Shown: piece by piece, positions 1-64,000 of the stretch
How the letters are laid out: each line of letters begins with the position of its first letter
Position numbering within the stretch: position 1 is the stretch's first letter
Source: Bacteroidia bacterium
Lineage (GTDB): Bacteria; Bacteroidota; Bacteroidia; UKL13-3
DNA: 64,000 bases
Direction: 5' to 3'
Assembly (NCBI GenBank): GCA_021740845.1
Contig: JAIOYZ010000005.1
Coordinates: 67,693 to 131,692 of the forward strand
The notes under the pieces: model-generated
What the model was told of the DNA's origin: nothing
The model's input: the letters and a program-made list of their open reading frames with translations, nothing else
The model's database searches: none
Translations under genes and position numbers: made by a program

Positions 1-500
1 CTAGACCAGCAGTTGAAGCAGGCGAAAATTTAGGTTTTTTGCCAGGTGATTTAAAAGAAAAAATAGATCCTTATTTAAGGCCATTGTATGATGCTTTGGA
101 TGATATGATTCCTGCAGATAAGCTAAAATCATATATTGAGACTAGGGTTATTGAAATTGCTCCTATGGCCTTTATGCGAGGAAGAACTTTAGATAATGCT
201 TATGTAATTTTAGATGAGGCCCAAAACGCCACTGATTTGCAATTAAAAATGTTTTTGACCCGAATGGGTCCTAATGCAAAATTTATTATTACTGGTGATT
301 TAACCCAAATTGATTTACCGAAAAAATCTATGTCGGGATTAGTTAAAGCTGTAAAAATATTAGAAGGAATAAAGGGTATTGAGTTTGCCTACCTTACCTT
401 TGAAGATGTTGTTAGACATAGGTTGGTTAAGAATATAATAAAAGCATATGATAAAAGTGTTGATAATTTAATGGACCAAAGTACAACACCAAAATCATAA
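1..500 (+). CDS. phoH: PhoH family ATPase, C-terminal part (5' end cut by window)
   Basis: The open frame runs in from base 3 with no start codon, so this is the 3' part of a longer gene. The visible protein reads [20 protein letters not shown], the region following the P-loop in PhoH/YbeZ proteins, then the Walker B stretch VILDEAQN and the [10 protein letters not shown] segment typical of the family. PhoH proteins are cytoplasmic P-loop NTPases linked to RNA metabolism; the Walker A loop would lie upstream of the window. The next gene starts 12 bases after the stop, so they may be cotranscribed. Family assignment is firm; the exact cellular role is not deducible here. Confidence 0.93.
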
Positions 501-512
501 TTAAAGGTATTT

Positions 513-1781
513 ATGAATACAAAAAAAGAAGTTCTTCTTATTGTAAATCAGGTAATGGAAAGTGGCATTTCTGCCATGAGTGCATTGCGAGCCAATAAGG
601 TAAGAACCTTTCTTTCTACATTAGGTATAACCATTGGTATTTTTTGCATCATAATGGTTTTGAGTATTGTTGATTCGTTGGAGAAAAACTTACAAGATAG
701 CGTTGATAGTTTGGGTAAGGACGTTGCTATTATTGAGAAATGGCCTTGGGAATTTGGTCCCGATTATAAATGGTGGAAATACATGAATAGGCCAAATCCT
801 AATTTGGATGAATTGGAAAAATTAGAAATGCAAACTACTTTAAGTAAAGGAATGGCACTTACCATTAATTTACCAAGTGTTGTATTAAAATATAAAAACT
901 TTAATGCCGAGAACGTTAATGGTTTGGCTGTTTCATTTGGTTACCCAGAAGTAAGGGAGTTTGAATTGGAGGCAGGAAGATATTTTACTGATAAAGAATC
1001 CAAAAATGGTGATCAAGTGGTAATGATTGGAGCCACCATAACTGAGAATTTATTTCCAAACTTAAACCCCTTGGAAAGGCAAATTAGAATTGGAGGAAAG
1101 GTATTTAGGGTTATTGGAGTTTTTAAGAAAGAGGGTGAAAGCATGATTGGTAATAGTTTAGATAATATTTTTATTATCCCTGTAAAAACTGCTGCCAATT
1201 TTGTAAGATTAAATGGACGGCAAATAAATAGTAGAATTCAAATAAAGGCAAAGGAAGGAATTAAAGTAGAACAATTAGAAAACGAGTTAAAAGGTGTTAT
1301 GCGTTCTATAAGAAAATTAAGGCCCAATGAGGAAGCCGATTTTGCCATTAACAAAACCACACTTCTTTCTAAACCATTAAAAAGTTTATTTGGAGTAGTT
1401 TCAATGGGAGGATGGATTATAGGTTTATTTGCAATTCTTGTTGGAGGTTTTGGAATTGCTAATATTATGTTTGTAAGTGTAAAAGAAAGAACTCAGCAAA
1501 TAGGAATTCAAAAATCATTAGGGGCAAAGAATTATTTTGTATTAATTGAATTTCTGGTTGAAGCTGTGGTACTTTGTATTGTAGGCGGGGGAATTGGTTT
1601 ACTAGCTGTTTTTATGATTACCCTCGGTGTTAAAGAATGGATGGATTTAAATTTATTTTTAAGCACAGCTAATATTATAACGGGTCTAATGGTTTCTGTT
1701 AGCATAGGATTAATTTCTGGATTTATTCCAGCCTATACAGCCTCCAAATTAGATCCTGTTGAAGCAATAAGAGCCAAGTAA
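513..1781 (+). CDS. MacB/FtsX-type ABC transporter permease
   Basis: 422 residues with the layout of MacB-like permeases: one N-terminal membrane segment near residues 33-55 (TLGITIGIFCIIMVLSIV), a large periplasmic MacB_PCD domain, then three C-terminal membrane segments (about 292-317, 345-372 and 383-408) forming the FtsX domain, with the conserved VKERTQQIGIQKSLGAK loop. Such permeases work with a separate ATPase in mechanotransmission, lipoprotein release or efflux. No ATPase gene is present beside it, so the partner must lie elsewhere or just outside the window. The ATG is 12 bases after phoH and the stop abuts the next ATG directly. Confidence 0.9.
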   Translation: MNTKKEVLLIVNQVMESGISAMSALRANKVRTFLSTLGITIGIFCIIMVLSIVDSLEKNLQDSVDSLGKDVAIIEKWPWEFGPDYKWWKYMNRPNPNLDELEKLEMQTTLSKGMALTINLPSVVLKYKNFNAENVNGLAVSFGYPEVREFELEAGRYFTDKESKNGDQVVMIGATITENLFPNLNPLERQIRIGGKVFRVIGVFKKEGESMIGNSLDNIFIIPVKTAANFVRLNGRQINSRIQIKAKEGIKVEQLENELKGVMRSIRKLRPNEEADFAINKTTLLSKPLKSLFGVVSMGGWIIGLFAILVGGFGIANIMFVSVKERTQQIGIQKSLGAKNYFVLIEFLVEAVVLCIVGGGIGLLAVFMITLGVKEWMDLNLFLSTANIITGLMVSVSIGLISGFIPAYTASKLDPVEAIRAK

Positions 1782-2651
1782 ATGTTTGTAAGTGGTTTTA
1801 CAATAGTTAGAAATGCAATTAAATATGATTATCCAGTTGTGGAGTCTATTTGTTCTATACTTCCATTATGCGATGAAGTGATTGTTTTAGTTGGAGAATC
1901 TTCAGATGATACTCTTGGTTTGATCCAATCTATTGGGTCTGAAAAAATAAAAATTCATCATTCTATTTGGGATGATAGCCTAAGAGAAGGCGGAAAGGTA
2001 TTGGCTGTAGAAACCGATAAAGCTTTTAAATTGGTTGACCCAAATAGCGATTGGTGTATATATATCCAAGCTGATGAATTGATAAATGATGCCTATTATA
2101 TGGAAATAAAATTGGCAATGGAAAGGCATTTAGACAACTCAAGTATAGAAGGTTTGTTATTTGCCTACCAACATTTCTTTGGCAATTTTAATTATTTGGC
2201 AGATTCTAGAAGTTATTATAGAAATGAAATTCGCATAATTAAAAATCTACCAGATATCCATTCCTACAGAGATGCCCAAGGATTTAGGAGAAATAATAGG
2301 AAATTAAAAGTAAAAAAATGTGGTGGTGAAATTTATCATTACGGTTGGGTAAGGCATCCCGAGGTAATGAAAGAAAAAATAAAAGACTTTCACCAACTAT
2401 GGCATAATGATGAATGGATTGCATCTCAGGAAAGTTTAATAAATGAATTTAACTACGATGAAATAGAAGCATTAATTCCATTTACAAAGAACCATCCTAT
2501 TTGTATGCAAGAACGGGTGAAAAATAAAAATTGGGATTTTAAACCCAAAATAGACCTTAGTAAGCGCAGTTTGAAGAAGAAATTTTTGTATTGGTTAGAA
2601 AAGAAAACTGGATATAGAGTTGGAGAATATAAAAATTATACTTTGATTTAA
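1782..2651 (+). CDS. Glycosyltransferase family 2-like protein
   Basis: 289 residues with a GT-A-like N-terminus: FTIVRNAIKYDYPVVESICS, then a DEVIVLVGESSDDT segment and IYIQADE near residue 105 where family-2 enzymes carry the DxD metal motif (here reduced to AD-E). The C-terminal third is rich in Lys and Trp and not recognisable. The ATG follows the permease stop with no gap (TAAATG), which suggests translational coupling. The next gene is an O-antigen ligase-like membrane protein 2 bases later, so a role in surface glycan assembly is a reasonable inference. Donor and acceptor sugars are unknown. Confidence 0.78.
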   Translation: MFVSGFTIVRNAIKYDYPVVESICSILPLCDEVIVLVGESSDDTLGLIQSIGSEKIKIHHSIWDDSLREGGKVLAVETDKAFKLVDPNSDWCIYIQADELINDAYYMEIKLAMERHLDNSSIEGLLFAYQHFFGNFNYLADSRSYYRNEIRIIKNLPDIHSYRDAQGFRRNNRKLKVKKCGGEIYHYGWVRHPEVMKEKIKDFHQLWHNDEWIASQESLINEFNYDEIEALIPFTKNHPICMQERVKNKNWDFKPKIDLSKRSLKKKFLYWLEKKTGYRVGEYKNYTLI

Positions 2652-2653
2652 CC

Positions 2654-3898
2654 ATGGAAAATTTCAAAGGGAAGCTCTTCTTTTGGTCTTGTTTGCTGTT
2701 AACAATTGGTATGTTAGTTTTAGATTTCGTTCGCATTATGCCAAGTGTTGGAATGATTTTAATTGCCTTACTGGGAATTAGTTATTGGGTTCAAAAAGAA
2801 AATAAAGAAGTATTAAAGGCTAATAAAATCCCATTCTTAATTCTAACTATTGGTTTTTTGGCCTTACTCCCATCCTACTTTTATTCTGATAACCACAAGT
2901 ATTTGTTCGAAAAATGGCAAATAGGAATTCCCTATTTGATTTTGCCCCTAGCGTTTATAAAGATTCCTAAACTATCCTCAAAATTACATTATCTCCTTTA
3001 CGAGATTTACTTCTATTGCATATTAATTATTGGAGGTTTTGCATTTGTTTTTTACTTGTTGAACCAACAAATCATTAACCAATTATATTTAGAAAGTAAG
3101 GTAATGCCAACACTTTTAAGTCACCACCCTACTTTAAGTTTGATGTTGGTTTTTGCTATATATTGTGCCTATTGGTTATTTCTAAATAAGAAAATTTATA
3201 AATATGAAGTAGAAAAGAAAGTATATGTATTTGGTGGCATTTTCCTATTTATTTTCATCCATGTATTCTCAGTTAGAAGTGGATTATTGGCCTTGTATTT
3301 TGTAATTCTATTAGAATTAGGAAAATTAATTCTTCAGAAGAAACAATATAAATTTGGAATCTTAGCCGGGTTAGGAATCATTTTAGTGGGAGGAGCTACC
3401 CTTTTTTTATCACCAACCTTTAGTAATAAGATAGCCAACACAACCCAAGATTTAAATAATTACCAAAACAAGGGAAGTGCAAATAACCAAAGCCTTGGAA
3501 GTAGAATTATTTCTTATAAAAACTCCATTCAAATAGCAAATGAAAGTGGATGGCTCTTAGGTTGTGGGTTAGGAGACCTTGAAGATTTAAATTTAGCAAT
3601 TTTTGCTAAAGAATATCCTGATGTTAGTAAACCAATTATCCCGCACAATCAGTTCTTATTTTATCTTGCTTCTATTGGAATTATTGGCACCTTGATTTTT
3701 GTTTTTAGCTTTTATTTTCCATTATTTTATCAAAAAGGATACACAGATAGTTTATTCTTTGTTCATATGATTATTATGTCAATTGGGTTCCAATTTGAAG
3801 CGCCGTTAGAAAGTCAAATTGGAGTGGCCTATTCCTTGGTTTTTATCTTATTGCCCCTGCATCAAAAATTTGGACCTCAAAAGTTAAAATCAAATTAA
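2654..3898 (+). CDS. O-antigen ligase / Wzy-like polymerase family membrane protein
   Basis: 414 residues with about ten hydrophobic segments across the length. The Wzy_C hallmarks are visible: an Arg in a SVRSGLLAL membrane segment, a long soluble loop at about residues 255-310, and the PHNQFLFYLASIGIIG motif near residues 328-343 that follows the loop in O-antigen ligases. These inner-membrane enzymes join or polymerise lipid-linked glycans on the periplasmic side. Whether it is a ligase or polymerase cannot be told from sequence. It closes the run of tightly packed plus-strand genes from phoH. Confidence 0.8.
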   Translation: MENFKGKLFFWSCLLLTIGMLVLDFVRIMPSVGMILIALLGISYWVQKENKEVLKANKIPFLILTIGFLALLPSYFYSDNHKYLFEKWQIGIPYLILPLAFIKIPKLSSKLHYLLYEIYFYCILIIGGFAFVFYLLNQQIINQLYLESKVMPTLLSHHPTLSLMLVFAIYCAYWLFLNKKIYKYEVEKKVYVFGGIFLFIFIHVFSVRSGLLALYFVILLELGKLILQKKQYKFGILAGLGIILVGGATLFLSPTFSNKIANTTQDLNNYQNKGSANNQSLGSRIISYKNSIQIANESGWLLGCGLGDLEDLNLAIFAKEYPDVSKPIIPHNQFLFYLASIGIIGTLIFVFSFYFPLFYQKGYTDSLFFVHMIIMSIGFQFEAPLESQIGVAYSLVFILLPLHQKFGPQKLKSN

Positions 3899-3986
3899 TA
3901 TTGACAATTTTTTGTCATTGAAATGTCAGTTTGAATAAATAATTATAGTAATTATTCTAATTGTTAAAAAATTACAAACTTATTGC

Positions 3987-4016
3987 TTGGATAATTCGCT
4001 GAGAAAAAGATATTTG
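3987..4016 (+). promoter_or_regulatory. Candidate promoter of the M36 protease gene
   Basis: TTG at 3987-3989, then 19 bases, then GATATTTG at 4009-4016, one mismatch from the Bacteroidota minus-7 consensus TAnnTTTG. It lies 48 bases before the ATG of the protease in the 166-bp gap after the O-antigen ligase-like gene. Spacing fits; the assignment is by pattern only. Confidence 0.35.
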
Positions 4017-4064
4017 ACCTAATATCCATTTTTAGAAGGAAATAAAACAACGCAAAAAGCAAGA

Positions 4065-6689
4065 ATGAAAAAAAAATTACTTCAGTTATTCGCCATTCCA
4101 TTGTTTTCTTTAGGGTTGAATGCCCAGGTTAGCAATCAAAAAATCAATGATGAATTTAACAAGGCACTTAAACTTGAAAGATTCATTTCACCTGAGGAAG
4201 TTCAGTTTGTGATAACCTCATCTTATACCAGCAAGCACAATGGTGTAACTCATGTTTATGCAAACCAAATTGTTAATGGTGTTGAAATAATGAATGTAAA
4301 TGCAGATATGCATTTGAGCAAAGAAGGAAACATGATTGCTTACCATCATAATTTTATTCCTAACTTGTCACAAAAAGCGATTCCTACCCAGCAAAAGTTA
4401 ACTGCCATTGATGCCTTAAATAAGGGTTTATTAAATGAAGGTATGGTTCCAATGGGTATGAACCAAAAAGCACCAATCATAGAAATGGGTAAAATGGTTT
4501 GGTTTGACCCAAGCATATCATCTGAAAAATTAGCAGTTAAAGGAGCCTATTTTGCACAAGCAGATAAAATTAGTTTAATCTGGCAGACAGAGTTTTATAA
4601 TGATGAAACTCACGATTGGTGGAACATAAAGGTGGATGCAATTTCTGGAGAAATTTTAGAAAAAATCAATTATACCAATTTTTGTAATCCAAGTGAAATA
4701 AGTTCTCATATTGCCCATCCTAAGAACTCATTTATTTTTGAGGATGAACCACAAGTTGTTTTAGGCAAAAAAGCTAGTTCTCCGCAATACAATGTATTTC
4801 CTTTACCTCTAGAAAGCCCAGCAAGAGGTCCAAGAGAATTAGTAAGCAATACAGCCTCTGCAAACGCTTCACCTTATGGCTGGCACGATACAGATGGTGT
4901 AGTAGGAAATGAATTTATGATTACAAGAGGAAATAATGTTTGGGCTAAAGATGATACGCTGGCCAATAACGGAACCTCTGGAGGATTCTCTCCAAATGGT
5001 GGCGATTCCTTAATTTTCGATTTCCCTTATGATGTAAAAGCAAAACCTAGAAATAATTTGAGTTCAGCTATTGTTAACTTATTTTATTGGAATAACATTA
5101 TTCATGATATCATGTTTGAGTATGGTTTTAATGAGGAGGCTGGAAATTTCCAACAAAAGAATTATTCTGGGAAAGGCCTTGGTAAAGATTTTGTAAATGC
5201 AGATGCTCAAGACGGAAGTGGAACAAGCAATGCTAATTTTTCTACACCAGTAGACGGGCAAAATGGTAGAATGCAAATGTATTTATGGCCAACTAGCGGC
5301 GCGGCAACTTCAAACAATACTTTAGGCGTTATTTCTCCTTCAAGCATTAAAGGAGTTTTTTATGGTCCGCAATCTGTTGCTGGACCTAGGCTTTCGGCCA
5401 ATGGTTTGAAAGGAAAAATTGTATTGGTTTTGGATGGCAATGGTACAACAAGTAATGGTTGTGATTCTTTCTCTAATGCATCCGAAATTGCTGGTAATAT
5501 TGCATTAATAGATAGATCAGGTTCATGCGGAACACAATCTGCTACAAACAGAACTAAAATCAAAAAAGCTCAAGCTGCAGGAGCTATTGCAGTAATTTTC
5601 GCCCATGCAACTAATGGAATTACTCCAACTGCTGTAAATGGAACTGATAATGCAATTACAATTCCATCTATTACTATTGGTTATGGAACAGGTGTTATGA
5701 TTAAAACAGCATTGCAATCAGACTCTGTAATAGCTATTTTATTTGATTCTTCTGAATACAATACCGCAACTGTTTATGATAGCGATTTAGACAATGGTGT
5801 AATTGCCCATGAATATGGACATGGAATTTCAACCCGTTTAACAGGTGGACCAGCAAACTCATCTTGCTTAGGAAATCAAGAGCAAGCAGGTGAAGGTTGG
5901 AGCGATTTCTTTGCATTAGCATTAACTACAAGAACTTGGGAAACAAGCACTGGTGCCGCAAGAGGAATTGGAACTTGGGTAATTGATGAAGATTCTACTG
6001 GCTTAGGAATTAGGGATTATAGGTATTCAAGAAATATGACTATTAACCCAATGACCTATAATAGAATTAAAACTTTGAGTGTTCCTCACGGTGTTGGTTC
6101 TGTTTTTTGTACCATGTTATATGATATCTATTGGGACATGATTGACTTATATGGTTTTGATCCAGACTGGTATAATGGTAACGGAGGAAACAACAAAACC
6201 ATGCAATTGGTAATTGATGGATTGAAACTTCAAAAATGTAACCCTGGATTTGTGGATATGAGGAATGCAATAATTTTAGCAGATTCTATAAATAACAATG
6301 GAATTCACAAAGATTTATTATGGAAAGCATTTGCTAGAAGAGGTTTAGGTTTTTATGCCAATCAAGGATCAAGCACAAGCAGAACAGATGGAACAGAAAG
6401 CTTTGCCTTACCTCCTGTTACTGGTTTGAACCAAGTAAATCAAGATTTTCAATATAGAATGTATCCAAACCCTTCGCATACACAAATTACAGTAGATGTT
6501 TTTGGTGGAGCAAAAATTAGCGGAATTGAGATTTTTGATATCACTGGAAAATCGGTTCAAACAGAAACTTTTAGTAATACAAATTTACCAAGTGCTACTT
6601 TACATTTAAACAACCACCCTAAAGGTTATTACTTAGTAAAGGTGGAAAGCACCGAAGGCGTTTCATTCCAAAAATTATTGATTGATTAA
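4065..6689 (+). CDS. Secreted M36 (fungalysin-type) metallopeptidase with PA domain and T9SS type A tail
   Basis: 874 residues. An N-terminal signal peptide ends near LGLNAQ. An FTP-type propeptide region follows (residues about 30-190), then the catalytic part, interrupted by a PA domain at about residues 415-560 (NGTTSNGCDSF...SGSCGTQSATNRTKIKKAQAAGA). The zinc motif HEYGH is at residues 582-586, with the third ligand Glu in GEGWSDFF at residue 610, as expected of fungalysins. The last 75 residues (from YPNPSHTQITV, with GYYLVKV) form a type A T9SS sorting domain, so the enzyme should cross the outer membrane through type IX secretion. It appears monocistronic, with its own terminator. Confidence 0.95.
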   Translation: MKKKLLQLFAIPLFSLGLNAQVSNQKINDEFNKALKLERFISPEEVQFVITSSYTSKHNGVTHVYANQIVNGVEIMNVNADMHLSKEGNMIAYHHNFIPNLSQKAIPTQQKLTAIDALNKGLLNEGMVPMGMNQKAPIIEMGKMVWFDPSISSEKLAVKGAYFAQADKISLIWQTEFYNDETHDWWNIKVDAISGEILEKINYTNFCNPSEISSHIAHPKNSFIFEDEPQVVLGKKASSPQYNVFPLPLESPARGPRELVSNTASANASPYGWHDTDGVVGNEFMITRGNNVWAKDDTLANNGTSGGFSPNGGDSLIFDFPYDVKAKPRNNLSSAIVNLFYWNNIIHDIMFEYGFNEEAGNFQQKNYSGKGLGKDFVNADAQDGSGTSNANFSTPVDGQNGRMQMYLWPTSGAATSNNTLGVISPSSIKGVFYGPQSVAGPRLSANGLKGKIVLVLDGNGTTSNGCDSFSNASEIAGNIALIDRSGSCGTQSATNRTKIKKAQAAGAIAVIFAHATNGITPTAVNGTDNAITIPSITIGYGTGVMIKTALQSDSVIAILFDSSEYNTATVYDSDLDNGVIAHEYGHGISTRLTGGPANSSCLGNQEQAGEGWSDFFALALTTRTWETSTGAARGIGTWVIDEDSTGLGIRDYRYSRNMTINPMTYNRIKTLSVPHGVGSVFCTMLYDIYWDMIDLYGFDPDWYNGNGGNNKTMQLVIDGLKLQKCNPGFVDMRNAIILADSINNNGIHKDLLWKAFARRGLGFYANQGSSTSRTDGTESFALPPVTGLNQVNQDFQYRMYPNPSHTQITVDVFGGAKISGIEIFDITGKSVQTETFSNTNLPSATLHLNNHPKGYYLVKVESTEGVSFQKLLID

Positions 6690-6706
6690 AAATTAAGATA
6701 TCTTTT

Positions 6707-6738
6707 AAAAAAAGGCGGCTTATTTGTCGCCTTTTTTT
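6707..6738 (+). terminator. Rho-independent terminator after the M36 protease
   Basis: AAAAAAAGGCG at 6707-6717 pairs with CGCCTTTTTTT at 6728-6738 across a 10-base loop. The stem ends in a run of seven T. It lies 18 bases after the protease stop and before the transporter start. Confidence 0.85.
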
Positions 6739-6766
6739 ATGTTTGTAACTTAAGCCAAGTGAGGTG

Positions 6767-7957
6767 ATGGCGCCAAACAGATTTAAACATTTTAAGAAAA
6801 TTCTTTTTCTATTGGATGTGCTTAAATTAGCATTTACTGCATTTGGCGGACCACAAGTTCATTATACTCAATTTAGGAAGCATCTTGTTAAGAAGAAAAA
6901 CTATTTAACGGAAGATGAATTGTATGAACTCAATTCATTTTGCAGTATGTTGCCTGGCCCAACTTCTACGCAAACCATAACCACTATTGGTTACAAAATG
7001 GGAGGACCCACTTTTGCTTTTTTTACTTTAGGAATTTGGATTTTACCTGCTTGTTTGGCAATGGGAACACTTGCAATTTTATTAACTAATTTAGCAATGG
7101 ATCATCCAAAGTTGGAGTTTCTAAAATTTCTTCAACCCATGGCAAGTGGTTTTTTAATTTTTGGCGCATATAAATTTATTCAGCTGTTTGTAACAAAAAG
7201 GTACCATTGGGCGCTATTAATAGGCACAGCATTTTTTGGCATATTATATCAATCTCCTTTTTTAATTCCGGTAATGCTAATTTTAGGAGGCCTTATTTCA
7301 AGTTATATAAATACCAGAGGATTGGTTGAAAAACCAGCACCTATTAAAAATATTAGGTGGGAGAATTTAATATTATATGCAGGAATTTTTATTACTGCGG
7401 CGATAGTGGGCGTTGCAACCCACAATAGATTTTTCTTGCTATTTGAAAATAATTTTCGGTATGGAAGTATTGTTTTTGGAGGAGGAAACGTATTAATCCC
7501 CTTAATGTTTAATCAATTTGTGGAGTACAAGCATTATATGGAGGCTCCAGAATTTCTCGCTGGATTAGGCTTTTTACAAGCCATGCCAGGACCCGTATTT
7601 TCATTTGCCACTTTTGCAGGTGCGATGAGCATGAAAGAGTATGGTTTTTTTGGTCAGTTGTTGGGAATGATTGCAGGAACAGCAGGTATTTTCTTGCCAG
7701 GTATTCTTATGATATTTTTTGTTTATCCGATTTGGAATCAAATTAAGAATTTTGCACCAGTGAAAAACGCTATTGAAGGAATAAATGCTGCCTCCGCTGG
7801 CTTGGTTGTTACTTCCGCATATCTCCTTTTTTTGCCAGTTGAGTTAAATGAGGAAAATATGCTCGTATTGTTAACAACATTATTCTTATTATTGTCAACC
7901 AAAGTGCCAAGCCCAATAATTGTGCTTGCCTGTATAATTGGAGGTTATTTCTTTTAA
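6767..7957 (+). CDS. chrA: Chromate transporter (CHR) family protein
   Basis: Two homologous CHR halves are visible: the first around residues 14-100 (KLAFTAFGGPQVHYTQF, then SMLPGPTSTQ), the second around 225-320 (RYGSIVFGGGNVLIPLM, then QAMPGPVFSFATFAG). The paired FGG and MPGP motifs mark full-length, two-domain ChrA proteins, inner-membrane carriers that export chromate in characterised members. The physiological substrate here is unproven. I chose the ATG at 6767; an in-frame GTG sits directly before it at 6764. The stop overlaps the next start by one base (TAATG). Confidence 0.88.
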   Translation: MAPNRFKHFKKILFLLDVLKLAFTAFGGPQVHYTQFRKHLVKKKNYLTEDELYELNSFCSMLPGPTSTQTITTIGYKMGGPTFAFFTLGIWILPACLAMGTLAILLTNLAMDHPKLEFLKFLQPMASGFLIFGAYKFIQLFVTKRYHWALLIGTAFFGILYQSPFLIPVMLILGGLISSYINTRGLVEKPAPIKNIRWENLILYAGIFITAAIVGVATHNRFFLLFENNFRYGSIVFGGGNVLIPLMFNQFVEYKHYMEAPEFLAGLGFLQAMPGPVFSFATFAGAMSMKEYGFFGQLLGMIAGTAGIFLPGILMIFFVYPIWNQIKNFAPVKNAIEGINAASAGLVVTSAYLLFLPVELNEENMLVLLTTLFLLLSTKVPSPIIVLACIIGGYFF

Positions 7958-8604
7958 TGAATGCTTTAAAAATATTTTTATTCTCTTTGTTGGTTTTGCT
8001 TTTGGCTCCTTCCAAACAAGCACATGCACAAGTATCTAAAAACGATTCTGACTTAGTACAATTTACTGGGTTTGTGGTGAATTATGATTCTACCAAAACC
8101 ATACCCTTTGTAACTATAAGAATTAATGGTACCAGCAGAGGAACCTATTCTGATATGCAAGGTTACTTTTCATTTGTAGCTAAGCGCTCAGATGTTTTGG
8201 TATTTAGTTGTATTGGGTTTGAACCTAGGTATTTTGAACTACCTAAATTTTCTAATGGATCCAAATTTAAAAGTGTTGTTGCATTGGTAGAAGATACCTT
8301 TAGAATGGAAGAGGTTGTAATTATTGGAAGGCCCACCGCAGAACAAATGGATTATATGTTTTCGAGGACCCAATTGCCACAAAACGATTATTTATTGGCT
8401 CAACAAAATTTAAGGAGAAAACCACTCTCTGAAGAAGCCATGAATTTACCTAATGATGCAGAAAGCAATGCCAGATGGCGTTTTAATGATTATGCCAACA
8501 AGGCTTATTATGCTGGGCAAACACAACCTATACCGGTATTGGATGTTTTTGCTTGGAGTAAGTTCATTAAATCACTTCAAAACGGCGACCTCAAAAGAAA
8601 ATAA
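7957..8604 (+). CDS. Exported protein with carboxypeptidase regulatory-like domain
   Basis: 215 residues: a signal peptide (LFSLLVLLLAPSKQAHAQ), then a CarboxypepD_reg-like beta-sandwich at about residues 37-115 (FTGFVVNYDSTKTIPFVTI, GTSRGTYSDMQGYFSFVAK, VFSCIGFEP), as found at the N-terminus of SusC-type receptors and alone in small periplasmic proteins. The C-terminal half (RRKPLSEEAMNLPNDAESN) has no family I recognise. It overlaps the transporter stop by one base and should be cotranslated with it, though a functional link is not obvious. It carries one copy of the GGTTTGAACC motif at 8216-8225. Confidence 0.8.
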   Translation: MNALKIFLFSLLVLLLAPSKQAHAQVSKNDSDLVQFTGFVVNYDSTKTIPFVTIRINGTSRGTYSDMQGYFSFVAKRSDVLVFSCIGFEPRYFELPKFSNGSKFKSVVALVEDTFRMEEVVIIGRPTAEQMDYMFSRTQLPQNDYLLAQQNLRRKPLSEEAMNLPNDAESNARWRFNDYANKAYYAGQTQPIPVLDVFAWSKFIKSLQNGDLKRK

Positions 8605-8707
8605 ATACTTATTGTACTGTAAATAAGTCAAACAGCGTTGTTTATTGTTCAAAGGTTTAAAAGGTAGCAAAGGTATTTTTGAACCAAATTTTAATTTTAC
8701 CAACGAT

Positions 8708-9547
8708 ATGGCAGCTGAACACTATTACGTTGATCGGGAAGATCACAAGCATAATTATTTTGGTATTCTAGGAACTACCTTGGTTCATGGAATTATTTTC
8801 GCTGTATTGTTTTTAACTGTATTGTATCCGCCTGATCCACCACTTGAATTTCAAGGTATGCAAATGAATTTGGGCGAGGAAAACATGGGAGGACCCTCCA
8901 ATACTAATGTTCCAGAACCACAACAAACTGAAAGTTATGTTCCCATTAGTGAGCAAACGGAGGAAACCCCACCAATAACTTCTGAAGATCCGGAGAGTGT
9001 TGATATTAAGACTAAGCCTGAAAAGAAACCGAATGAAGTTGTTAATGCAAAACCTAAAGCGGAAGAAAAAAAGCCTCAACTTGAGTTGCCAAAAAAGGTA
9101 AACGAGGCAGCATTATTCAAAAGAAAAACAAATAATAATACTGGAGAAGGAGGTAGAGGAGATGGAGAAATACCAGGTAACCAAGGAGAACCTGATGGGG
9201 TAGATGGCGGCGACCCACATGGCCAAGGTCAAGGGGAAAGCGGTTATGGAACTGAAGAAACTGGTCCAGATGGGATTAGCTTTGTACTTTCAGGAAGAAA
9301 AGTAAAGCAATTGCCAGAAATTGAGGACCACTCAAAATCGGTTGGAAAAGTTGTTGTACGAATTGTTGTAAACCGCGAAGGCAAAGTTATAAAAGCTGTG
9401 CCAGGGCAGGTTGGTAGCACCACAACAGAAATTGCGTTGTTAAATAAAGCAAAAGAAGGTGCAATGAAAACTAAGTTCTCCTCGAGAGAAGATGGACCAG
9501 ATGAGCAATATGGTTCTATGACCTTTGTATTTAGGTTCAGACCATAA
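8708..9547 (+). CDS. TonB-like energy transducer
   Basis: 279 residues from the ATG at 8708. One membrane anchor (YFGILGTTLVHGIIFAVLFL, residues about 17-38) is followed by a Pro/Glu/Lys-rich periplasmic linker, a Gly-rich segment, and a C-terminal TonB-type domain (SVGKVVVRIVVNREGKVIKA through MTFVFRFRP). TonB transmits proton-motive-force energy to outer-membrane receptors. No exbB or exbD is next to it, although in many Bacteroidota a tonB of this type sits between exbD and folC; folC is the next gene here. An upstream TTG at 8645 would add 21 residues before the anchor and is less likely. Confidence 0.88.
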   Translation: MAAEHYYVDREDHKHNYFGILGTTLVHGIIFAVLFLTVLYPPDPPLEFQGMQMNLGEENMGGPSNTNVPEPQQTESYVPISEQTEETPPITSEDPESVDIKTKPEKKPNEVVNAKPKAEEKKPQLELPKKVNEAALFKRKTNNNTGEGGRGDGEIPGNQGEPDGVDGGDPHGQGQGESGYGTEETGPDGISFVLSGRKVKQLPEIEDHSKSVGKVVVRIVVNREGKVIKAVPGQVGSTTTEIALLNKAKEGAMKTKFSSREDGPDEQYGSMTFVFRFRP

Positions 9548-9573
9548 ATTATTATTAATTCTAATTATTTCCT

Positions 9574-9603
9574 TTTGAATTGCGCTTAGCAATAGTAATT
9601 TCG
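9574..9603 (+). promoter_or_regulatory. Candidate promoter of folC
   Basis: TTTG at 9574-9577, 18 bases, then TAATTTCG at 9596-9603. This fits the TTTG/TAnnTTTG pattern with C in place of T at the seventh position, a variant shared by several other starts in this window. The folC TTG start is 27 bases further on. Confidence 0.42.
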
Positions 9604-9630
9604 AGGCTTCAATAAATGTAGCCAAAGAAA

Positions 9631-10917
9631 TTGACCTACCAAGAAACACTTGATTATTTGTATAGCCAATTGCCAATGTTTACTCGCATTGGAAGCGCTG
9701 CTATTAAAAAGGATTTAACCAATACGCTTGCCTTATGCAAAGCCTTGGGTCAACCGCAAGAAAAATTTAAGTGCATACATATTGCAGGCACCAATGGCAA
9801 GGGCTCTAGCAGCCATATGTTGGCTTCAATACTTCAAGAAGCTGGATACAAAACGGGTCTGTATACATCGCCACATTTAAAAGATTTTAGAGAAAGGATT
9901 CGCATCAATGGCGAAATGATATCTGAGGAAAAAGTAATAGGTTTTGTTGGTTCGAACCAAAATCTTTTTGAAGAAATAAGACCTTCTTTTTTTGAATGGA
10001 CTGTTGCACTTTGCTTTGATTATTTTGCTGAAGAAAAAGTAGATATCGCTATTATTGAAACAGGACTAGGCGGAAGGCTAGATTCTACCAATATTATTGA
10101 CCCTATCCTAAGTATTATTACTAATATTGGCTGGGACCATATGGATATGCTTGGAGACAGTTTGGAGAAAATTGCTTTTGAAAAGGCTGGAATTATAAAG
10201 ACTAAAACACCTGTTGTTATTGGGGAATACCAAAGTGAAACCTTTCCTATTTTTATGGAGAAAGCCAGAAAAACAGAAAGTCAAATAATACTTGCAACGC
10301 AATTGGTAAATATTCTTTATTTCAATAGTTCCATTTCTCAATCAGCATTTGATGTTCAATTTCAATTTGGTGAATATTGGAAGAATGTTTACTGCGATTT
10401 AAATGGTTTATACCAAGAGAAAAATATTAAAACGGTTTTGGCATCTTTGGATATAATAAGGAACGCAGGTTTTAAGATTGAGGAAAAGGATGTTAGAAAT
10501 GGATTAGCTCACGTGAAGAAAAATACTCAGCTTATGGGTAGGTGGCAATTATTGGGAATTCAACCGATGGTTGTTTGTGATACAGGCCATAATATAGATG
10601 GAATTAAATTAGTACTTAAACAAATTGCCATGCAAAAATATTCGCACCTTCATATGGTGATAGGCATGGTAAAAGATAAGGATATACAAAAGGTATTGAG
10701 TATTTTGCCCAAAGATGCTACCTATTATTTTACTAAGGCAGCTATTCCAAGGGCATTAGATGAAAAGGAATTACAAGGTTTTGCCATTGCTTACCAATTA
10801 AAAGGTAAAACTTATGAAACGGTGATAGAAGCCGTTGATGCGGCAAAGCAAACTGCAAAAAAATCAGATTTAATCTTTATCGGTGGAAGTACCTTTGTTG
10901 TTGCAGAAGCTGTTTAA
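9631..10917 (+). CDS. folC: Bifunctional folylpolyglutamate synthase / dihydrofolate synthase
   Basis: 428 residues of a FolC ligase. The P-loop reads [10 protein letters not shown] near residue 54, followed by [17 protein letters not shown], the [13 protein letters not shown] segment, and the C-terminal domain with [10 protein letters not shown]. It adds glutamate to dihydropteroate and to folates in the cytoplasm. The start is a TTG: residues [15 protein letters not shown] right after it match the normal FolC N-terminus, and the only nearby upstream in-frame ATG (9616) is followed at once by TAG. The stop overlaps the convergent pyrD stop by four bases. Confidence 0.95.
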
Positions 10918-11954
10918 AATTTTGCTGCTTGCTTAATTTTTCTAGCGGCATGCTTAACTAATGCAGGGCCACCATAAATAAATCCAGTATATACTTGAAC
11001 CAAACCAGCGCCTGCATTAATTTTTTCTAAAGCAGAATCGGCATTGTGGATACCACCCACTCCGATAATAGGCATTTCACCATTTGTTTTTTGATGAATG
11101 TACTGGATAATTTCGGTTGATTTATTTTGCAAGATTTTTCCACTCAAACCACCAGCACCAATAGTTTCAATTTCTTCTTTAGGAGTTTTTAGGCCTTCCC
11201 TACTAATGGTTGTATTAGTTGCTACCAAACCATCAATTGCACTTTCTTGAACAATTTCTATGACATCATCAATTTGTGAGAGTGTTAAATCTGGAGCTAT
11301 TTTTAAAAGAATGGGTTTGCTTATCACGCCCTTTTTAATCCATTCATTTCTCAAAAACACCAAACGATTTAGAATTTCGAGCAAGGGCTTTTTATCTTGT
11401 AGTTCTCTAAGATTTGGAGTGTTTGGCGAACTCACGTTTACAACAAAATAATCTACTACCTGGTACAAGGCATCGAAGCAAATTGCATAATCATTTACAG
11501 CTTCTTCGTTAGGAGTAACCTTGTTTTTGCCAATATTTCCACCAACTATTAAATCTGAGGGTCTGTTTTTTAATCTTTCGGCAACTACTTCTACCCCATC
11601 GTTATTGAAACCCATTCTATTGATGAGGCATTCGTCTTTTTTTAATCTAAATAATCTAGGTAAATCGTTGCCAGGTTGAGGCTTAGGCGTAACTGTACCA
11701 ATTTCAATAAACCCAAATCCAAGAGCACTTAACTCATGCAAATAACCAGCATTTTTATCTAAACCGGCTGCTAGACCAACCCTATTTCTAAACTTCAATC
11801 CCAAAAAATCGTAGCTATTTTCAACCTTAAAGGTTTGCACGCAAATGGCTCTAACCAAAGGGAATTTCATGACAAAACGCAAGGCATGAAATGTGAAATA
11901 ATGCGCTTTTTCAGCGGGCATTAAGAAAAGGATGTGACGTAATAAGTAATACAA
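10914..11954 (-). CDS. pyrD: Quinone-dependent dihydroorotate dehydrogenase
   Basis: 346 residues, a class 2 enzyme of pyrimidine synthesis that oxidises dihydroorotate and passes electrons to menaquinone at the membrane. The N-terminal helix typical of class 2 is present ([19 protein letters not shown]), then [40 protein letters not shown], the active-site region [15 protein letters not shown] with catalytic Ser, and FMN-binding GVGGI and YTGFIYGGP segments. It faces folC tail to tail, the two stops sharing the bases TTAA. The 205-bp gap on its 5' side is shared with the divergent sdh operon. Confidence 0.97.
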
Positions 11955-12159
11955 GGGAAAAAAATTTGTGTCAAAATTAAGCGGTTCAATAAAGTTTCGT
12001 AAACAATTTATGCAGATTTTGTATTTATCTTACAAATACTAAGGCAAGTATTATTTAGAATAATTATAAATACAATTATTGTTAATAAATGTGGGCTGAA
12101 AAGCCTTAAGAAATGAGTAAGAAACATAAATTCGCACACAAATTTTAAATACAAACAGA

Positions 12160-12954
12160 ATGAACTGGGTTACTAAAATGTTTTCATCATCCATTGGTCA
12201 GAAATTCATCATGGCCTTAACCGGATTATTTTTATGCTCCTTCCTAGTGATTCACATGGTAGGCAATTTACAACTATTTAAAGCAGACGACGGATTGGCG
12301 TTTAATACCTACGCGGTATTTATGACCACCTTTCCTGTAATTAAATTTGTATCTTATGTGTTATACGCCAGTATTATTTTCCATGCAATTAAGGGTTTAA
12401 TGTTAGTTAGCAAAAACAACAAGGCTAGACCGGTAAAATATGCTGTACAAAACGGAGCTGCAAATAGCCATTGGACTAGCAGAAGCATGGGTATTTTAGG
12501 AACCTTGGTTTTGGTATTCATTGTTATTCACATGAAGAATTTTTGGTTTGAGTACAAATTTGGACATGAAGTAGGATATACTTCTTATTTCACCAATATT
12601 GCTACTGGAGAAACAGGTTCTAGAGCAATGGAAGCTGAATACAAGCAACACAATAAAATTGAAGAAACAATGGTTTCTAGCCCTGATGGACAACAATATA
12701 AAATTGTGGTTGTAAAAGACCTATACAAAGAGGTAGCAACAGAATTTAAAGAATGGTGGTTAGTAGCATTATATGTGTTGTGCATGTTTGCAGTTGCCTT
12801 CCATTTATACCATGGTTTCCAAAGTGCATTTCAAACATTGGGTATTAATCACTCTAAATACAATGGCCTTATAAAGTTTATTGGTATTTGGGTATTCTCT
12901 GTTTTGATCCCAGCTGGATTTGCTGCCATGCCGATTTTTTTCTTTTTTAAATAA
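12160..12954 (+). CDS. sdhC: Succinate dehydrogenase cytochrome b558 subunit
   Basis: 264 residues, five predicted membrane segments, of the single-chain diheme cytochrome b type used by Bacteroidota (TM domain family b558). It anchors the flavoprotein and iron-sulfur subunits and passes electrons between quinone and the catalytic part. Membrane His residues that could ligate haem are present (FLVIHMVGN, IIFHAIKG, IVIHMKNF, AFHLYHGFQS). The fusion of the two anchor chains explains the absence of sdhD. It is first in sdhC-A-B; a TAAATTCG minus-7-like box lies at 12127-12134. Confidence 0.95.
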   Translation: MNWVTKMFSSSIGQKFIMALTGLFLCSFLVIHMVGNLQLFKADDGLAFNTYAVFMTTFPVIKFVSYVLYASIIFHAIKGLMLVSKNNKARPVKYAVQNGAANSHWTSRSMGILGTLVLVFIVIHMKNFWFEYKFGHEVGYTSYFTNIATGETGSRAMEAEYKQHNKIEETMVSSPDGQQYKIVVVKDLYKEVATEFKEWWLVALYVLCMFAVAFHLYHGFQSAFQTLGINHSKYNGLIKFIGIWVFSVLIPAGFAAMPIFFFFK

Positions 12955-12972
12955 CCATTTGAATCCACAGAT

Positions 12973-14976
12973 ATGACATCGAAATTAGACTCAAAAATTC
13001 CTGAAGGTAATTTGGAACAAAAATGGACCAAATACCGTTCTACAGTTCCTTTGGTAAATCCTTCTAACAAGCGTAGTTTAGAAATTATAATTGTTGGTTC
13101 AGGTTTGGCAGGAGCCTCTGCCGCAGCTTCATTAGCTGAGCTAGGCTATAAAGTAAAAGTATTTTGTTTTCAAGACTCTGCAAGAAGAGCTCACAGTATT
13201 GCAGCGCAAGGTGGTATTAATGCTGCTAAAAATTATCAAAATGATGGTGATTCAACTTACCGTTTGTTTTACGATACAATTAAAGGTGGCGATTACAGGG
13301 CACGTGAGGCAAACGTTTATCGTTTAGCGGAAGTTAGCTCTAGCATCATCGACCAATGTGTTGCTCAAGGTGTACCTTTTGCTCGTGAGTACGGAGGATT
13401 ATTATCTAACCGTTCTTTTGGTGGAACACAGGTACAAAGAACCTTTTATGCTGCTGGTCAAACAGGACAACAATTGTTATTAGGAGCATATAGTGGTTTG
13501 CAACGCCAAGTTGGTATGGGTAATGTGAAAATGTATGCCCGTCATGAAATGTTGGAAGTTGTAACTATTGATGGAGTTTGTAGAGGAATTATTGCTCGTG
13601 ATTTAACAACAGGTAAATTAGAGCGTCATTTTGGACATGCGGTTTTATTGGGAACTGGAGGATATGGTAATGTATTTTTCTTATCTACCAATGCAATGGG
13701 ATCTAATGTAACAGCAGCATGGAAAGCTCATAAAAAAGGAGCCATGTTTGCTAACCCTTGTTTTACACAAATCCATCCTACTTGTATTCCCGTTTCTGGA
13801 GATCACCAATCTAAATTAACTTTAATGAGTGAATCATTAAGGAATGATGGAAGAATTTGGGTTCCTAAGAATTTGGAAGACGCAAAAGCCTTGCGCGAAA
13901 ATAGGATCAAACCGAACGATATTAAAGAAGAGAACAGAGATTACTATTTGGAAAGAAGATACCCTGCTTTTGGTAACCTAGTGCCACGCGACGTAGCTAG
14001 TAGAGCTGCTAAAGAAAGATGTGATGCTGGTTTTGGCGTTAACAAAACAGGAGAAGCTGTATTTTTAGATTTTGCTTTCAACACCTTGCGCTATGGAAAT
14101 ATGGAAGCTACTAAAAAAGGTATCCACAACCCAAGTGAAGCACAGATTATTGAATTAGGAAGAGCGGTTGTGAAAGAGAAATATGGCAATTTGTTTGATA
14201 TGTACCAACAAATTACCGGTGTTAATCCATACGAACAACCAATGATGATTTACCCAGCTGTACATTATACAATGGGAGGCTTATGGGTTGATTATAACTT
14301 GATGACTAATGTAAAAGGTTTATATGCATTAGGAGAAGCTAATTTCTCTGATCATGGAGCGAATCGTTTGGGAGCATCAGCATTGATGCAAGGTTTGGCT
14401 GATGGTTATTTTGTAATACCTTATACTATTGGGTCTTATTTAAATAATGAAATTAGAACCAAAGCTATTTCTACAGATCACGAAGCATTTGTTGAAGCTG
14501 AGAATAAAGTTAAAGCAACCATTGACCATTTGATGGGTGTTAAAGGAACTAAATCGGTAGATTATTTCCATAAGAAGCTTGGTTTAATTATGTGGAATCA
14601 GTGTGGTATGGCTAGAAACGCTGAAGGATTGAAAAAAGCAATTGAAGAAATTAAAGCATTACGCGAAGAATTCTGGAATAATGTTCGTGTACCAGGTGAG
14701 GCTAATGAAATGAATCCTGAATTGGAAAAAGCAGGTAGAGTTGCAGATTTCCTTGAACTAGGTGAATTGATGTGCAAAGATGCTTTGATGCGTGAAGAAA
14801 GTTGCGGAGGACATTTCCGTGAAGAATATCAAACCGAAGAAGGTGAAGCAATGCGCGATGATGATAATTTTAAATTTGTTGCAGCATGGGAATACTTTGA
14901 AGGTAACAATTGGGAAATGAACAAAGAAGACCTTATTTACGAAAACATTAAAATTGCCCAAAGAAGTTATAAATAA
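12973..14976 (+). CDS. sdhA: Succinate dehydrogenase / fumarate reductase flavoprotein subunit
   Basis: 667 residues. The FAD-binding Rossmann start [20 protein letters not shown] is followed by [17 protein letters not shown], the covalent-flavin His motif of the family, the substrate-site segment around [15 protein letters not shown] with the active-site Arg, and [16 protein letters not shown]. It oxidises succinate to fumarate in the TCA cycle, or the reverse. It lies 18 bases after sdhC and is followed by a 108-bp gap with an inverted repeat before sdhB. Confidence 0.97.
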
Positions 14977-14998
14977 TGGAATTAGCTTGAGGTCATTT

Positions 14999-15068
14999 GC
15001 CTTTAGCTAAACACATATTGTACTAATTAACCAATTAATTAAAATGCCAAAGGCTATCAGCTAAAGGC
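14999..15068 (+). repeat. Inverted repeat in the sdhA-sdhB gap
   Basis: GCCTTTAGCT at 14999-15008 is the exact reverse complement of AGCTAAAGGC at 15059-15068. Between them lies an AT-rich stretch with a smaller hairpin (AATTAA / TTAATT). No T-run follows, so it does not look like a terminator; an mRNA stability or processing element within the operon is the likelier reading. Confidence 0.55.
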
Positions 15069-15084
15069 TAAAAGCTTAAATAAA

Positions 15085-15846
15085 ATGGAAAATAATTTAA
15101 ATCTAAATTTGAAAGTTTGGCGTCAAAAAAATGCCAAGGATAAAGGTGGATTCGAAGAATATAAGTTAAGTGAAATTTCAACCGACATGTCGTTTTTAGA
15201 GATGTTTGATGTATTGAATGAGCGCTTAATTGTTGAAGGCAAAGACCCAGTTGCTTTTGACCATGATTGTAGAGAAGGAATTTGCGGTGCTTGTAGCATG
15301 TTTATTAATGGTCGCCCACACGGACCAAAACAAGCTGTAACTACTTGTCAATTGCATATGCGTAGTTTCAAAGATGGAGAAACCATTGTGGTTGAACCAT
15401 GGAGAGCGGAACCATTTCCAGTAATTAAGGATTTAGTTGTAGACCGCAGTGCATTTGATAGAATTATGTCGGCAGGTGGATTTGTTTCCATTAATACGGG
15501 TAACGCACAAGATGCCAATGCTATTCCTATTTCGAAAGAAAATGCAGATGAAGCCTTTGCGGCAGCGGCATGTATTGGTTGTGGTGCTTGCGTTGCAGCT
15601 TGTAAAAATGCCTCAGCAATGTTGTTCGTTTCTGCTAAAGTTTCTCAATTTGCTTTGCTACCACAAGGTCAACCTGAAAGATCTGCACGTGTAATGGAAA
15701 TGGTTGCGCAAATGGATAATGAAGGATTTGGTGCATGTACTAACACTGGTGCTTGTAGTGCTGAATGCCCTAAAGAAATATCTTTAACCCATATTGCCCG
15801 CATGAATAGAGATTACTTAATGGCAGAATTAACTTCAAATAAGTAA
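15085..15846 (+). CDS. sdhB: Succinate dehydrogenase / fumarate reductase iron-sulfur subunit
   Basis: 253 residues with the three clusters of SdhB/FrdB: the plant-type 2Fe-2S set in [15 protein letters not shown] with a further Cys in TTCQLH, the 4Fe-4S motif [11 protein letters not shown], and the third cluster region [15 protein letters not shown]. It carries electrons from the flavin of SdhA to the quinone site at SdhC. It is the last gene of the operon and is followed by a strong terminator. Confidence 0.97.
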
Positions 15847-15868
15847 TTATAAACTATTGATTTTTTGT

Positions 15869-15907
15869 AAAACCACGGTTACATTAAAGTAATCGTGGTT
15901 TTTTTTT
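15869..15907 (+). terminator. Rho-independent terminator of the sdh operon
   Basis: A 14-bp stem, AAAACCACGGTTAC (15869-15882) with GTAATCGTGGTTTT (15889-15902), containing one G-T wobble, with a 6-base loop and a T-run to 15907. It lies 23 bases after the sdhB stop. Confidence 0.9.
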
Positions 15908-15950
15908 GAGCTAATGCAACATTTTTATTTAAATTAGCGTCTTCATTCTA

Positions 15951-18647
15951 TTGCATAATATTTTGTTAGCCAATCGAAAAATTTTTATAGCTTTTTTAGT
16001 TTGGATTTTTTCCATCCCCTTATTATGGGCAACCCATTATCGTGCAGGCGAAATTACCTACAAACAGGTTGGGCCATTAACATACGAAATTACGGTATTC
16101 ACTTATACAGACCCTGCCAATACTGCTGCGGATAGACAAGAAATTGAAGTTGTTTTTGGGGATGGCAAATCTGAGATCGTTTCTCGTTCCAATGGAAATG
16201 GAGAAATTGTAAATGCAGATATTAACAATACCACAAAGAAAAATATTTATAGAACCACCCATACCTTTCCTGGAGCTTTTAATTACCTAATTAATATTAC
16301 TGATCCTAATCGAGTAGATAATATCAAGAATATCAATGGCGGTAGAAGTGTAAATGTTCCATTTTATGTTGAATCCTTATTAAGCATCAAGGAAGGATTT
16401 GGAAATAATCAAAGTCCGATATTACTATTACCTCCTATTGATGTCGGATGTGTAAATCAAACATTCACTCATAATCCTGCGGCTTATGACCCTGATGGAG
16501 ATAGCTTGGCATTTACTATTATTTCTCCCAAAGAAGCTGTTGGCAAGGAGGTTCCTAACTTTAGCATTCCATTGCATTCTGATTCCTTTTCAATTGATAT
16601 CAATTCGGGGCAGTTAACCTGGCAAAAACCAATGGAGGCTGGTCATTACAATTGGGCAATTTTAATTCGTGAATTTAGAGGAGGTAAGTTAATTGGCTAT
16701 GTTGTCAGAGACATGCAAGTTTATATTAACAACAATTGTGATAACTCTCCTCCTATACTCGTTAAAGAGAATAGTATTTGTGTAGAGGCAAATCAATTAA
16801 TAACTGAACAAATTAGAGCTACTGATCCAAATCCAGGACAATTAATTAAACTTCAATATTACGGAGGCCCATTTGTTCAGCAAAATAGCCCAGCCACCAT
16901 GACACCCAAAGACCCAATTGGGCCATATACTGGAGTAACAGGTACGTTTAATTGGCGACCAAGTTGCAATGCAATTCGGTATCGCGCTCATGAGGTGGTG
17001 TTTAGAGCAGCAGACGACCATCAGACAAAACCCTTGTCTGATATTGCGTACTGGAATATTAAAGTTGTTGGACCTTCACCAAAGAATGTACAAATAACCC
17101 AAGACAGCAATGGTTTTTTATTAACTTGGAATCGCGACACATGTAATTTGGCACTCGGTTATAAAATTTATAGAAAAGTGGACTCAAGTTATTGGAAACA
17201 CGCCCAATGCGAAACGGGAGTTCCATCTTATACTGGATTTACATTATTAGATACCACTCAAGGCTTAAATAATTCTAGGTATTTTGATAATAATAATGGA
17301 AAAGGAATATCGCCTTTGATACGTTATTGTTATATCATAAGTAGCCAATATTACCCAAGAAATGAAGATGGAACCATCATTCTAATTGGAGAATTAACAG
17401 AAAGCTATGCAAGTATTGAAGTCTGTGATATTATTCTTAAAACTAAGCCCATTATTACTAAAGTAAGCGTAGAGAAAACGGGTACTACCGATGGAAAAAT
17501 TGAGGTAAATTGGATCAAACCGGATATTTTTGATACCACACAAAATAAGCCTCCCTATAAAGTAGAATTATACCGCTCCACCACTCCGCTTAGCAATTAT
17601 CAATTGGTTGGTTCAGCCATAAATTACCCTAATATTTCTTTTATGAAAAATGAAGTGGTAATTGATAGTTCAATAAATACCAAAGACCAAACCTATTATT
17701 ATAAGGTTCAATTGTTTGCTACCAAATCAAACCAATTTAGGTTGGCAGAAGAAAGTACCGTTGCAGGTTCTGTGAGATTGGCTAATTACAATACAGATAA
17801 GAGTATTATCCTGAATTGGCAAGCTGAAGTTCCCTGGATAAATACAGAAACCAAAATTTTAAAGAAAAACAGTTCTAATACTTTTGATTCTATTGCAACC
17901 GTAACTACCAATACTTACAAGGATACTGGGTTGGTAAATGGGCAAACCTATTGCTATATAGTTGAAACAAAAGGAAGGTATGATACCAATTATTATGCTG
18001 CGCCAATTTTCAATAAATCTCAAGAAATTTGTGGGGAGCCAATTGATACCATAAGACCATGCGCACCTGAATTAAGTATTGATACACCATGCAATTCTTT
18101 CTCTCAACTTCAAGTTAAATTGAATTGGATTTATCCTTTAACATGCGAACAAGATGTAATAAAATATCGAATTTATTGGAGGAAAAATTCAAATGAGAAA
18201 TGGATTGTTTTAGATTCTGTTCCATTTGGCATAAACAATTATATAGACGATAGAGCGCAATTAAAATTTTCGATTGCAGGATGTTATGCTTTAGCAGCAG
18301 TAGATTCATTTTTAAATGAGAGCTATTTATGGAATGCAAAATGTATTGATAATTGTCCGTTCTACACCATACCAAATGTTTTTACACCCAATGGAGATAA
18401 CAAAAATGATGTTTTACATCCTTTCCCTTACCGATTTATAGATAAGGTAGATTTCTATTTATATAATAGATGGGGTCAAGAGGTTTTCCATTCAAGTGAT
18501 ATTGATATTAATTGGAATGGTAAAGACCAAAAATCTGGGGTAGATTGTGTGGAAGGAGTTTATTATTATATAGCAGAAGTGTATGAAAGTTACCTTGAAG
18601 GTTCTAAGAAAAGAACTTTAAAAGGAACAATAACCTTAATAAGATAA
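15951..18647 (+). CDS. Large secreted protein with T9SS type B (gliding motility-associated) C-terminal domain
   Basis: 898 residues. A signal peptide ends near LLWATHYRAGEI. The N-terminal half looks like tandem beta-sandwich modules (EITVFTYTDPANT; AYDPDGDSLAF, a cadherin/PKD-like motif), followed by fibronectin-III-like repeats (GLVNGQTYCYIVETKG). The last 95 residues, IPNVFTPNGDNKNDVLHPF to GTITLIR with YNRWGQEVF, are the CHU_C type B sorting domain, so it is a cargo of the type IX system. No ATG exists in frame near the start; I use the TTG at 15951, with another TTG at 15963. Function beyond secretion is unknown. Confidence 0.85.
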   Translation: MHNILLANRKIFIAFLVWIFSIPLLWATHYRAGEITYKQVGPLTYEITVFTYTDPANTAADRQEIEVVFGDGKSEIVSRSNGNGEIVNADINNTTKKNIYRTTHTFPGAFNYLINITDPNRVDNIKNINGGRSVNVPFYVESLLSIKEGFGNNQSPILLLPPIDVGCVNQTFTHNPAAYDPDGDSLAFTIISPKEAVGKEVPNFSIPLHSDSFSIDINSGQLTWQKPMEAGHYNWAILIREFRGGKLIGYVVRDMQVYINNNCDNSPPILVKENSICVEANQLITEQIRATDPNPGQLIKLQYYGGPFVQQNSPATMTPKDPIGPYTGVTGTFNWRPSCNAIRYRAHEVVFRAADDHQTKPLSDIAYWNIKVVGPSPKNVQITQDSNGFLLTWNRDTCNLALGYKIYRKVDSSYWKHAQCETGVPSYTGFTLLDTTQGLNNSRYFDNNNGKGISPLIRYCYIISSQYYPRNEDGTIILIGELTESYASIEVCDIILKTKPIITKVSVEKTGTTDGKIEVNWIKPDIFDTTQNKPPYKVELYRSTTPLSNYQLVGSAINYPNISFMKNEVVIDSSINTKDQTYYYKVQLFATKSNQFRLAEESTVAGSVRLANYNTDKSIILNWQAEVPWINTETKILKKNSSNTFDSIATVTTNTYKDTGLVNGQTYCYIVETKGRYDTNYYAAPIFNKSQEICGEPIDTIRPCAPELSIDTPCNSFSQLQVKLNWIYPLTCEQDVIKYRIYWRKNSNEKWIVLDSVPFGINNYIDDRAQLKFSIAGCYALAAVDSFLNESYLWNAKCIDNCPFYTIPNVFTPNGDNKNDVLHPFPYRFIDKVDFYLYNRWGQEVFHSSDIDINWNGKDQKSGVDCVEGVYYYIAEVYESYLEGSKKRTLKGTITLIR

Positions 18648-18650
18648 AGC

Positions 18651-19244
18651 GTGTTTACAGGAATTATAGAAACTACAGGCAAGATTTTGCTTTTAGAAAA
18701 AGAAGGTACTAATTTAAATTTATGGGTTGGTTCGAACCTAAGTAAAGAATTGCGAGTTGATCAAAGTGTTGCACATAATGGAGTATGTTTAACCGTGGTT
18801 GAATTAGGTGAAAATTCACATAAAGTTACAGCAGTTGAAGAGACACTTTCTAAAACAAATTTGGGCAATTTAGAAATTGGAAGTTTGGTTAACATAGAAC
18901 GGTGCATGAAATCTGATGGAAGATTTGATGGTCATATTGTTCAAGGTCATGTAGATGATACAGCAACTTGCACTCAAGTAGAAAAATTAGATGGAAGTTG
19001 GTTTTACCATTTCGGTTTGAACCAAAAAAGCCAACAAGAATTAATTGTAGACAAAGGAAGTATATGTATTAATGGGGTCAGTTTAACTGTTGTGGCTTGC
19101 ACAGAAATTGGATTTTCTGTAACCATTATACCCTATACCTATGAACACACCACCTTTCAAAGTTTGAAGGTTGGGGATTTTGTGAACCTAGAATTTGATA
19201 TTTTAGGAAAATACATTCAAAAGCAATTGGCAGCAAGAGCATAA
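18651..19244 (+). CDS. ribE: Riboflavin synthase, alpha subunit
   Basis: 197 residues made of the two repeated lumazine-binding barrels: the first begins FTGIIETTGKI with SVAHNGVCLTVVE, the second near residue 98 (FDGHIVQGHVDDTATC) with GSICINGVSLTVV. It dismutates two lumazines to riboflavin. The start is GTG at 18651, supported by the invariant MFTGIIE N-terminus, three bases after the upstream stop. It carries a palindromic GGTTCGAACC at 18729-18738 and a full TTCGGTTTGAACCAA at 19011-19025. Confidence 0.96.
   Translation: MFTGIIETTGKILLLEKEGTNLNLWVGSNLSKELRVDQSVAHNGVCLTVVELGENSHKVTAVEETLSKTNLGNLEIGSLVNIERCMKSDGRFDGHIVQGHVDDTATCTQVEKLDGSWFYHFGLNQKSQQELIVDKGSICINGVSLTVVACTEIGFSVTIIPYTYEHTTFQSLKVGDFVNLEFDILGKYIQKQLAARA
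19011..19025 (+). repeat. Copy of the dispersed 15-bp motif TTCGGTTTGAACCAA
   Basis: Exact copy inside ribE, read in frame as FGLNQ. See the finding on the iterated motif for the full list of sites. Confidence 0.7.
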
Positions 19245-19271
19245 AAAAAACCACCCGAGGGTGGTTTTTTT
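19244..19271. terminator. Bidirectional terminator between ribE and rplI
   Basis: AAAAAAACCACC at 19244-19255 pairs with GGTGGTTTTTTT at 19260-19271 around CGAG. With A and T runs on both flanks it can serve ribE on the plus strand and rplI on the minus strand. Confidence 0.88.
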
Positions 19272-19290
19272 ATGAATAGGTTTGTAGTAA

Positions 19291-19731
19291 TTATTCTGCT
19301 ACAACTTCAACAGCGATATTAACAGTAACATCACGGTGTAAGTTTAAAGTAGCTTCATAGTTACCCAACATTTTAACGTCGCTAATTTCAATTTTGCGTC
19401 TGTCGATTTCAAAGCCTTTGTTTTTCAAAGCTTGTGAAACTTGTAATGGAGTGATTGAACCAAATATCTTACCATTAGCACCAGCTTTGGTACCGATAGT
19501 GATAGACATTTCTTTCAATTGCTCAGATAATGACATAGCATCAGCTTTCATTTTTTCGCGTTTTAGAGCACCTTGGCGATTGTTTTCTTCTAACATCTTC
19601 AAGTTGCTAGCAGTAGCCATAACAGCCATGCCGCGAGGGAACAAATAGTTATTTGCATAACCGTTTTTTACTTCCACAACATCTCCTTGGTGACCCAAGT
19701 TTTTCATGTTTTCTTTTAAAATAACTTTCAT
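19291..19731 (-). CDS. rplI: 50S ribosomal protein L9
   Basis: 146 residues with the L9 signature: MKVILKENMKNLGHQGDVVEVKNGYANNYLFPRG forms the N-terminal domain, followed by the long connecting helix and the C-terminal domain (GKIFGSITPLQVSQAL). It is the last gene of rpsF-rpsR-rplI. Confidence 0.98.
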   Translation of the reverse strand: MKVILKENMKNLGHQGDVVEVKNGYANNYLFPRGMAVMATASNLKMLEENNRQGALKREKMKADAMSLSEQLKEMSITIGTKAGANGKIFGSITPLQVSQALKNKGFEIDRRKIEISDVKMLGNYEATLNLHRDVTVNIAVEVVAE

Positions 19732-19749
19732 TTTCTGTTCTCCTATGAT

Positions 19750-20025
19750 TTATTTTAAAGAATCTCCAGTAAAAGGTAAAACAGCGATGTGACGCGCACG
19801 TTTGATGGCTTGCGTTACTTTGCGTTGATACTTTAATGAAGTGCCGGTTAAGCGGCGTGGTAGTACTTTGCCTTGATCATTGACAAATTTTAACAAGAAG
19901 TTTGCGTCTTTGTAATCAAGATACTTGATACCATTTTTCTTGAAGCGGCAGAATTTCTTCTTCTGTGGTGCTTCTGGCATGGTGTTGAAAACCATTGCCG
20001 TAGTTGCGTTTGATTTCTTTTTCAT
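19750..20025 (-). CDS. rpsR: 30S ribosomal protein S18
   Basis: 91 residues. The S18 core CRFKKNGIKYLDYKDANFLL and PRRLTGTSLKYQRKVTQAIKRARHIAVLPF is complete. It pairs with S6 on the platform of the 30S subunit. It sits 2 bases after rpsF and 18 before rplI. Confidence 0.98.
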   Translation of the reverse strand: MKKKSNATTAMVFNTMPEAPQKKKFCRFKKNGIKYLDYKDANFLLKFVNDQGKVLPRRLTGTSLKYQRKVTQAIKRARHIAVLPFTGDSLK

Positions 20026-20027
20026 GC

Positions 20028-20438
20028 TTACTTAGCTCCTTCCTGTTTTTGATCTTTTTTGCCCTGGTTGAATTCACCATTGCGTTTACGTTGGTTGTAG
20101 ATTACTGCATGTCTGTCTAGAGACACAGTTAAATAACGCATGATACGTTCGTCGCGCCTGAAAGCTAGTTCAAATTTTGAAATAAAATCTGGTTTTGACC
20201 TATACTCAACCAAAATGTAGAAGCCTGTAGACTTCTTTTGGATTGGGTACGCTAGTTTGGTCAAACCCCAGTTTTCTTCATGAACCAGCTCTCCGCCTTC
20301 GTCAGTTATCAATTTGCGGTACTTAGATACTGCATCCTTCAACTGTTCATCGGAGAGTACGGGAGTGAAAATAATCACTGACTCATAGTCTTTTAAGACA
20401 ACCGTCTCTGTTGTTTTAGAATTGGTTTTAGTTGCCAT
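20028..20438 (-). CDS. rpsF: 30S ribosomal protein S6
   Basis: 136 residues with an N-terminal extension of about 15 residues, then the S6 fold (YESVIIFTPVLSDEQL, LAYPIQKKSTGFYILVEY, RDERIMRYLTV) and a charged C-terminal tail (QGKKDQKQEGAK). It is first in the ribosomal operon and has the best promoter match in the window upstream. Confidence 0.98.
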   Translation of the reverse strand: MATKTNSKTTETVVLKDYESVIIFTPVLSDEQLKDAVSKYRKLITDEGGELVHEENWGLTKLAYPIQKKSTGFYILVEYRSKPDFISKFELAFRRDERIMRYLTVSLDRHAVIYNQRKRNGEFNQGKKDQKQEGAK

Positions 20439-20469
20439 CTTTACTGAGGAATTTATTTAAAAAGGAGTG

Positions 20470-20500
20470 CGAAAGTATCCTTTTATATTTAATAATCAAA
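20470..20500 (-). promoter_or_regulatory. Promoter of the rpsF-rpsR-rplI operon
   Basis: On the minus strand, TTTG (20497-20500), exactly 19 bases, then TACTTTCG (20470-20477). This is the Bacteroidota TTTG-N19-TAnnTTTG layout with C at position seven. The rpsF ATG is 31 bases downstream of the box, leaving room for a short leader. Confidence 0.6.
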
Positions 20501-20532
20501 CCTTTCCTTAATTATTTATTTTATTTCCTTTT

Positions 20533-20542
20533 GGTTTGAACC
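20533..20542 (+). repeat. Intergenic copy of the GGTTTGAACC motif
   Basis: Embedded in TTTTGGTTTGAACCAAAA, an 18-base near-perfect inverted repeat around a TG centre, in the gap between rpsF and the divergent histidine kinase gene. Confidence 0.65.
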
Positions 20543-20609
20543 AAAATTAGGTAAAATAGAAATTCCATTCAAATCAAAATTTAACCAAATATCTACTATA
20601 TTCGCAACC

Positions 20610-22643
20610 ATGTCAAATAAAAACCACCAAAATCGTCTTTTAAGATCTGGTGTATTTATTATTGCCATTTTTCTTACAATTTCTAGCCACTCCTCCCCTA
20701 TAATTGATTCTCTCTTAAAATTAGGAAATTTCCATATAGAAAAAATTCATTATGATTGGGCAGGGAAGGTTGCTGAAGAGTTAGATAAACAAATTGACCT
20801 AAGTGACGAAAACGAGCAACTCTTTAATTATTATGCTTTCAAAGCAAATTATTATAGCCGTCTAGAAAAATACGATGAACAATTTAGTTGTCTAAAAAAG
20901 ACAGAAGAACTTGCCAATAAATTAAACGATAGAAGCAAAAAGGCTTCTGTGTTAATTGGATTTTCTGCCTATTATGAGCAATTTAATAATCTAAAAAAAG
21001 CATTGCCCTATATTTTAAAAGCAATTGATGAGTATACTTTTTTAAAAGAAGAACATAACTTAGCTTATCAGTATAATAAACTTGGCTTGATATATTATGC
21101 GGATGGCGATTATAAAAAGGCAAAGAAATATTTTGAAGTTGCATATACCCTGTATTTTAAGCATAGAAATGAGTCTGTTGAAAATGCCTATTGGGTTCAA
21201 AACTCTTTATCTAATATTGGTTTATGTTACCAGCAATCTGGGGAAAAAATTAAGGCCTTAGCAATAATGAAAATGGCTTTAAGATATTGCCAAACTGCAC
21301 CTTTTGAGAAAGGGAGACCTATAGCGGTTATAAAAACTAATATTGGCGCTATTTATGGCGATTTACGCCAAATTGAATTGGCAAAGTATTATTTAAATCA
21401 GGGAATTAAAGAGTGCTTTTTGCCAGAAAATAATGAATTAGGCCATGGAATAGAAAGTCTTATTTACTTGGCTACAATTTATAGTGCTGTAAAAAAATTT
21501 AAATCTGCAGATTCTTGTTTTCAATTTGCAAATACATTCATTATTTCAAATGGGTATTGGTTTATTCAAGATTTCTATTTCCAGCAAATTGCTGTTCACA
21601 AGGCAAATAAAGGCGATTATAAAAGCGCCTTTTTTGCACATAAAAAATATTTAGAAATCACAGATTCCATCGACAAGGCAATGGAGAAATCTAGTTTTGG
21701 GAAACAAATTCTTCTTTATAGTTTAGAGAAGAAAGAGATGGAAAATGAACTACTTAGTAAGGAATACAGATATAAATCTCTGGAAGTAAAAGTAGTAATT
21801 GCATTTGTAATTTTCTTCCTTATTGGAATTAGCGTGGTATATATTAACCTCAGGAAAATAAAAACAAAAAATCAGGCTTTGGTTGTCTTAAATGAACAGG
21901 TAACTAAACAAAAGTCAAATTTAGAAGAATTGAACTTAACTTTAAGTAAAATCAACCAAAACAAGAATTACCTAATTCAATCTATTGCCCACGACTTGCG
22001 CACCCCAATTGGAAATGTGATGAGTTTAAACGGTTTGTTGGAAGACCATATCAAGCAAGAAGGTGAAGGTTTAGAATATCAAAATCTAATAGAAAGCAGT
22101 TGTCAAATGGCTCTAAATATTATTGAAGATATTTTAGATCAATCTATGATTGAAAGAGGCAAACTAAATCTCAGAAAAACAGAAACTGTACTTCCTAAAA
22201 TAGTTGAAGAAACGGTTGCTATGTTACAATTTAGATGGCAGCCTAAAGAGATTTTGGTTCAAACCAAATTTGAAACCTTTACCCCAATATTTATTGATGA
22301 AGACAGGATAAAGCGTGTTATTTTAAATATTTTAATAAATGCTATTAAATTTAGTCCGAGGGCATCTTCTATTAATATTGAGCAATCACAAAATGAAGCT
22401 AGTTGTATATTAAAAATTAGGGATCAAGGAATTGGTATGTCGGAAGAAATTTTGGCTCAAATATTTGAGAAAAATACCAAAGTAGGAAGGGAAGGTTTGG
22501 AAAACGAGAAAACAATTGGAATTGGTCTTTCAATAGCTAAATCTATAGTAGAAGAACACCATGGAAAAATATATGTTGAAAGTGAACCTAATTATGGTTC
22601 AACCTTTTACATAGAATTACCCCTTAGTAGGTTTGAGTCATAG
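20610..22643 (+). CDS. TPR-containing membrane sensor histidine kinase
   Basis: 677 residues. An N-terminal signal or anchor segment (SGVFIIAIFLTISSHSS) leads a periplasmic region of tetratricopeptide repeats (about residues 60-370, for example YADGDYKKAKKYFEVAYTLY). A membrane segment at about 391-413 and a short coiled coil precede the kinase core: H-box IAHDLRTPIGN with the phospho-acceptor His at residue 461, N-box NILINAIKFSP, G1 IRDQGIGM and G2 GIGLSIAKSIVEEHHGKI. No receiver domain or response-regulator gene is adjacent, so it is an orphan here. TATATTCG at 20597-20604, 5 bases before the ATG, is a possible minus-7 box. Confidence 0.9.
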   Translation: MSNKNHQNRLLRSGVFIIAIFLTISSHSSPIIDSLLKLGNFHIEKIHYDWAGKVAEELDKQIDLSDENEQLFNYYAFKANYYSRLEKYDEQFSCLKKTEELANKLNDRSKKASVLIGFSAYYEQFNNLKKALPYILKAIDEYTFLKEEHNLAYQYNKLGLIYYADGDYKKAKKYFEVAYTLYFKHRNESVENAYWVQNSLSNIGLCYQQSGEKIKALAIMKMALRYCQTAPFEKGRPIAVIKTNIGAIYGDLRQIELAKYYLNQGIKECFLPENNELGHGIESLIYLATIYSAVKKFKSADSCFQFANTFIISNGYWFIQDFYFQQIAVHKANKGDYKSAFFAHKKYLEITDSIDKAMEKSSFGKQILLYSLEKKEMENELLSKEYRYKSLEVKVVIAFVIFFLIGISVVYINLRKIKTKNQALVVLNEQVTKQKSNLEELNLTLSKINQNKNYLIQSIAHDLRTPIGNVMSLNGLLEDHIKQEGEGLEYQNLIESSCQMALNIIEDILDQSMIERGKLNLRKTETVLPKIVEETVAMLQFRWQPKEILVQTKFETFTPIFIDEDRIKRVILNILINAIKFSPRASSINIEQSQNEASCILKIRDQGIGMSEEILAQIFEKNTKVGREGLENEKTIGIGLSIAKSIVEEHHGKIYVESEPNYGSTFYIELPLSRFES

Positions 22644-22653
22644 AAATTCCATT

Positions 22654-22682
22654 TTTGTATTCATAAAAACTTCTTATTTTGC
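22654..22682 (+). promoter_or_regulatory. Candidate promoter of dnaX
   Basis: TTTG at 22654-22657, 17 bases, then TATTTTGC at 22675-22682. The box ends only three bases before the dnaX ATG, so a transcript from it would be leaderless or nearly so. Confidence 0.42.
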
Positions 22683-22685
22683 GGC

Positions 22686-24428
22686 ATGGAAAATTTTGTG
22701 GTAAGCGCCCGCAAATACAGGCCCGATCGTTTTGACACGGTGGTTGGGCAGGAGCATGTGGTTCAAACTTTAAAAAATGCGATTAAGAATCGTCATTTGG
22801 CTCATGCATTTTTATTTTGCGGTCCAAGAGGAGTTGGTAAAACTACCAGTGCAAGATTATTAGCAAAAACAATTAATTGCACCAATCTTAGTGCAGATTT
22901 TGAAGCTTGCAATACTTGTGATAGTTGTAGAGCATTCAATTCTAATGCCTCGTTTAATATTTACGAATTAGATGCAGCATCTAACAACTCTGTTGATGAT
23001 ATAAGGGGTTTGGTTGATCAGGTTAGGTATGCACCACAAGGAGCACAATACAAAATCTATATTATTGATGAGGTGCATATGTTAAGTGCTTCGGCATTTA
23101 ACGCCTTTTTGAAAACTTTAGAAGAGCCACCTCCATATGCCAAATTTATATTAGCAACTACAGAAAAGCATAAAATCCTTCCTACTATCCTATCTCGTTG
23201 TCAGGTTTTTGATTTTCATAGAATCAAAATTGACGATGCAGTGAAGCAGTTGAAGAAAATATGTGAAAGTGAAAACATACAAGTAGAGGAAGAAGCATTA
23301 CACGTAATTGGCAAAAAAGCTGATGGAGCAATGCGTGACGCACTTTCTATTTTTGATAGAATTGTAAGTTTTAGTGGTAATAAAATTACCTATGCAGATG
23401 TAATTAGCAATTTAAACATACTTGATTACGATTATTACTTTAGGGCAACCAACCTTTTATTATCGGGTAATATAGCAGGAAGTTTATTATTGTTTGATGA
23501 GATCTTGAACAATGGATTTGAAGCTCAACATTTCTTACAAGGGTTTAGTGAACACATTAGAAATTTAATGGTTTGTAAGCACCCAGATACATTGAAATTA
23601 TTAGAAGTAGCACCCAATGTTGCTTCTAAATTTGGCCAACAAAGTGGAACATGCAGTAGTAGTTGGTTGCTAAATGCATTAAACTTGTTGAACCAAACTG
23701 ATTTCAACTATAAATTAAGTAAAAATCAAAGGTTGCACGTTGAATTAGCACTAATGAAACTCTGCAATTTGCAAAGGGTTATTCAAATTTCTACTCAGCA
23801 ACCGATGGTTGATGAGAAAAAAAAAATTAATCTAAGTACTGGTACCAGCACTAATTCAGAGAATACAATATCTAAAGAAACGATATCGGTTCAACCCAAA
23901 GTGACGGCTTTAGTGGCTGATTTACCTTCAAATGAATCTATAGGTTCTCCTAAATCTGCTATAGAAAAAATGAAGGAGCAAATTGCCTTGCAAAAGCAGC
24001 AAGAGCAAACTGCCAAGTTAGAAAATAACGAGGAACCAGAGGAAAAAATTGAGAACAAAGATTTTACTCAGGAGACTTTTTTAACAATTTGGAATAGCTA
24101 TATAAACAATTTAGAAAATGGGGGAAAGTCAAGGATTTCGGTATTCTTAAAAGAATCTCCTGTTAAATTCTTAGATCCATTAAAGGTAGAGATTGAATTG
24201 AAAAGTCAACTGGAACATGAAACCATGGATGAAGAATGGATGGAAATGTTACCTTTTTTGAGAAAGCAATTGCAAAACACTTTGTTGGAAGTGGTTTTTT
24301 CTGTGAATAAAGAAAGAGTTCAAACAGGAACGAGAGTTAGTAAAACAGATCAACTGAAACAAATGGTTGATAAAAATCCTTTATTAGGTGATTTTGTGCA
24401 AGGCTTAGGGTTGGAAATTGATTATTAA
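22686..24428 (+). CDS. dnaX: DNA polymerase III subunit gamma/tau
   Basis: 580 residues. The AAA+ clamp-loader part is complete: KYRPDRFDTVVGQEHVVQTL, Walker A GPRGVGKTTSARL (about residue 45), the zinc-binding Cys set in INCTNL...CNTCDSCRAF, Walker B IYIIDEVHML, and the arginine-finger region ATTEKHKILPTILSRCQVF. Domain III ends near residue 370. The tail is low-complexity then a small C-terminal domain (from about residue 460) typical of Bacteroidota tau. At codons 378-381 there is a run of ten A, see the separate entry. It is followed 2 bases later by the DUF502 gene. Confidence 0.97.
   Translation: MENFVVSARKYRPDRFDTVVGQEHVVQTLKNAIKNRHLAHAFLFCGPRGVGKTTSARLLAKTINCTNLSADFEACNTCDSCRAFNSNASFNIYELDAASNNSVDDIRGLVDQVRYAPQGAQYKIYIIDEVHMLSASAFNAFLKTLEEPPPYAKFILATTEKHKILPTILSRCQVFDFHRIKIDDAVKQLKKICESENIQVEEEALHVIGKKADGAMRDALSIFDRIVSFSGNKITYADVISNLNILDYDYYFRATNLLLSGNIAGSLLLFDEILNNGFEAQHFLQGFSEHIRNLMVCKHPDTLKLLEVAPNVASKFGQQSGTCSSSWLLNALNLLNQTDFNYKLSKNQRLHVELALMKLCNLQRVIQISTQQPMVDEKKKINLSTGTSTNSENTISKETISVQPKVTALVADLPSNESIGSPKSAIEKMKEQIALQKQQEQTAKLENNEEPEEKIENKDFTQETFLTIWNSYINNLENGGKSRISVFLKESPVKFLDPLKVEIELKSQLEHETMDEEWMEMLPFLRKQLQNTLLEVVFSVNKERVQTGTRVSKTDQLKQMVDKNPLLGDFVQGLGLEIDY
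23817..23826 (+). promoter_or_regulatory. A10 tract, candidate slippage site for making a short DnaX (gamma-like) form
   Basis: Ten consecutive A follow GATGAG in dnaX, encoding EKKKI. One added A gives AAT TAA straight after the Lys codons; one lost A gives TTA ATC TAA. Either slip therefore ends the protein at about residue 381-383, just after domain III. Thermus dnaX uses transcriptional slippage in an A-run for the same purpose. The role here is inferred from position and frames only. Confidence 0.5.
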
Positions 24429-24430
24429 AA

Positions 24431-25036
24431 ATGAGTTTAGAAAAAACAACAATTAGAAAATCGTTTGGTTCAAGAATGAGGAAACTCTTGAACTATTTCC
24501 TAAAAGGACTTCTAATTACCTTGCCAATTTACGCTACCTATAGAATTATTAGAACCCTAATGGAATCTATAGATTCTGTATTGTTGCTGGATACACCAGG
24601 ATTGGGTTTTATTATTGTTATTGGCACTTTGGTCTTAACTGGATTTATCGGTTCCTCCTTAATAACTCGTCCGGTAATAGATTTAATGGACGATATTTTT
24701 TCAAGTATTCCATTAGTTAAAACAATATACACCTCAGTTAAAGATTTAATTGAAGCCTTTGTTGGGGATAAGAAAAAGTTTTCGAAACCCGTTATAGTTG
24801 AATTAACACCTGGAATTTATAAGCCGGGATTTATAACACAGGAAGATTTGAGCCAATTAAATTTACCAGGAATTATTGCTGTTTACCTTCCCCACTCCTA
24901 TGCATTCTCAGGAAATTTATTTTTGGTAGATCGATCTAAAATAAGAGATTTCGAGGGTGATAGCAGTGAGTTAATGAAATTTATTGTTTCTGGTGGGGTC
25001 ATCCATTTAGATGAAAAACCAAAAGAATCGCTATGA
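24431..25036 (+). CDS. DUF502 family membrane protein
   Basis: 201 residues. Two membrane segments (LKGLLITLPIYATYRIIRTL and LGFIIVIGTLVLTGFIGSSLI) are followed by the family motif FSSIPLVKTIYTSVKDLIEAF and a beta-rich soluble part (PVIVELTPGIYKPGFITQ). DUF502 proteins are widespread, without a settled function. It shares ATGA with the next gene, which suggests translational coupling to the prenyltransferase. Confidence 0.88.
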   Translation: MSLEKTTIRKSFGSRMRKLLNYFLKGLLITLPIYATYRIIRTLMESIDSVLLLDTPGLGFIIVIGTLVLTGFIGSSLITRPVIDLMDDIFSSIPLVKTIYTSVKDLIEAFVGDKKKFSKPVIVELTPGIYKPGFITQEDLSQLNLPGIIAVYLPHSYAFSGNLFLVDRSKIRDFEGDSSELMKFIVSGGVIHLDEKPKESL

Positions 25037-25917
25037 CAGAGCGCTTAGTAGACTTTCTAAGATTAATACGAATTAACAATCTGATTATAATTGCAGGCAC
25101 ACAGATTTTCGCCTATTATTTTTTGACGCCAAGTATTTCATTAAGCCATTTGGTTCAACCCGATTTTATTAAACTTATTATGAGTACGTTTTTGGTAGCT
25201 GCGGCAGGCTATATTATAAACGACTATATGGATGTGATGTTGGATTTGGTAAATAGGCCAGAAAAGGTTGTAGTTGGTAAAAGTATTTCTAGAAGGTGGG
25301 CCATGTTTTTGCATCTCATATTAAATACCATTGCATTTTTACTCGCTTATTCGGTAAATAAAAAAATTGGTTTACTGGTTTTGGCTTGTGCCTTTGGGCT
25401 TTGGATTTACTCGCAATTACTCAAAAAAACCTATTTAATTGGTAATTTATTGGTAGCATCTTTAACAGCATTTACACTTTGGATTTTATTGATGTACGAC
25501 GATAACATTATGAAATCGGGTATTTGGGTATATGGGATTTTTGCCTTTGGAACTACCTTGTTGAGAGAAATAATTAAGGACACTGAAGATTTGCGTGGAG
25601 ATCAAAAATTTAAATGCAGAACCTTACCAATAGTATTGGGAATTAGAAAGACAAAGGATGTTCTGTTTTGGATTCAAATTACATTAATTGGTTTGACCCT
25701 AACTTTTATTACTACGTTTACAGCTTTAAGTTTAAGTAGCAATAAAATATTTGTGATGTTCTTAATGTATATGTTGATGGTAGTGGTTTTACCAATGTTT
25801 GTAATGGCTTGGCTAATAAAAACAGCAGATGTAAAAAAGGACTTTTCTCGCCTAAGCCTCATTAGCAAAATAGTGATGATTAGTGGAATTATTAGTATGA
25901 TTTTTTGGAGATTTTAG
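25033..25917 (+). CDS. UbiA-family prenyltransferase
   Basis: 294 residues with about eight membrane segments. The two Asp-rich motifs are present: INDYMDVMLDLVNRPEK near residue 63 and EIIKDTEDLRGDQKFKCRTLP near residue 180, which bind the Mg-prenyl diphosphate. Orthologues in Bacteroidota are usually labelled geranylgeranylglycerol-phosphate geranylgeranyltransferase-like, but the real acceptor is not known from sequence. The start overlaps DUF502 by ATGA; the stop shares four bases with the convergent acylphosphatase stop. Confidence 0.88.
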   Translation: MTERLVDFLRLIRINNLIIIAGTQIFAYYFLTPSISLSHLVQPDFIKLIMSTFLVAAAGYIINDYMDVMLDLVNRPEKVVVGKSISRRWAMFLHLILNTIAFLLAYSVNKKIGLLVLACAFGLWIYSQLLKKTYLIGNLLVASLTAFTLWILLMYDDNIMKSGIWVYGIFAFGTTLLREIIKDTEDLRGDQKFKCRTLPIVLGIRKTKDVLFWIQITLIGLTLTFITTFTALSLSSNKIFVMFLMYMLMVVVLPMFVMAWLIKTADVKKDFSRLSLISKIVMISGIISMIFWRF

Positions 25918-26186
25918 GTTGGCAATATCCTAAAATCCTGTTCATTTCTTAATGCAACTTCTTTGGTTATTATTTTTTCTACCTTGCTTAAAGGACTTCC
26001 TATTTTACACCACTGCATAAAACTATTCATTTTACTTTCCTCACCCTCAGCATAAATAAAAACTGACCCATCGGTTTGATTTTTAACATACCCTAGGAGA
26101 TTTAGCTCAATTGCTTTTGTGCAAGTATATTTTCTGAAAAACACACCTTGAACCCTACCCATAACAGTTATTTCAAAGGCTATCAT
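25914..26186 (-). CDS. acyP: Acylphosphatase
   Basis: 90 residues, the normal size. The signature VMGRVQGVFFRKYT carries the phosphate-binding loop and catalytic Arg; the second motif, normally GxVKNxxDGSV, is GYVKNQTDGSVFIYAEG with the catalytic Asn. It hydrolyses acyl phosphates in the cytoplasm. Its start overlaps the phosphatase stop by ATGA, so the two phosphate-hydrolysing enzymes are cotranslated. Confidence 0.94.
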   Translation of the reverse strand: MIAFEITVMGRVQGVFFRKYTCTKAIELNLLGYVKNQTDGSVFIYAEGEESKMNSFMQWCKIGSPLSKVEKIITKEVALRNEQDFRILPT

Positions 26187-26692
26187 TTAAGAAAATTGAT
26201 CATTTCTGGAGTTAATAACTCACCTATATGATTCGGATAATCTTCCAAAAGCCTATTAATAGAACTTTCAAGAATATTGAATACAGAGAAGAAATCCTCC
26301 AAATTTCCATAATAAGGATCTGGAACTATTAAACTACCTTGGCGAAAAGGATCTAATTTACGGAGAAGCAAAATTTCTGTTTGAGAATCTTCTGGCTTCA
26401 TTCTTTTCAAAAAATTGTAGTTGTCAGAATCCATTGCAAACATATAATGGTAATTTTCAAAATCTGAAATAGAAACTTGTTTACCAAAATGCTTACAAGG
26501 AATGTGTTTTTCCTTTAATACTTTCAATGTTCTCTCATCGGGTAAACTACCAACATGGTAAGAATGTGTGCCAGCAGAATCCACATAAAAATCACTTTCA
26601 CAATTTATTTGGGATATAGCATTATTAAAAATTGCTTCTGCCATAGGTGAGCGGCAAATATTTCCTAAACAAACAAATAGGACCTTTATCAT
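26183..26692 (-). CDS. Low molecular weight protein-tyrosine phosphatase
   Basis: The P-loop CLGNICRSPMAEA begins at residue 8 with nucleophile Cys and Arg, and the acid-loop VPDPYYGNLEDF carries the catalytic Asp. About 169 residues from the ATG at 26692; an earlier in-frame ATG at 26710 would add six residues and is less typical. Family members dephosphorylate tyrosine kinases of the Wzc class or small substrates; a Wzc-like protein lies at 48.8 kb but is unlinked. The partly overlapping 5' region faces the divergent PagL-like gene. Confidence 0.93.
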   Translation of the reverse strand: MIKVLFVCLGNICRSPMAEAIFNNAISQINCESDFYVDSAGTHSYHVGSLPDERTLKVLKEKHIPCKHFGKQVSISDFENYHYMFAMDSDNYNFLKRMKPEDSQTEILLLRKLDPFRQGSLIVPDPYYGNLEDFFSVFNILESSINRLLEDYPNHIGELLTPEMINFLK

Positions 26693-26742
26693 TGGTTCAA
26701 AAATGTGCAATCTTTTTTAATTTGCAATATGAAAGATTAATA

Positions 26743-27924
26743 TTGAGCAAAATCTTTAAAAAAAACAAAACATTGAAAGGTAATTCATATAATTTCATAA
26801 GGCACTTGGCGAAAATACTACTAGTCTATGGAATCAGCCAATTTTGTTTTCCCCTTAAAAGTAGTGGTCAAGAAAAAAAATACGGGTTGGAAGCTAATAT
26901 ATTTTCGGGCTACCATTTTGCCTCCAATGTGGTATTTAAAACAGGAATGAATTTAAGTGGAATTCCCATTGGGCTCGATCTTTCCTATATTGTTTATGGC
27001 CTAAAAAATGAAAAATTTTCTGAGGTTTATGCCAAGCCAAGAATAGCCTTAAATACTCGATATATTCAATTAAACAATGTGGATACCTTTGGATATTGTA
27101 TGGGTATTTATCCTAGCATTCAATTTAATTTGGTTCAAAAAAACAAATGGCAGGTGGGGATTAATTATGGTTATGGGGTAAATTTTAATACGAAAGGATA
27201 TAATCACGAGACTAATTTTGATAATAGGGCAATAAACTCGGTAATAAACTTTGCTGTAGATTTAGGGTTAAAATCAAGTTACTGTTTGAACCAAAAAACG
27301 CAATTAACTCTGGGAACAGGTTTATATCATGTATCCAATGGTAACCTAAAGATGTTTAATGGAGGAATAAATATAATTTATGGGAATTTGGGAATTGCTT
27401 ATTTCCCTAATTCTATTCCAAAAAATTGGAATTCAAAATCAAATTACAAATTAGAATCGACAAGAAAATTTGGATACTCGATTTCAGGATTCTTGGCATA
27501 TCGAAACCTAAATTATTTTGCCAGTAATCAGCATTATTGGGTTCAAGGCATTAGTCAGAGTTTTTATTTACCTATTACCAAGATTTTCAATACTGGAGTT
27601 GGGTTTGATTTTTTTATTGACCCAACACATAAATTAAACTATACAGATAGTTTAAAAGTATCAAAAATAGGGTTGAATGAACGAATAAATTTTGCGTTGG
27701 GTTGGTATTCTACTGTGAAAGTTGCGAGATTCTTTTTACCATTTGGCGTTTACCATTATGTTTATCCATTAAAGTATATAAAAGATCCAGTTTATATCCG
27801 TTTTGGGTTGGGTTACCAAATTAACAAAAGGCAATACTGCGGATTATTCTTTAAAGGCACAATAAATAGCAAAAAACAACTTCAATCTGATTTTATGGAA
27901 TGGAGTTGGGGGGTTAGGTTTTGA
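26743..27924 (+). CDS. PagL-like lipid A deacylase (acyloxyacyl hydrolase) family outer-membrane protein
   Basis: About 393 residues. A signal-like segment (LAKILLVYGISQFCF) is followed by a beta-barrel-type sequence with alternating aromatic residues. Around residue 222 is LTLGTGLYHVSNG, matching the HxSN catalytic motif of PagL; the residue where PagL of Pseudomonas has the third triad member Glu is Asn here. No in-frame ATG exists near the start: I use TTG at 26743, with TTG at 26773 and GTG at 26647 as alternatives. An A8 run at 26873-26880 follows the signal peptide. Deacylase activity is an inference from the motif. Confidence 0.68.
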   Translation: MSKIFKKNKTLKGNSYNFIRHLAKILLVYGISQFCFPLKSSGQEKKYGLEANIFSGYHFASNVVFKTGMNLSGIPIGLDLSYIVYGLKNEKFSEVYAKPRIALNTRYIQLNNVDTFGYCMGIYPSIQFNLVQKNKWQVGINYGYGVNFNTKGYNHETNFDNRAINSVINFAVDLGLKSSYCLNQKTQLTLGTGLYHVSNGNLKMFNGGINIIYGNLGIAYFPNSIPKNWNSKSNYKLESTRKFGYSISGFLAYRNLNYFASNQHYWVQGISQSFYLPITKIFNTGVGFDFFIDPTHKLNYTDSLKVSKIGLNERINFALGWYSTVKVARFFLPFGVYHYVYPLKYIKDPVYIRFGLGYQINKRQYCGLFFKGTINSKKQLQSDFMEWSWGVRF

Positions 27925-27981
27925 GTTTTGGGTTTTGGGTTTTGGGTTTTGGGTTTTGGGTTTTGGGTTTTGAGTTTTGAG
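27919..27981 (+). repeat. Tandem heptamer repeat (TTTTGGG/TTTTGAG), G-quadruplex-prone
   Basis: Nine contiguous 7-bp units: one TTTTGAG, six TTTTGGG (27926-27967), then two TTTTGAG. Six GGG runs spaced by four T satisfy the usual G-quadruplex pattern on the plus strand. The PagL-like stop codon TGA lies in the first unit, and the array fills most of the gap before the convergent COG3014 gene. Confidence 0.9.
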
Positions 27982-28012
27982 GGTTAGGGGTTGAGTGACA
28001 AAGTTATAAAAT

Positions 28013-29437
28013 TTACTTGCCCGAATAACCAGCAAATTCTATAGTTTGGGTAGCAATAAAAGTTGTGGCACCCTTTATTATTTTTACATCATAAGTACGA
28101 GTTGCACCTTTAATTCTATCCTTAGTTTCTGCTTCAAATTTTACTTTATATGTACCGGCAGGTTTGCTTACACGAGCATAATTTATAGAATAAGGTAAAA
28201 GCTGCCAATTGCGAGTATCGGCTTGTTCTGAAACTGCCCCATAAATCATGGCTGCTGCAGCCAAACCACCACTCTTTTCTTCATTCTTAGCTTGGTGAAT
28301 AGCTAATTGTTTTAAGGCAACACGAGTTAACCCCATTGCTATTTCCTTACCCATTCTATCGGCCAAACTTCTGTATGCAATATTATTAACATTTTCAGCT
28401 AATTGAAAAGTAAAATCCATGCTATCAATAGTTAAGTTTGCAGATGTATAATAAGGTTCTCTACTTACATATTTGGGCAAGGCCATTCTGATATATTTCA
28501 TATCCAATAAACCTTTATTTTGCTCTTGGCTTCCAGGGAAAGTCATTGAAATTCCAAGTTCTGGATATACAAATTGAACTAGACCATTTCCATAAGGAAT
28601 AATCATAATATCAATATTAATTTGGTCTTTGATGGGACCTAAACCATTGTTCCAAAAGAAAACCAAATTCCCATTTTCCTTATTTGCAGATTCGGCTTTT
28701 ATTCCAAACTCAGCTTCGTATTTTTTAACTTCATCAAAAAAACCTGTTGCTAATGCTGTTCTTAGAATATCCTTCTTTAATTGCAAAGGAGTTGGAGTTT
28801 GTAATTGGGCAGAATAATCTTCATTATATATTTCATAGGCAGTTCTGTATGCAATAAAAGCATCGTTATACTCTTTTCTTGCATCATAGATAATGCCTAA
28901 AAGGTTATGGGCGAATGCATCTCTTTTGTATTTATTTTTGCCTTGGTATTTATCAGTAATACGTTGCATTTTTTCAAGCATACGTTTTCCTTCCACTAAT
29001 GCTTCATCGGTTTGACCCAATGACAAATAGTTTAGGGCACCGTAATAATGCAATAAAATTTGTTCGAAACTTTCACCGGGGTAGGTAGACATTTTTGGAT
29101 TCATTAGCATTGTTAATACCACATCCCCCACTTTTTTATCGTAGTCTTCAATAAATAAATCTGCCTTCGAAAAATAGGTATTGCTTTGAGCATTTTGGCC
29201 CTGCATCCAAAGTACGGTTCCTTTGTTAAGGTAAAAAAGTAGTTTATTTTTATCGTGTTTTTCCCAAGAGGCATCATCTGCAAGAATTTTATTAACAGCC
29301 TCAAAATTACTTTGGTAAACCGCAGTCATAAACTTTTCGTTCTTTTGGTAATAGGTTGCGCAGGAAGGCAAAACCAAAATAAAGAATGAAAAAACGGCAT
29401 AATAAATTATGCCGTTTTTATTAAATAGACTTTTCAA
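28013..29437 (-). CDS. COG3014-type lipoprotein with TPR-like repeats
   Basis: 474 residues. A lipoprotein signal ends at FILVLPSCATYY (lipobox Cys near residue 26). Helical repeats run from about 40 to 240 (YLNKGTVLWMQGQNAQSNTYFSKA, YYGALNYLSLGQTDEALVEGKRML, HNLLGIIYDARKEYNDAFIAYRTA), then a beta-rich C-terminal part. This matches the uncharacterised COG3014 lipoproteins, which often pair with an LpoB-like protein as here (6 bases downstream of it). A role in envelope or peptidoglycan maintenance is likely only by association. Confidence 0.82.
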   Translation of the reverse strand: MKSLFNKNGIIYYAVFSFFILVLPSCATYYQKNEKFMTAVYQSNFEAVNKILADDASWEKHDKNKLLFYLNKGTVLWMQGQNAQSNTYFSKADLFIEDYDKKVGDVVLTMLMNPKMSTYPGESFEQILLHYYGALNYLSLGQTDEALVEGKRMLEKMQRITDKYQGKNKYKRDAFAHNLLGIIYDARKEYNDAFIAYRTAYEIYNEDYSAQLQTPTPLQLKKDILRTALATGFFDEVKKYEAEFGIKAESANKENGNLVFFWNNGLGPIKDQINIDIMIIPYGNGLVQFVYPELGISMTFPGSQEQNKGLLDMKYIRMALPKYVSREPYYTSANLTIDSMDFTFQLAENVNNIAYRSLADRMGKEIAMGLTRVALKQLAIHQAKNEEKSGGLAAAAMIYGAVSEQADTRNWQLLPYSINYARVSKPAGTYKVKFEAETKDRIKGATRTYDVKIIKGATTFIATQTIEFAGYSGK

Positions 29438-29443
29438 ATTATT

Positions 29444-30031
29444 CTAGTTTTTGATAAACTTCTTAATTTCCTTTTCTCCAATCCAAACTTTTTCGTTGGT
29501 TTCTAAATCTGTTAATTCAAGGTTTATCTGATACTTAACTGTTTTTTGATTTTTATATTGATCGGTAACGCTCATCATTACTCCATTTAACATGAAGTCG
29601 GCACCTTTTTCTTTACCCCACTTTTTGCGAGTTTCTTCACTAGAGAAAGTTTGTTGATCGCTTCTTTCGTCTCTTACCTCGTTACGCTCTTCACCACTTT
29701 GAACTACGCTAACAGTACCTGAATTGATAAATGCTTTTTCAATGTTTTTAATAAAAAGACCAGCATCAATATGTTCTGTAGTTTTGTTTCTAATTTGACC
29801 CACAATTACTGTTGGTCTCTTGCTGTTTTTCATTTCAAAATTGGTTCTCCAAGGTCTATCTAAAACATCCTTGATCATTTCTTCGGCAACCAATTTTGAA
29901 TCTGTATCATTCCATCTGCCACTGATATCAGTTACAGTATTTGGATCAATGCGCTCAACTTTTCTTGACGGACCGCAATTGCTAAATACCAATAGGGCAG
30001 CGATACCAGAAGCTAAAAATAATTTTTTCAT
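29444..30031 (-). CDS. LpoB-like penicillin-binding protein activator lipoprotein
   Basis: 195 residues. Lipobox LLVFSNC (Cys at about residue 19) then an LpoB-type domain: DISGRWNDTDSKLVAEEMIKD, RPTVIVGQIRNKTTEHIDAG, ADFMLNGVMMSVTDQYKN and LTDLETNEKVWIGEKEIKK. LpoB of enterobacteria activates PBP1b from the outer membrane. The orthologous function in Bacteroidota is not established. It precedes the COG3014 gene by six bases, forming a two-gene operon. Confidence 0.87.
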   Translation of the reverse strand: MKKLFLASGIAALLVFSNCGPSRKVERIDPNTVTDISGRWNDTDSKLVAEEMIKDVLDRPWRTNFEMKNSKRPTVIVGQIRNKTTEHIDAGLFIKNIEKAFINSGTVSVVQSGEERNEVRDERSDQQTFSSEETRKKWGKEKGADFMLNGVMMSVTDQYKNQKTVKYQINLELTDLETNEKVWIGEKEIKKFIKN

Positions 30032-30092
30032 TTTTTTGTTATTTTATGATGACTATTTTACAAATTACAATCCAAAAATACAATTAAGCAGA

Positions 30093-30623
30093 ATGAAGTT
30101 CATATATAAAAGAAAAAAAATAAATATAATTACTATACTACTCATTTTTATTACTTTAGCTTCTTGTTCTACTTCAAGAACCTATACCCTAAAACAAAGT
30201 GGAAGTGACCAAATAATAAACGGAAGTGTACAAAAAGCTGTACTTATGAATAAAAATAAATTCCCTTGGTTTAATTCAGAATATGCTAATTATATACCGA
30301 ATGAAGCCATTTTGGGTCAACTTAAAATTTATGTACCTGAAATAAGAGTGCTAATTTTTGCAGGTACTTGGTGCAGCGATACGCAAAGAGAATTACCTAG
30401 ATTTTATAAAATTATGGCGGCAATTGGAGTTAATGAGGCTCAAATGGAATTGATAATGTTGGATCAAAACAAAAAATCTAGATATTTTAATGTAGAGGTT
30501 CTTGCCATTGAAAACATACCCACTTTTATTTTCTTAAAAAATGGAAAGGAAGTTGGGAGGATAATTGAAAAACCTAATTTAACTTTAGAGGAAGACATAT
30601 TAAACTATTATAAGGCACAGTAA
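30093..30623 (+). CDS. Thioredoxin-like lipoprotein with a single active-site Cys
   Basis: 176 residues from the ATG at 30093. A lipoprotein signal (IITILLIFITLASCSTS) is followed by a thioredoxin fold with VLIFAGTWCSDTQRELPRF and the cis-Pro region IENIPTFIFLKNGKEVGRI. The usual CxxC is WCSDT, so only the first Cys is kept; a simple dithiol exchange is not possible. It is divergent from the LpoB-like gene. Thiol chemistry with a single Cys, such as peroxide or glutathione-type reactions, or a structural role, is possible. Confidence 0.85.
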   Translation: MKFIYKRKKINIITILLIFITLASCSTSRTYTLKQSGSDQIINGSVQKAVLMNKNKFPWFNSEYANYIPNEAILGQLKIYVPEIRVLIFAGTWCSDTQRELPRFYKIMAAIGVNEAQMELIMLDQNKKSRYFNVEVLAIENIPTFIFLKNGKEVGRIIEKPNLTLEEDILNYYKAQ

Positions 30624-30669
30624 CAATTTTCCCGTTTATGTGCTATTTAAGCCATTAATGGTTTTGAAA

Positions 30670-30700
30670 TTTGGAGGATTGCCCTATTTTTATACCTTGC
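30670..30700 (+). promoter_or_regulatory. Candidate promoter of the S41 protease gene
   Basis: TTTG at 30670-30673, 19 bases, then TACCTTGC at 30693-30700, ending five bases before the ATG. Spacing is ideal, the box is one step off the TAnnTTTG consensus. Confidence 0.4.
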
Positions 30701-30705
30701 GACAA

Positions 30706-32709
30706 ATGACGAAAAAAATCTTTTTGGGTGTATGCGCCCTATTTCTATTTCAGATTGCTTTTGCAAATGATAGCACCAAAGTAGCTTTAAAAACATTTGC
30801 ACCAGAAGTTCAACATCCAACGTTGTTTCAACTTATTGGCCAGATTTTAAATTCTTACCATTATAGGAAAGTTAGTATTGATGATAAATTATCCTCAACA
30901 TTATTGGATAACTATATTGATAATTTAGACCCTGCTAAGGTTTATTTTATGCAACAAGACATTGATAAGTTTGAAGCCTATCGGAACCAATTGGACAATG
31001 ACTTATTAATGGGCAATGTAGACAAGGCATTTGAAATATATAATCTTTACCAAACCAGATTAAATGATAGGATACAATACACCTTTGATTTATTGAATAG
31101 TGAATTTGATTTTACCAAAAATGATTCCTTTTTAACTGATAGAGATAAGGCCACTTGGTGCAAAAGTGCTCGTGAATATGATGCTTTGTGGTTGGCAAAA
31201 ACAAAGAGTGAAGCTTTGCAATTAAAAGCTGATGGAAAAGATTTTAAGTCCTACTCTGATATTCTTAGAAAGAGATATTATAATTTGTTGAAGCAATTGG
31301 CCAAAACTAAAAACGAAGATGTGTTTTCTTTTTTTGCCAATTCTTTATCTGAAATAGCCGACCCGCATACTAATTATTTTTCGCCAAGAGCAGCAGAGGA
31401 CTTTGCTACAAGCATGAGTTTAAGTTTGGAAGGAATTGGAGCTACACTGCAAACTGAAAATGAGTATACCAAAATTAGAGAAGTTGTAAAGGGAGGTCCC
31501 GCAGAAAGAAGTAAAAAGTTAGCTGCTAATGATAAAATTGTTGCTGTAGGACAAGGCAAAGATGGCGAAATGGTTAGCATCTTGGATTGGAGAATTGATG
31601 ATGTGGTTTCATTAATTAGAGGTAAAAAAGGAACTCTTGTTCGTTTAGAAATAATACCTCATGACGCCACCAGTAACAAAACTGAGGTGATTGAAATTGT
31701 TAGAGACAAAATAGTTTTGGCTGATCAAGGTGCCAAAAGTAGCATTAAAGTTATTGAGAAGGATGGCAAAAAATACAAAATGGGTGTGGTTGTTTTGCCT
31801 ACTTTTTATTTGGATGTAGCTGCTTTACAAAGAGGCGATGAAAATTATAAAAGTACCACCAGAGATGTTAAAAAGTTAATTGTTGATTTAAAGAAAGAAA
31901 ACATTGATGGACTTGTTATTGATTTAAGAAACAATGGCGGAGGCAGTTTACAAGAAGCTGTTGAGTTAACTGGTTTGTTTATAAGCAAAGGTCCTGTTGT
32001 GGCGGTAAAAGACCATTTTGGGGTAACCAAAGCTGAAGAAGATAGGGATGGCTTAATTACTTGGGACGGCCCGATGTGTGTATTGGTAAATAGATTTAGT
32101 GCATCTGCATCAGAAATTTTTGCTGCGGCAATTCAAGATTATGACAGAGGTTTAGTTATAGGCGAAAAAACCTATGGAAAAGGAACGGTTCAAAACCTTT
32201 TTGATTTGAATAGTTTTATAAATATTGAAGGAAAAAAACTTGGGCAATTGAAGCTAACCATTGCCAAATTTTATAGAATATCTGGTGGTAGTACACAATT
32301 TAAAGGAGTTATCCCAGACATTGAATTTCCTAGTATTTATGCTGATAAGGATTTTGGTGAAGGTGCAAGTGAATTTGCTTTGCCTTACGATGAAATTAAA
32401 CCACAATCTTATTCCTCATTGGGATTGGCAAAAAAGAATTTAAATGAAATTCAAGCCAACCATACAGCAAGAATGGATAGCAGTGTAGCCTATAGATTTT
32501 TAATGGAAGATATTGATAACATGCTAGAAGCAAGACAAAGAAAGTATATCACACTAAATGAAGAAAAATACAAAGCTGAGCTTGCCATTGGAGAGAAAAA
32601 GAAAAAAGATAGGGAAGCTCAAAAAGCTAAATTGAAAGAAAGTAATCCAGGTGAGGATAACCTTATTTTAGACGAATCACTACAAATTCTATTTGACCAA
32701 TTAAAATAA
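30706..32709 (+). CDS. Carboxy-terminal processing peptidase (S41, Prc/Tsp-like)
   Basis: 667 residues from ATG 30706, after which a signal peptide (FLGVCALFLFQIAFA) begins. The Prc layout follows: an N-terminal helical domain with ADPHTNYFSPRAAEDF, a PDZ domain (ALEGIGATLQTENE to LVRLEIIPHD, about residues 235-335), and the catalytic domain with VIDLRNNGGGSLQEAVELTGLF, RFSASASEIFAAA (Ser nucleophile the middle Ser) and GEKTYGKGTVQ (catalytic Lys, 25 residues later). A Lys-rich C-terminal segment ends the protein. It degrades or trims periplasmic proteins from their C-terminus. The longer frame from 30640 lacks a signal-like start. Confidence 0.94.
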   Translation: MTKKIFLGVCALFLFQIAFANDSTKVALKTFAPEVQHPTLFQLIGQILNSYHYRKVSIDDKLSSTLLDNYIDNLDPAKVYFMQQDIDKFEAYRNQLDNDLLMGNVDKAFEIYNLYQTRLNDRIQYTFDLLNSEFDFTKNDSFLTDRDKATWCKSAREYDALWLAKTKSEALQLKADGKDFKSYSDILRKRYYNLLKQLAKTKNEDVFSFFANSLSEIADPHTNYFSPRAAEDFATSMSLSLEGIGATLQTENEYTKIREVVKGGPAERSKKLAANDKIVAVGQGKDGEMVSILDWRIDDVVSLIRGKKGTLVRLEIIPHDATSNKTEVIEIVRDKIVLADQGAKSSIKVIEKDGKKYKMGVVVLPTFYLDVAALQRGDENYKSTTRDVKKLIVDLKKENIDGLVIDLRNNGGGSLQEAVELTGLFISKGPVVAVKDHFGVTKAEEDRDGLITWDGPMCVLVNRFSASASEIFAAAIQDYDRGLVIGEKTYGKGTVQNLFDLNSFINIEGKKLGQLKLTIAKFYRISGGSTQFKGVIPDIEFPSIYADKDFGEGASEFALPYDEIKPQSYSSLGLAKKNLNEIQANHTARMDSSVAYRFLMEDIDNMLEARQRKYITLNEEKYKAELAIGEKKKKDREAQKAKLKESNPGEDNLILDESLQILFDQLK

Positions 32710-32714
32710 AAATA

Positions 32715-32752
32715 TTCGGTTTGAACCAAACTAAAAATTGGTTCAAACCGAA
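32715..32752. terminator. Perfect 15-bp inverted pair of the dispersed motif; terminator-like
   Basis: TTCGGTTTGAACCAA at 32715-32729 and its exact reverse complement at 32738-32752, with an 8-base loop. It fills the 44-bp gap between the convergent prc-like and rlpA-like genes. On the minus strand the stem is followed by a T-rich run, so it should terminate the rlpA-like transcript; on the plus strand no T-run follows. Paired uptake sequences in Neisseria and Haemophilus are used in the same way. Confidence 0.75.
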
Positions 32753-32753
32753 C

Positions 32754-33230
32754 TTACTCTTCTACTTTTTTTAAGCCTTGACCTGGCAAATCTGGGACAT
32801 GCTTTTGTGGCCAAGGTTTGTCTTTAGGAGGTAATTCTTCTATAACTACTTTTGCCCAACCTTTTCCATTGGTCATTCCTAAATGTTTAGCTGCACGGTA
32901 ACTTAAATCTATGAGGTATTTATGGTTATAAGGCCCTCTATCGTTTATAATAACGATTACCCATTTACCTGTTTTTTTATTTGTAACTTTAACTCTAGTA
33001 CCAAAAGGCAAAGTTAAATGTGCGGCAGTAAGCTTATTTTTATTATATCGCTCACCATTTGCGGTTTTACGACCATGAAAACTATTTGAATAATAACTTG
33101 CCTTGCCTTCTCTATAATACCACTCTCTAGTTGGCATTAAGGTATCCATGGAAATGATGGTTTGAGACCAACTTTCTGTAAGGCCAAAAACTAACAATAA
33201 AAAAAATAAAAGCAGATTCCTTTTTTGCAT
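32754..33230 (-). CDS. RlpA-like septal ring lytic transglycosylase family protein
   Basis: 158 residues from the ATG at 33230, which directly begins a signal peptide (LLLFFLLLVFGLTESWSQ). The double-psi beta-barrel is clear: GKASYYSNSFHGRKTANGERYNKNKLTAAHLTLPFGT, VTNKKTGKWVIVIINDRGPY and LIDLSYRAAKHLGM. RlpA proteins act on peptidoglycan glycan strands or bind septa. There is no SPOR domain, unlike the E. coli protein. The Asp of NDRGPY, catalytic in active relatives, is present. TATATTCG (33239-33246, minus strand) lies 8 bases before the start. Confidence 0.9.
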   Translation of the reverse strand: MQKRNLLLFFLLLVFGLTESWSQTIISMDTLMPTREWYYREGKASYYSNSFHGRKTANGERYNKNKLTAAHLTLPFGTRVKVTNKKTGKWVIVIINDRGPYNHKYLIDLSYRAAKHLGMTNGKGWAKVVIEELPPKDKPWPQKHVPDLPGQGLKKVEE

Positions 33231-33269
33231 TATATTGGCGAATATAAGCAATTCTATTATTTCATCTTT

Positions 33270-34547
33270 ATGCACGTTATTGCTAACACAAAACCCTTGG
33301 CGGAGAGGGTAAGACCACAATCGGTTTCGCAAATGATTGGCCAGCAGCATTTATTGGCGCCTGGTGCACCATTGTACCAAGCCATTTTAAATAAAAAAAT
33401 TCCTTCATTAATTTTATGGGGACCACCGGGAGTTGGCAAAACAACATTGGCTAAAATTATTGGTCAAGAATTGGGAATGAATTTCTATTATTTAAGTGCC
33501 ATTCAAGCTGGGGTTGCTGAGGTGCGTAAAGTTATTGAAGAAGCAAAAAAGCTTGGAAAAGTTTTGTTGTTTCTTGATGAAATCCATCGATTTAATAAAA
33601 GTCAGCAGGATGCACTTTTGGGAGCGGTTGAAAATGGTACCATTGTATTAATAGGAGCGACTACAGAAAACCCAAGTTTTGAAGTAAATAATGCATTGCT
33701 TAGCAGGGCACAAGTTTATGTGTTGAATGAATTAACTGAAGAAGAGTTAATTGAATTATTGCACCAAGCAATTGCAAAAGATGAATGGCTGAAACAAAAA
33801 TCAATTGAGCTTATTGAAACTGATTTATTGCTTCAACATTGTGAAGGAGATGGAAGAAAACTATTGAATTTATTGGAGTTATTGGTAAGTCAGGCAGAGG
33901 AAGGTGAATCTATAAAAATTACCAATGATTGGGTAGGAAAAATATTACAGAAGAAAACCACCAAATACGATAAAGGAGGAGAAGAACATTATAATGTGAT
34001 ATCTGCCTTTATTAAATCTTTACGAGGTAGCGATCCTAATGCGGCGGTTTATTGGCTTGCGAGAATGTTGGTGGCAGGAGAATCACCAGAGTTTATTGCA
34101 AGGCGCATGCTAATTTTAGCAAGTGAAGATATTGGAAATGCAAATCCAAATGCTTTGTTAATTGCTAGTAATTGTTTTGATGCCATTCATAAAATTGGAA
34201 TGCCCGAAGGGAGGATTATTTTATCGCAATGTGCTGTTTATTTGGCAACATCAGCCAAGAGTAATGCCTCTTATATGGCAATAGAACAAGCGATGGCAAC
34301 AGTATCTAAAACTGGTAATTTAGCAGTGCCCTTGCATTTAAGAAATGCACCAACCAAATTAATGAAGGATTTAAATTATGGGAAGGAATATGCTTATGCA
34401 CACGCCTATAAAGACAATTTTGTGGAGCAAGAATTTTTACCAGAAAACATAGCTGGGCAAAAGTTCTATGAGCCAGGAGAAAATGCCAGAGAGAAAGAGC
34501 AAAGGGCATTTCTTAAGGCAAGATGGAAAGAGAAATATGGGTATTGA
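33270..34547 (+). CDS. rarA: Replication-associated recombination protein A (RarA/MgsA ATPase)
   Basis: 425 residues from ATG 33270. The AAA+ parts are PLAERVRPQSVSQMIGQQHLL, Walker A WGPPGVGKTTLAKI, Walker B LFLDEIHRFNKSQQDALLGAVE, sensor 1 GATTENPSFEVNNALLSR, and the C-terminal tetramerisation part (HYNVISAFIKSLRGSDPNAAVYWLARML, DIGNANPNALL). It acts at stalled replication forks. Upstream in-frame ATG at 33225 overlaps the divergent gene and is unlikely. Its stop is 18 bases from the convergent Hsp70-like gene. Confidence 0.96.
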   Translation: MHVIANTKPLAERVRPQSVSQMIGQQHLLAPGAPLYQAILNKKIPSLILWGPPGVGKTTLAKIIGQELGMNFYYLSAIQAGVAEVRKVIEEAKKLGKVLLFLDEIHRFNKSQQDALLGAVENGTIVLIGATTENPSFEVNNALLSRAQVYVLNELTEEELIELLHQAIAKDEWLKQKSIELIETDLLLQHCEGDGRKLLNLLELLVSQAEEGESIKITNDWVGKILQKKTTKYDKGGEEHYNVISAFIKSLRGSDPNAAVYWLARMLVAGESPEFIARRMLILASEDIGNANPNALLIASNCFDAIHKIGMPEGRIILSQCAVYLATSAKSNASYMAIEQAMATVSKTGNLAVPLHLRNAPTKLMKDLNYGKEYAYAHAYKDNFVEQEFLPENIAGQKFYEPGENAREKEQRAFLKARWKEKYGY

Positions 34548-34565
34548 TTGGAAATAGAATCAAAC

Positions 34566-35822
34566 TTATTCAAACAAATAACCACTATAAGCCAAACCTT
34601 TGGCAACACTTATAAAATTATCACCAGAGTTGATGGGAGTTTTTGGGAATTTAGTCTTAAATAAATCCTGGATGGCTTGAACCAAAGAAGTTCCGCCTGT
34701 TAAGAAAATACTATCTATTTCTTCTGGTTTAATTTGATATTGGTTCAAAAAGGAATCTAAATAGTTGTTAATTTTTGTAAGATCTTTATTGATTATTTGG
34801 TTGTATTGTTCCAAGGTAATTTCCTCATCTAATAGAATTTCAAAATCGTTGTAATGAAAACGAGTTTGGTTCAAACCAGACAATTCTATTTTAGTTTTTT
34901 CTATTTCTCTAAAAACGGTATAACCCAAATTATTCTCAATTAATGTAATTAGGTTTTCAAATTTGGGATTATTTTTAGATAAGAAGAAATACCTATCAAT
35001 ATCGTTGCGGATTTTTTGCCCATTGAAGAAATTCATCTTTTCCCAAGAGCAAATATTGGCAAACAAAGAAAGGGGAAGGTCTAAAAACTTGCCTGGCCCC
35101 GACTCATACTGAACTCCTCTACCAAAATATGGGGTTCCTCTATCCCACATAAAAGATGAATCAAAGCTATCGCCACCAATATAAATACCGCCAGTTGCAA
35201 CTATATCCTCTCTTCTATTCTTGCTTCCCGACTTAGCAGGATCAAGATTAATGATGGTAAAATCTGTGGTACCACCGCCCAAATCTGCTACCAAAACCCT
35301 TTCTTTTTTTGTTAGGCTTTTCTCATAAGCAAAGGCAGCACCAATTGGTTCAAACTGAAATTCTATATCTTCTAAACCCGCATTGAAGGCTGCGTTCATT
35401 AAACGTTTTTGAGCCAATGCATCCTTTCTAGTATCGTCATCATCAAAAAATACGGGGCGACCTAAGATGGCTTTTGTACAGGATTGTCCTATGCGTTTAT
35501 CGGCCATCTCTTTTAATTCTTTGATAATAAAAGTTGCTAAGTCGGTTGCGGTATATTTGTTTGAACCAATTCGGGTATCAACAAAGCTGCTTCTGGGCAA
35601 AACTCGTTTGATGGATTTCATAAACCGTCCTTTCATTCCGTCTGAAATATATTGGCATATGGCATCGCTACCAACAGTGCAGGTAGTTTCACTGCCGTTG
35701 CTGGAAAAATACAAAACAGAAGGAATAGAAATTGTGTCCACAATTTCATTTTTCTCTTCATCGAAAATGGAAAGTGCCGAATTGGAGGTACCAAAATCGA
35801 TACCATAAATATAAGATGCCAT
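34566..35822 (-). CDS. Hsp70-family (YegD-like) ATPase domain protein
   Basis: 418 residues from ATG 35822. Actin-like ATPase motifs: phosphate-1 IYGIDFGTSNSALSIF at the start, phosphate-2 RVLVADLGGGTTDFTII near residue 190, and adenosine motif SIFLTGGTSLVQAIQDLF near 380. The C-terminal substrate-binding domain of DnaK is absent, as in YegD proteins. Chaperone activity is not assured; the role is unknown. It heads toward rarA and is followed on the same strand by nothing, being the last of the minus-strand block from 46.8 kb. Its 5' gap to the HEAT gene is 66 bp. Confidence 0.88.
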   Translation of the reverse strand: MASYIYGIDFGTSNSALSIFDEEKNEIVDTISIPSVLYFSSNGSETTCTVGSDAICQYISDGMKGRFMKSIKRVLPRSSFVDTRIGSNKYTATDLATFIIKELKEMADKRIGQSCTKAILGRPVFFDDDDTRKDALAQKRLMNAAFNAGLEDIEFQFEPIGAAFAYEKSLTKKERVLVADLGGGTTDFTIINLDPAKSGSKNRREDIVATGGIYIGGDSFDSSFMWDRGTPYFGRGVQYESGPGKFLDLPLSLFANICSWEKMNFFNGQKIRNDIDRYFFLSKNNPKFENLITLIENNLGYTVFREIEKTKIELSGLNQTRFHYNDFEILLDEEITLEQYNQIINKDLTKINNYLDSFLNQYQIKPEEIDSIFLTGGTSLVQAIQDLFKTKFPKTPINSGDNFISVAKGLAYSGYLFE

Positions 35823-35888
35823 GTTAAATTTTAGGGTTGGCAAATTAGGATTAAAATATGTTTTGACCTATGGTAAAAAGGAAAATTG

Positions 35889-36407
35889 TTAAGGTAATTT
35901 AGAAAGTTCTTTTAATAATTTCTTGCTTCTATTAACAATTCCTGAACTTCCAAATGGAATTAAATCTTCTATCATTGGAATCAATTCATTTTTTAGATCG
36001 GGTTCTTTTTTACACATATTTGCCAGAACCGTCATGGCAAAAGCCTTTACCGCAATAGGTTCTTTTATATCGTGAAGATAGGTAAAACATTTATCTGCCA
36101 AAATACCCATGTTATCTTCTGGAATATCTAAAACTTGAAAGGTTCGCAATACATTGCGTTTAACTGCTGCATGTAATGGTTTATCTAAAAGTCCGCAAAG
36201 GAAAGTTATTTTACCTTTTAATAAATCGGGGTTAGAATCTGCCAGCAATCCCAAAGGCCAAGCGGCACGTTGTGTTAGGCGAGTATCGCCTTCTGCAAAA
36301 ACGTCAAGCAATTCATTTAATTTATCTTCATCTTCACCAATATAATCAACAATTGATTTGGCAATAAATTTAGAATGTCCGCTTTTAAGTTGCTCTCGAA
36401 TAAACAT
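35889..36407 (-). CDS. HEAT repeat-like hypothetical protein
   Basis: 172 residues, all helical in appearance, no signal peptide. Repeats such as LTQRAAWPLGLLADSNPDLL, HAAVKRNVLRTFQVLDIPEDN and IAVKAFAMTVLANMCKKEPDL are HEAT-like, suggesting a protein-binding scaffold. Similar stand-alone HEAT proteins occur in other Bacteroidota; I know of no assigned function. It follows the cupin gene by 15 bases. Confidence 0.7.
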   Translation of the reverse strand: MFIREQLKSGHSKFIAKSIVDYIGEDEDKLNELLDVFAEGDTRLTQRAAWPLGLLADSNPDLLKGKITFLCGLLDKPLHAAVKRNVLRTFQVLDIPEDNMGILADKCFTYLHDIKEPIAVKAFAMTVLANMCKKEPDLKNELIPMIEDLIPFGSSGIVNRSKKLLKELSKLP

Positions 36408-36422
36408 AGTAACTACGAAATA

Positions 36423-36785
36423 TTATTCTTCTCTATTGACTGTATGAATTGAAAAAGCTGGAACACAAATACTCCAATAATTGGCAGGTTCAGGAAATGG
36501 ATTGCTATATTTTATGCGCGCACCAGCTTTAATTAAAAGGCATTGACCTGCTTCTAAAACAACAATATCACCATCAATTTCAATTTGTTTTTTTCCACTA
36601 ATCATCAGTGTCATTTCATCAAATTGAGGTGTTTGGTGCGGTTCGCTCCAACCAGGAGGAGCCACCATATGAGCAGCGCTGTAACCCGAATCTCCAGAGC
36701 TTGCCAGGCCAATGTGTTCTTCAATTAATTTTCCATCGGTGGTTGGCACCACAAAAGGGTTGTTTTGGAGAAAGTAATTTTTCAT
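36423..36785 (-). CDS. Cupin-domain protein
   Basis: 120 residues forming one cupin barrel: SEPHQTPQFDEMTLMISGKKQIEIDGDIVVLEAGQCLLIKAGARIKYSNP in two segments, with His, Glu placed as metal ligands in motif 1 (H-x-F-D-E). The second motif has no His and reads AGARIKYSN, so the metal site may be incomplete. Ligand unknown. It lies 8 bases after yraN and 15 before the HEAT gene. Confidence 0.82.
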   Translation of the reverse strand: MKNYFLQNNPFVVPTTDGKLIEEHIGLASSGDSGYSAAHMVAPPGWSEPHQTPQFDEMTLMISGKKQIEIDGDIVVLEAGQCLLIKAGARIKYSNPFPEPANYWSICVPAFSIHTVNREE

Positions 36786-36793
36786 GTTAAAAA

Positions 36794-37174
36794 CTATTTA
36801 TAGAAAACCGGATAAAATGCATCTTCGAAGTGTGCAATATCTACTTTTCCGTGATAAAAATTGATAGCGATGATATCAAATTGAATGGGGTCGTTGATTT
36901 TATTTTTAAACAAATATATTTCAGCGGCTCTAGCCAAATTTCTCTGTTTGGCAAAGTCTACAGCATTTTCGGGCTGAACCAAAGCATTGAATCTAGACTT
37001 GACTTCTACAAACACCAAAAGCTTGTCTTTCATGCAGATGAGGTCGATTTCTACTTTGCCAGCCTGGTAATTTCTGGCAATAATTTGATAGCCTTTTTTT
37101 TCTAAAAATTGTGAGGCAATATCTTCTCCTGTTCTTCCAGTTTCGAGGTTATGTGATTTTTCATTTTGTTCCAT
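36794..37174 (-). CDS. YraN / UPF0102 family nuclease-like protein
   Basis: 126 residues, the full family length. The restriction-endonuclease-like core is intact: GRTGEDIASQFLEKKGYQII, then EIDLICMKDKLLVFVEVKSR, which holds the D and ExK residues of the fold, and RNLARAAEIYL. Family members are thought to act in DNA processing, but the substrate is unknown. Confidence 0.92.
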   Translation of the reverse strand: MEQNEKSHNLETGRTGEDIASQFLEKKGYQIIARNYQAGKVEIDLICMKDKLLVFVEVKSRFNALVQPENAVDFAKQRNLARAAEIYLFKNKINDPIQFDIIAINFYHGKVDIAHFEDAFYPVFYK

Positions 37175-37225
37175 AGCCTAAATTTACCAATAATATTGGA
37201 TAAAAAAGGACAATGAAAAATGGGA

Positions 37226-38107
37226 TTAACCTTTGTAGAATTTACGTTTAAAGAAGGGATAGGTAAACACAGCAATCAATAAAACGGAAGCACCTATATA
37301 AAATCCGCTGCTCATTAATTCGCTTTGTCCGAAAATCAATAAAGAAAAACCAACCCCATAAACAGGTTCCAAATTATTGGTGATGATAACAGTTAAAGGA
37401 TCAATTTTCTTAAGTATTTCAACACTAAGAGTAAAAGCCAAAGTGGTACAAAACACACTTAAAATCAATAAGTAAATAAGGTCTGAACCAAGAGGAAATT
37501 GAATATTGCCGAGTTCGCCGTTTAAACCTTGAAGAATGCAAATAGTTACTAATGCACCTAAAAATTCGTAGAAAGTGATTTTACCTGCATCGTGTTTTAG
37601 AATTAATTTACCGTTGTAAACACCAAATAAAGCTGCGGTTAAGGCAGCTAAAACACCATAAAAAATTCCCAAAGCATAGAATTTTTCGAACTGAAGAATT
37701 ACCAAGATTGCTGCAGCTATTATTAACCCATACACGGCATCTCCCCAAAAGAATTTTTTCTTTAATACAAGGGGTTGAACCACACTTGCAAATAAAGTAA
37801 TACTACTAAAACCTGCCATTGTAATTGCAACATTAGAAACTTTAATGGCATGGTAAAAGAAGTACCAATGCAAACCTACAACTGCGCCCCAACCCATTAA
37901 TGAGACAAAACCTTTCCAATTAATCCGAAGGGAAGCTCCTTTAAATCGCAGGTAAATAAATAGGCTCAAACCGGAAAATACGAGGCGCCAAAAAACTAAG
38001 TCTAAAGCTTGTAATGAAATAAGTTTCCCTAAAACTGGCGTAAACCCCCACAACAAAATAATGAAATGAAGTAGAAGGAACTTATTAATTTTTAGGTTTG
38101 AACCCAT
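37226..38107 (-). CDS. EamA/DMT-family permease
   Basis: 293 residues, ten membrane segments as two EamA repeats (LHFIILLWGFTPVLGKLI to KKKFFWGDAVY; ALFGVYNGKLILK to SVLLIAVFTYPFF). DMT permeases export small metabolites; substrate is unknown. The start codon is embedded in the GGTTTGAACC motif (38095-38104), so that the first codons read MGSNL. It follows the LptF/G-type gene by three bases and so is in one transcript with it. Confidence 0.88.
   Translation of the reverse strand: MGSNLKINKFLLLHFIILLWGFTPVLGKLISLQALDLVFWRLVFSGLSLFIYLRFKGASLRINWKGFVSLMGWGAVVGLHWYFFYHAIKVSNVAITMAGFSSITLFASVVQPLVLKKKFFWGDAVYGLIIAAAILVILQFEKFYALGIFYGVLAALTAALFGVYNGKLILKHDAGKITFYEFLGALVTICILQGLNGELGNIQFPLGSDLIYLLILSVFCTTLAFTLSVEILKKIDPLTVIITNNLEPVYGVGFSLLIFGQSELMSSGFYIGASVLLIAVFTYPFFKRKFYKG
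38095..38104 (-). repeat. Motif copy overlapping a start region (GGTTTGAACC on the plus strand)
   Basis: The motif covers codons 2-4 and the last base of the ATG of the EamA gene on the minus strand. One of several copies within 80 bases of a start codon. Confidence 0.6.
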
Positions 38108-38110
38108 GAA

Positions 38111-39205
38111 TTATTTGGGTGCTTTTTTGAGTAAATACAATGCTACGAACAAGAAAAATACTGGTGGAATTAAAACTGCCAATAATGGCGACAAAACACC
38201 AGTATTACCAGCAGTATTAAAGATTTGTATTAATAATAAATATGTAAATGTTAAAGCAAAGCCCACACCTAAATGGTAGCCAACACCTCCCCTACTTTTT
38301 TCGCTAGAAACGGCAACAGCAAGAATTGTAAGTACAAAAAAGGCAATGGGAATCACAGAACGTTTGTATAATTCTACTTTAAAGATATTCACCTTTGGAT
38401 TTCCTTTTTCGGTCTCTTTTCTAATGTATTCAGTGAGTTCGGAATTTGTCATGGATGAAACCACTTTAGTTTTTTCAAAAAACTCATCTGGTTTGAGGTT
38501 AAAGGTTGTATCAATTTTTTGACCTTTATAAATGTATTCTCGGTTATCTGCAAATTTTCTGCGGGTATAATTTTCCATTACCCAGCATTGTTTTTTACGG
38601 TCCCAAGTAAGGCGGTTAGCATAAATTCTGTCAACTAATTTTCCGCTGGCAAAGCTTTCTAAATTAAAATCAAAACCAGAGCTATCAACGTAATTAAACG
38701 ACTCCATGTGAATCATGTTAGAATCGTTGAGCATATTGTAAATATTGTTGTTTTGGGTTTGTTTATGATCGCGCAACCAATCTTCCTCAAACGCAAGTCG
38801 ATGCTTGTCGCAAATGGGTAAGAATTGAGTATTTAAATACATAAATAAAACAAACAACAAACCAGCGCCAATTAAATAAGGTCTTAAGAATCTGCCATAA
38901 GATAAACCACTATTTAATATGGCAATTATCTCCGTATTTTGGGCCAGTTTGCTATTAAAAAACAAGGTAGAAAGGAAAATAAATACCGAGCTAAACAAAC
39001 CCATAAAATAGGGAATGAACCAAATATAATAGTCGAGAATGATGCTGGATAATGGAGGTTTACGCTTAATAAAATCGTCCATTTTTTCACTGATGTCAAT
39101 AAAAATGGCAATAACGGTAAATAACAAAACCGAATAAAAGAATGTCATTAAATACTTCTTTAAGATGTATTTATCAAGTATTCCTATTCCTATTTTTTCT
39201 AGCAT
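38111..39205 (-). CDS. LptF/LptG family permease (YjgP/YjgQ)
   Basis: 364 residues: LDKYILKKYLMTFFYSVLLFTVIAIFIDISEKMDDF is the N-terminal signature, three N-terminal and three C-terminal membrane segments flank a periplasmic beta-jellyroll-like part (about residues 140-260). LptF/G form the inner-membrane part of the lipopolysaccharide transporter with LptB. A second family member would be expected elsewhere. A palindromic GGTTCGAACC (39209-39218) lies three bases upstream of the start, and TATTTTGC (39236-39243, minus strand) is a possible minus-7 box. Confidence 0.93.
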   Translation of the reverse strand: MLEKIGIGILDKYILKKYLMTFFYSVLLFTVIAIFIDISEKMDDFIKRKPPLSSIILDYYIWFIPYFMGLFSSVFIFLSTLFFNSKLAQNTEIIAILNSGLSYGRFLRPYLIGAGLLFVLFMYLNTQFLPICDKHRLAFEEDWLRDHKQTQNNNIYNMLNDSNMIHMESFNYVDSSGFDFNLESFASGKLVDRIYANRLTWDRKKQCWVMENYTRRKFADNREYIYKGQKIDTTFNLKPDEFFEKTKVVSSMTNSELTEYIRKETEKGNPKVNIFKVELYKRSVIPIAFFVLTILAVAVSSEKSRGGVGYHLGVGFALTFTYLLLIQIFNTAGNTGVLSPLLAVLIPPVFFLFVALYLLKKAPK

Positions 39206-39208
39206 TTT

Positions 39209-39218
39209 GGTTCGAACC
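39209..39218. repeat. Palindromic motif GGTTCGAACC in a 5' leader
   Basis: One of three fully palindromic forms of the dispersed motif (others at 9949-9958 and 18729-18738). It sits in the 45-bp gap between tgt and the LptF/G-type gene, directly before the start codon. Confidence 0.6.
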
Positions 39219-39250
39219 TAATTAATTAAAGCGGTGCAAAATAGACCTTC

Positions 39251-40369
39251 TTATAATTTATTCATGACTATTGGTAAAATTTCCTTTTTCCAAGAAGCAA
39301 AATCGCCTGCTAAAATATGCCCGCGAGCCTCAGCAACTAGCCAAAGGAAGAAACTCAAGTTTTGAATACTGGCAATGGTTGCACCCAACATTTCATTGCA
39401 TTTTATGAGATGTTTAAGATACGCTTTGGAATATTCGGGTGTGAAAATATCATCCACAGGAGAATTATCAAATTTCCATTTCTCATTTTTGATATTGATA
39501 ATACCTTTGGAAGTAAACAAGAAACCATGTCGTGCATTGCGCGTTGGAAGCACACAATCAAACATATCAATTCCTAAGGCAATGCATTCTAAGATATTTG
39601 CAGGAGTACCCACACCCATTAAATAACGAGGTTTATCTAAAGGCAAATGCTCGCAAACCAATTCGGTCATTTCGTACATTTGCTCAGCAGGTTCGCCCAC
39701 ACTCAAGCCACCAATTGCATTTCCTGGCATGTTTTGGTCTGCAATAAACTTAGCCGACTCAATTCTTAAATCTTTGTAAACACTTCCCTGAACAATAGGA
39801 AAAAGACTTTGTTCAAACCCGTAACGAGGTTCTGTTTCATTGAAACGAGTAATGCATCTTTGCAACCAACGGTGGGTTAAGTCCATTGAATTTTTAGCAT
39901 ATTTATAATCACAAGGGTAAGGCGGACACTCATCAAAAGCCATGAAGATATCGGCACCGATGCTACGTTGAATATCAGTAGCAATCTCTGGCGAGAAAAA
40001 TATTTTTGAACCATCTAAGTGGGATCGAAACGAAACTCCTTCTTCTTTGATTTTACGAATGCTACTCAAACTAAAAACTTGGTAACCTCCGCTATCGGTA
40101 AGCATGGGTTTATCCCAATTAATAAATTTATGAATGCCTCCAGCTTGGTGCAATACTTCTAACCCCGGACGTAAGAAAATGTGGTAGGTATTGGCCAATA
40201 TTATTTGCGCCTTTACCCTTTCAGCTAAATCCTTTTGGGTTACAGATTTAACGGTACCTTGAGTTCCCACAGGCATAAAAATAGGGGTTTGTATTTCTCC
40301 CCTTTCGGTTTGAACCAAACCCGCTCTTGCCTTTGTTTCTTTATCTGAATGAAGTATTGAAAATTTCAT
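39251..40369 (-). CDS. tgt: tRNA-guanine transglycosylase
   Basis: 372 residues. It exchanges guanine at the wobble position of GUN anticodon tRNAs for a queuine precursor. Catalytic Asp segments are LTDSGGYQVFSL and MFDCVLPTRNARHGFLF; QGSVYKDLR and GGLSVGEP are also present. The C-terminal zinc site CxCxxC of most bacterial enzymes is missing: the region reads SPVDDIFTPEYSKAYLKHL. As I recall Bacteroidota orthologues share that loss. A full 15-mer motif copy is at 40304-40318 and TATATTCG (40377-40384, minus strand) precedes the start. Confidence 0.96.
   Translation of the reverse strand: MKFSILHSDKETKARAGLVQTERGEIQTPIFMPVGTQGTVKSVTQKDLAERVKAQIILANTYHIFLRPGLEVLHQAGGIHKFINWDKPMLTDSGGYQVFSLSSIRKIKEEGVSFRSHLDGSKIFFSPEIATDIQRSIGADIFMAFDECPPYPCDYKYAKNSMDLTHRWLQRCITRFNETEPRYGFEQSLFPIVQGSVYKDLRIESAKFIADQNMPGNAIGGLSVGEPAEQMYEMTELVCEHLPLDKPRYLMGVGTPANILECIALGIDMFDCVLPTRNARHGFLFTSKGIINIKNEKWKFDNSPVDDIFTPEYSKAYLKHLIKCNEMLGATIASIQNLSFFLWLVAEARGHILAGDFASWKKEILPIVMNKL
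40304..40318 (+). repeat. Copy of the dispersed 15-bp motif TTCGGTTTGAACCAA
   Basis: Exact copy in the 5' part of tgt, antisense to the gene, so the coding strand reads in frame as LVQTE. The reading frame differs from the ribE copy, which argues for DNA-level conservation. Confidence 0.7.
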
Positions 40370-40395
40370 GAAGGCGCGAATATAGCTAAAAGGGG

Positions 40396-41097
40396 CTATT
40401 TTTTTAGAGTAGAGAGACCGCCATCTATTTTATGAATTTGACCAGTAATCCAAGATGATTTTGGAGAAAGAAGAAATTCTGCCAGGTTGGCAATGTCCTG
40501 CGCTTGGCCATATCTGTTGAGAGGATGGCGGATAGCATTGGCTTCTTTCTTTTGATCTGTATTAAGCAATGAAGCCGCAAGTGGAGTATCTGTTAACGAA
40601 GGCGCAATGCAATTCACTCTAATTTTTGGGGAATATTCTGCTGCAAGTGCCTTTGTTAAACCTTCTATGGCACCTTTTGATGCCGAAACTAGACTATGAA
40701 AAGGCAAACCTGTTTGCACAGCAATGGTTGAAAATAGAACTATAGAAGCATTGGAACTTTGCTTTAACTTTGGCAATACAGCCTGAATAACCTTAATGGC
40801 ACCAATTACTTGCAGTTCATAATCGGCAATAAAATCATCGGATTTAATCCTTTCAAATGGCCTAAGACTTATGGAACCAGGACAATAAACTAAACCATCG
40901 ATGGAGTCAGGTAAAAAATCTAGGTTCAAACCGCCTTCTTCTAAAACATTTAGAAAATGGTATTCTAAAAATTGATTTTCTGAGGATAATTGGTGTTTGT
41001 TAAAAGTGCCGTAAACCTGATTTCCTGCGATTGATAATTGTGCAGCTAATTGAAAACCAATGCCAGAAGAAGCACCAATAATAAGGTAATTTGCCAT
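40396..41097 (-). CDS. Short-chain dehydrogenase/reductase family protein without the usual catalytic Tyr
   Basis: 233 residues with an SDR Rossmann fold: IIGASSGIGFQLAAQL (nucleotide motif), LVYCPGSI in place of the NAG motif, IVLFSTIAVQTGLPF with the Ser, and SASKGAIEGLTKALA. The family YxxxK is replaced by VSASK, so the proton-donating Tyr is absent although Lys is kept. The C-terminal part (RVNCIAPSLTDTPLAASLL, ITGQIHKIDGGLS) is normal for the family. It may reduce a substrate by another route or be regulatory. It lies 26 bases before tgt. Confidence 0.86.
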   Translation of the reverse strand: MANYLIIGASSGIGFQLAAQLSIAGNQVYGTFNKHQLSSENQFLEYHFLNVLEEGGLNLDFLPDSIDGLVYCPGSISLRPFERIKSDDFIADYELQVIGAIKVIQAVLPKLKQSSNASIVLFSTIAVQTGLPFHSLVSASKGAIEGLTKALAAEYSPKIRVNCIAPSLTDTPLAASLLNTDQKKEANAIRHPLNRYGQAQDIANLAEFLLSPKSSWITGQIHKIDGGLSTLKK

Positions 41098-41100
41098 AGT

Positions 41101-41129
41101 AGATTGTTAATGTTATAAGCTAACAATCT
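41101..41129. repeat. Hairpin between porT and the SDR gene
   Basis: AGATTGTTA (41101-41109) and TAACAATCT (41121-41129) form a perfect 9-bp inverted repeat with an 11-base loop, just upstream of the SDR start and downstream of porT on the minus strand. No T-run follows on that strand, so operator or mRNA element is as likely as terminator. Confidence 0.45.
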
Positions 41130-41159
41130 GCTTTTGGTTTTGTTGTAATTGAGAATAAA

Positions 41160-41852
41160 TTATTCGAAATGCAGGGAGAATTGAATTAACTGTGGAGAGA
41201 TATTTTGAATATAATCTGTAAAAATATATCCATCTCTAAACATGGCATTTCCAAAGGTATTGCACACTTTGATTTCGGGAGAGAATTTGAAATACTCGAA
41301 ATATACGTCTAAACCAAAACCTGCTTCCCAGCCGTAAGTAATTGGATTTAGTGAAACTACTGGATTTTGCAAACCTCTATTTTTATTTATTGTGGAAGCA
41401 AAATCATAACTCATTCTTCCACCTCCAATAACATATACTCGGGTATTTTTTCTTCTTGCAGATTTGTATTTCACCAATAAACTTGCATCGCAATAGGCAG
41501 ATTCAACTTTTACTTCTTTTTTAGAATTGGGGAAATCGTAAACCAAGTTGCGCTGAACAAAAGAAATAACGGGAGTCATTAAACGAATATCCCAATAATC
41601 GCCAATGCGCAAATTGGTGATGGCACCAAGGCCAATTCCAGGGAAGTTTTTAGCAGTAACATTCATAACTGTATCGCTAGGAAAGTTCTTGGCCAAATCA
41701 ATGTTTAGGCGACCAGAATTGGCTGCTAATGTAAAGCCAAAATGCAGACGTTTGAGATCGTATTGCTCCAGATTGGGTTGAGCCCATGCGCAGATAGACC
41801 CTAAAATAACCACGAAGGTTAAGGCTATTTGTCGGCTATATACAAAGAGCAC
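41160..41852 (-). CDS. porT: PorT-like outer-membrane protein (type IX secretion / gliding)
   Basis: 230 residues: signal peptide (LTFVVILGSICAWAQ), then a predicted eight-strand barrel of the PorT type (KRLHFGFTLAANSGRL, LRIGDYWDIRLMTPVISF, YGWEAGFGLDVYFEYFKF). PorT is required for secretion through the type IX system in Porphyromonas, which fits the two T9SS-tailed proteins in the window. It uses a GTG start overlapping ubiE by 28 bases; ubiE-porT adjacency is common in Bacteroidota, which supports the assignment. Confidence 0.84.
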   Translation of the reverse strand: MLFVYSRQIALTFVVILGSICAWAQPNLEQYDLKRLHFGFTLAANSGRLNIDLAKNFPSDTVMNVTAKNFPGIGLGAITNLRIGDYWDIRLMTPVISFVQRNLVYDFPNSKKEVKVESAYCDASLLVKYKSARRKNTRVYVIGGGRMSYDFASTINKNRGLQNPVVSLNPITYGWEAGFGLDVYFEYFKFSPEIKVCNTFGNAMFRDGYIFTDYIQNISPQLIQFSLHFE

Positions 41853-42550
41853 GTGCCAAATGTTAGAGGTTTTACAATAATATTTTTATACCCTGCTTCC
41901 TTTAAGAATTTAGCAAATTCAGGACCTTCAGGAAAATGTTTAACACTTTCTGGCAAATAGGTATAGGCATTTTTACTTTTGCTAAGCATATTTCCCATAA
42001 CAGGTAAAATGTAGGTGAAGTAAAAATTATAAACTTGTTTGTAGGGAAAACTTGAGGGCTTTGAAAATTCTAGGACAACTAATCTTCCACCTGGTTTTAA
42101 TACCCGATTCATTTCGGTTAAGCCTTTTAAAAGATTTTGAAAATTACGCACTCCAAAAGCAACGGTGATGGCATCAAAGTTATTGTTGGGAAAAGGGAGG
42201 TTTTCGCTATCACCTTTTATCATAGAAATTTTATCTGACAAGCCTTTGGATGCAATTTTTTCTCTACCAAACACCAACATTTGTTCGGCAATATCCAAAC
42301 CTGTAATATGATCTGGATTGAGTTTCATTGCTTCAAGAGCCAAATCGCCAGTACCAGTTGCAACGTCTAATATTTGTTTTGGTTCAAGCGGTTTTAAATA
42401 GGAAATGGCTTTTTTACGCCAACCTTTATCTATACCCATCGATAGAAAGCGGTTAAGAAAATCGTAGCGATGAGCAATGCTGTTAAACATTTCTTCTACT
42501 TGTTCTTTCTTGCTTGTTTGGAGACTAATATCTGGTTTTACTTCTTTCAT
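41825..42550 (-). CDS. ubiE: Demethylmenaquinone methyltransferase
   Basis: 241 residues of an UbiE/MenG-type SAM methyltransferase: VEEMFNSIAHRYDFLNRFLSMGIDKGWRKK, motif I LDVATGTGDLALEA, motif post-I GLDIAEQMLV, and VRNFQNLLKGLTEMNRVLKPGGRLVVLEFSKP. It does the last step of menaquinone synthesis, matching the menaquinone-dependent sdh and pyrD nearby. TATCTTCG (42561-42568, minus strand) is a possible minus-7 box ten bases before the start. Confidence 0.95.
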   Translation of the reverse strand: MKEVKPDISLQTSKKEQVEEMFNSIAHRYDFLNRFLSMGIDKGWRKKAISYLKPLEPKQILDVATGTGDLALEAMKLNPDHITGLDIAEQMLVFGREKIASKGLSDKISMIKGDSENLPFPNNNFDAITVAFGVRNFQNLLKGLTEMNRVLKPGGRLVVLEFSKPSSFPYKQVYNFYFTYILPVMGNMLSKSKNAYTYLPESVKHFPEGPEFAKFLKEAGYKNIIVKPLTFGTCSLYIADK

Positions 42551-42846
42551 GCTGAGGTGGCGAAGATAAGAGGATTATTTTGAAAAGATAGTATTTGGAT
42601 ATGAGATTGCGAGAGGTGAGAATCTATTTACAAGTATCCAGATGTTCGGAGGTTAGAGTTTAGGCAACCCCTTAAACTTAAAAAAAAATGGAATAAAAAA
42701 GGAGAAATCAGAATCCAGATTTAAGAATCCAAAAATTAAAATTCTGGCAAACTTTGTTACAGTTAAAAAAAAACATTTATTAGATTTTGAATTTCTATTG
42801 TGCGCCTTTTTATTAATTATGTAAATCCATGTTCAATGGATTTATT
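42551..42846. other. 296-bp intergenic region between ubiE and the ABC exporter
   Basis: The largest gap in the window. It holds the likely ubiE-porT promoter near its left end and the AAATCCAT/ATGGATTT hairpin at its right end. The middle is A-rich with a run of nine A, and short direct repeats (AGAATCC). I see no ORF, tRNA or recognisable riboswitch in it. Confidence 0.6.
42823..42843 (-). terminator. Weak terminator-like hairpin after the ABC exporter
   Basis: AAATCCAT (42823-42830) and ATGGATTT (42836-42843) form an 8-bp stem with a 5-base loop, three bases after the exporter stop on the minus strand. The following T content is low, so confidence is limited. Confidence 0.4.
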
Positions 42847-44589
42847 TTAATTTCGTTCACCTATTTGTTGGCGCCACATAGCGTAGTAAAGGCCTTTGGC
42901 AGAAATTAGTTCTTCATGTCTTCCAGTTTCTACCAACTCGCCTTTCTCTAAAACGTAAATTCTATCGGCATGCATTATGGTAGATAAACGGTGCGCAATC
43001 ATAATAGTAACATGCGCTTTGCCAGCACTAATTTCTTTAATGGTATTGCCAATTTCTTCTTCTGTAATTGAATCCAGTGCAGAGGTGGCTTCATCAAAAA
43101 TTAGCAAACGAGGTTCGCGCAACAAGGCACGTGCAATAGATAATCTTTGCTTTTCTCCTCCCGAAATTTTAATACCTCCCTCTCCTATCACACTGTCGAT
43201 TCCCTTTTCACTTCTTGTAAGTAAACTTTCACACGAAGCTTGGTGCAAAGCAGTTGTTATTTGTGCGACGGTAGCCCTTGGATTAACAAACAACATATTT
43301 TCTTTAATGGTTCCAGAAAACAATTGGGTGTCTTGCGTAACAAATCCTATTTGGTTTCTTAATTCATCAAAATCAATTTCTTGAGATGGAACTCCGTTAT
43401 ACAAAACATTTCCTTCTAATGGATGGTATAAACCTACCAAGAGCTTTACCAATGTAGTTTTTCCAGAACCAGAAGGACCAACAAAGGCAATGGTTTCGCC
43501 TTGTTTGGCATGGAAACTAATTTGGTTCAAGGCGTAATGTTTACCCGTTCTATGTATAAAACTAACCTGGTTGAACTCCAAATTTTCAATCTCACGAATG
43601 CGCTTTGGATTAGATGGTTTTACTTCAATTGGCTTTGACATGATATCTTCAAAATTTTGGAGTGATGCCTCAGCCTCACGGTAACTCATAATTACATTTC
43701 CCATTTCTTGCATGGGTCCAAAAATGAAGAAAGAATAAAACTGCAAAGTCATTAATTGTCCTAATGACATTTGATCTTTAAAAATCATATACAAAAGCAA
43801 AAACAAAATACTCTGACGCAGCAAATTCACTATGGTACCTTGCAAGAAACTGATACTTCTTATGTCTTTTACTTTCTCCAATTCCAAACGCAAAATCTTT
43901 TGGGTAGAAAGGTTCAAACGCTTCATTTCTTGTTGGGTCAAACCTAAACTTTTTATAAGCTCTATATTGCGCAACGATTCTGTTGTGGAACCCGCCAATG
44001 CTTTTGTTTGTGCTACTATTCGCTGTTGAACAATTTTGATTTTTTTAGACAAAATACTCGTTAAACCAGCCAATAAAAAGCTAGCTCCAAAGTAAGCCAA
44101 TATTAACCAAGGCTGTACTTGAATAGCATAAATAATAACAAATACAATTCCTACAATAGAGGTAAAAAAGATATTGATAAAATTGATGATAAACTTTTCG
44201 GAATCGGTTCTAACTTTTTGCAAAATATTTAAAAGCTCGCCGCTACGTTGGTCTTCAAAATCTTGGAAAGGCAATTGCAAAGCATGTTTCAGGCCATCTG
44301 TATAAACTGCTGCACCAAATTTTTGGATGATAAGGTTTAAGGTATAATCTTGAAAAGCCTTTGCAATTCTACTTACCATGGCAACTCCAATAGCAGCCAA
44401 AATCAATAAACCTGCACCTTTTACAAAAGCATCGTTATCATAATTATGTGGTTTGGTGGCAAAACGGTCTACAATTTTTCCATAAATATATGGGTCCATC
44501 ATAGAAAACATTTGATTTATGGTTGCCAAACCCAAGGCAAGAAAAACTAGGTTTTTATAATTTTTAAGGTATCGTAAGAGCGTTTTCAT
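42847..44589 (-). CDS. ABC exporter, fused permease and ATPase (MsbA/MDR-like)
   Basis: 580 residues: an N-terminal six-helix transmembrane domain (about 1-310), with SGELLNILQKVRTDSEKFI, then an ATPase with Walker A GPSGSGKTTLVKLL (about residue 370), Q-loop GFVTQDTQLFSG, signature ISGGEKQRLSIARALL, Walker B LLIFDEATSALDS and H-loop IAHRLSTI. Works as a homodimer or with another half. Lipid, peptide or drug export cannot be distinguished. It follows the NFACT gene by 42 bases. Confidence 0.95.
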   Translation of the reverse strand: MKTLLRYLKNYKNLVFLALGLATINQMFSMMDPYIYGKIVDRFATKPHNYDNDAFVKGAGLLILAAIGVAMVSRIAKAFQDYTLNLIIQKFGAAVYTDGLKHALQLPFQDFEDQRSGELLNILQKVRTDSEKFIINFINIFFTSIVGIVFVIIYAIQVQPWLILAYFGASFLLAGLTSILSKKIKIVQQRIVAQTKALAGSTTESLRNIELIKSLGLTQQEMKRLNLSTQKILRLELEKVKDIRSISFLQGTIVNLLRQSILFLLLYMIFKDQMSLGQLMTLQFYSFFIFGPMQEMGNVIMSYREAEASLQNFEDIMSKPIEVKPSNPKRIREIENLEFNQVSFIHRTGKHYALNQISFHAKQGETIAFVGPSGSGKTTLVKLLVGLYHPLEGNVLYNGVPSQEIDFDELRNQIGFVTQDTQLFSGTIKENMLFVNPRATVAQITTALHQASCESLLTRSEKGIDSVIGEGGIKISGGEKQRLSIARALLREPRLLIFDEATSALDSITEEEIGNTIKEISAGKAHVTIMIAHRLSTIMHADRIYVLEKGELVETGRHEELISAKGLYYAMWRQQIGERN

Positions 44590-44631
44590 GTATAAATTTT
44601 AGGATTGCAAATATTGCCTTTTCAATGCTAA

Positions 44632-46056
44632 TTAAATGTCAATTTTTGGTTCAACCATAAGTATTTCTTCGCGCTCCACGGCAACTTGCCCAGCATGAGC
44701 GCCTTTTGGTTTTCTAACAAACTTTTTAGGCGTGTAAATTACAGGAACCAACTGACTATTTCTGGAAGATGAATAATGTGCTGCTATCTGCGCCGCAAAC
44801 TCAATTACCTGTGGTGGAAAGGGTTTGAGCTGTTGGTGTTTAATTATAACATGACTTCCACTTACACCTTTTGCATGCAACCACAAATCGTCTTTATGTG
44901 CAAATTTCAATGTAAGTTCATCGTTGTTAACCGCATTTTTCCCAACATAAACCGCAAAACCAAGGCAATCAAATCGTCGGAATTTTTCTTTGAGAGGCAG
45001 GTCTTGAACCTTTTTTTCTTCTTTAATCCAAGAGCGTAATTCCCTTAAACTTTTGGCCGCACTAATTTGATTCAAAGTTTCTTCTAGTTCTTTAATCTTT
45101 AATGAACACACCTCGACCTGCTTTTGTTTTAAAGGAATTTCCTTAGCCCTGTTTCTGGCCTTCTGGTAATATTGAGCGGCATTGTCCTGTGGCGAAAGGT
45201 CTTTTTTTAATGCAATAACAATAGGTTGTTCGCGGTAAAAATCGTGAAGTGTAACCTCCTTTTCACCCTTTTTTACCACATGCAAATTAGCCATTAAGAT
45301 ATGTCCAATTTCTTCATAGGGCGTTGCCGTTAAAGCATGGTTTAAAAAGGCATTGGCACCTGTTAGCAAACCATGTTCTCTTTTTAGTTTCTGTTTGAAC
45401 CGAGCCAACAATTTCTGTTGTTCGCTTAAGAAAATATAACCTTGAAGGAAATTGCCAGAAAAGGTGTGTAAAGCTTCAAAGATTACTTCTGTTTTTAAAA
45501 TTTGGTTCAAACCGAACTCTTCTTTAAACCCTAAGCCATACTGATGAGGAGACAATTGGTAAACATAAAAATTTCCCTCAAAAACAGGTAATTCTTGTGA
45601 GGCATTTGATTGGGAAAATTCGTCGCGCTTTAAATGAAAATCGTTTTCTATTCCTGCTCTAAACAATTGCTTTACTTGATTATTATCAAACCAAATAACA
45701 TTGGCAAGTGGCCCATACATTTTAAAAACCAAGGCTTGGTTATTTGCAAAAACTACTTCAAAAGAGCGGTTGTTCTTGTGGGCTTGAACCAAACTTATTT
45801 TTGAACCAATTAGGTCCTGAAATAAAGGAAAGACAGTTCCATTTCTTTCGATGGGATATTCGTAAAAGAAGAACAAGCCAGTTTTTGCTTCGGTATTTAT
45901 GCGCAGGCTGATTTGCTCTTGGTCTTTTTGAAAAATTAAATTGAGTTCGTGTTGTTGAACGCGAAATGCATCTTTTAACTGGAAATCTAAAAGCAAGTGC
46001 TGCAAGTCTTTTGCCAACAAAGGAAAAAGAGATACATGTTGGTGAAGCGACTGCAT
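44632..46056 (-). CDS. NFACT RNA-binding (Rqc2/RqcH-like) family protein
   Basis: 474 residues. The C-terminal NFACT-R domain is clear (FAVYVGKNAVNNDELTLKFAHKDDLWLHAKGVSGSHVII, then KKFVRKPKGAHAGQVAVEREE). The N-terminal part (NFACT-N-like) and a coiled-coil middle (residues about 270-340) are present but the protein is shorter than RqcH of Bacillus (about 570). RqcH/Rqc2 bind obstructed large ribosomal subunits and add C-terminal tails. Whether this shorter form does so is untested. The start shares one base with the MBL stop (TAATG). Holds one 15-mer motif copy. Confidence 0.84.
   Translation of the reverse strand: MQSLHQHVSLFPLLAKDLQHLLLDFQLKDAFRVQQHELNLIFQKDQEQISLRINTEAKTGLFFFYEYPIERNGTVFPLFQDLIGSKISLVQAHKNNRSFEVVFANNQALVFKMYGPLANVIWFDNNQVKQLFRAGIENDFHLKRDEFSQSNASQELPVFEGNFYVYQLSPHQYGLGFKEEFGLNQILKTEVIFEALHTFSGNFLQGYIFLSEQQKLLARFKQKLKREHGLLTGANAFLNHALTATPYEEIGHILMANLHVVKKGEKEVTLHDFYREQPIVIALKKDLSPQDNAAQYYQKARNRAKEIPLKQKQVEVCSLKIKELEETLNQISAAKSLRELRSWIKEEKKVQDLPLKEKFRRFDCLGFAVYVGKNAVNNDELTLKFAHKDDLWLHAKGVSGSHVIIKHQQLKPFPPQVIEFAAQIAAHYSSSRNSQLVPVIYTPKKFVRKPKGAHAGQVAVEREEILMVEPKIDI
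45502..45516 (-). repeat. Copy of the dispersed 15-bp motif TTCGGTTTGAACCAA
   Basis: Exact copy in the sense orientation of the NFACT gene, read in frame as FGLNQ. A 14-residue-scale neighbour at 45784-45807 contains two further partial TTGAACCAA copies. Confidence 0.7.
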
Positions 46057-46817
46057 TAAAAGTGAAGTGTTAAACCATCGTGTGCCAAATGTATGTTTTC
46101 TGGCAATTCAATTTCTAAATCTTGGTGCAATCCTAATTGGTGACTAATATGCGTAAAATATGCTGTTTCGGGTTTTATTTCCTGCACAATTGCAATTGCT
46201 TCGTCTAAGGTAAAATGAGAAATATGGTATTCTCTTCTCAGGGCATTTAATACCAAAACTTTGCAACCTCTTATCTTATCCATCTCTTTTGGTTCAATTC
46301 TATTGGCATCTGTTATATAAACAAAATCACCAAAGCGGAAACCTAAAACAGGTAATTTGTGGTGGTAAACCTGAATAGGAATTATGGGCAAACCAAACAA
46401 TTGAAAAGGCTCGGAGCTAATGGTATGAATATTCATTTCTGGAACTCCAGGATATTTGGGTTCTTCAAACGCATAGAAAAATTCTTTGCGAATGGCCTTT
46501 TCTACGCGGTGTTCGCAATACACATCTATGGCACGTTTCATCCTAAAATTGAAACCACGTATATCATCTAAACCAGCTAAATGGTCGCGGTGGGCATGGG
46601 TAAACAAAATGGCATCCAATTGTTTTATCTGAGAGCGTAACATTTGCTCTCTAAAATCTGGACCAGTATCTACAACTATTTGATGGCCGTCGTGTTCAAC
46701 CAAAATACTAGAGCGCAGGCGTTTATCTTTAGGATCAGCAGAGCTGCAAATCTCACAATCGCAGGCAATAATGGGCACACCTTGCGAAGTTCCTGTTCCT
46801 AAAAAAGTTACTTTCAT
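46056..46817 (-). CDS. MBL-fold metal-dependent hydrolase (PhnP-like)
   Basis: 253 residues. Zinc motif THAHRDHLAGLDD, with the earlier KVTFLGTGTSQGVPIIAC (metallo-hydrolase fold with a Cys cluster CDCEIC as in PhnP), then VYITDANRI and FTHISHQLG. PhnP-type enzymes hydrolyse cyclic phosphodiesters; here the substrate is not determined. One base is shared with the NFACT gene start. The 5' gap faces the divergent rhodanese gene. Confidence 0.9.
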   Translation of the reverse strand: MKVTFLGTGTSQGVPIIACDCEICSSADPKDKRLRSSILVEHDGHQIVVDTGPDFREQMLRSQIKQLDAILFTHAHRDHLAGLDDIRGFNFRMKRAIDVYCEHRVEKAIRKEFFYAFEEPKYPGVPEMNIHTISSEPFQLFGLPIIPIQVYHHKLPVLGFRFGDFVYITDANRIEPKEMDKIRGCKVLVLNALRREYHISHFTLDEAIAIVQEIKPETAYFTHISHQLGLHQDLEIELPENIHLAHDGLTLHF

Positions 46818-46864
46818 TTAATGGCCTAAATTATTAAGTTTGATTGGTTAAACAAAATAAAAAA

Positions 46865-47284
46865 ATGAAACTACGAATAATCACCCTTTTACTTATAGCC
46901 ACCATCTATTTTCCTTCTTGTACAGATACAAAACCTAAAACAGAAAAAGCAGAAGTAAAAGAAATATATGAGTTGCTTGAACCAAAAGCATTTCAGGCAC
47001 GCTTAGCCTCCGAACCTGGAATTATTTTAGATGTGAGGACACCATCTGAGCAAAAAAATGGTATGATTAAAGGCGCACAAGCTTTGGATATTTTTGCAGA
47101 AAATTTTGAAATGCAAATTGATAAATTAGACAAATCAAAAACTTACTATGTGTATTGTGCTGCAGGAGGAAGAAGCTTGGAAGCCTGCGAAATCATGGAG
47201 AAAAAAGGATTTACAAAAGTAATTGATTTAGATGGAGGCATTGGACGTTGGAGAGATGAAGGATTGGAAGTGATGCTTCCTTAG
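46865..47284 (+). CDS. Rhodanese-domain lipoprotein
   Basis: 139 residues from ATG 46865. A lipoprotein signal (LLLIATIYFPSCTDT) then one rhodanese domain: PGIILDVRTPSEQKNGMIKGAQAL, and the active loop YYVYCAAGGRSLEACEIMEKKGF with catalytic Cys. It transfers sulfur or binds redox partners in the periplasm. An upstream alternative start at 46844 is unlikely. Its stop overlaps that of the convergent glycan gene by four bases. Confidence 0.9.
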   Translation: MKLRIITLLLIATIYFPSCTDTKPKTEKAEVKEIYELLEPKAFQARLASEPGIILDVRTPSEQKNGMIKGAQALDIFAENFEMQIDKLDKSKTYYVYCAAGGRSLEACEIMEKKGFTKVIDLDGGIGRWRDEGLEVMLP

Positions 47285-48795
47285 CTAATTCTCACCACTA
47301 CTCTTCCCGGTTTTTCAACTTCTTCTATTGGAGCTAATAGTGCATCATCGCCTTCTGCAAGTGCTTTTTCACGGGTTATTTCTTTGTCCCAAGTATCTGA
47401 TAAAAACATATACACCATTGAGAAATAAATAACGGCACCCGTTGGTAACTGACCCAAAATTTGGTTACCATAACTTGCTACCACAATTCCAAAATAGCCA
47501 CAAATTAATGCTATAATTTTTTGTCGCAATTCTGGATTCTTCAGGTTAAACACCTTGATACATCCAATGATTAATATTCCAATCAAAGAAACTAAATGCA
47601 GGAATAAACCCACAATACCAGTTTCTACCCAAATTTTTACATACCAACTATCCAAGGCAACTTCAGCTAAAAAACTTCCAGGAGTAAAGCGTTGTCCCCA
47701 ACTTCCACCTGAGCCAATTCCACCACCAAATGGTCGTGTAGCAAGGTAAACAGCCAATTTCTTTTGGTTATCAATACGCACTTGAAGGGAGGCATCATTT
47801 GGGTCTAAGCCTGTTCGCATTCTGTGAATTTGATAATTAGAATCACCCACATGTGTAAATTTTAAAATACCAAAAAGGATTCCACCAATGGCAGCGCCAA
47901 TAATTAATATGCGCACATTTCCAATTAAGAAAAGGTATAAAAAACCACCCGCTGCCATTACAAAAAGCGGACCTCTACTACCAGATAAGGCAAAGCCCCA
48001 AAAGCAAATAGCCACCAATGCCCAATACATATAGCGTTGTCGTTTAGGGAATGGACCAATTGCTAAAAGAAAAGCACTGATGGTGGTGTGTGCCATGGCA
48101 GCGCCAAACTGACCAGCATCGCTATAAAATGAGAAGATACGCAAACGACCTTGAATTTCGTGAGTAATACTTCCACCATTATCTAGCCATTGTCTTTCGC
48201 CAGCAGTAACGCCAAAAATATCCATTTTAAAACCATACATGGCAGAGGTAAAACTCCAGATAAACCAGAGTCGAATTAGTTGATCCAAATCCTCTTTTTT
48301 GTTCATCAAAATTAAGATGAGAGGAATCATTTCCATGGAATACATAGACAAACCCCTTACTGCATAAAACCAAGCTTCTTTGCTACGTGCTTCGGGGTTT
48401 GCCACCATTAACATGGTATAAATAAACCAAACCAAAGTAATAAAGAAAATTGGATTGTTCATGCGCTTGGAATCCTCTTTACTTACTTTAAAAATGGTAG
48501 CAATAACAGTAAGTATTAAAAGACCATCAATAACCAAACCCCAAGGAATTTCGCCAGGAACAAACCTACTCATCCCATTAGCTACAAAGCTAAAATGGAA
48601 AACAGACAATAAACCAATTTTGGGATCGTGGAAAAGCCAGATAAAAAAACCTACTACAAAGGGAAGAGCAATATAAAATCCAGCAGTAAGTATTTGCCCT
48701 TTTCCAATGGTATAACCAAGGATAAGCGCTATAATCAGAAAGCCTAATAAGGCAATTCCATCTTTGGCTAATTTATTTGAAACTGCTTTTGCCAA
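47281..48795 (-). CDS. O-antigen ligase / polymerase-like membrane protein
   Basis: 504 residues with roughly twelve membrane segments, a Wzy_C-like arrangement: GFALSGSRGPLFVMAAGG near residue 245 followed by a soluble loop (HRMRTGLDPNDASLQVRIDNQKK) and an ATRPFGGGIGSGG segment, then ETGIVGLFLHLVSLIGIL. The C-terminus is a charged cytoplasmic tail. Together with the Wzc-like and TolC-like genes it forms an exopolysaccharide or glycan set. Polymerase or ligase cannot be told apart. Confidence 0.8.
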   Translation of the reverse strand: MAKAVSNKLAKDGIALLGFLIIALILGYTIGKGQILTAGFYIALPFVVGFFIWLFHDPKIGLLSVFHFSFVANGMSRFVPGEIPWGLVIDGLLILTVIATIFKVSKEDSKRMNNPIFFITLVWFIYTMLMVANPEARSKEAWFYAVRGLSMYSMEMIPLILILMNKKEDLDQLIRLWFIWSFTSAMYGFKMDIFGVTAGERQWLDNGGSITHEIQGRLRIFSFYSDAGQFGAAMAHTTISAFLLAIGPFPKRQRYMYWALVAICFWGFALSGSRGPLFVMAAGGFLYLFLIGNVRILIIGAAIGGILFGILKFTHVGDSNYQIHRMRTGLDPNDASLQVRIDNQKKLAVYLATRPFGGGIGSGGSWGQRFTPGSFLAEVALDSWYVKIWVETGIVGLFLHLVSLIGILIIGCIKVFNLKNPELRQKIIALICGYFGIVVASYGNQILGQLPTGAVIYFSMVYMFLSDTWDKEITREKALAEGDDALLAPIEEVEKPGRVVVRIS

Positions 48796-48804
48796 GGTTT
48801 AAAA

Positions 48805-51015
48805 TCAATATTGCTCACCACCCAACAAACTCTTCATTCTCTTTCTAAGGGCAGACCTGCGTTTAGGAATTTCACCGTAAATAGATTCGAGCAAATCTGG
48901 AATAACATGGTTTAGCAAGACACTGGTTTTACCTTGAGCCAATTTCATATATGTTTTTAATTGAAACTGATCTGCGTTGGTCCAGGATTTGGCTGCATGA
49001 ACTACCAAAATAGAATAATGAGCTTGTTCAACCAAATTGGCAGGAATAGGATTTTTATTTAAACTTGGAATTTCTAAAACATTATAAGAAACCTCGCTTA
49101 AATCCTCGTTATTCTCATCGTTGCTTTTAATAAAATCTTGGATTCCGTGGTAATCAATTATGCCATCGTTAATATTGTAAGCATGCTGAATTAACTTAGG
49201 ATTATCGGCATCTAAGAACTTGCCTTGGTTCTCGCCATTTTCTGGATAGAGATATAAAACCTTATTGCGAATTCTGCTTAACTTATTAACCAAACTTTCG
49301 GAAACAAATGATTTTCCCTCTCCACCCTTTGTACTAAAAACAATAATCAAATAGCTTTTGCAAGTTGGATCAATACGTTTTAAATCTATAAAAATGGTAT
49401 TGATTATTTGCTGCATTAAACTGGTTTGAACCTCCGTGATTTTCACACTTTTCTCATCCAATTTTTCTAGTTCGGGTAAAGCACTCAGTAATGGCAAACC
49501 AATTATTTTTTCAACTTTATCTGGGTTCTTAATAGCTTTGTCAAGTAGGGCTGAACCAACATAGTAAGCGAGCAATAACATAAAACCAGCAATAAACGAA
49601 ACCATTATCAAAAGGCTTCTTTTAGAAGGAAGGGGTTGCAAAGGAAAGAAAGGATTGTCTACCACTTTCAACTGGTTGCTCATCTCCAAACTTTGCTGAC
49701 GCAAGCGAGCTAGGTTCAAACCATGTAAAACAGAAAGGTATTGTTTTTCTTGCACCGCTACTTCACGTTCTAATCTATTTATGGTTGAACCCAAAGGAGC
49801 AAACTCTTTATAGATACCATCGTATTGAGTCATGCGTTGGTTATAAACCATTAACCTTCCTTTAGATTCTTCTAACTCTACTACTTTTCCCAACCACTCA
49901 TTTAATAAGGAGTTTTGAGGAACCCATTCGAGCGAGTTATTGAACTCATAATACTCGCCTGCTCTTTCTTTTAACTCCTCCTTAATTTTTGCAGCCTTCT
50001 CCTGCATTTTAGTAATCTTATCGACGTCGTATTTATAGATTTGAGCGTTTGTAATTTCGTAATTGATGGTAGAAAGATCCGAACGTAATTTCACCAAAAC
50101 CTCATTTGCAGCCACAAAATCTGCATAGTTGGCCATTTTTTCTTCAATGCGTTTAAGAGCAGATTGCGCCGCTTCAAACTTCATTTTCTCTTTGTAGAAA
50201 TCGGTGCTTAAATCTTCTTTAGATTCTGCCACAAACTTAGCCTGCTCATAGTAATTGATGATTCTATTGTTAACACCAAAATCTCTTAATTTATTCTCGG
50301 AGCTTTGCAATGAGTTAAAGGCCAATTTCAATTGGTCTTCAAAATACTTTACTACATTAATTGTTTCAGAACCCTTAATATTTCTGAACCTTTGAGAAAA
50401 GGATTCAATCAAAAAACTAAGAGTGTTTACACAAACGCCTGCATCGTTTGCTCTGAAACCCAATTCTAACATATCCGAAGAAAACTTACGCATTACGGTA
50501 AGGCTTCCTAAAATCTTGGCAGTAGAATACGGACTAGATAAATCTGATAATAAATATTGAACAGCGTTTTTATTACTACTATCTTTAATGCTATATAATT
50601 TTTTAACAGTTTTATTAAAATCACCTGGAACAATTAATTTAGCAATCTCCTCATCACTTAGGAGTTTATGGAGTTTCTTGAAATTGTCTTCGTTTAAAAC
50701 ATTGTTATCTGGTTCCTTTAATAAAAGGTGTTGCGCCATTAATTTAATAGCCACCTCTTCAATAGTTTCTCTTGCTTTAACGGTAGTAATTAAGTTATCA
50801 AATGCATTGTTAACTTTAAAGTAATCTACCTTTTCGTTGCCATCATCGGTAATGCTATAACCACTCGCCAAACCAGTATAAACGGTTGCAGAGGTTTGGT
50901 ATTCCTTGGTCATGTTGCGGGTTAGGAAAATAACTACCCCAGCCAGCATCATTGGAAAAATTACCAACCATTTTAAGTTTTTAAATATTATTCTGAAAAA
51001 TCCTATTAATGTCAT
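48805..51015 (-). CDS. Wzc-like polysaccharide co-polymerase with degenerate kinase domain
   Basis: 736 residues. A Wzz-type N-terminus with membrane segment at about 14-32, a long coiled-coil periplasmic part (LAFNSLQSSENKLRDFG to RLEREVAVQEKQYLSVL), a second membrane segment near 470-490, then a P-loop domain with STKGGEGKSFVSESL (GGEGKS at about residues 564-569). The Walker A' of tyrosine autokinases, normally an Asp-rich hhhhDxD, is VLYLYPENGEN here, and the C-terminus has a single Tyr, so kinase activity is doubtful. It likely controls chain length and export. Confidence 0.85.
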   Translation of the reverse strand: MTLIGFFRIIFKNLKWLVIFPMMLAGVVIFLTRNMTKEYQTSATVYTGLASGYSITDDGNEKVDYFKVNNAFDNLITTVKARETIEEVAIKLMAQHLLLKEPDNNVLNEDNFKKLHKLLSDEEIAKLIVPGDFNKTVKKLYSIKDSSNKNAVQYLLSDLSSPYSTAKILGSLTVMRKFSSDMLELGFRANDAGVCVNTLSFLIESFSQRFRNIKGSETINVVKYFEDQLKLAFNSLQSSENKLRDFGVNNRIINYYEQAKFVAESKEDLSTDFYKEKMKFEAAQSALKRIEEKMANYADFVAANEVLVKLRSDLSTINYEITNAQIYKYDVDKITKMQEKAAKIKEELKERAGEYYEFNNSLEWVPQNSLLNEWLGKVVELEESKGRLMVYNQRMTQYDGIYKEFAPLGSTINRLEREVAVQEKQYLSVLHGLNLARLRQQSLEMSNQLKVVDNPFFPLQPLPSKRSLLIMVSFIAGFMLLLAYYVGSALLDKAIKNPDKVEKIIGLPLLSALPELEKLDEKSVKITEVQTSLMQQIINTIFIDLKRIDPTCKSYLIIVFSTKGGEGKSFVSESLVNKLSRIRNKVLYLYPENGENQGKFLDADNPKLIQHAYNINDGIIDYHGIQDFIKSNDENNEDLSEVSYNVLEIPSLNKNPIPANLVEQAHYSILVVHAAKSWTNADQFQLKTYMKLAQGKTSVLLNHVIPDLLESIYGEIPKRRSALRKRMKSLLGGEQY

Positions 51016-51026
51016 TCTAGCAATTC

Positions 51027-51854
51027 TTATTTAGGAATAGACCTCCTAAGGGTATTAAGTTTAACTCCAACCACGGTTTCCAGCTGGTAATAATAAATCA
51101 TGAAATCTCTTCTTGATAATTCTAAGCCAGATTCGGATATGGTAAGGATATTTTTTAAACGAGATAATTCGTAAGGATGAATTTTACCTCTTCTCATTTC
51201 CACCATGGCAATCTCCACCGACAAACGAGCGCTTTCCACATCTTGTTGTCTGGAGTTCATAATTTTTTGGGAGGCAATTAAATTGTAAAAATCGGCAATA
51301 ACTTTTCTTCTAACTTCAATTTCTTCGTTTTCGCGTTTGTATTTTGCCATTTTCTCTTCTGCCTTCAACGACTTCATTTTATTGGGTTTGCCCCAAACTT
51401 CGGTTAGAGGAATGGAGATATTTGCACCAAAGCGATAACCTAAACCTAAACTATTATTTAAAACAGAACCATCTGAGTTTACAGTATTTAAATTAGTTTG
51501 ATTACCGTAAGTATAATTGAAGAAACCGCTGATACCATTGAGGAAGATATAGCGGGTGTATAAAGTATTGTAATGAGCTTTCTCCCAATTAGCCTCCTCC
51601 AACTTTAACACAGGTGAAAAGCGTATAGCATAGGCCAAGATGGTATCTAGAGGCATTATTTGCCTATCCAAATCAATATTTAAATCAAATAAAATGGTAT
51701 CCACAGGAATACTCGAAAGCGGTACCATGGCTTTCCCATTCCATACCAAAGTATCCTTGCTATTAGGTTTGGTAGGTGATTGCGCCAAGATGGTTTGGTT
51801 TGAACCAAATGCCAAAACGACGAAGAGAAATATAAGTTTTCTGGTTAAAGCCAA
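51027..51854 (-). CDS. TolC-like outer-membrane protein, half-length
   Basis: 275 residues, about 60% of a normal TolC. A signal peptide (LFVVLAFGSNQTILAQ) is followed by one OEP-like helical-hairpin unit (ILAYAIRFSPVLKLEEANWEKAHYNTLYTRYI, a beta-strand part with GYRFGANISIPLTEVW, then ADFYNLIASQKIMNSRQQDVESARLSVEIAM). The second repeat is missing. The start is TTG at 51854, no in-frame ATG is near. Next to Wzc-like and O-antigen ligase-like genes it may serve as an outer-membrane export channel component. Motif copy in its signal region at 51797-51806. Confidence 0.75.
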   Translation of the reverse strand: MALTRKLIFLFVVLAFGSNQTILAQSPTKPNSKDTLVWNGKAMVPLSSIPVDTILFDLNIDLDRQIMPLDTILAYAIRFSPVLKLEEANWEKAHYNTLYTRYIFLNGISGFFNYTYGNQTNLNTVNSDGSVLNNSLGLGYRFGANISIPLTEVWGKPNKMKSLKAEEKMAKYKRENEEIEVRRKVIADFYNLIASQKIMNSRQQDVESARLSVEIAMVEMRRGKIHPYELSRLKNILTISESGLELSRRDFMIYYYQLETVVGVKLNTLRRSIPK

Positions 51855-52029
51855 GGCTAGTTGTATTGTATTTTAATGCAAGTCAAAAATATCGTATCCT
51901 ACCCTTAATATATGATTGATACCCACAATGGATTCAGTTCATTGTATTTTATTCTATACAATAATTATTATTAGATTTGATTAAACCATTTGAGTAAATA
52001 CCTATCCTAAAACCATAAATTCTATAACT

Positions 52030-52443
52030 ATGAAAAATGTAAAAAAAATGATTGCCCTAATTTTTTGTTTGGGCGCTTTAGCAATTTCACAACCCTTATT
52101 GGCACAACCTGGCTCGGGTGGACAAGGCAATAGAGAGGAAATGAAAAAACGCTCGGAAGAATTGAAGGCCAAGTTAAAGTTATCTCCAGAGCAAGGTGCC
52201 ATGTACGACAAAATTATTGCACAAAACCGTGAAGAGGCAAAAACACAAATGATGGCCTTACCTGAAGATGCTAGTAGATTGGAAAAGGCAGAAATCATGA
52301 AAAAGAGCATGGAGAAAGCAGATGGCGAAATTTTAGAAATACTTGATGGAGAGCAACAAAAAATTTACAAAGAGGAAAAAGAAAAAATGAAGGCCGAAAT
52401 GAAAGCTAAGCGCGATCAAAGAAAAGGCAAAGGCAAAAAATAA
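52030..52443 (+). CDS. Small periplasmic helical protein (Spy/CpxP-like in form)
   Basis: 137 residues: signal peptide (MIALIFCLGALAISQPLLAQ), a Gly-rich linker, then a highly charged helical region (REEMKKRSEELKAKLKLSPEQ, AEIMKKSMEKADGEILEILDGEQQ). The LSPEQ...L-D-x-EQQ-K pattern is like small periplasmic chaperones of the Spy/CpxP type, but I do not recognise a specific family. It is monocistronic, followed by a terminator. Confidence 0.68.
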   Translation: MKNVKKMIALIFCLGALAISQPLLAQPGSGGQGNREEMKKRSEELKAKLKLSPEQGAMYDKIIAQNREEAKTQMMALPEDASRLEKAEIMKKSMEKADGEILEILDGEQQKIYKEEKEKMKAEMKAKRDQRKGKGKK

Positions 52444-52450
52444 GGATTTG

Positions 52451-52480
52451 GTTTGGTTCAAAAAGAACCTAAACTTTTTT
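52451..52480 (+). terminator. Terminator built from a motif half-site
   Basis: GTTTGGTTC (52451-52459) pairs with GAACC and AAAC (52465-52469, 52471-52474, one bulged T) around a five-A loop, then TTTTTT. It ends the small periplasmic gene, 8 bases after its stop. Confidence 0.7.
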
Positions 52481-52509
52481 GCTAGAATTGAGACGGCCTC
52501 TTATATTGC
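52478..52509 (+). promoter_or_regulatory. Candidate promoter of ligA
   Basis: TTTG at 52478-52481, 20 bases, then TATATTGC at 52502-52509, three bases before the ligA ATG at 52513. A transcript from it would be nearly leaderless. Confidence 0.42.
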
Positions 52510-52512
52510 AGC

Positions 52513-54588
52513 ATGAACCTTGAAGAGGCAAAAAAACAAATAGACACACTGAGTGCTGAGCTTAAACAGCACAATTACAATTACTATATTCTTTCTCAAC
52601 CTAGCATTAGCGATTTTGATTTCGATCAAAAACTTAAAGAACTGGAGGCCCTTGAAAAAGAGTTTCCAGTTTTTCTTTACCCCAACTCTCCCACTCAGAA
52701 GGTTGGTGGGGATATCACCAAAAACTTTCAACAGGTAAAACACCGTTACCCCATGTTGAGCCTTGGAAACACCTATTCTGAGGAGGAACTTTTAGAATTT
52801 GACGAGCGTGTAAGAAAAAGTATTGGCAACGAATTTACCTATGTATGCGAATTAAAATTTGATGGTTTGGCCATTAGCATTACCTATGAAAATGGGAAAT
52901 TAGTAAGAGCCGTAACCCGAGGCGATGGCGTGCAAGGCGATGATGTTACCAATAATGTAAAAACCATCCGAAGCATTCCGCATGAGTTAACAGGCAATTT
53001 CCCTGCAATATTTGATATTCGTGGTGAAATTTTCATGCACCGCAAAACCTTTGATAGACTCAATAATAACTTGCGCAAAGAATTAATAGAGCAAGGTGTT
53101 GACGAAGATAAAATTGCTGAACGACTTTATAAAAACCCAAGAAATTTTGCATCGGGAAGTTTAAAAATGCAAGATTCAAAAGAGGTTGCCAAGCGTTCTT
53201 TAGATGCCTTTTTGTATTTTGTTTATTCGGATCAAAACGTAGCTGAAACCCATGCCGAATCTTTGCAAATGGCCTCTAGCTGGGGCTTTCAGGTGAGTGA
53301 TCATTTTAAGGTTTGCCAAAACATGCAAGAAGTTATGGCATTTATTAACCGCTATAACAAAGACAGAAACCAACTCAGTTACGATATTGATGGTGTTGTA
53401 ATTAAGGTTAATGAATACAAACACCAAGAGGATTTAGGCTTTACAGCCAAAGTTCCAAGATGGGCAATTTCCTATAAGTATAAAGCAGAAACTGCCATAA
53501 GTAAATTAAGAGAAGTAACTTATCAAGTTGGAAGAACAGGCGCCATTACTCCAGTTGCCAATATTGTTCCTGTGCAATTAGCAGGCACCACAGTTAAGCG
53601 TGCAAGCTTATATAATGCAGATGAATTGGAGCGACTAGATTTATACGATCACGATACCGTATTTGTAGAAAAAGGCGGAGAAATTATTCCTAAAATTACG
53701 GGTGTGGACAAAAGCAAACGCGATTTATTTGCCACCAAAATTGTTTATCCAACTCATTGTCCAGAATGCGGAACAGCATTGGTACGTAAGGAAGGAGAAG
53801 CCATACATTATTGCCCAAATGATAGTCATTGCACACCACAATTGATTGGCAGAATGGAACATTTTATTAGCAGAAGGGCTATGAATATTGAAGGATTGGG
53901 TAGTGAAACAGTGGCTGGTTTATTTAAAAAAGGTTTGATCCAATCCTATGCTGATTTATATTCTTTAACCTACGAGCAATTAAATGGTTTGGAGTTTGAA
54001 TCTGAAGATGAGGCTGGGAATAAAAAGAAACGTAGCATTAAAGAAAAAGGGGCTGAAAATATTATCAAAGGAATTGAAGCCTCCAAGCAAGTTCCTTTTG
54101 AACGCGTACTGTTTGCTTTAGGCATTAGAATGGTTGGAGAAACTGTTGCAAAAAAATTGGCTCAACATTTTGAAACCCTTGATGCCATTATAGCTGCAAG
54201 TCCTGAACAGATTGCCAATGTTTATGAAATTGGGGAGAAAATTGCCGAGAATTTAATTCGATTTTTTGCCGATACCGACAATGTGGAATTGGTTAAAAGG
54301 TTGCAATCACTTGGTTTAAAAATGGCCATGGAGTTTGACCCAAATGAAAGTCGTAGCCAACTTTTGGCAGGAAAAAGTTTCTTGGTTTCTGGAAGTTTCT
54401 CTATTTCTAGAGACGAACTTAAAAAACTAATTGAAAACAATGGAGGAAGAAATGTTGGAAGCATTTCTAAGACTTTGGATTACCTGATTGCAGGCGATAA
54501 AATGGGTCCAGAAAAACTTAAAAAGGCCACCGACCTCAATATAAAAATGATTAGCGAGGAGGAGTTTAAAGCCATGCTTAATCATTAA
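52513..54588 (+). CDS. ligA: NAD-dependent DNA ligase
   Basis: 691 residues, complete domain order. Ia domain YILSQPSISDFDFDQKL; adenylation motif CELKFDGLAIS with the catalytic Lys; RGEIFMHRKTFDRLN and NPRNFASGSLK; AISYKYKAETAISKL; zinc-binding CPECGTALVRKEGEAIHYCPN...C; helix-hairpin-helix part; C-terminal BRCT (LAGKSFLVSGSFSISRDELKKLIENNGG). It seals nicks using NAD in replication and repair. Essential in nearly all bacteria. Confidence 0.98.
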   Translation: MNLEEAKKQIDTLSAELKQHNYNYYILSQPSISDFDFDQKLKELEALEKEFPVFLYPNSPTQKVGGDITKNFQQVKHRYPMLSLGNTYSEEELLEFDERVRKSIGNEFTYVCELKFDGLAISITYENGKLVRAVTRGDGVQGDDVTNNVKTIRSIPHELTGNFPAIFDIRGEIFMHRKTFDRLNNNLRKELIEQGVDEDKIAERLYKNPRNFASGSLKMQDSKEVAKRSLDAFLYFVYSDQNVAETHAESLQMASSWGFQVSDHFKVCQNMQEVMAFINRYNKDRNQLSYDIDGVVIKVNEYKHQEDLGFTAKVPRWAISYKYKAETAISKLREVTYQVGRTGAITPVANIVPVQLAGTTVKRASLYNADELERLDLYDHDTVFVEKGGEIIPKITGVDKSKRDLFATKIVYPTHCPECGTALVRKEGEAIHYCPNDSHCTPQLIGRMEHFISRRAMNIEGLGSETVAGLFKKGLIQSYADLYSLTYEQLNGLEFESEDEAGNKKKRSIKEKGAENIIKGIEASKQVPFERVLFALGIRMVGETVAKKLAQHFETLDAIIAASPEQIANVYEIGEKIAENLIRFFADTDNVELVKRLQSLGLKMAMEFDPNESRSQLLAGKSFLVSGSFSISRDELKKLIENNGGRNVGSISKTLDYLIAGDKMGPEKLKKATDLNIKMISEEEFKAMLNH

Positions 54589-54608
54589 TTTTTCCTTAAC
54601 ATCAGAAA

Positions 54609-54635
54609 GCCTTGAAAAACAAGGCATTTATTTTT
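54609..54635 (+). terminator. Terminator after ligA
   Basis: GCCTTG (54609-54614) pairs with CAAGGC (54620-54625) around five A, followed by ATTTATTTTT; outer CAGAAA/TTTCTG pairs may extend the stem. It is 20 bases after the ligA stop. Confidence 0.65.
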
Positions 54636-54702
54636 GATTTCTGTTATTTATCATTTTTCGGTTCCAATAAAAATTGTTTTCTTGAAGGTTTAATTTCAAC
54701 CC

Positions 54703-57700
54703 ATGAAAACTAGTTTAAAGCAGCCATTGGTATTGGCTTTGTTTACACTCCTATTTCTTACCAGCAATGCTCAAGATAAAAAGTATGTTGAGCTCATCAA
54801 TTCTCAAAAATTATTAGATGATGGTTTGGATGCCTACAAGGAAGAAAAATACGAGAAATCAATTTCTTTCTATGAACAAGTGCCAAGAGGCGATACCAAT
54901 TATTTTACCGCCCAATACGAAATATCCCTTGGGTATTATCAATTAGAAAAATACGAAAAAGTAATAGAGATTTCGCGCCGCTTAATTGCAGAAGGCTCAC
55001 CAGAATTAGCTCAGATAAATTTGCTTGGTTCAGCCCTAGATGATTTAAAACGAACAGAGGAAGCCATTGCCGTATATGACGAAGCGCTGAAAAAATATCC
55101 GTATAGCGTGATGTTTTTATTAAACAAAGCCATTGTTTACGAAAAGGCAGAGGATTATAAAAAAGCTTATGAGGCTTACCAAAAGGTTTTGTCTATTTCG
55201 CCATTATACCCGAGCGCGCATTTACGTTTGGCATATATGGCAGAAAAAGAAGGCAAACTTACAAATGCAGCTATGGCATTTGCAATCTTCTTAATGCTTG
55301 AACCTTCTGGTAATAGAAGTATTGATGCCTTAGATGAATTTAATAAAATGGGGAACAATAGCTCAACCCTTGTTGGAAAAATGAAAACCAATGTTATTGA
55401 AAACGATTTTGAAGACATTGATTTTTTAATCACAAACCAAGTTGCATTAAATAACAAATACAAAGTTCCTGGAAAATTTAAATATCCATTAAACAAACAA
55501 TTGTATTTGGTAATGCAAAAATTGGCAGAGTATGATGGCAAAGAAACTGGATTTTTTAGCAAACATTATTTACCATTCTTTAAAGACTTTATTAAAACAC
55601 AGTCTTACGAATATTTCTCATTGTTAATGCTAGGTTCAAGCAAAAATGAAACTATTGTAAAAGAAATTAATAAGAGCATTGCTAATGTGAAAAAATCTAG
55701 GGATGCTGGCATGGAAAAATTGAAGAAACTTAATCCTAAATTAGACGTAACAACCTACGGAAAAACAGAATCCTTAGATATTTTTTACTATAATAACTTT
55801 GCTTTAGAGGCCTTAGGAACTGTTAACACGGCAGGCAAAAACACTGGTAATTGGGTGTTTTTTGATAACGATGGTTTCATAGATGTTTTAGGTTCTTTCA
55901 ACAACAATGGAGAAAGAGTTGGAACCTGGTATTATTTCAATTCAAAGAAAGACACTACTAGAATTTTAAATTATGTTAATGGTTCTTTAAATGGTGAATA
56001 CAAATCGTTTAGAAATGGATTTTTACGCGAATCTGGAACCTATCTTAACGGCAAATTAGATGGTACAATTACAGAATATTATCCTGATGGAACTGTTTCA
56101 GGTGTTGAAATTTATACGAATGATTTAAGAAATGGTGCTGGTAAACAATATTATTCTAATGGTGCTTTAAATTACGAATACACCTTTACATTAGACAAGC
56201 TAAATGGTTCTCTAAAAGAGTATTTCGACCATGGTGTTTTAAAGGAAGAATCTAATTATAAAGATGGGAAATTGGAAGGCAAAATGCTCTCATATTATGA
56301 AAACAAAAAATTACAAAAAGAGTGTGTTTATGTAAATAACCAATTAGAGGGTCCTTATAAAACCTATTACCAAAACGGACAAACAGAGCAGGAAGGAATT
56401 GCTGTTAAAGGCAATACCTCTGGCAAATGGACCAAATACTATTCGGATGGAAAAGTTAAATCTATTTCTAATTTGGATGAAAATGGAAAAATAAATGGTG
56501 AGGAAGAATCATTCGATCACCAAGGTAGAAAATACAGAACCGATACTTATATAAGAGGCGAATGGAAACGTGTTCAGGTTTTTAACCATGCTGGAAAATC
56601 AATCTACGATGTAAAGATATCTAAAAGTGGCACTAAAGTTAGCAATTATGGCTTCCAGTTATACATTGGCTCTGAAGGAACCATAGCAAGTGATGAACGC
56701 GATGGAGAATGGAAATTCTTCTTGCCAAACGGATATCTTTCTTCTACCGAATTATACAAAAAAGGAAAGCTTGATGGCCTTTCAAAAAACTACCATGAAA
56801 ATGGAAAAGTATCTGGAATTTATAATTATACCCTTGGTTCAAAAAACGGACAAGAAGTACTTTTCTATGAAAATGGTAATGTGAAATCTGAAGGCAATTA
56901 TATTAATGGAAAACGCTGGGGCTTCTATAATGAATATTCGGTTGATGGGAAATTAGAAAACCAAAATTTCTACCACAATAACAAAAGAAGAGCCTGGGGT
57001 TATGAGTATAACTCAAATGGAACTGTAGCTAAAAAATTGTTCTACGAAAATGGTGTTACTGTAAAAATTCACCAATGCGATACCAATGGCATTACTATTG
57101 ATTCTGCTGAATTTCCAACGGGTTCTGCCAAGGTTGTTTTAAAAGGAGCTTCTGGCAAAAAAGGCTTTGAGGGAACCTATTTAGAAGGCTATTTACATGG
57201 CCCTGTTACCAATTTTTACGCCAATGGAAAAGTATTTTCTAAAGGTGATTATTTTATGGGTTACCGTCATGGCAACTGGGAATACTATTGGCCTAATGGC
57301 AAACTAAATATTAAATCTACTTACTACCATGGTGACCGTGAAGGAGTGAATGAAATTTATAATTTCTTTGGCGAAAGAACTAAAAGTTTTGGCTACAAAG
57401 ACAATCAAAACCATGGCAAAAATATTTGGTATTATAGCAATGGAAAAATAGAAACAGAAAGCGAAATTTTTGAAGGAGAAAGACACAATGCAACCAAATA
57501 TTATACAAATACCGGTGAGATAAGAGAAATTAGATATTACGAGTACGGAAAATTAATTGGCTATAGTTATTTAGGTAAAGATGGTAAATTGATGGATACA
57601 ATTTATACGCCTAGCGGTGATGCTGTAATAAAATCATACTTTCCAAATGGTAACATGGCTTCTTCTTATGAAATAAAAAATGGCGTTTACAATGGCGTTT

Positions 57701-57996
57701 ACAAAATATTTTATGCCGATGGAAAATTGCAAGAAGAACGCTTATATGAATTTGGCCAAGAAGTTGGACCTACAAAATCATATTTCCCTGATGGAAAAAT
57801 TCAAAGCGTAGAAAATTTTATCAATGGAGTTTTATATGGTGAAGCTTTAGAATACAATGCAAATGGAACCCTTCGCCAGAAATTAAACTATGTAAACGAT
57901 AACTTACAAGGCGTTTGTGAGTATTTTGATACCACCGGTAAGCGTACAAACGCATACTATTATTACGACAATCTTATTTTATCAGTAATTCAATAA
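54703..57996 (+). CDS. Exported protein with TPR and MORN/YwqK-type repeats
   Basis: 1097 residues. Signal peptide (LVLALFTLLFLTSNAQ), then tetratricopeptide repeats to about residue 210 (KYEKVIEISRRLIAEGSPELAQINLLGSALDDLK, MFLLNKAIVYEKAEDYKKAYEAYQKVL). From about residue 400 to the end come more than 20 MORN_2/YwqK-like repeats of the type L-N-G-x-x-x-x-Y-x-x-x-G (NGSLNGEYKSFRNGFLRESG, KDGKLEGKMLSYYENKKLQ, INGKRWGFYNEYSVDG). MORN_2 repeats are thought to bind ligands or proteins; no function is assigned to this architecture. First gene of the four-gene operon. Confidence 0.85.
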   Translation: MKTSLKQPLVLALFTLLFLTSNAQDKKYVELINSQKLLDDGLDAYKEEKYEKSISFYEQVPRGDTNYFTAQYEISLGYYQLEKYEKVIEISRRLIAEGSPELAQINLLGSALDDLKRTEEAIAVYDEALKKYPYSVMFLLNKAIVYEKAEDYKKAYEAYQKVLSISPLYPSAHLRLAYMAEKEGKLTNAAMAFAIFLMLEPSGNRSIDALDEFNKMGNNSSTLVGKMKTNVIENDFEDIDFLITNQVALNNKYKVPGKFKYPLNKQLYLVMQKLAEYDGKETGFFSKHYLPFFKDFIKTQSYEYFSLLMLGSSKNETIVKEINKSIANVKKSRDAGMEKLKKLNPKLDVTTYGKTESLDIFYYNNFALEALGTVNTAGKNTGNWVFFDNDGFIDVLGSFNNNGERVGTWYYFNSKKDTTRILNYVNGSLNGEYKSFRNGFLRESGTYLNGKLDGTITEYYPDGTVSGVEIYTNDLRNGAGKQYYSNGALNYEYTFTLDKLNGSLKEYFDHGVLKEESNYKDGKLEGKMLSYYENKKLQKECVYVNNQLEGPYKTYYQNGQTEQEGIAVKGNTSGKWTKYYSDGKVKSISNLDENGKINGEEESFDHQGRKYRTDTYIRGEWKRVQVFNHAGKSIYDVKISKSGTKVSNYGFQLYIGSEGTIASDERDGEWKFFLPNGYLSSTELYKKGKLDGLSKNYHENGKVSGIYNYTLGSKNGQEVLFYENGNVKSEGNYINGKRWGFYNEYSVDGKLENQNFYHNNKRRAWGYEYNSNGTVAKKLFYENGVTVKIHQCDTNGITIDSAEFPTGSAKVVLKGASGKKGFEGTYLEGYLHGPVTNFYANGKVFSKGDYFMGYRHGNWEYYWPNGKLNIKSTYYHGDREGVNEIYNFFGERTKSFGYKDNQNHGKNIWYYSNGKIETESEIFEGERHNATKYYTNTGEIREIRYYEYGKLIGYSYLGKDGKLMDTIYTPSGDAVIKSYFPNGNMASSYEIKNGVYNGVYKIFYADGKLQEERLYEFGQEVGPTKSYFPDGKIQSVENFINGVLYGEALEYNANGTLRQKLNYVNDNLQGVCEYFDTTGKRTNAYYYYDNLILSVIQ

Positions 57997-57999
57997 ATA

Positions 58000-59934
58000 A
58001 TGAGGAAATCCCTTTTAGCCTTTTTCTTCCTTTGTTCCCTTACTATTTTTCGGTTTGAACCAATTTTTGCGCAAGCAATAAACGATTACAATAACTATAA
58101 AGAGAAATATCCAAAAGCGGAAGTAATCTGTACGCGGATGAATCAAGTTTTGGAAATTAAATTGGAAGACAATCATCCTAAAATTACCTACAAAACCTTG
58201 GAGGAATTTTTCTATTTGGGTGAAAACAATTCTGGATATTCCAACCGCTCAATAAGCTATTCGGGATTCTACGATTTAAAAGAATACAAGGCTTATCTTT
58301 ATTCGGTTCAAAACGATAAATATAAAAAATACGAAGTAAAAGACTTTAAGGTAAATGATTTTCAGGACGACAATATTTTCTTTGACGATTCGCATGAACT
58401 AAAATTCATGTTTCCTCAAATTGGAAAAGGCAACAAAACCGTAATTGAAAATACCTACCATATAAAAGATCCTCATTTCTTACCCAAACTATACCTTTCG
58501 CCTTACCTCAATTACGAAGACATAAAGTATACGTTGATTGTGCAGGATGGATTTGAAATTGCTATTGATAGCTTTTTGCATCAAGAGAATAAATTGAATT
58601 TTTCTATGGTAAAAAAAGGCGGTACAAGTATTTATAGCTGGATGGGCTCATCGCCTAAAAGCCTCGATTACGAAGGAAATGGACCAGATATGGGTTATGT
58701 GGCAAATCAGTTTTTCTTTAGAATAAAATCGTATAATGTAAAAGGAAACAAGGTTTCTGTTTTATCTAACTTAACAGATTTATACCATTGGAACTGTGCC
58801 TTCCTTACCAAAACCAAAGAGGATATAAACCAGTTTAAATCACTCAGCGATTCTATTGTTGGCAAAGAAACAAACGAGGAGAAAAAGGCAGAACTGATTT
58901 TTAATTGGGTTCAAAACAATATCCGCTACATTGCTATGGAAGCTGGCTACGATGGCTTTATACCTGCACAAGCCAGCTCTGTTTGCAAAGAACGCTATGG
59001 CGATTGCAAGGGGATTGCTAATATACTTTATAGCTTATTGCGCTCACAAAATTTAGAAGCATATATGGTTTGGATTGGCACTAGAAGCATTCCTTTTAAA
59101 TACACAGAATTGCCTAGCCCAGTTGTAGATAACCACATGATAACTGCTTTAAAAATTAATGGTAAAACCTTGTTTTTAGACGGCACCTCACACAATTTAA
59201 AGTTTGGTTTACCCTCTCCTTTTATTCAAGGAAAAGAAGCCATGGTTAGTTCAAACAACTGCGAAGATTTTACCATAGAAGTTGTTCCAGAGGTAAGTTT
59301 TACCCAAAATACAATTACAGATTCTTGCTATATTATCATGGACAAAAAGAGTTTAATTGGCTCAGGATTGGCAGTATTTAATGGCTATAAACGATTGTCA
59401 TTTGTAGATCAATTAAGCAACAGAGAATACCGTCATATTCAAGAGCAATGCAGGTATTATCTTTTAAGAGGAAACAACAGATTTATTTTAGATACCGTTT
59501 GGTTAGAGAATTTAGATAATAACAATCTCCCATTATTGGTTCATTACAAATTTAATATTCCAGACTATGCTATTTTTGTCGACAATGAATATTACCTCAA
59601 CCTAAATTTGGATAAGCCTTCCATCCCATCCAAGGTTGACCTTACAAGAAACGTAGGCATGGAATATCGCTTTATGGCAGGAGAAACCAACGACTATTAT
59701 TTTGAAATTCCAACAGGTTACCAAGTTCTTTCCCTACCAACCAAAATTGAAAAGAATACTTCTGTTATGAATTTTACTAATGAATATTCTTTATCAAAAA
59801 ATACCATTGTTAGAAAACAATCTTATTCTTTTAAAACACTTTTGCTTGAACCAAAAGATTTCCCAACCTACAATACCATGGTAGAAACCATGCAAAAAAA
59901 CTATTCAGATCAAATTACCCTCAAATTAAAATAA
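58000..59934 (+). CDS. DUF3857 / transglutaminase-like exported protein with complete triad
   Basis: 644 residues. Signal peptide (LLAFFFLCSLTIFRFEPIFAQ); DUF3857-type N-terminal part (TRMNQVLEIKLEDNHPKITYKTLEEFFYLGE); transglutaminase core with Cys336 in RYGDCKGIANILYSLL, His379 in VVDNHMITALKI and Asp394 in LFLDGTSHNLKF. The triad spacing fits active transglutaminase or cysteine-peptidase-like folds. Substrate unknown, presumably periplasmic protein. Motif copy in the signal region at 58049-58063. Three bases after the MORN gene. Confidence 0.86.
   Translation: MRKSLLAFFFLCSLTIFRFEPIFAQAINDYNNYKEKYPKAEVICTRMNQVLEIKLEDNHPKITYKTLEEFFYLGENNSGYSNRSISYSGFYDLKEYKAYLYSVQNDKYKKYEVKDFKVNDFQDDNIFFDDSHELKFMFPQIGKGNKTVIENTYHIKDPHFLPKLYLSPYLNYEDIKYTLIVQDGFEIAIDSFLHQENKLNFSMVKKGGTSIYSWMGSSPKSLDYEGNGPDMGYVANQFFFRIKSYNVKGNKVSVLSNLTDLYHWNCAFLTKTKEDINQFKSLSDSIVGKETNEEKKAELIFNWVQNNIRYIAMEAGYDGFIPAQASSVCKERYGDCKGIANILYSLLRSQNLEAYMVWIGTRSIPFKYTELPSPVVDNHMITALKINGKTLFLDGTSHNLKFGLPSPFIQGKEAMVSSNNCEDFTIEVVPEVSFTQNTITDSCYIIMDKKSLIGSGLAVFNGYKRLSFVDQLSNREYRHIQEQCRYYLLRGNNRFILDTVWLENLDNNNLPLLVHYKFNIPDYAIFVDNEYYLNLNLDKPSIPSKVDLTRNVGMEYRFMAGETNDYYFEIPTGYQVLSLPTKIEKNTSVMNFTNEYSLSKNTIVRKQSYSFKTLLLEPKDFPTYNTMVETMQKNYSDQITLKLK
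58049..58063 (+). repeat. Copy of the dispersed 15-bp motif TTCGGTTTGAACCAA
   Basis: Exact copy in the signal-peptide coding region, read in frame as RFEP, a third reading frame compared with FGLNQ and LVQTE at other sites. Confidence 0.7.
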
Positions 59935-59935
59935 C

Positions 59936-61900
59936 ATGTTTAAACGCCTTATTACCCTAGTATTAGTGCTAAACCTAAGTCAGGTTTTTGGCCAATTTTC
60001 GATGCCACATAAATTCAATAGCAAAGTTGATTTTAGTGCACAAACAAAAGCATACGATTTAAAAACAATAGATGAATTTGAGGTAGTTGATGAACGAGTA
60101 ATTGAATTTGCCTACGACAAGGAAGGCAATTTATTTGAATACTATTACCAACATGAAGTTCGCTACGTTAATAGCAATGAGGCAATAGATAGAAACAACA
60201 AAATTTATGTTTCCCTTGCCAATGCATTTGAATTAGTTGATTACGATGTTAGAGTAATTCTTTCGAACGGTGGAATTAAATCCATAGGTAAAGATGCCTT
60301 AAAAGAAGGAACCTCCGAGGACAAACAAAAGGTTCAATATTTTGCTGTTTCTGGTGCCGAAAAAGGAAGTATGATTGAGTATTATTACCTAATTAAACGT
60401 CCAGCACATTTAACTGGCAACATCTATTCATTTCAAGCAGACAAACCAAAAGCAAGAGTTATTTTTAAGGTAATTTCTCCAGAAAATTTATTCTTTAAAA
60501 GCCAATCGTTTAATGGTTTTCCAAACTTAAGAATAGATACAACCTTGTCTGAAAGAAACATGCTTGTAGCAGATACCAATGATATTCCTGCCATATTTGA
60601 CGAGCCTTTTTCTAACGATCAAGCCAATAAGCAAAAGGTAATTTACCAATTGTATTACAATACAGCGAAAGGGAAAATTAATCCGTTTAACTACGGTTTG
60701 GTGAGCCAATCCATCTTCGAAAATATCTGTAATAAATTAACAAAAGACGAAGAAAAAGCGCTAGATAAATTAATGAAATCGGCCAATATTAAGTATGCGC
60801 CAGATGAGGTAGCTAAGATTAGAGCCATTGAAAATTATGTAAAGAAAAGCTACAATTTTGTTGAAAGCTCAGATGATAGATTTGCTGATTTGGCATCTAT
60901 TATGAAGGTTGGAGCACTGAATGAAAACGGCGCCACCAAAATGATTTACCACATGTTAACAAGGGCCGGAATTGATAAAGAATTAGTGGTAACAAGTAAC
61001 CGTTTCAACAACCCATTCGATAAAGAGTTTGAATCTTATGCTTACCTAACAAGCTTTTTACTTTATTTCCCTAAACTTGATAAATATTTATGCCCATTTG
61101 CTCAAACTTATCGCTTTGGTTTGGTACCTTCTGGATATACCCATAATTATGGATTATTTATACGTAAAATAAGCGTAGGCGATTTAAACACGGGAGCGGG
61201 AAAAGTAAAATTTATCCCAGCACCTGCTGCAGAAATTACCCAGCACAACATGAATATTAAAGCTAAATTAGATGCCAGCGGTGATAGTCTAGACATTGAT
61301 TTCGACCAAGAATACAAAGGGTATTATGCTCAAACCTACCAATCTTATTTTGATTATATCCCTAAAGATAAAATGAAGGATTACGAAGAAGGAATTGTGA
61401 AATCATTGAACGAAGAAATTACCATTAAGAGCATCAAAATAGAAAACAAAAAAGCAGATGATTTTATGGTGCTTCCTCTCCTACTTCATAGCAAATTAAC
61501 TTCGGCACATTTTATAGAAAAAGCTGGTAATAAAATCTTATTGAAATTTGGAGATTTAATTGGACCACAATCTGAGTTATACCAAGAAAAAGCCCGCCAA
61601 TTGCCAGTTGAAAACACGTATAACAGAATCTATAATAGAGAAATCGTATTTACCATTCCAGAAGGGTATCAAATTAAAAATGCAGAGGAGTTAAACTTGG
61701 TGGTTCAACCATTTAAAGAAAAAGGTGATGGATGTGGTTTTACAGCTTCGTATAAAATGGATGGCCAGAATTTAATTGTGACCTCAACAGAATATTACAA
61801 CGAAATTTTATTCCCATTGGATCAATACGAAAACTACCGCGCTGTAATTAATGCGGCAGCTAATTTCAATAAAATTGTATTGGTTTTAGAAAAGAAATAA
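59936..61900 (+). CDS. DUF3857 / transglutaminase-like paralogue lacking the triad
   Basis: 654 residues with the same layout as the preceding gene: signal peptide (LITLVLVLNLSQVFGQ), DUF3857-type region (DERVIEFAYDKEGNLFEYYYQHEV) and a transglutaminase-like region (ADLASIMKVGALNENGATKMIYHMLTRAGI). Where the active paralogue has GDCK this one has NGATK, and the His and Asp positions are also not conserved. It is best read as a catalytically dead partner or binding protein. It starts one base after the previous stop. Confidence 0.82.
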   Translation: MFKRLITLVLVLNLSQVFGQFSMPHKFNSKVDFSAQTKAYDLKTIDEFEVVDERVIEFAYDKEGNLFEYYYQHEVRYVNSNEAIDRNNKIYVSLANAFELVDYDVRVILSNGGIKSIGKDALKEGTSEDKQKVQYFAVSGAEKGSMIEYYYLIKRPAHLTGNIYSFQADKPKARVIFKVISPENLFFKSQSFNGFPNLRIDTTLSERNMLVADTNDIPAIFDEPFSNDQANKQKVIYQLYYNTAKGKINPFNYGLVSQSIFENICNKLTKDEEKALDKLMKSANIKYAPDEVAKIRAIENYVKKSYNFVESSDDRFADLASIMKVGALNENGATKMIYHMLTRAGIDKELVVTSNRFNNPFDKEFESYAYLTSFLLYFPKLDKYLCPFAQTYRFGLVPSGYTHNYGLFIRKISVGDLNTGAGKVKFIPAPAAEITQHNMNIKAKLDASGDSLDIDFDQEYKGYYAQTYQSYFDYIPKDKMKDYEEGIVKSLNEEITIKSIKIENKKADDFMVLPLLLHSKLTSAHFIEKAGNKILLKFGDLIGPQSELYQEKARQLPVENTYNRIYNREIVFTIPEGYQIKNAEELNLVVQPFKEKGDGCGFTASYKMDGQNLIVTSTEYYNEILFPLDQYENYRAVINAAANFNKIVLVLEKK

Positions 61901-61904
61901 ATTC

Positions 61905-62837
61905 ATGAAAAAAATTAAAATTTTTATCCTTTTAGTTTTCGGTTTGAACCCATTTAGTTGGGTTCAAGCCCAAAGCAATTTAGATGCAATTAAAGCTTTG
62001 CTTAAAGAAGGTAAATCTAAAAAAGCATTGGAATTGGTGAACAAAGACATTTCTAAAAATGGCTTTAATATTGAAAATGCATGTATAAAAAGTGAAATCT
62101 TGTTTCATATCAATGCCGATGAGGCTTGGGAAAACATGCAGTTAACCTTGCAAAAATTCCCTGATGAACCAAGAGCATACAATACAAGAGGTTTGTTTTA
62201 TTACGAAATAAGGGAGATGAATTTAAGCACCAAAGATTTCACAAAAGCCTTGGAGTTAAATCCTGACGACTCGTTGAAATTTGAAATTTACATCAACAGA
62301 AGCGGCTCATATCACCACGCAGATCAAATTAACCTAGCTATAGCAGATTGTAGAGAAGCCTTAAAACTAAGACCTAATAATATTGATGGATTAAACAATA
62401 TGGCCACTACCCTATTTGAAAACAAGGAGTACGATGAGGCTGAAAAAATCCTTTTGCAAATGAAGGAAATAGACCCAAAATACATGGGTGTTTATGTTAA
62501 TTTAGGCTACCAAAATCAACAACGAGGATTGTATGAGAAGTCGGAAAAATATCTATTAGAAGGCTTGGCAATTGAACCTAATAACGGTTTTATCTTAAAC
62601 AATTTAGGCTATTCACAATACAAATTAGGCAAGAATGCTGAAGCAATCAAAAACATCAATAAATCACTCAAATACTTTCCTGGCAACTCTTATGCATACC
62701 GTAATTTGGCGCTTATTTATTTGGATCAAAACGACAAAGTAAAGGCTTGCGAAAACATTAGATTATCCCTAGCCAATAAATTTACCCAAATGTATGGCGA
62801 CGAAATGAAGGATTTGAAAGAAAAAATTTGCCCATAG
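61905..62837 (+). CDS. Exported TPR protein
   Basis: 310 residues. Signal peptide (FILLVFGLNPFSWVQAQ) and at least six tetratricopeptide repeats (AYNTRGLFYYEIREMNLSTKDFTKALELNPDD, VYVNLGYQNQQRGLYEKSEKYLLEGLAIEPN, AYRNLALIYLDQNDKVKACENIRLSL). A near-perfect motif copy (61938-61952, one mismatch) lies in the signal region. It follows the paralogue by four bases and ends the operon. TPR scaffolding for the two DUF3857 proteins is a plausible guess. Confidence 0.84.
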   Translation: MKKIKIFILLVFGLNPFSWVQAQSNLDAIKALLKEGKSKKALELVNKDISKNGFNIENACIKSEILFHINADEAWENMQLTLQKFPDEPRAYNTRGLFYYEIREMNLSTKDFTKALELNPDDSLKFEIYINRSGSYHHADQINLAIADCREALKLRPNNIDGLNNMATTLFENKEYDEAEKILLQMKEIDPKYMGVYVNLGYQNQQRGLYEKSEKYLLEGLAIEPNNGFILNNLGYSQYKLGKNAEAIKNINKSLKYFPGNSYAYRNLALIYLDQNDKVKACENIRLSLANKFTQMYGDEMKDLKEKICP

Positions 62838-62883
62838 AAATACGCTTTTATTTGCTTTTGGGATTTTGCTTACCTTAGCGCCC

Positions 62884-64000
62884 ATGGCAATGAACCAATA
62901 CCATATAGAAGATACAATTTGCGCTTTGGCAACTCCTGCAGGCGTGGGAGCCATTGGCGTTTTACGTATAAGCGGCAAAAAAGCCATTGCCTTGGTTAAC
63001 CAATCGTTTAAGGGAGCAAACCTAGAAAATGTTGCATCACACACCCTCCATTTGGGAAAAATAATGGATCAAAATTCTGTTGTAGATGAAGTTTTGGCAA
63101 GTGTTTTTGTTGAACCAAAAAGTTATACTGGAGAAAACACAATTGAGTTAAGTTGTCATGGTTCGCCTTATATCCAACAACGTATTTTACAGGTTTTAGT
63201 AAATAACGGCGCACGTTTGGCTCAACCCGGAGAATTTACTTTGCGAGCATTTCTCAACAAAAAACTAGATTTATCACAAGCCGAAGCAGTGGCAGATTTA
63301 ATTGCTTCTAACTCAGAAATGAGTCATAAAACGGCCATGAACCAAATGCGCGGAGGCTTCTCCAAAGAGATAGCCAACCTAAAGGAAAAATTGGTAAACT
63401 TTGCATCTCTGATAGAATTAGAATTAGATTTTAGCGAAGAAGATGTGGAATTTGCCAGCAGGCCAGAACTCAAAGAACTTGTAATACATTTACATGGTTT
63501 GATCCAAAATTTGGTTCAGACCTTTAAAATGGGAAATGCCATAAAAAACGGCGTACCTACCGTTATTGCAGGAAGACCAAATGCCGGAAAATCTACACTC
63601 TTGAATGCTTTAGTAAAAGAAGATAGGGCAATTGTTAGTCATATAGCCGGCACCACGCGCGATACCATTGAAGAGGCATTTGTAATTGAAGGCATAGTTT
63701 TTAGACTAATAGACACCGCTGGAATACGCGAGCATACAGCCGATATTATTGAGAGCATTGGAATAGAAAAAACCTACGAAAAAATTAGGCAAGCCAGCAT
63801 TGTTTTGTACTTGTTTGATGTAACTGAAACTAGCGCAGAAAACTTGGAAAAAGAGTTAAAACCCTTTGAAGAATTGGGTTCGGTAATTATTCCAATTGGC
63901 AATAAAATAGATCTGGCTGAACCAAAAGTAACAGCCGAAAAGTTTGGCCACCGCAGTGATATTTTGTTTATCTCATCAAAGGAAGGCATTGCCATGGAGC
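62884..64000 (+). CDS. mnmE: tRNA modification GTPase MnmE (3' end cut by window)
   Basis: 372 residues visible, of about 455. The N-terminal tetrahydrofolate-binding domain starts EDTICALATPAGVGAIGVLRISG and continues with ENTIELSCHGSPYI and the LRAFLNKKLDLSQAEAVADLI helical region; the G domain has Walker A GRPNAGKSTLLNALV, IAGTTRDTIEE, and LIDTAGIRE. With MnmG it installs carboxymethylaminomethyl at the wobble U of certain tRNAs. The ATG at 62884 follows TACCTTAG (62871-62878) by five bases. The C-terminal Cys motif lies beyond the window. Confidence 0.96.
   Translation, partial: MAMNQYHIEDTICALATPAGVGAIGVLRISGKKAIALVNQSFKGANLENVASHTLHLGKIMDQNSVVDEVLASVFVEPKSYTGENTIELSCHGSPYIQQRILQVLVNNGARLAQPGEFTLRAFLNKKLDLSQAEAVADLIASNSEMSHKTAMNQMRGGFSKEIANLKEKLVNFASLIELELDFSEEDVEFASRPELKELVIHLHGLIQNLVQTFKMGNAIKNGVPTVIAGRPNAGKSTLLNALVKEDRAIVSHIAGTTRDTIEEAFVIEGIVFRLIDTAGIREHTADIIESIGIEKTYEKIRQASIVLYLFDVTETSAENLEKELKPFEELGSVIIPIGNKIDLAEPKVTAEKFGHRSDILFISSKEGIAME

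Follow-up and report, generated by a model that had tools for sequence, protein, structure and literature searches.

The 15-mer TTCGGTTTGAACCAA is a genome-wide repeat confined to one genus of Bacteroidia, and two of its copies stand tail to tail between a tail-specific protease gene and an RlpA-like gene in the window, the whole stretch of 64,000 nucleotides analysed here. We read the repeat, with middling confidence, as a word that the genus maintains at the level of double-stranded DNA; its most likely purpose is to label self DNA for uptake or recombination, in the manner of a DNA uptake sequence, and a few tail-to-tail copies would now serve as intrinsic terminators. Two copies so arranged would be transcribed into a 15-bp RNA hairpin, and for that reason a small subset of them may have been kept as terminators where genes converge; the window pair (32715–32752) would be one of these, terminating mainly the minus-strand RlpA-like gene.

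The repeat is abundant far beyond expectation. The 4.09-Mb genome that holds the window has 536 exact copies (300 and 236 on the two strands) and none of the reversed control, and the window has 56 matches at up to three mismatches against 3.5 expected, palindromic matches being counted on both strands; the pair is therefore not a chance occurrence. The top over-represented 8-, 10- and 12-mers in a 464-kb sample of this genome are words of the 15-mer motif. Exact sites number 101 in an 842-kb sample (chosen partly for known pairs on contigs C31, C35, C15 and C34, which biases pair counts there), and 67 of these are in gaps, a density of 71 per 100 kb against 4.6 in genes. With one mismatch allowed, the sample has 198 sites. 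Genes contain 95 of them, 42 in sense and 53 in antisense orientation, and the other 103 are in gaps, a good many of them just 3′ of stop codons. Genes were called by script simply as the longest ORFs, a procedure that overlooked the RlpA-like gene next to the window pair. Spacing between sites is near random (CV 0.87–0.96). Strong genome-wide over-representation of one short word, on both strands and in core genes as well as gaps, is characteristic of uptake sequences and is found here, housekeeping genes included. Within the window, exact copies identified by match and Pfam lie inside the following genes:

19011–19025, plus strand: exact copy in a riboflavin-synthase-like gene (PF00677), sense
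40304–40318, plus strand: exact copy in a queuine tRNA-ribosyltransferase (TGT) gene (PF01702), antisense
45502–45516, minus strand: exact copy in an NFACT-family gene (PF05833), sense
58049–58063, plus strand: exact copy in a transglutaminase-like gene (PF01841), sense

The core of the 15-mer is near-palindromic, GGTT-TG-AACC, and the motif is asymmetric, with TTC on the left, AA on the right and TG at the centre. Beyond the motif and its A/T-rich surroundings, 140 core sites in this genome reveal no conserved flank. 5′ of the motif is an A/T-rich stretch that recalls the A/T tracts of USS; sites within genes have it too in weaker form, with one column reaching 0.86 A+T. The window also contains near-copies that match on both strands, with cores palindromic or nearly so, for example GGTTCGAACC (9946–9961, 20530–20545, 22253–22268, 39206–39221 and 51794–51809), and GGTTCGAACC, GGTTTGATCC and GACCC variants are likewise over-represented in the genome sample. 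On contig C9, near 37657 and 38976 (L116), two copies of ATCGGTTTGAACCAA have similar flanks on both sides and look like part of a larger duplicated sequence. The literature searched yielded no mention of the 13-mer TTCGGTTTGAACC.

The genome is placed in Bacteroidota by its relatives: the nearest named loci for the protease come from Bacteroidota MAGs, and in G003 the stretch following the protease gene is identical to that of Bacteroidetes bacterium B1(2017) (NKJG01000002.1). Outside this genome the repeat follows the genus. All 19 genus genomes contain exact copies (range 3 to 536, at most 206 in the others), against one copy in total in 22 genomes outside the genus, a distribution restricted to the genus lineage; in each of the 19 the core GGTTTGAACC is commoner than its reversed control. 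In G003 and G015, sampled at 100 kb each, the motif does not rank with the leading words, though their core counts exceed the control genome-wide. G004, sampled at the same length (L127–L131, C1:1–100000), may have a dialect: GGTCTGAACCAA and GGTTCGAACCAA reach four counts each, small numbers for 100 kb, with GGTTTGAACCAA outside the top ten. G015 abounds in unrelated repeats, GAGGTATGAG, TGTACAATGT and ATGTACG (L132–L136, C80:1–100000; also L057, downstream of the S41 gene).

Conservation of the core was measured in a single species pair, G008 and G010 (178 kb of alignment, 93.6% identity). Of 97 occurrences of the core, 90 are matched by the identical word in the partner, against 80 of 166 for composition-matched shuffled words and 342 of 609 in a larger set of control words; each shared site is tallied from both genomes, so that P values are overstated. 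The excess holds within genes (72/79 versus 320/567) and in gaps (18/18 versus 22/42). Where the core is not identical (seven cases), a single base separates the partners in six and several bases in the seventh. Across 51 orthologous sites mean identity is ~0.98 for core positions against 0.93 for flanking ones; in this one species pair the motif is thus conserved above its flanks, as uptake sequences are. Core identity above that of control words implies that the word is held by selection or biased recombination, and a similar excess is reported for neisserial DUS (97% versus about 85% identity; PMC2397512). Presence in 19 of 19 genomes, on both strands and in housekeeping genes, together with core conservation, gives the 15-mer what appears to be the signature of a DNA-uptake-type self tag.

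The chief rival to a self tag, which we consider unlikely, is that a chromosomal protein (a nucleoid-associated protein, a nucleoid-occlusion factor or a global regulator) binds the 15-mer and that the pairs are incidental. The quasi-palindromic core GGTT-TG-AACC would suit a dimer, the fully palindromic GGTTCGAACC is over-represented as well, and both core conservation above control words and the concentration of exact sites in gaps (71 versus 4.6 per 100 kb) are compatible with such a site. The asymmetry of the motif (TTC left, AA right, TG centre) fits it poorly, as does the location of 95 of 198 copies inside genes, and a range of 3 to 536 exact copies among nearly complete genomes of one genus is odd for a housekeeping site. 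The self tag is the preferred reading of the repeat. Its paired form comprises the following features in the window:

30640–32709, plus strand: S41 tail-specific protease (Tsp/Prc type), the left convergent gene (ORF and Pfam)
32703–32714, minus strand: T-rich tract 3′ of the stem, 10 T in 12 nt; with the stem, it would make up an intrinsic terminator of the RlpA-like gene
32715–32729, plus strand: first arm, an exact copy of TTCGGTTTGAACCAA (exact match search)
32730–32737, no strand: loop of 8 nt, ACTAAAAA
32738–32752, minus strand: second arm, an exact copy of TTCGGTTTGAACCAA (exact match and fold), the arms forming a 15-bp stem
32754–33350, minus strand: RlpA-like DPBB protein, the right convergent gene (ORF and Pfam)

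The left ORF has the domains of a tail-specific protease (PF17804/PF03572/PF11818) and the right ORF the DPBB_1 domain (PF03330); the pair is classed as convergent from the ORF list and Pfam annotation. Its 38 nt take up 38 of the 44 nt between the two stops. The sequence-only reading had described a perfect opposed pair with an eight-base loop in this gap, its stem running on the minus strand into a T-rich tract, and exact matching and folding bear out both points. The predicted stem is stable on either strand (plus, −21.8 kcal/mol, z −7.4; minus, −26.0 kcal/mol, z −6.5), with no equally good structure among 200 shuffles in each case. On the minus strand it is followed directly by TATTTTTATTTT, with 10 T in 12, the T-tract expected of an intrinsic terminator; 6 T in 12 follow on the plus strand, and a simple terminator scan flags both strands. 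The pair probably acts as a transcription stop, and is best read as two copies of the repeat that have taken on the role of intrinsic terminator downstream of the RlpA-like gene; any effect on the protease strand would be weaker at most.

A second hairpin in the window had been linked to this one through a related GGTTC/GAACC half-site:

52451–52474, plus strand: weak hairpin GGTTC/GAACC followed by T6, terminator-like and not an opposed 15-mer pair

The half-site is present, as GGTTC-AAAAA-GAACC with partial outer pairs, just 3′ of the stop of the ORF at 52030–52443. The hairpin is weaker than had been implied (−10.1 kcal/mol, z −1.6, with 12 of 200 shuffles equally good) and includes one two-mismatch copy of the 15-mer instead of an opposed pair.

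A search for further opposed pairs, which the sequence-only reading had proposed, reveals that the window pair is not unique. Exact copies lying 1–30 nt apart form four tail-to-tail pairs, and no head-to-head or direct pairs, in the whole genome, the latter two orientations being counted genome-wide for the exact 15-mer only; relaxed to the 13-mer, there are ten tail-to-tail pairs. Under the assumption of even placement within gaps (real sites lean to gene ends), gap clustering predicts 1.7 exact pairs, from which four do not differ significantly (P about 0.10), and about 2.3 relaxed pairs, which ten exceed ~4.4-fold (P 0.0001). Convergent gaps contain five of the ten relaxed pairs and 17% of gap length (P 0.016). 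Four of these five have at least 9 T in the 12 nt 3′ of the stem on one strand, a tract equivalent to which accompanies 4 of the 101 exact sites of the sample, a set that overlaps with the pairs; the other five pairs, four in codirectional gaps and one in a divergent gap, are without a T-tract. Two pairs on contig C31 (L096 12609–12656 and 13219–13260) lie some 600 nt apart and their loops are alike, AAATAATT...AGGA, which would fit duplication of one of them; the loops of the remaining pairs, compared by eye, vary in length and sequence. Viral contigs gave no match to the exact pair pattern. Inverted pairs as the usual arrangement of the repeat are not supported: the four exact pairs account for 8 of 536 copies, an estimated 3% or so of near-exact copies are paired, and each of the 18 genus relatives has no relaxed pair, weak evidence in itself given that their fewer copies lead one to expect few. 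Pairs are a minor, partly terminator-like class.

Thirteen orthologous loci from the genus were examined (L048–L060), and eight, from relatives some of which are close to each other, keep the convergence of the S41 and RlpA-like genes, as read by eye; in none of the eight does the gap, with stop codons some 4–15 nt apart, contain a pair or a copy of the 15-mer (also by eye). A conserved or ancestral terminator is accordingly rejected, and the 32715–32752 hairpin is most simply seen as a gain of the window's own lineage. Together with the lack of relaxed pairs anywhere in 18 relatives, the empty gap indicates that pair-based termination is not an old trait of the genus and not a widespread one in it. 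Orthologues in the relatives fetched for the genes beside pairs C17 and C21 likewise have no pair. One G008 orthologue has a single copy of GGTTCAAACC directly behind a terminator-like hairpin of the ordinary kind (L117, minus strand, downstream of a gene that ends near 4864).

These observations bear on whether the 15-mer is primarily a transcription-termination or 3′-end element, of which pairs are the full form. Gap copies do gather behind stops, codirectional gaps have 44 sense against 24 antisense copies (P 0.02), and pairs favour convergent gaps. Such a role is nonetheless improbable as the primary one: 95 of 198 copies are within genes, in both orientations (42 sense, 53 antisense); a single copy, with 2 nt between its half-sites, would form no stable hairpin judging from its sequence; and no copy is present in the orthologous gap of eight of eight relatives. 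The T-rich stretch that precedes gap copies is no mark of gene ends either, being equally common at gene starts (12/45) and gene ends (12/58).

Lower still in probability is the insertion, in this lineage, of a small mobile palindromic element of REP or MITE type. The short, pair-free gap of the relatives implies a gain of at least about 30 nt in this lineage, and the two C31 pairs with their similar loops look like a duplication. Elsewhere the loops differ by eye in length and sequence, the 140 core sites have no shared extended body or termini beyond the motif and its A/T-rich surroundings, and most copies are single; with the C31 pairs as the exception, differing loops and the lack of a conserved flank disfavour a mobile element. 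Chance resemblance between the repeat and the stem of an ordinary intrinsic terminator would explain the strong hairpin and the T-tract on one strand, and has a negligible probability, already refuted by counts, as both arms are letter-perfect copies of a 536-copy 15-mer that forms nine further near-exact pairs.

We return to the preferred reading, a self mark for uptake or recombination. Outside Neisseriaceae and Pasteurellaceae, both of which use pili for DNA uptake, no uptake sequence is known to be firmly established, and the literature searched gave no convincing uptake tag sequence for Bacteroidota. The likeness to these systems drawn by the sequence-only reading stands in part: the repeat has several of their hallmarks, and the genome has no pilus ATPase above the Pfam cut-off. 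The best match to the PilB/PilT-type ATPase profile (PF00437) scores 18.9 bits, below the cut-off of 24.9, in a search directed at this pilus/secretion ATPase family; the same profile matches all 14 control genomes, 13 of them above cut-off. Judged by this ATPase, a type IV pilus with a ComP-type motif-binding minor pilin appears to be lacking, so that a receptor would be unlike ComP, and the known uptake receptors have no obvious counterpart here. ComEC (PF03772) is present in this genome and in 10 of 14 controls, and DprA (PF02481) in 19 of 19 genus genomes and 11 of 14 controls; both are so widespread that they say little. The 15-mer is uptake-sequence-like in most sequence-visible features, and we do not class it as an uptake sequence. 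More tentatively, and at somewhat short of even confidence, it could be a true DNA uptake sequence with a pilus-independent receptor, the first in the phylum, doubling as a terminator in one species independently of Neisseria. DNA self-marking would then have arisen again with another receptor and in the absence of a pilus ATPase above cut-off.

Among known systems, the DUS of Neisseriaceae are alike in being short repeats of many copies with conservation above background; they have dialects between relatives, which are no more than hinted at for the 15-mer, and their close inverted pairs are described as rho-independent terminators, as we propose for the 15-mer pair (PMC2397512, PMC3630211). 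The 15-mer differs in phylum and sequence and in its lower density (536 copies in 4.09 Mb against a reported 5,918 in 2.4 Mb of Kingella oralis). Inverted pairs are reported as numerous in all DUS genomes, whereas those of the 15-mer are few (ten) and limited to one of the 19 genomes of the genus. The lineage-specific window pair shows how such a repeat may become a terminator. This genome is also without a pilus ATPase above cut-off.

The USS of Pasteurellaceae is built on a different core, flanked by a pattern of its own, and depends on pili for uptake. It resembles the 15-mer in having copies in both genes and gaps (PMC2346458). A terminator role has been proposed for its inverted intergenic copies and is contested, since a substantial fraction are unpaired and many are intragenic (PMC2346458).

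The closest comparison by phylum is with Riemerella. R. anatipestifer, also of the Bacteroidota, transforms with ComEC, DprA and ComF, and its authors report finding no pilus homologues (PMC8459023). One essential Riemerella protein contains DUF5689, for which this genome gives below-cut-off matches only (26.3 versus 28.6 bits), uninformative as to a link with Riemerella machinery. R. columbina prefers its own DNA in competition, and the role of the candidate k-mers was left open by the authors; those k-mers, as given in that report, are nearly all A/T runs and nothing like the 15-mer (PMC7965970). Between them, the two Riemerella species set a precedent within the phylum for pilus-free uptake with a preference for self DNA, and the 15-mer would provide a concrete sequence with which self-DNA preference of the R. 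columbina kind can be tested.
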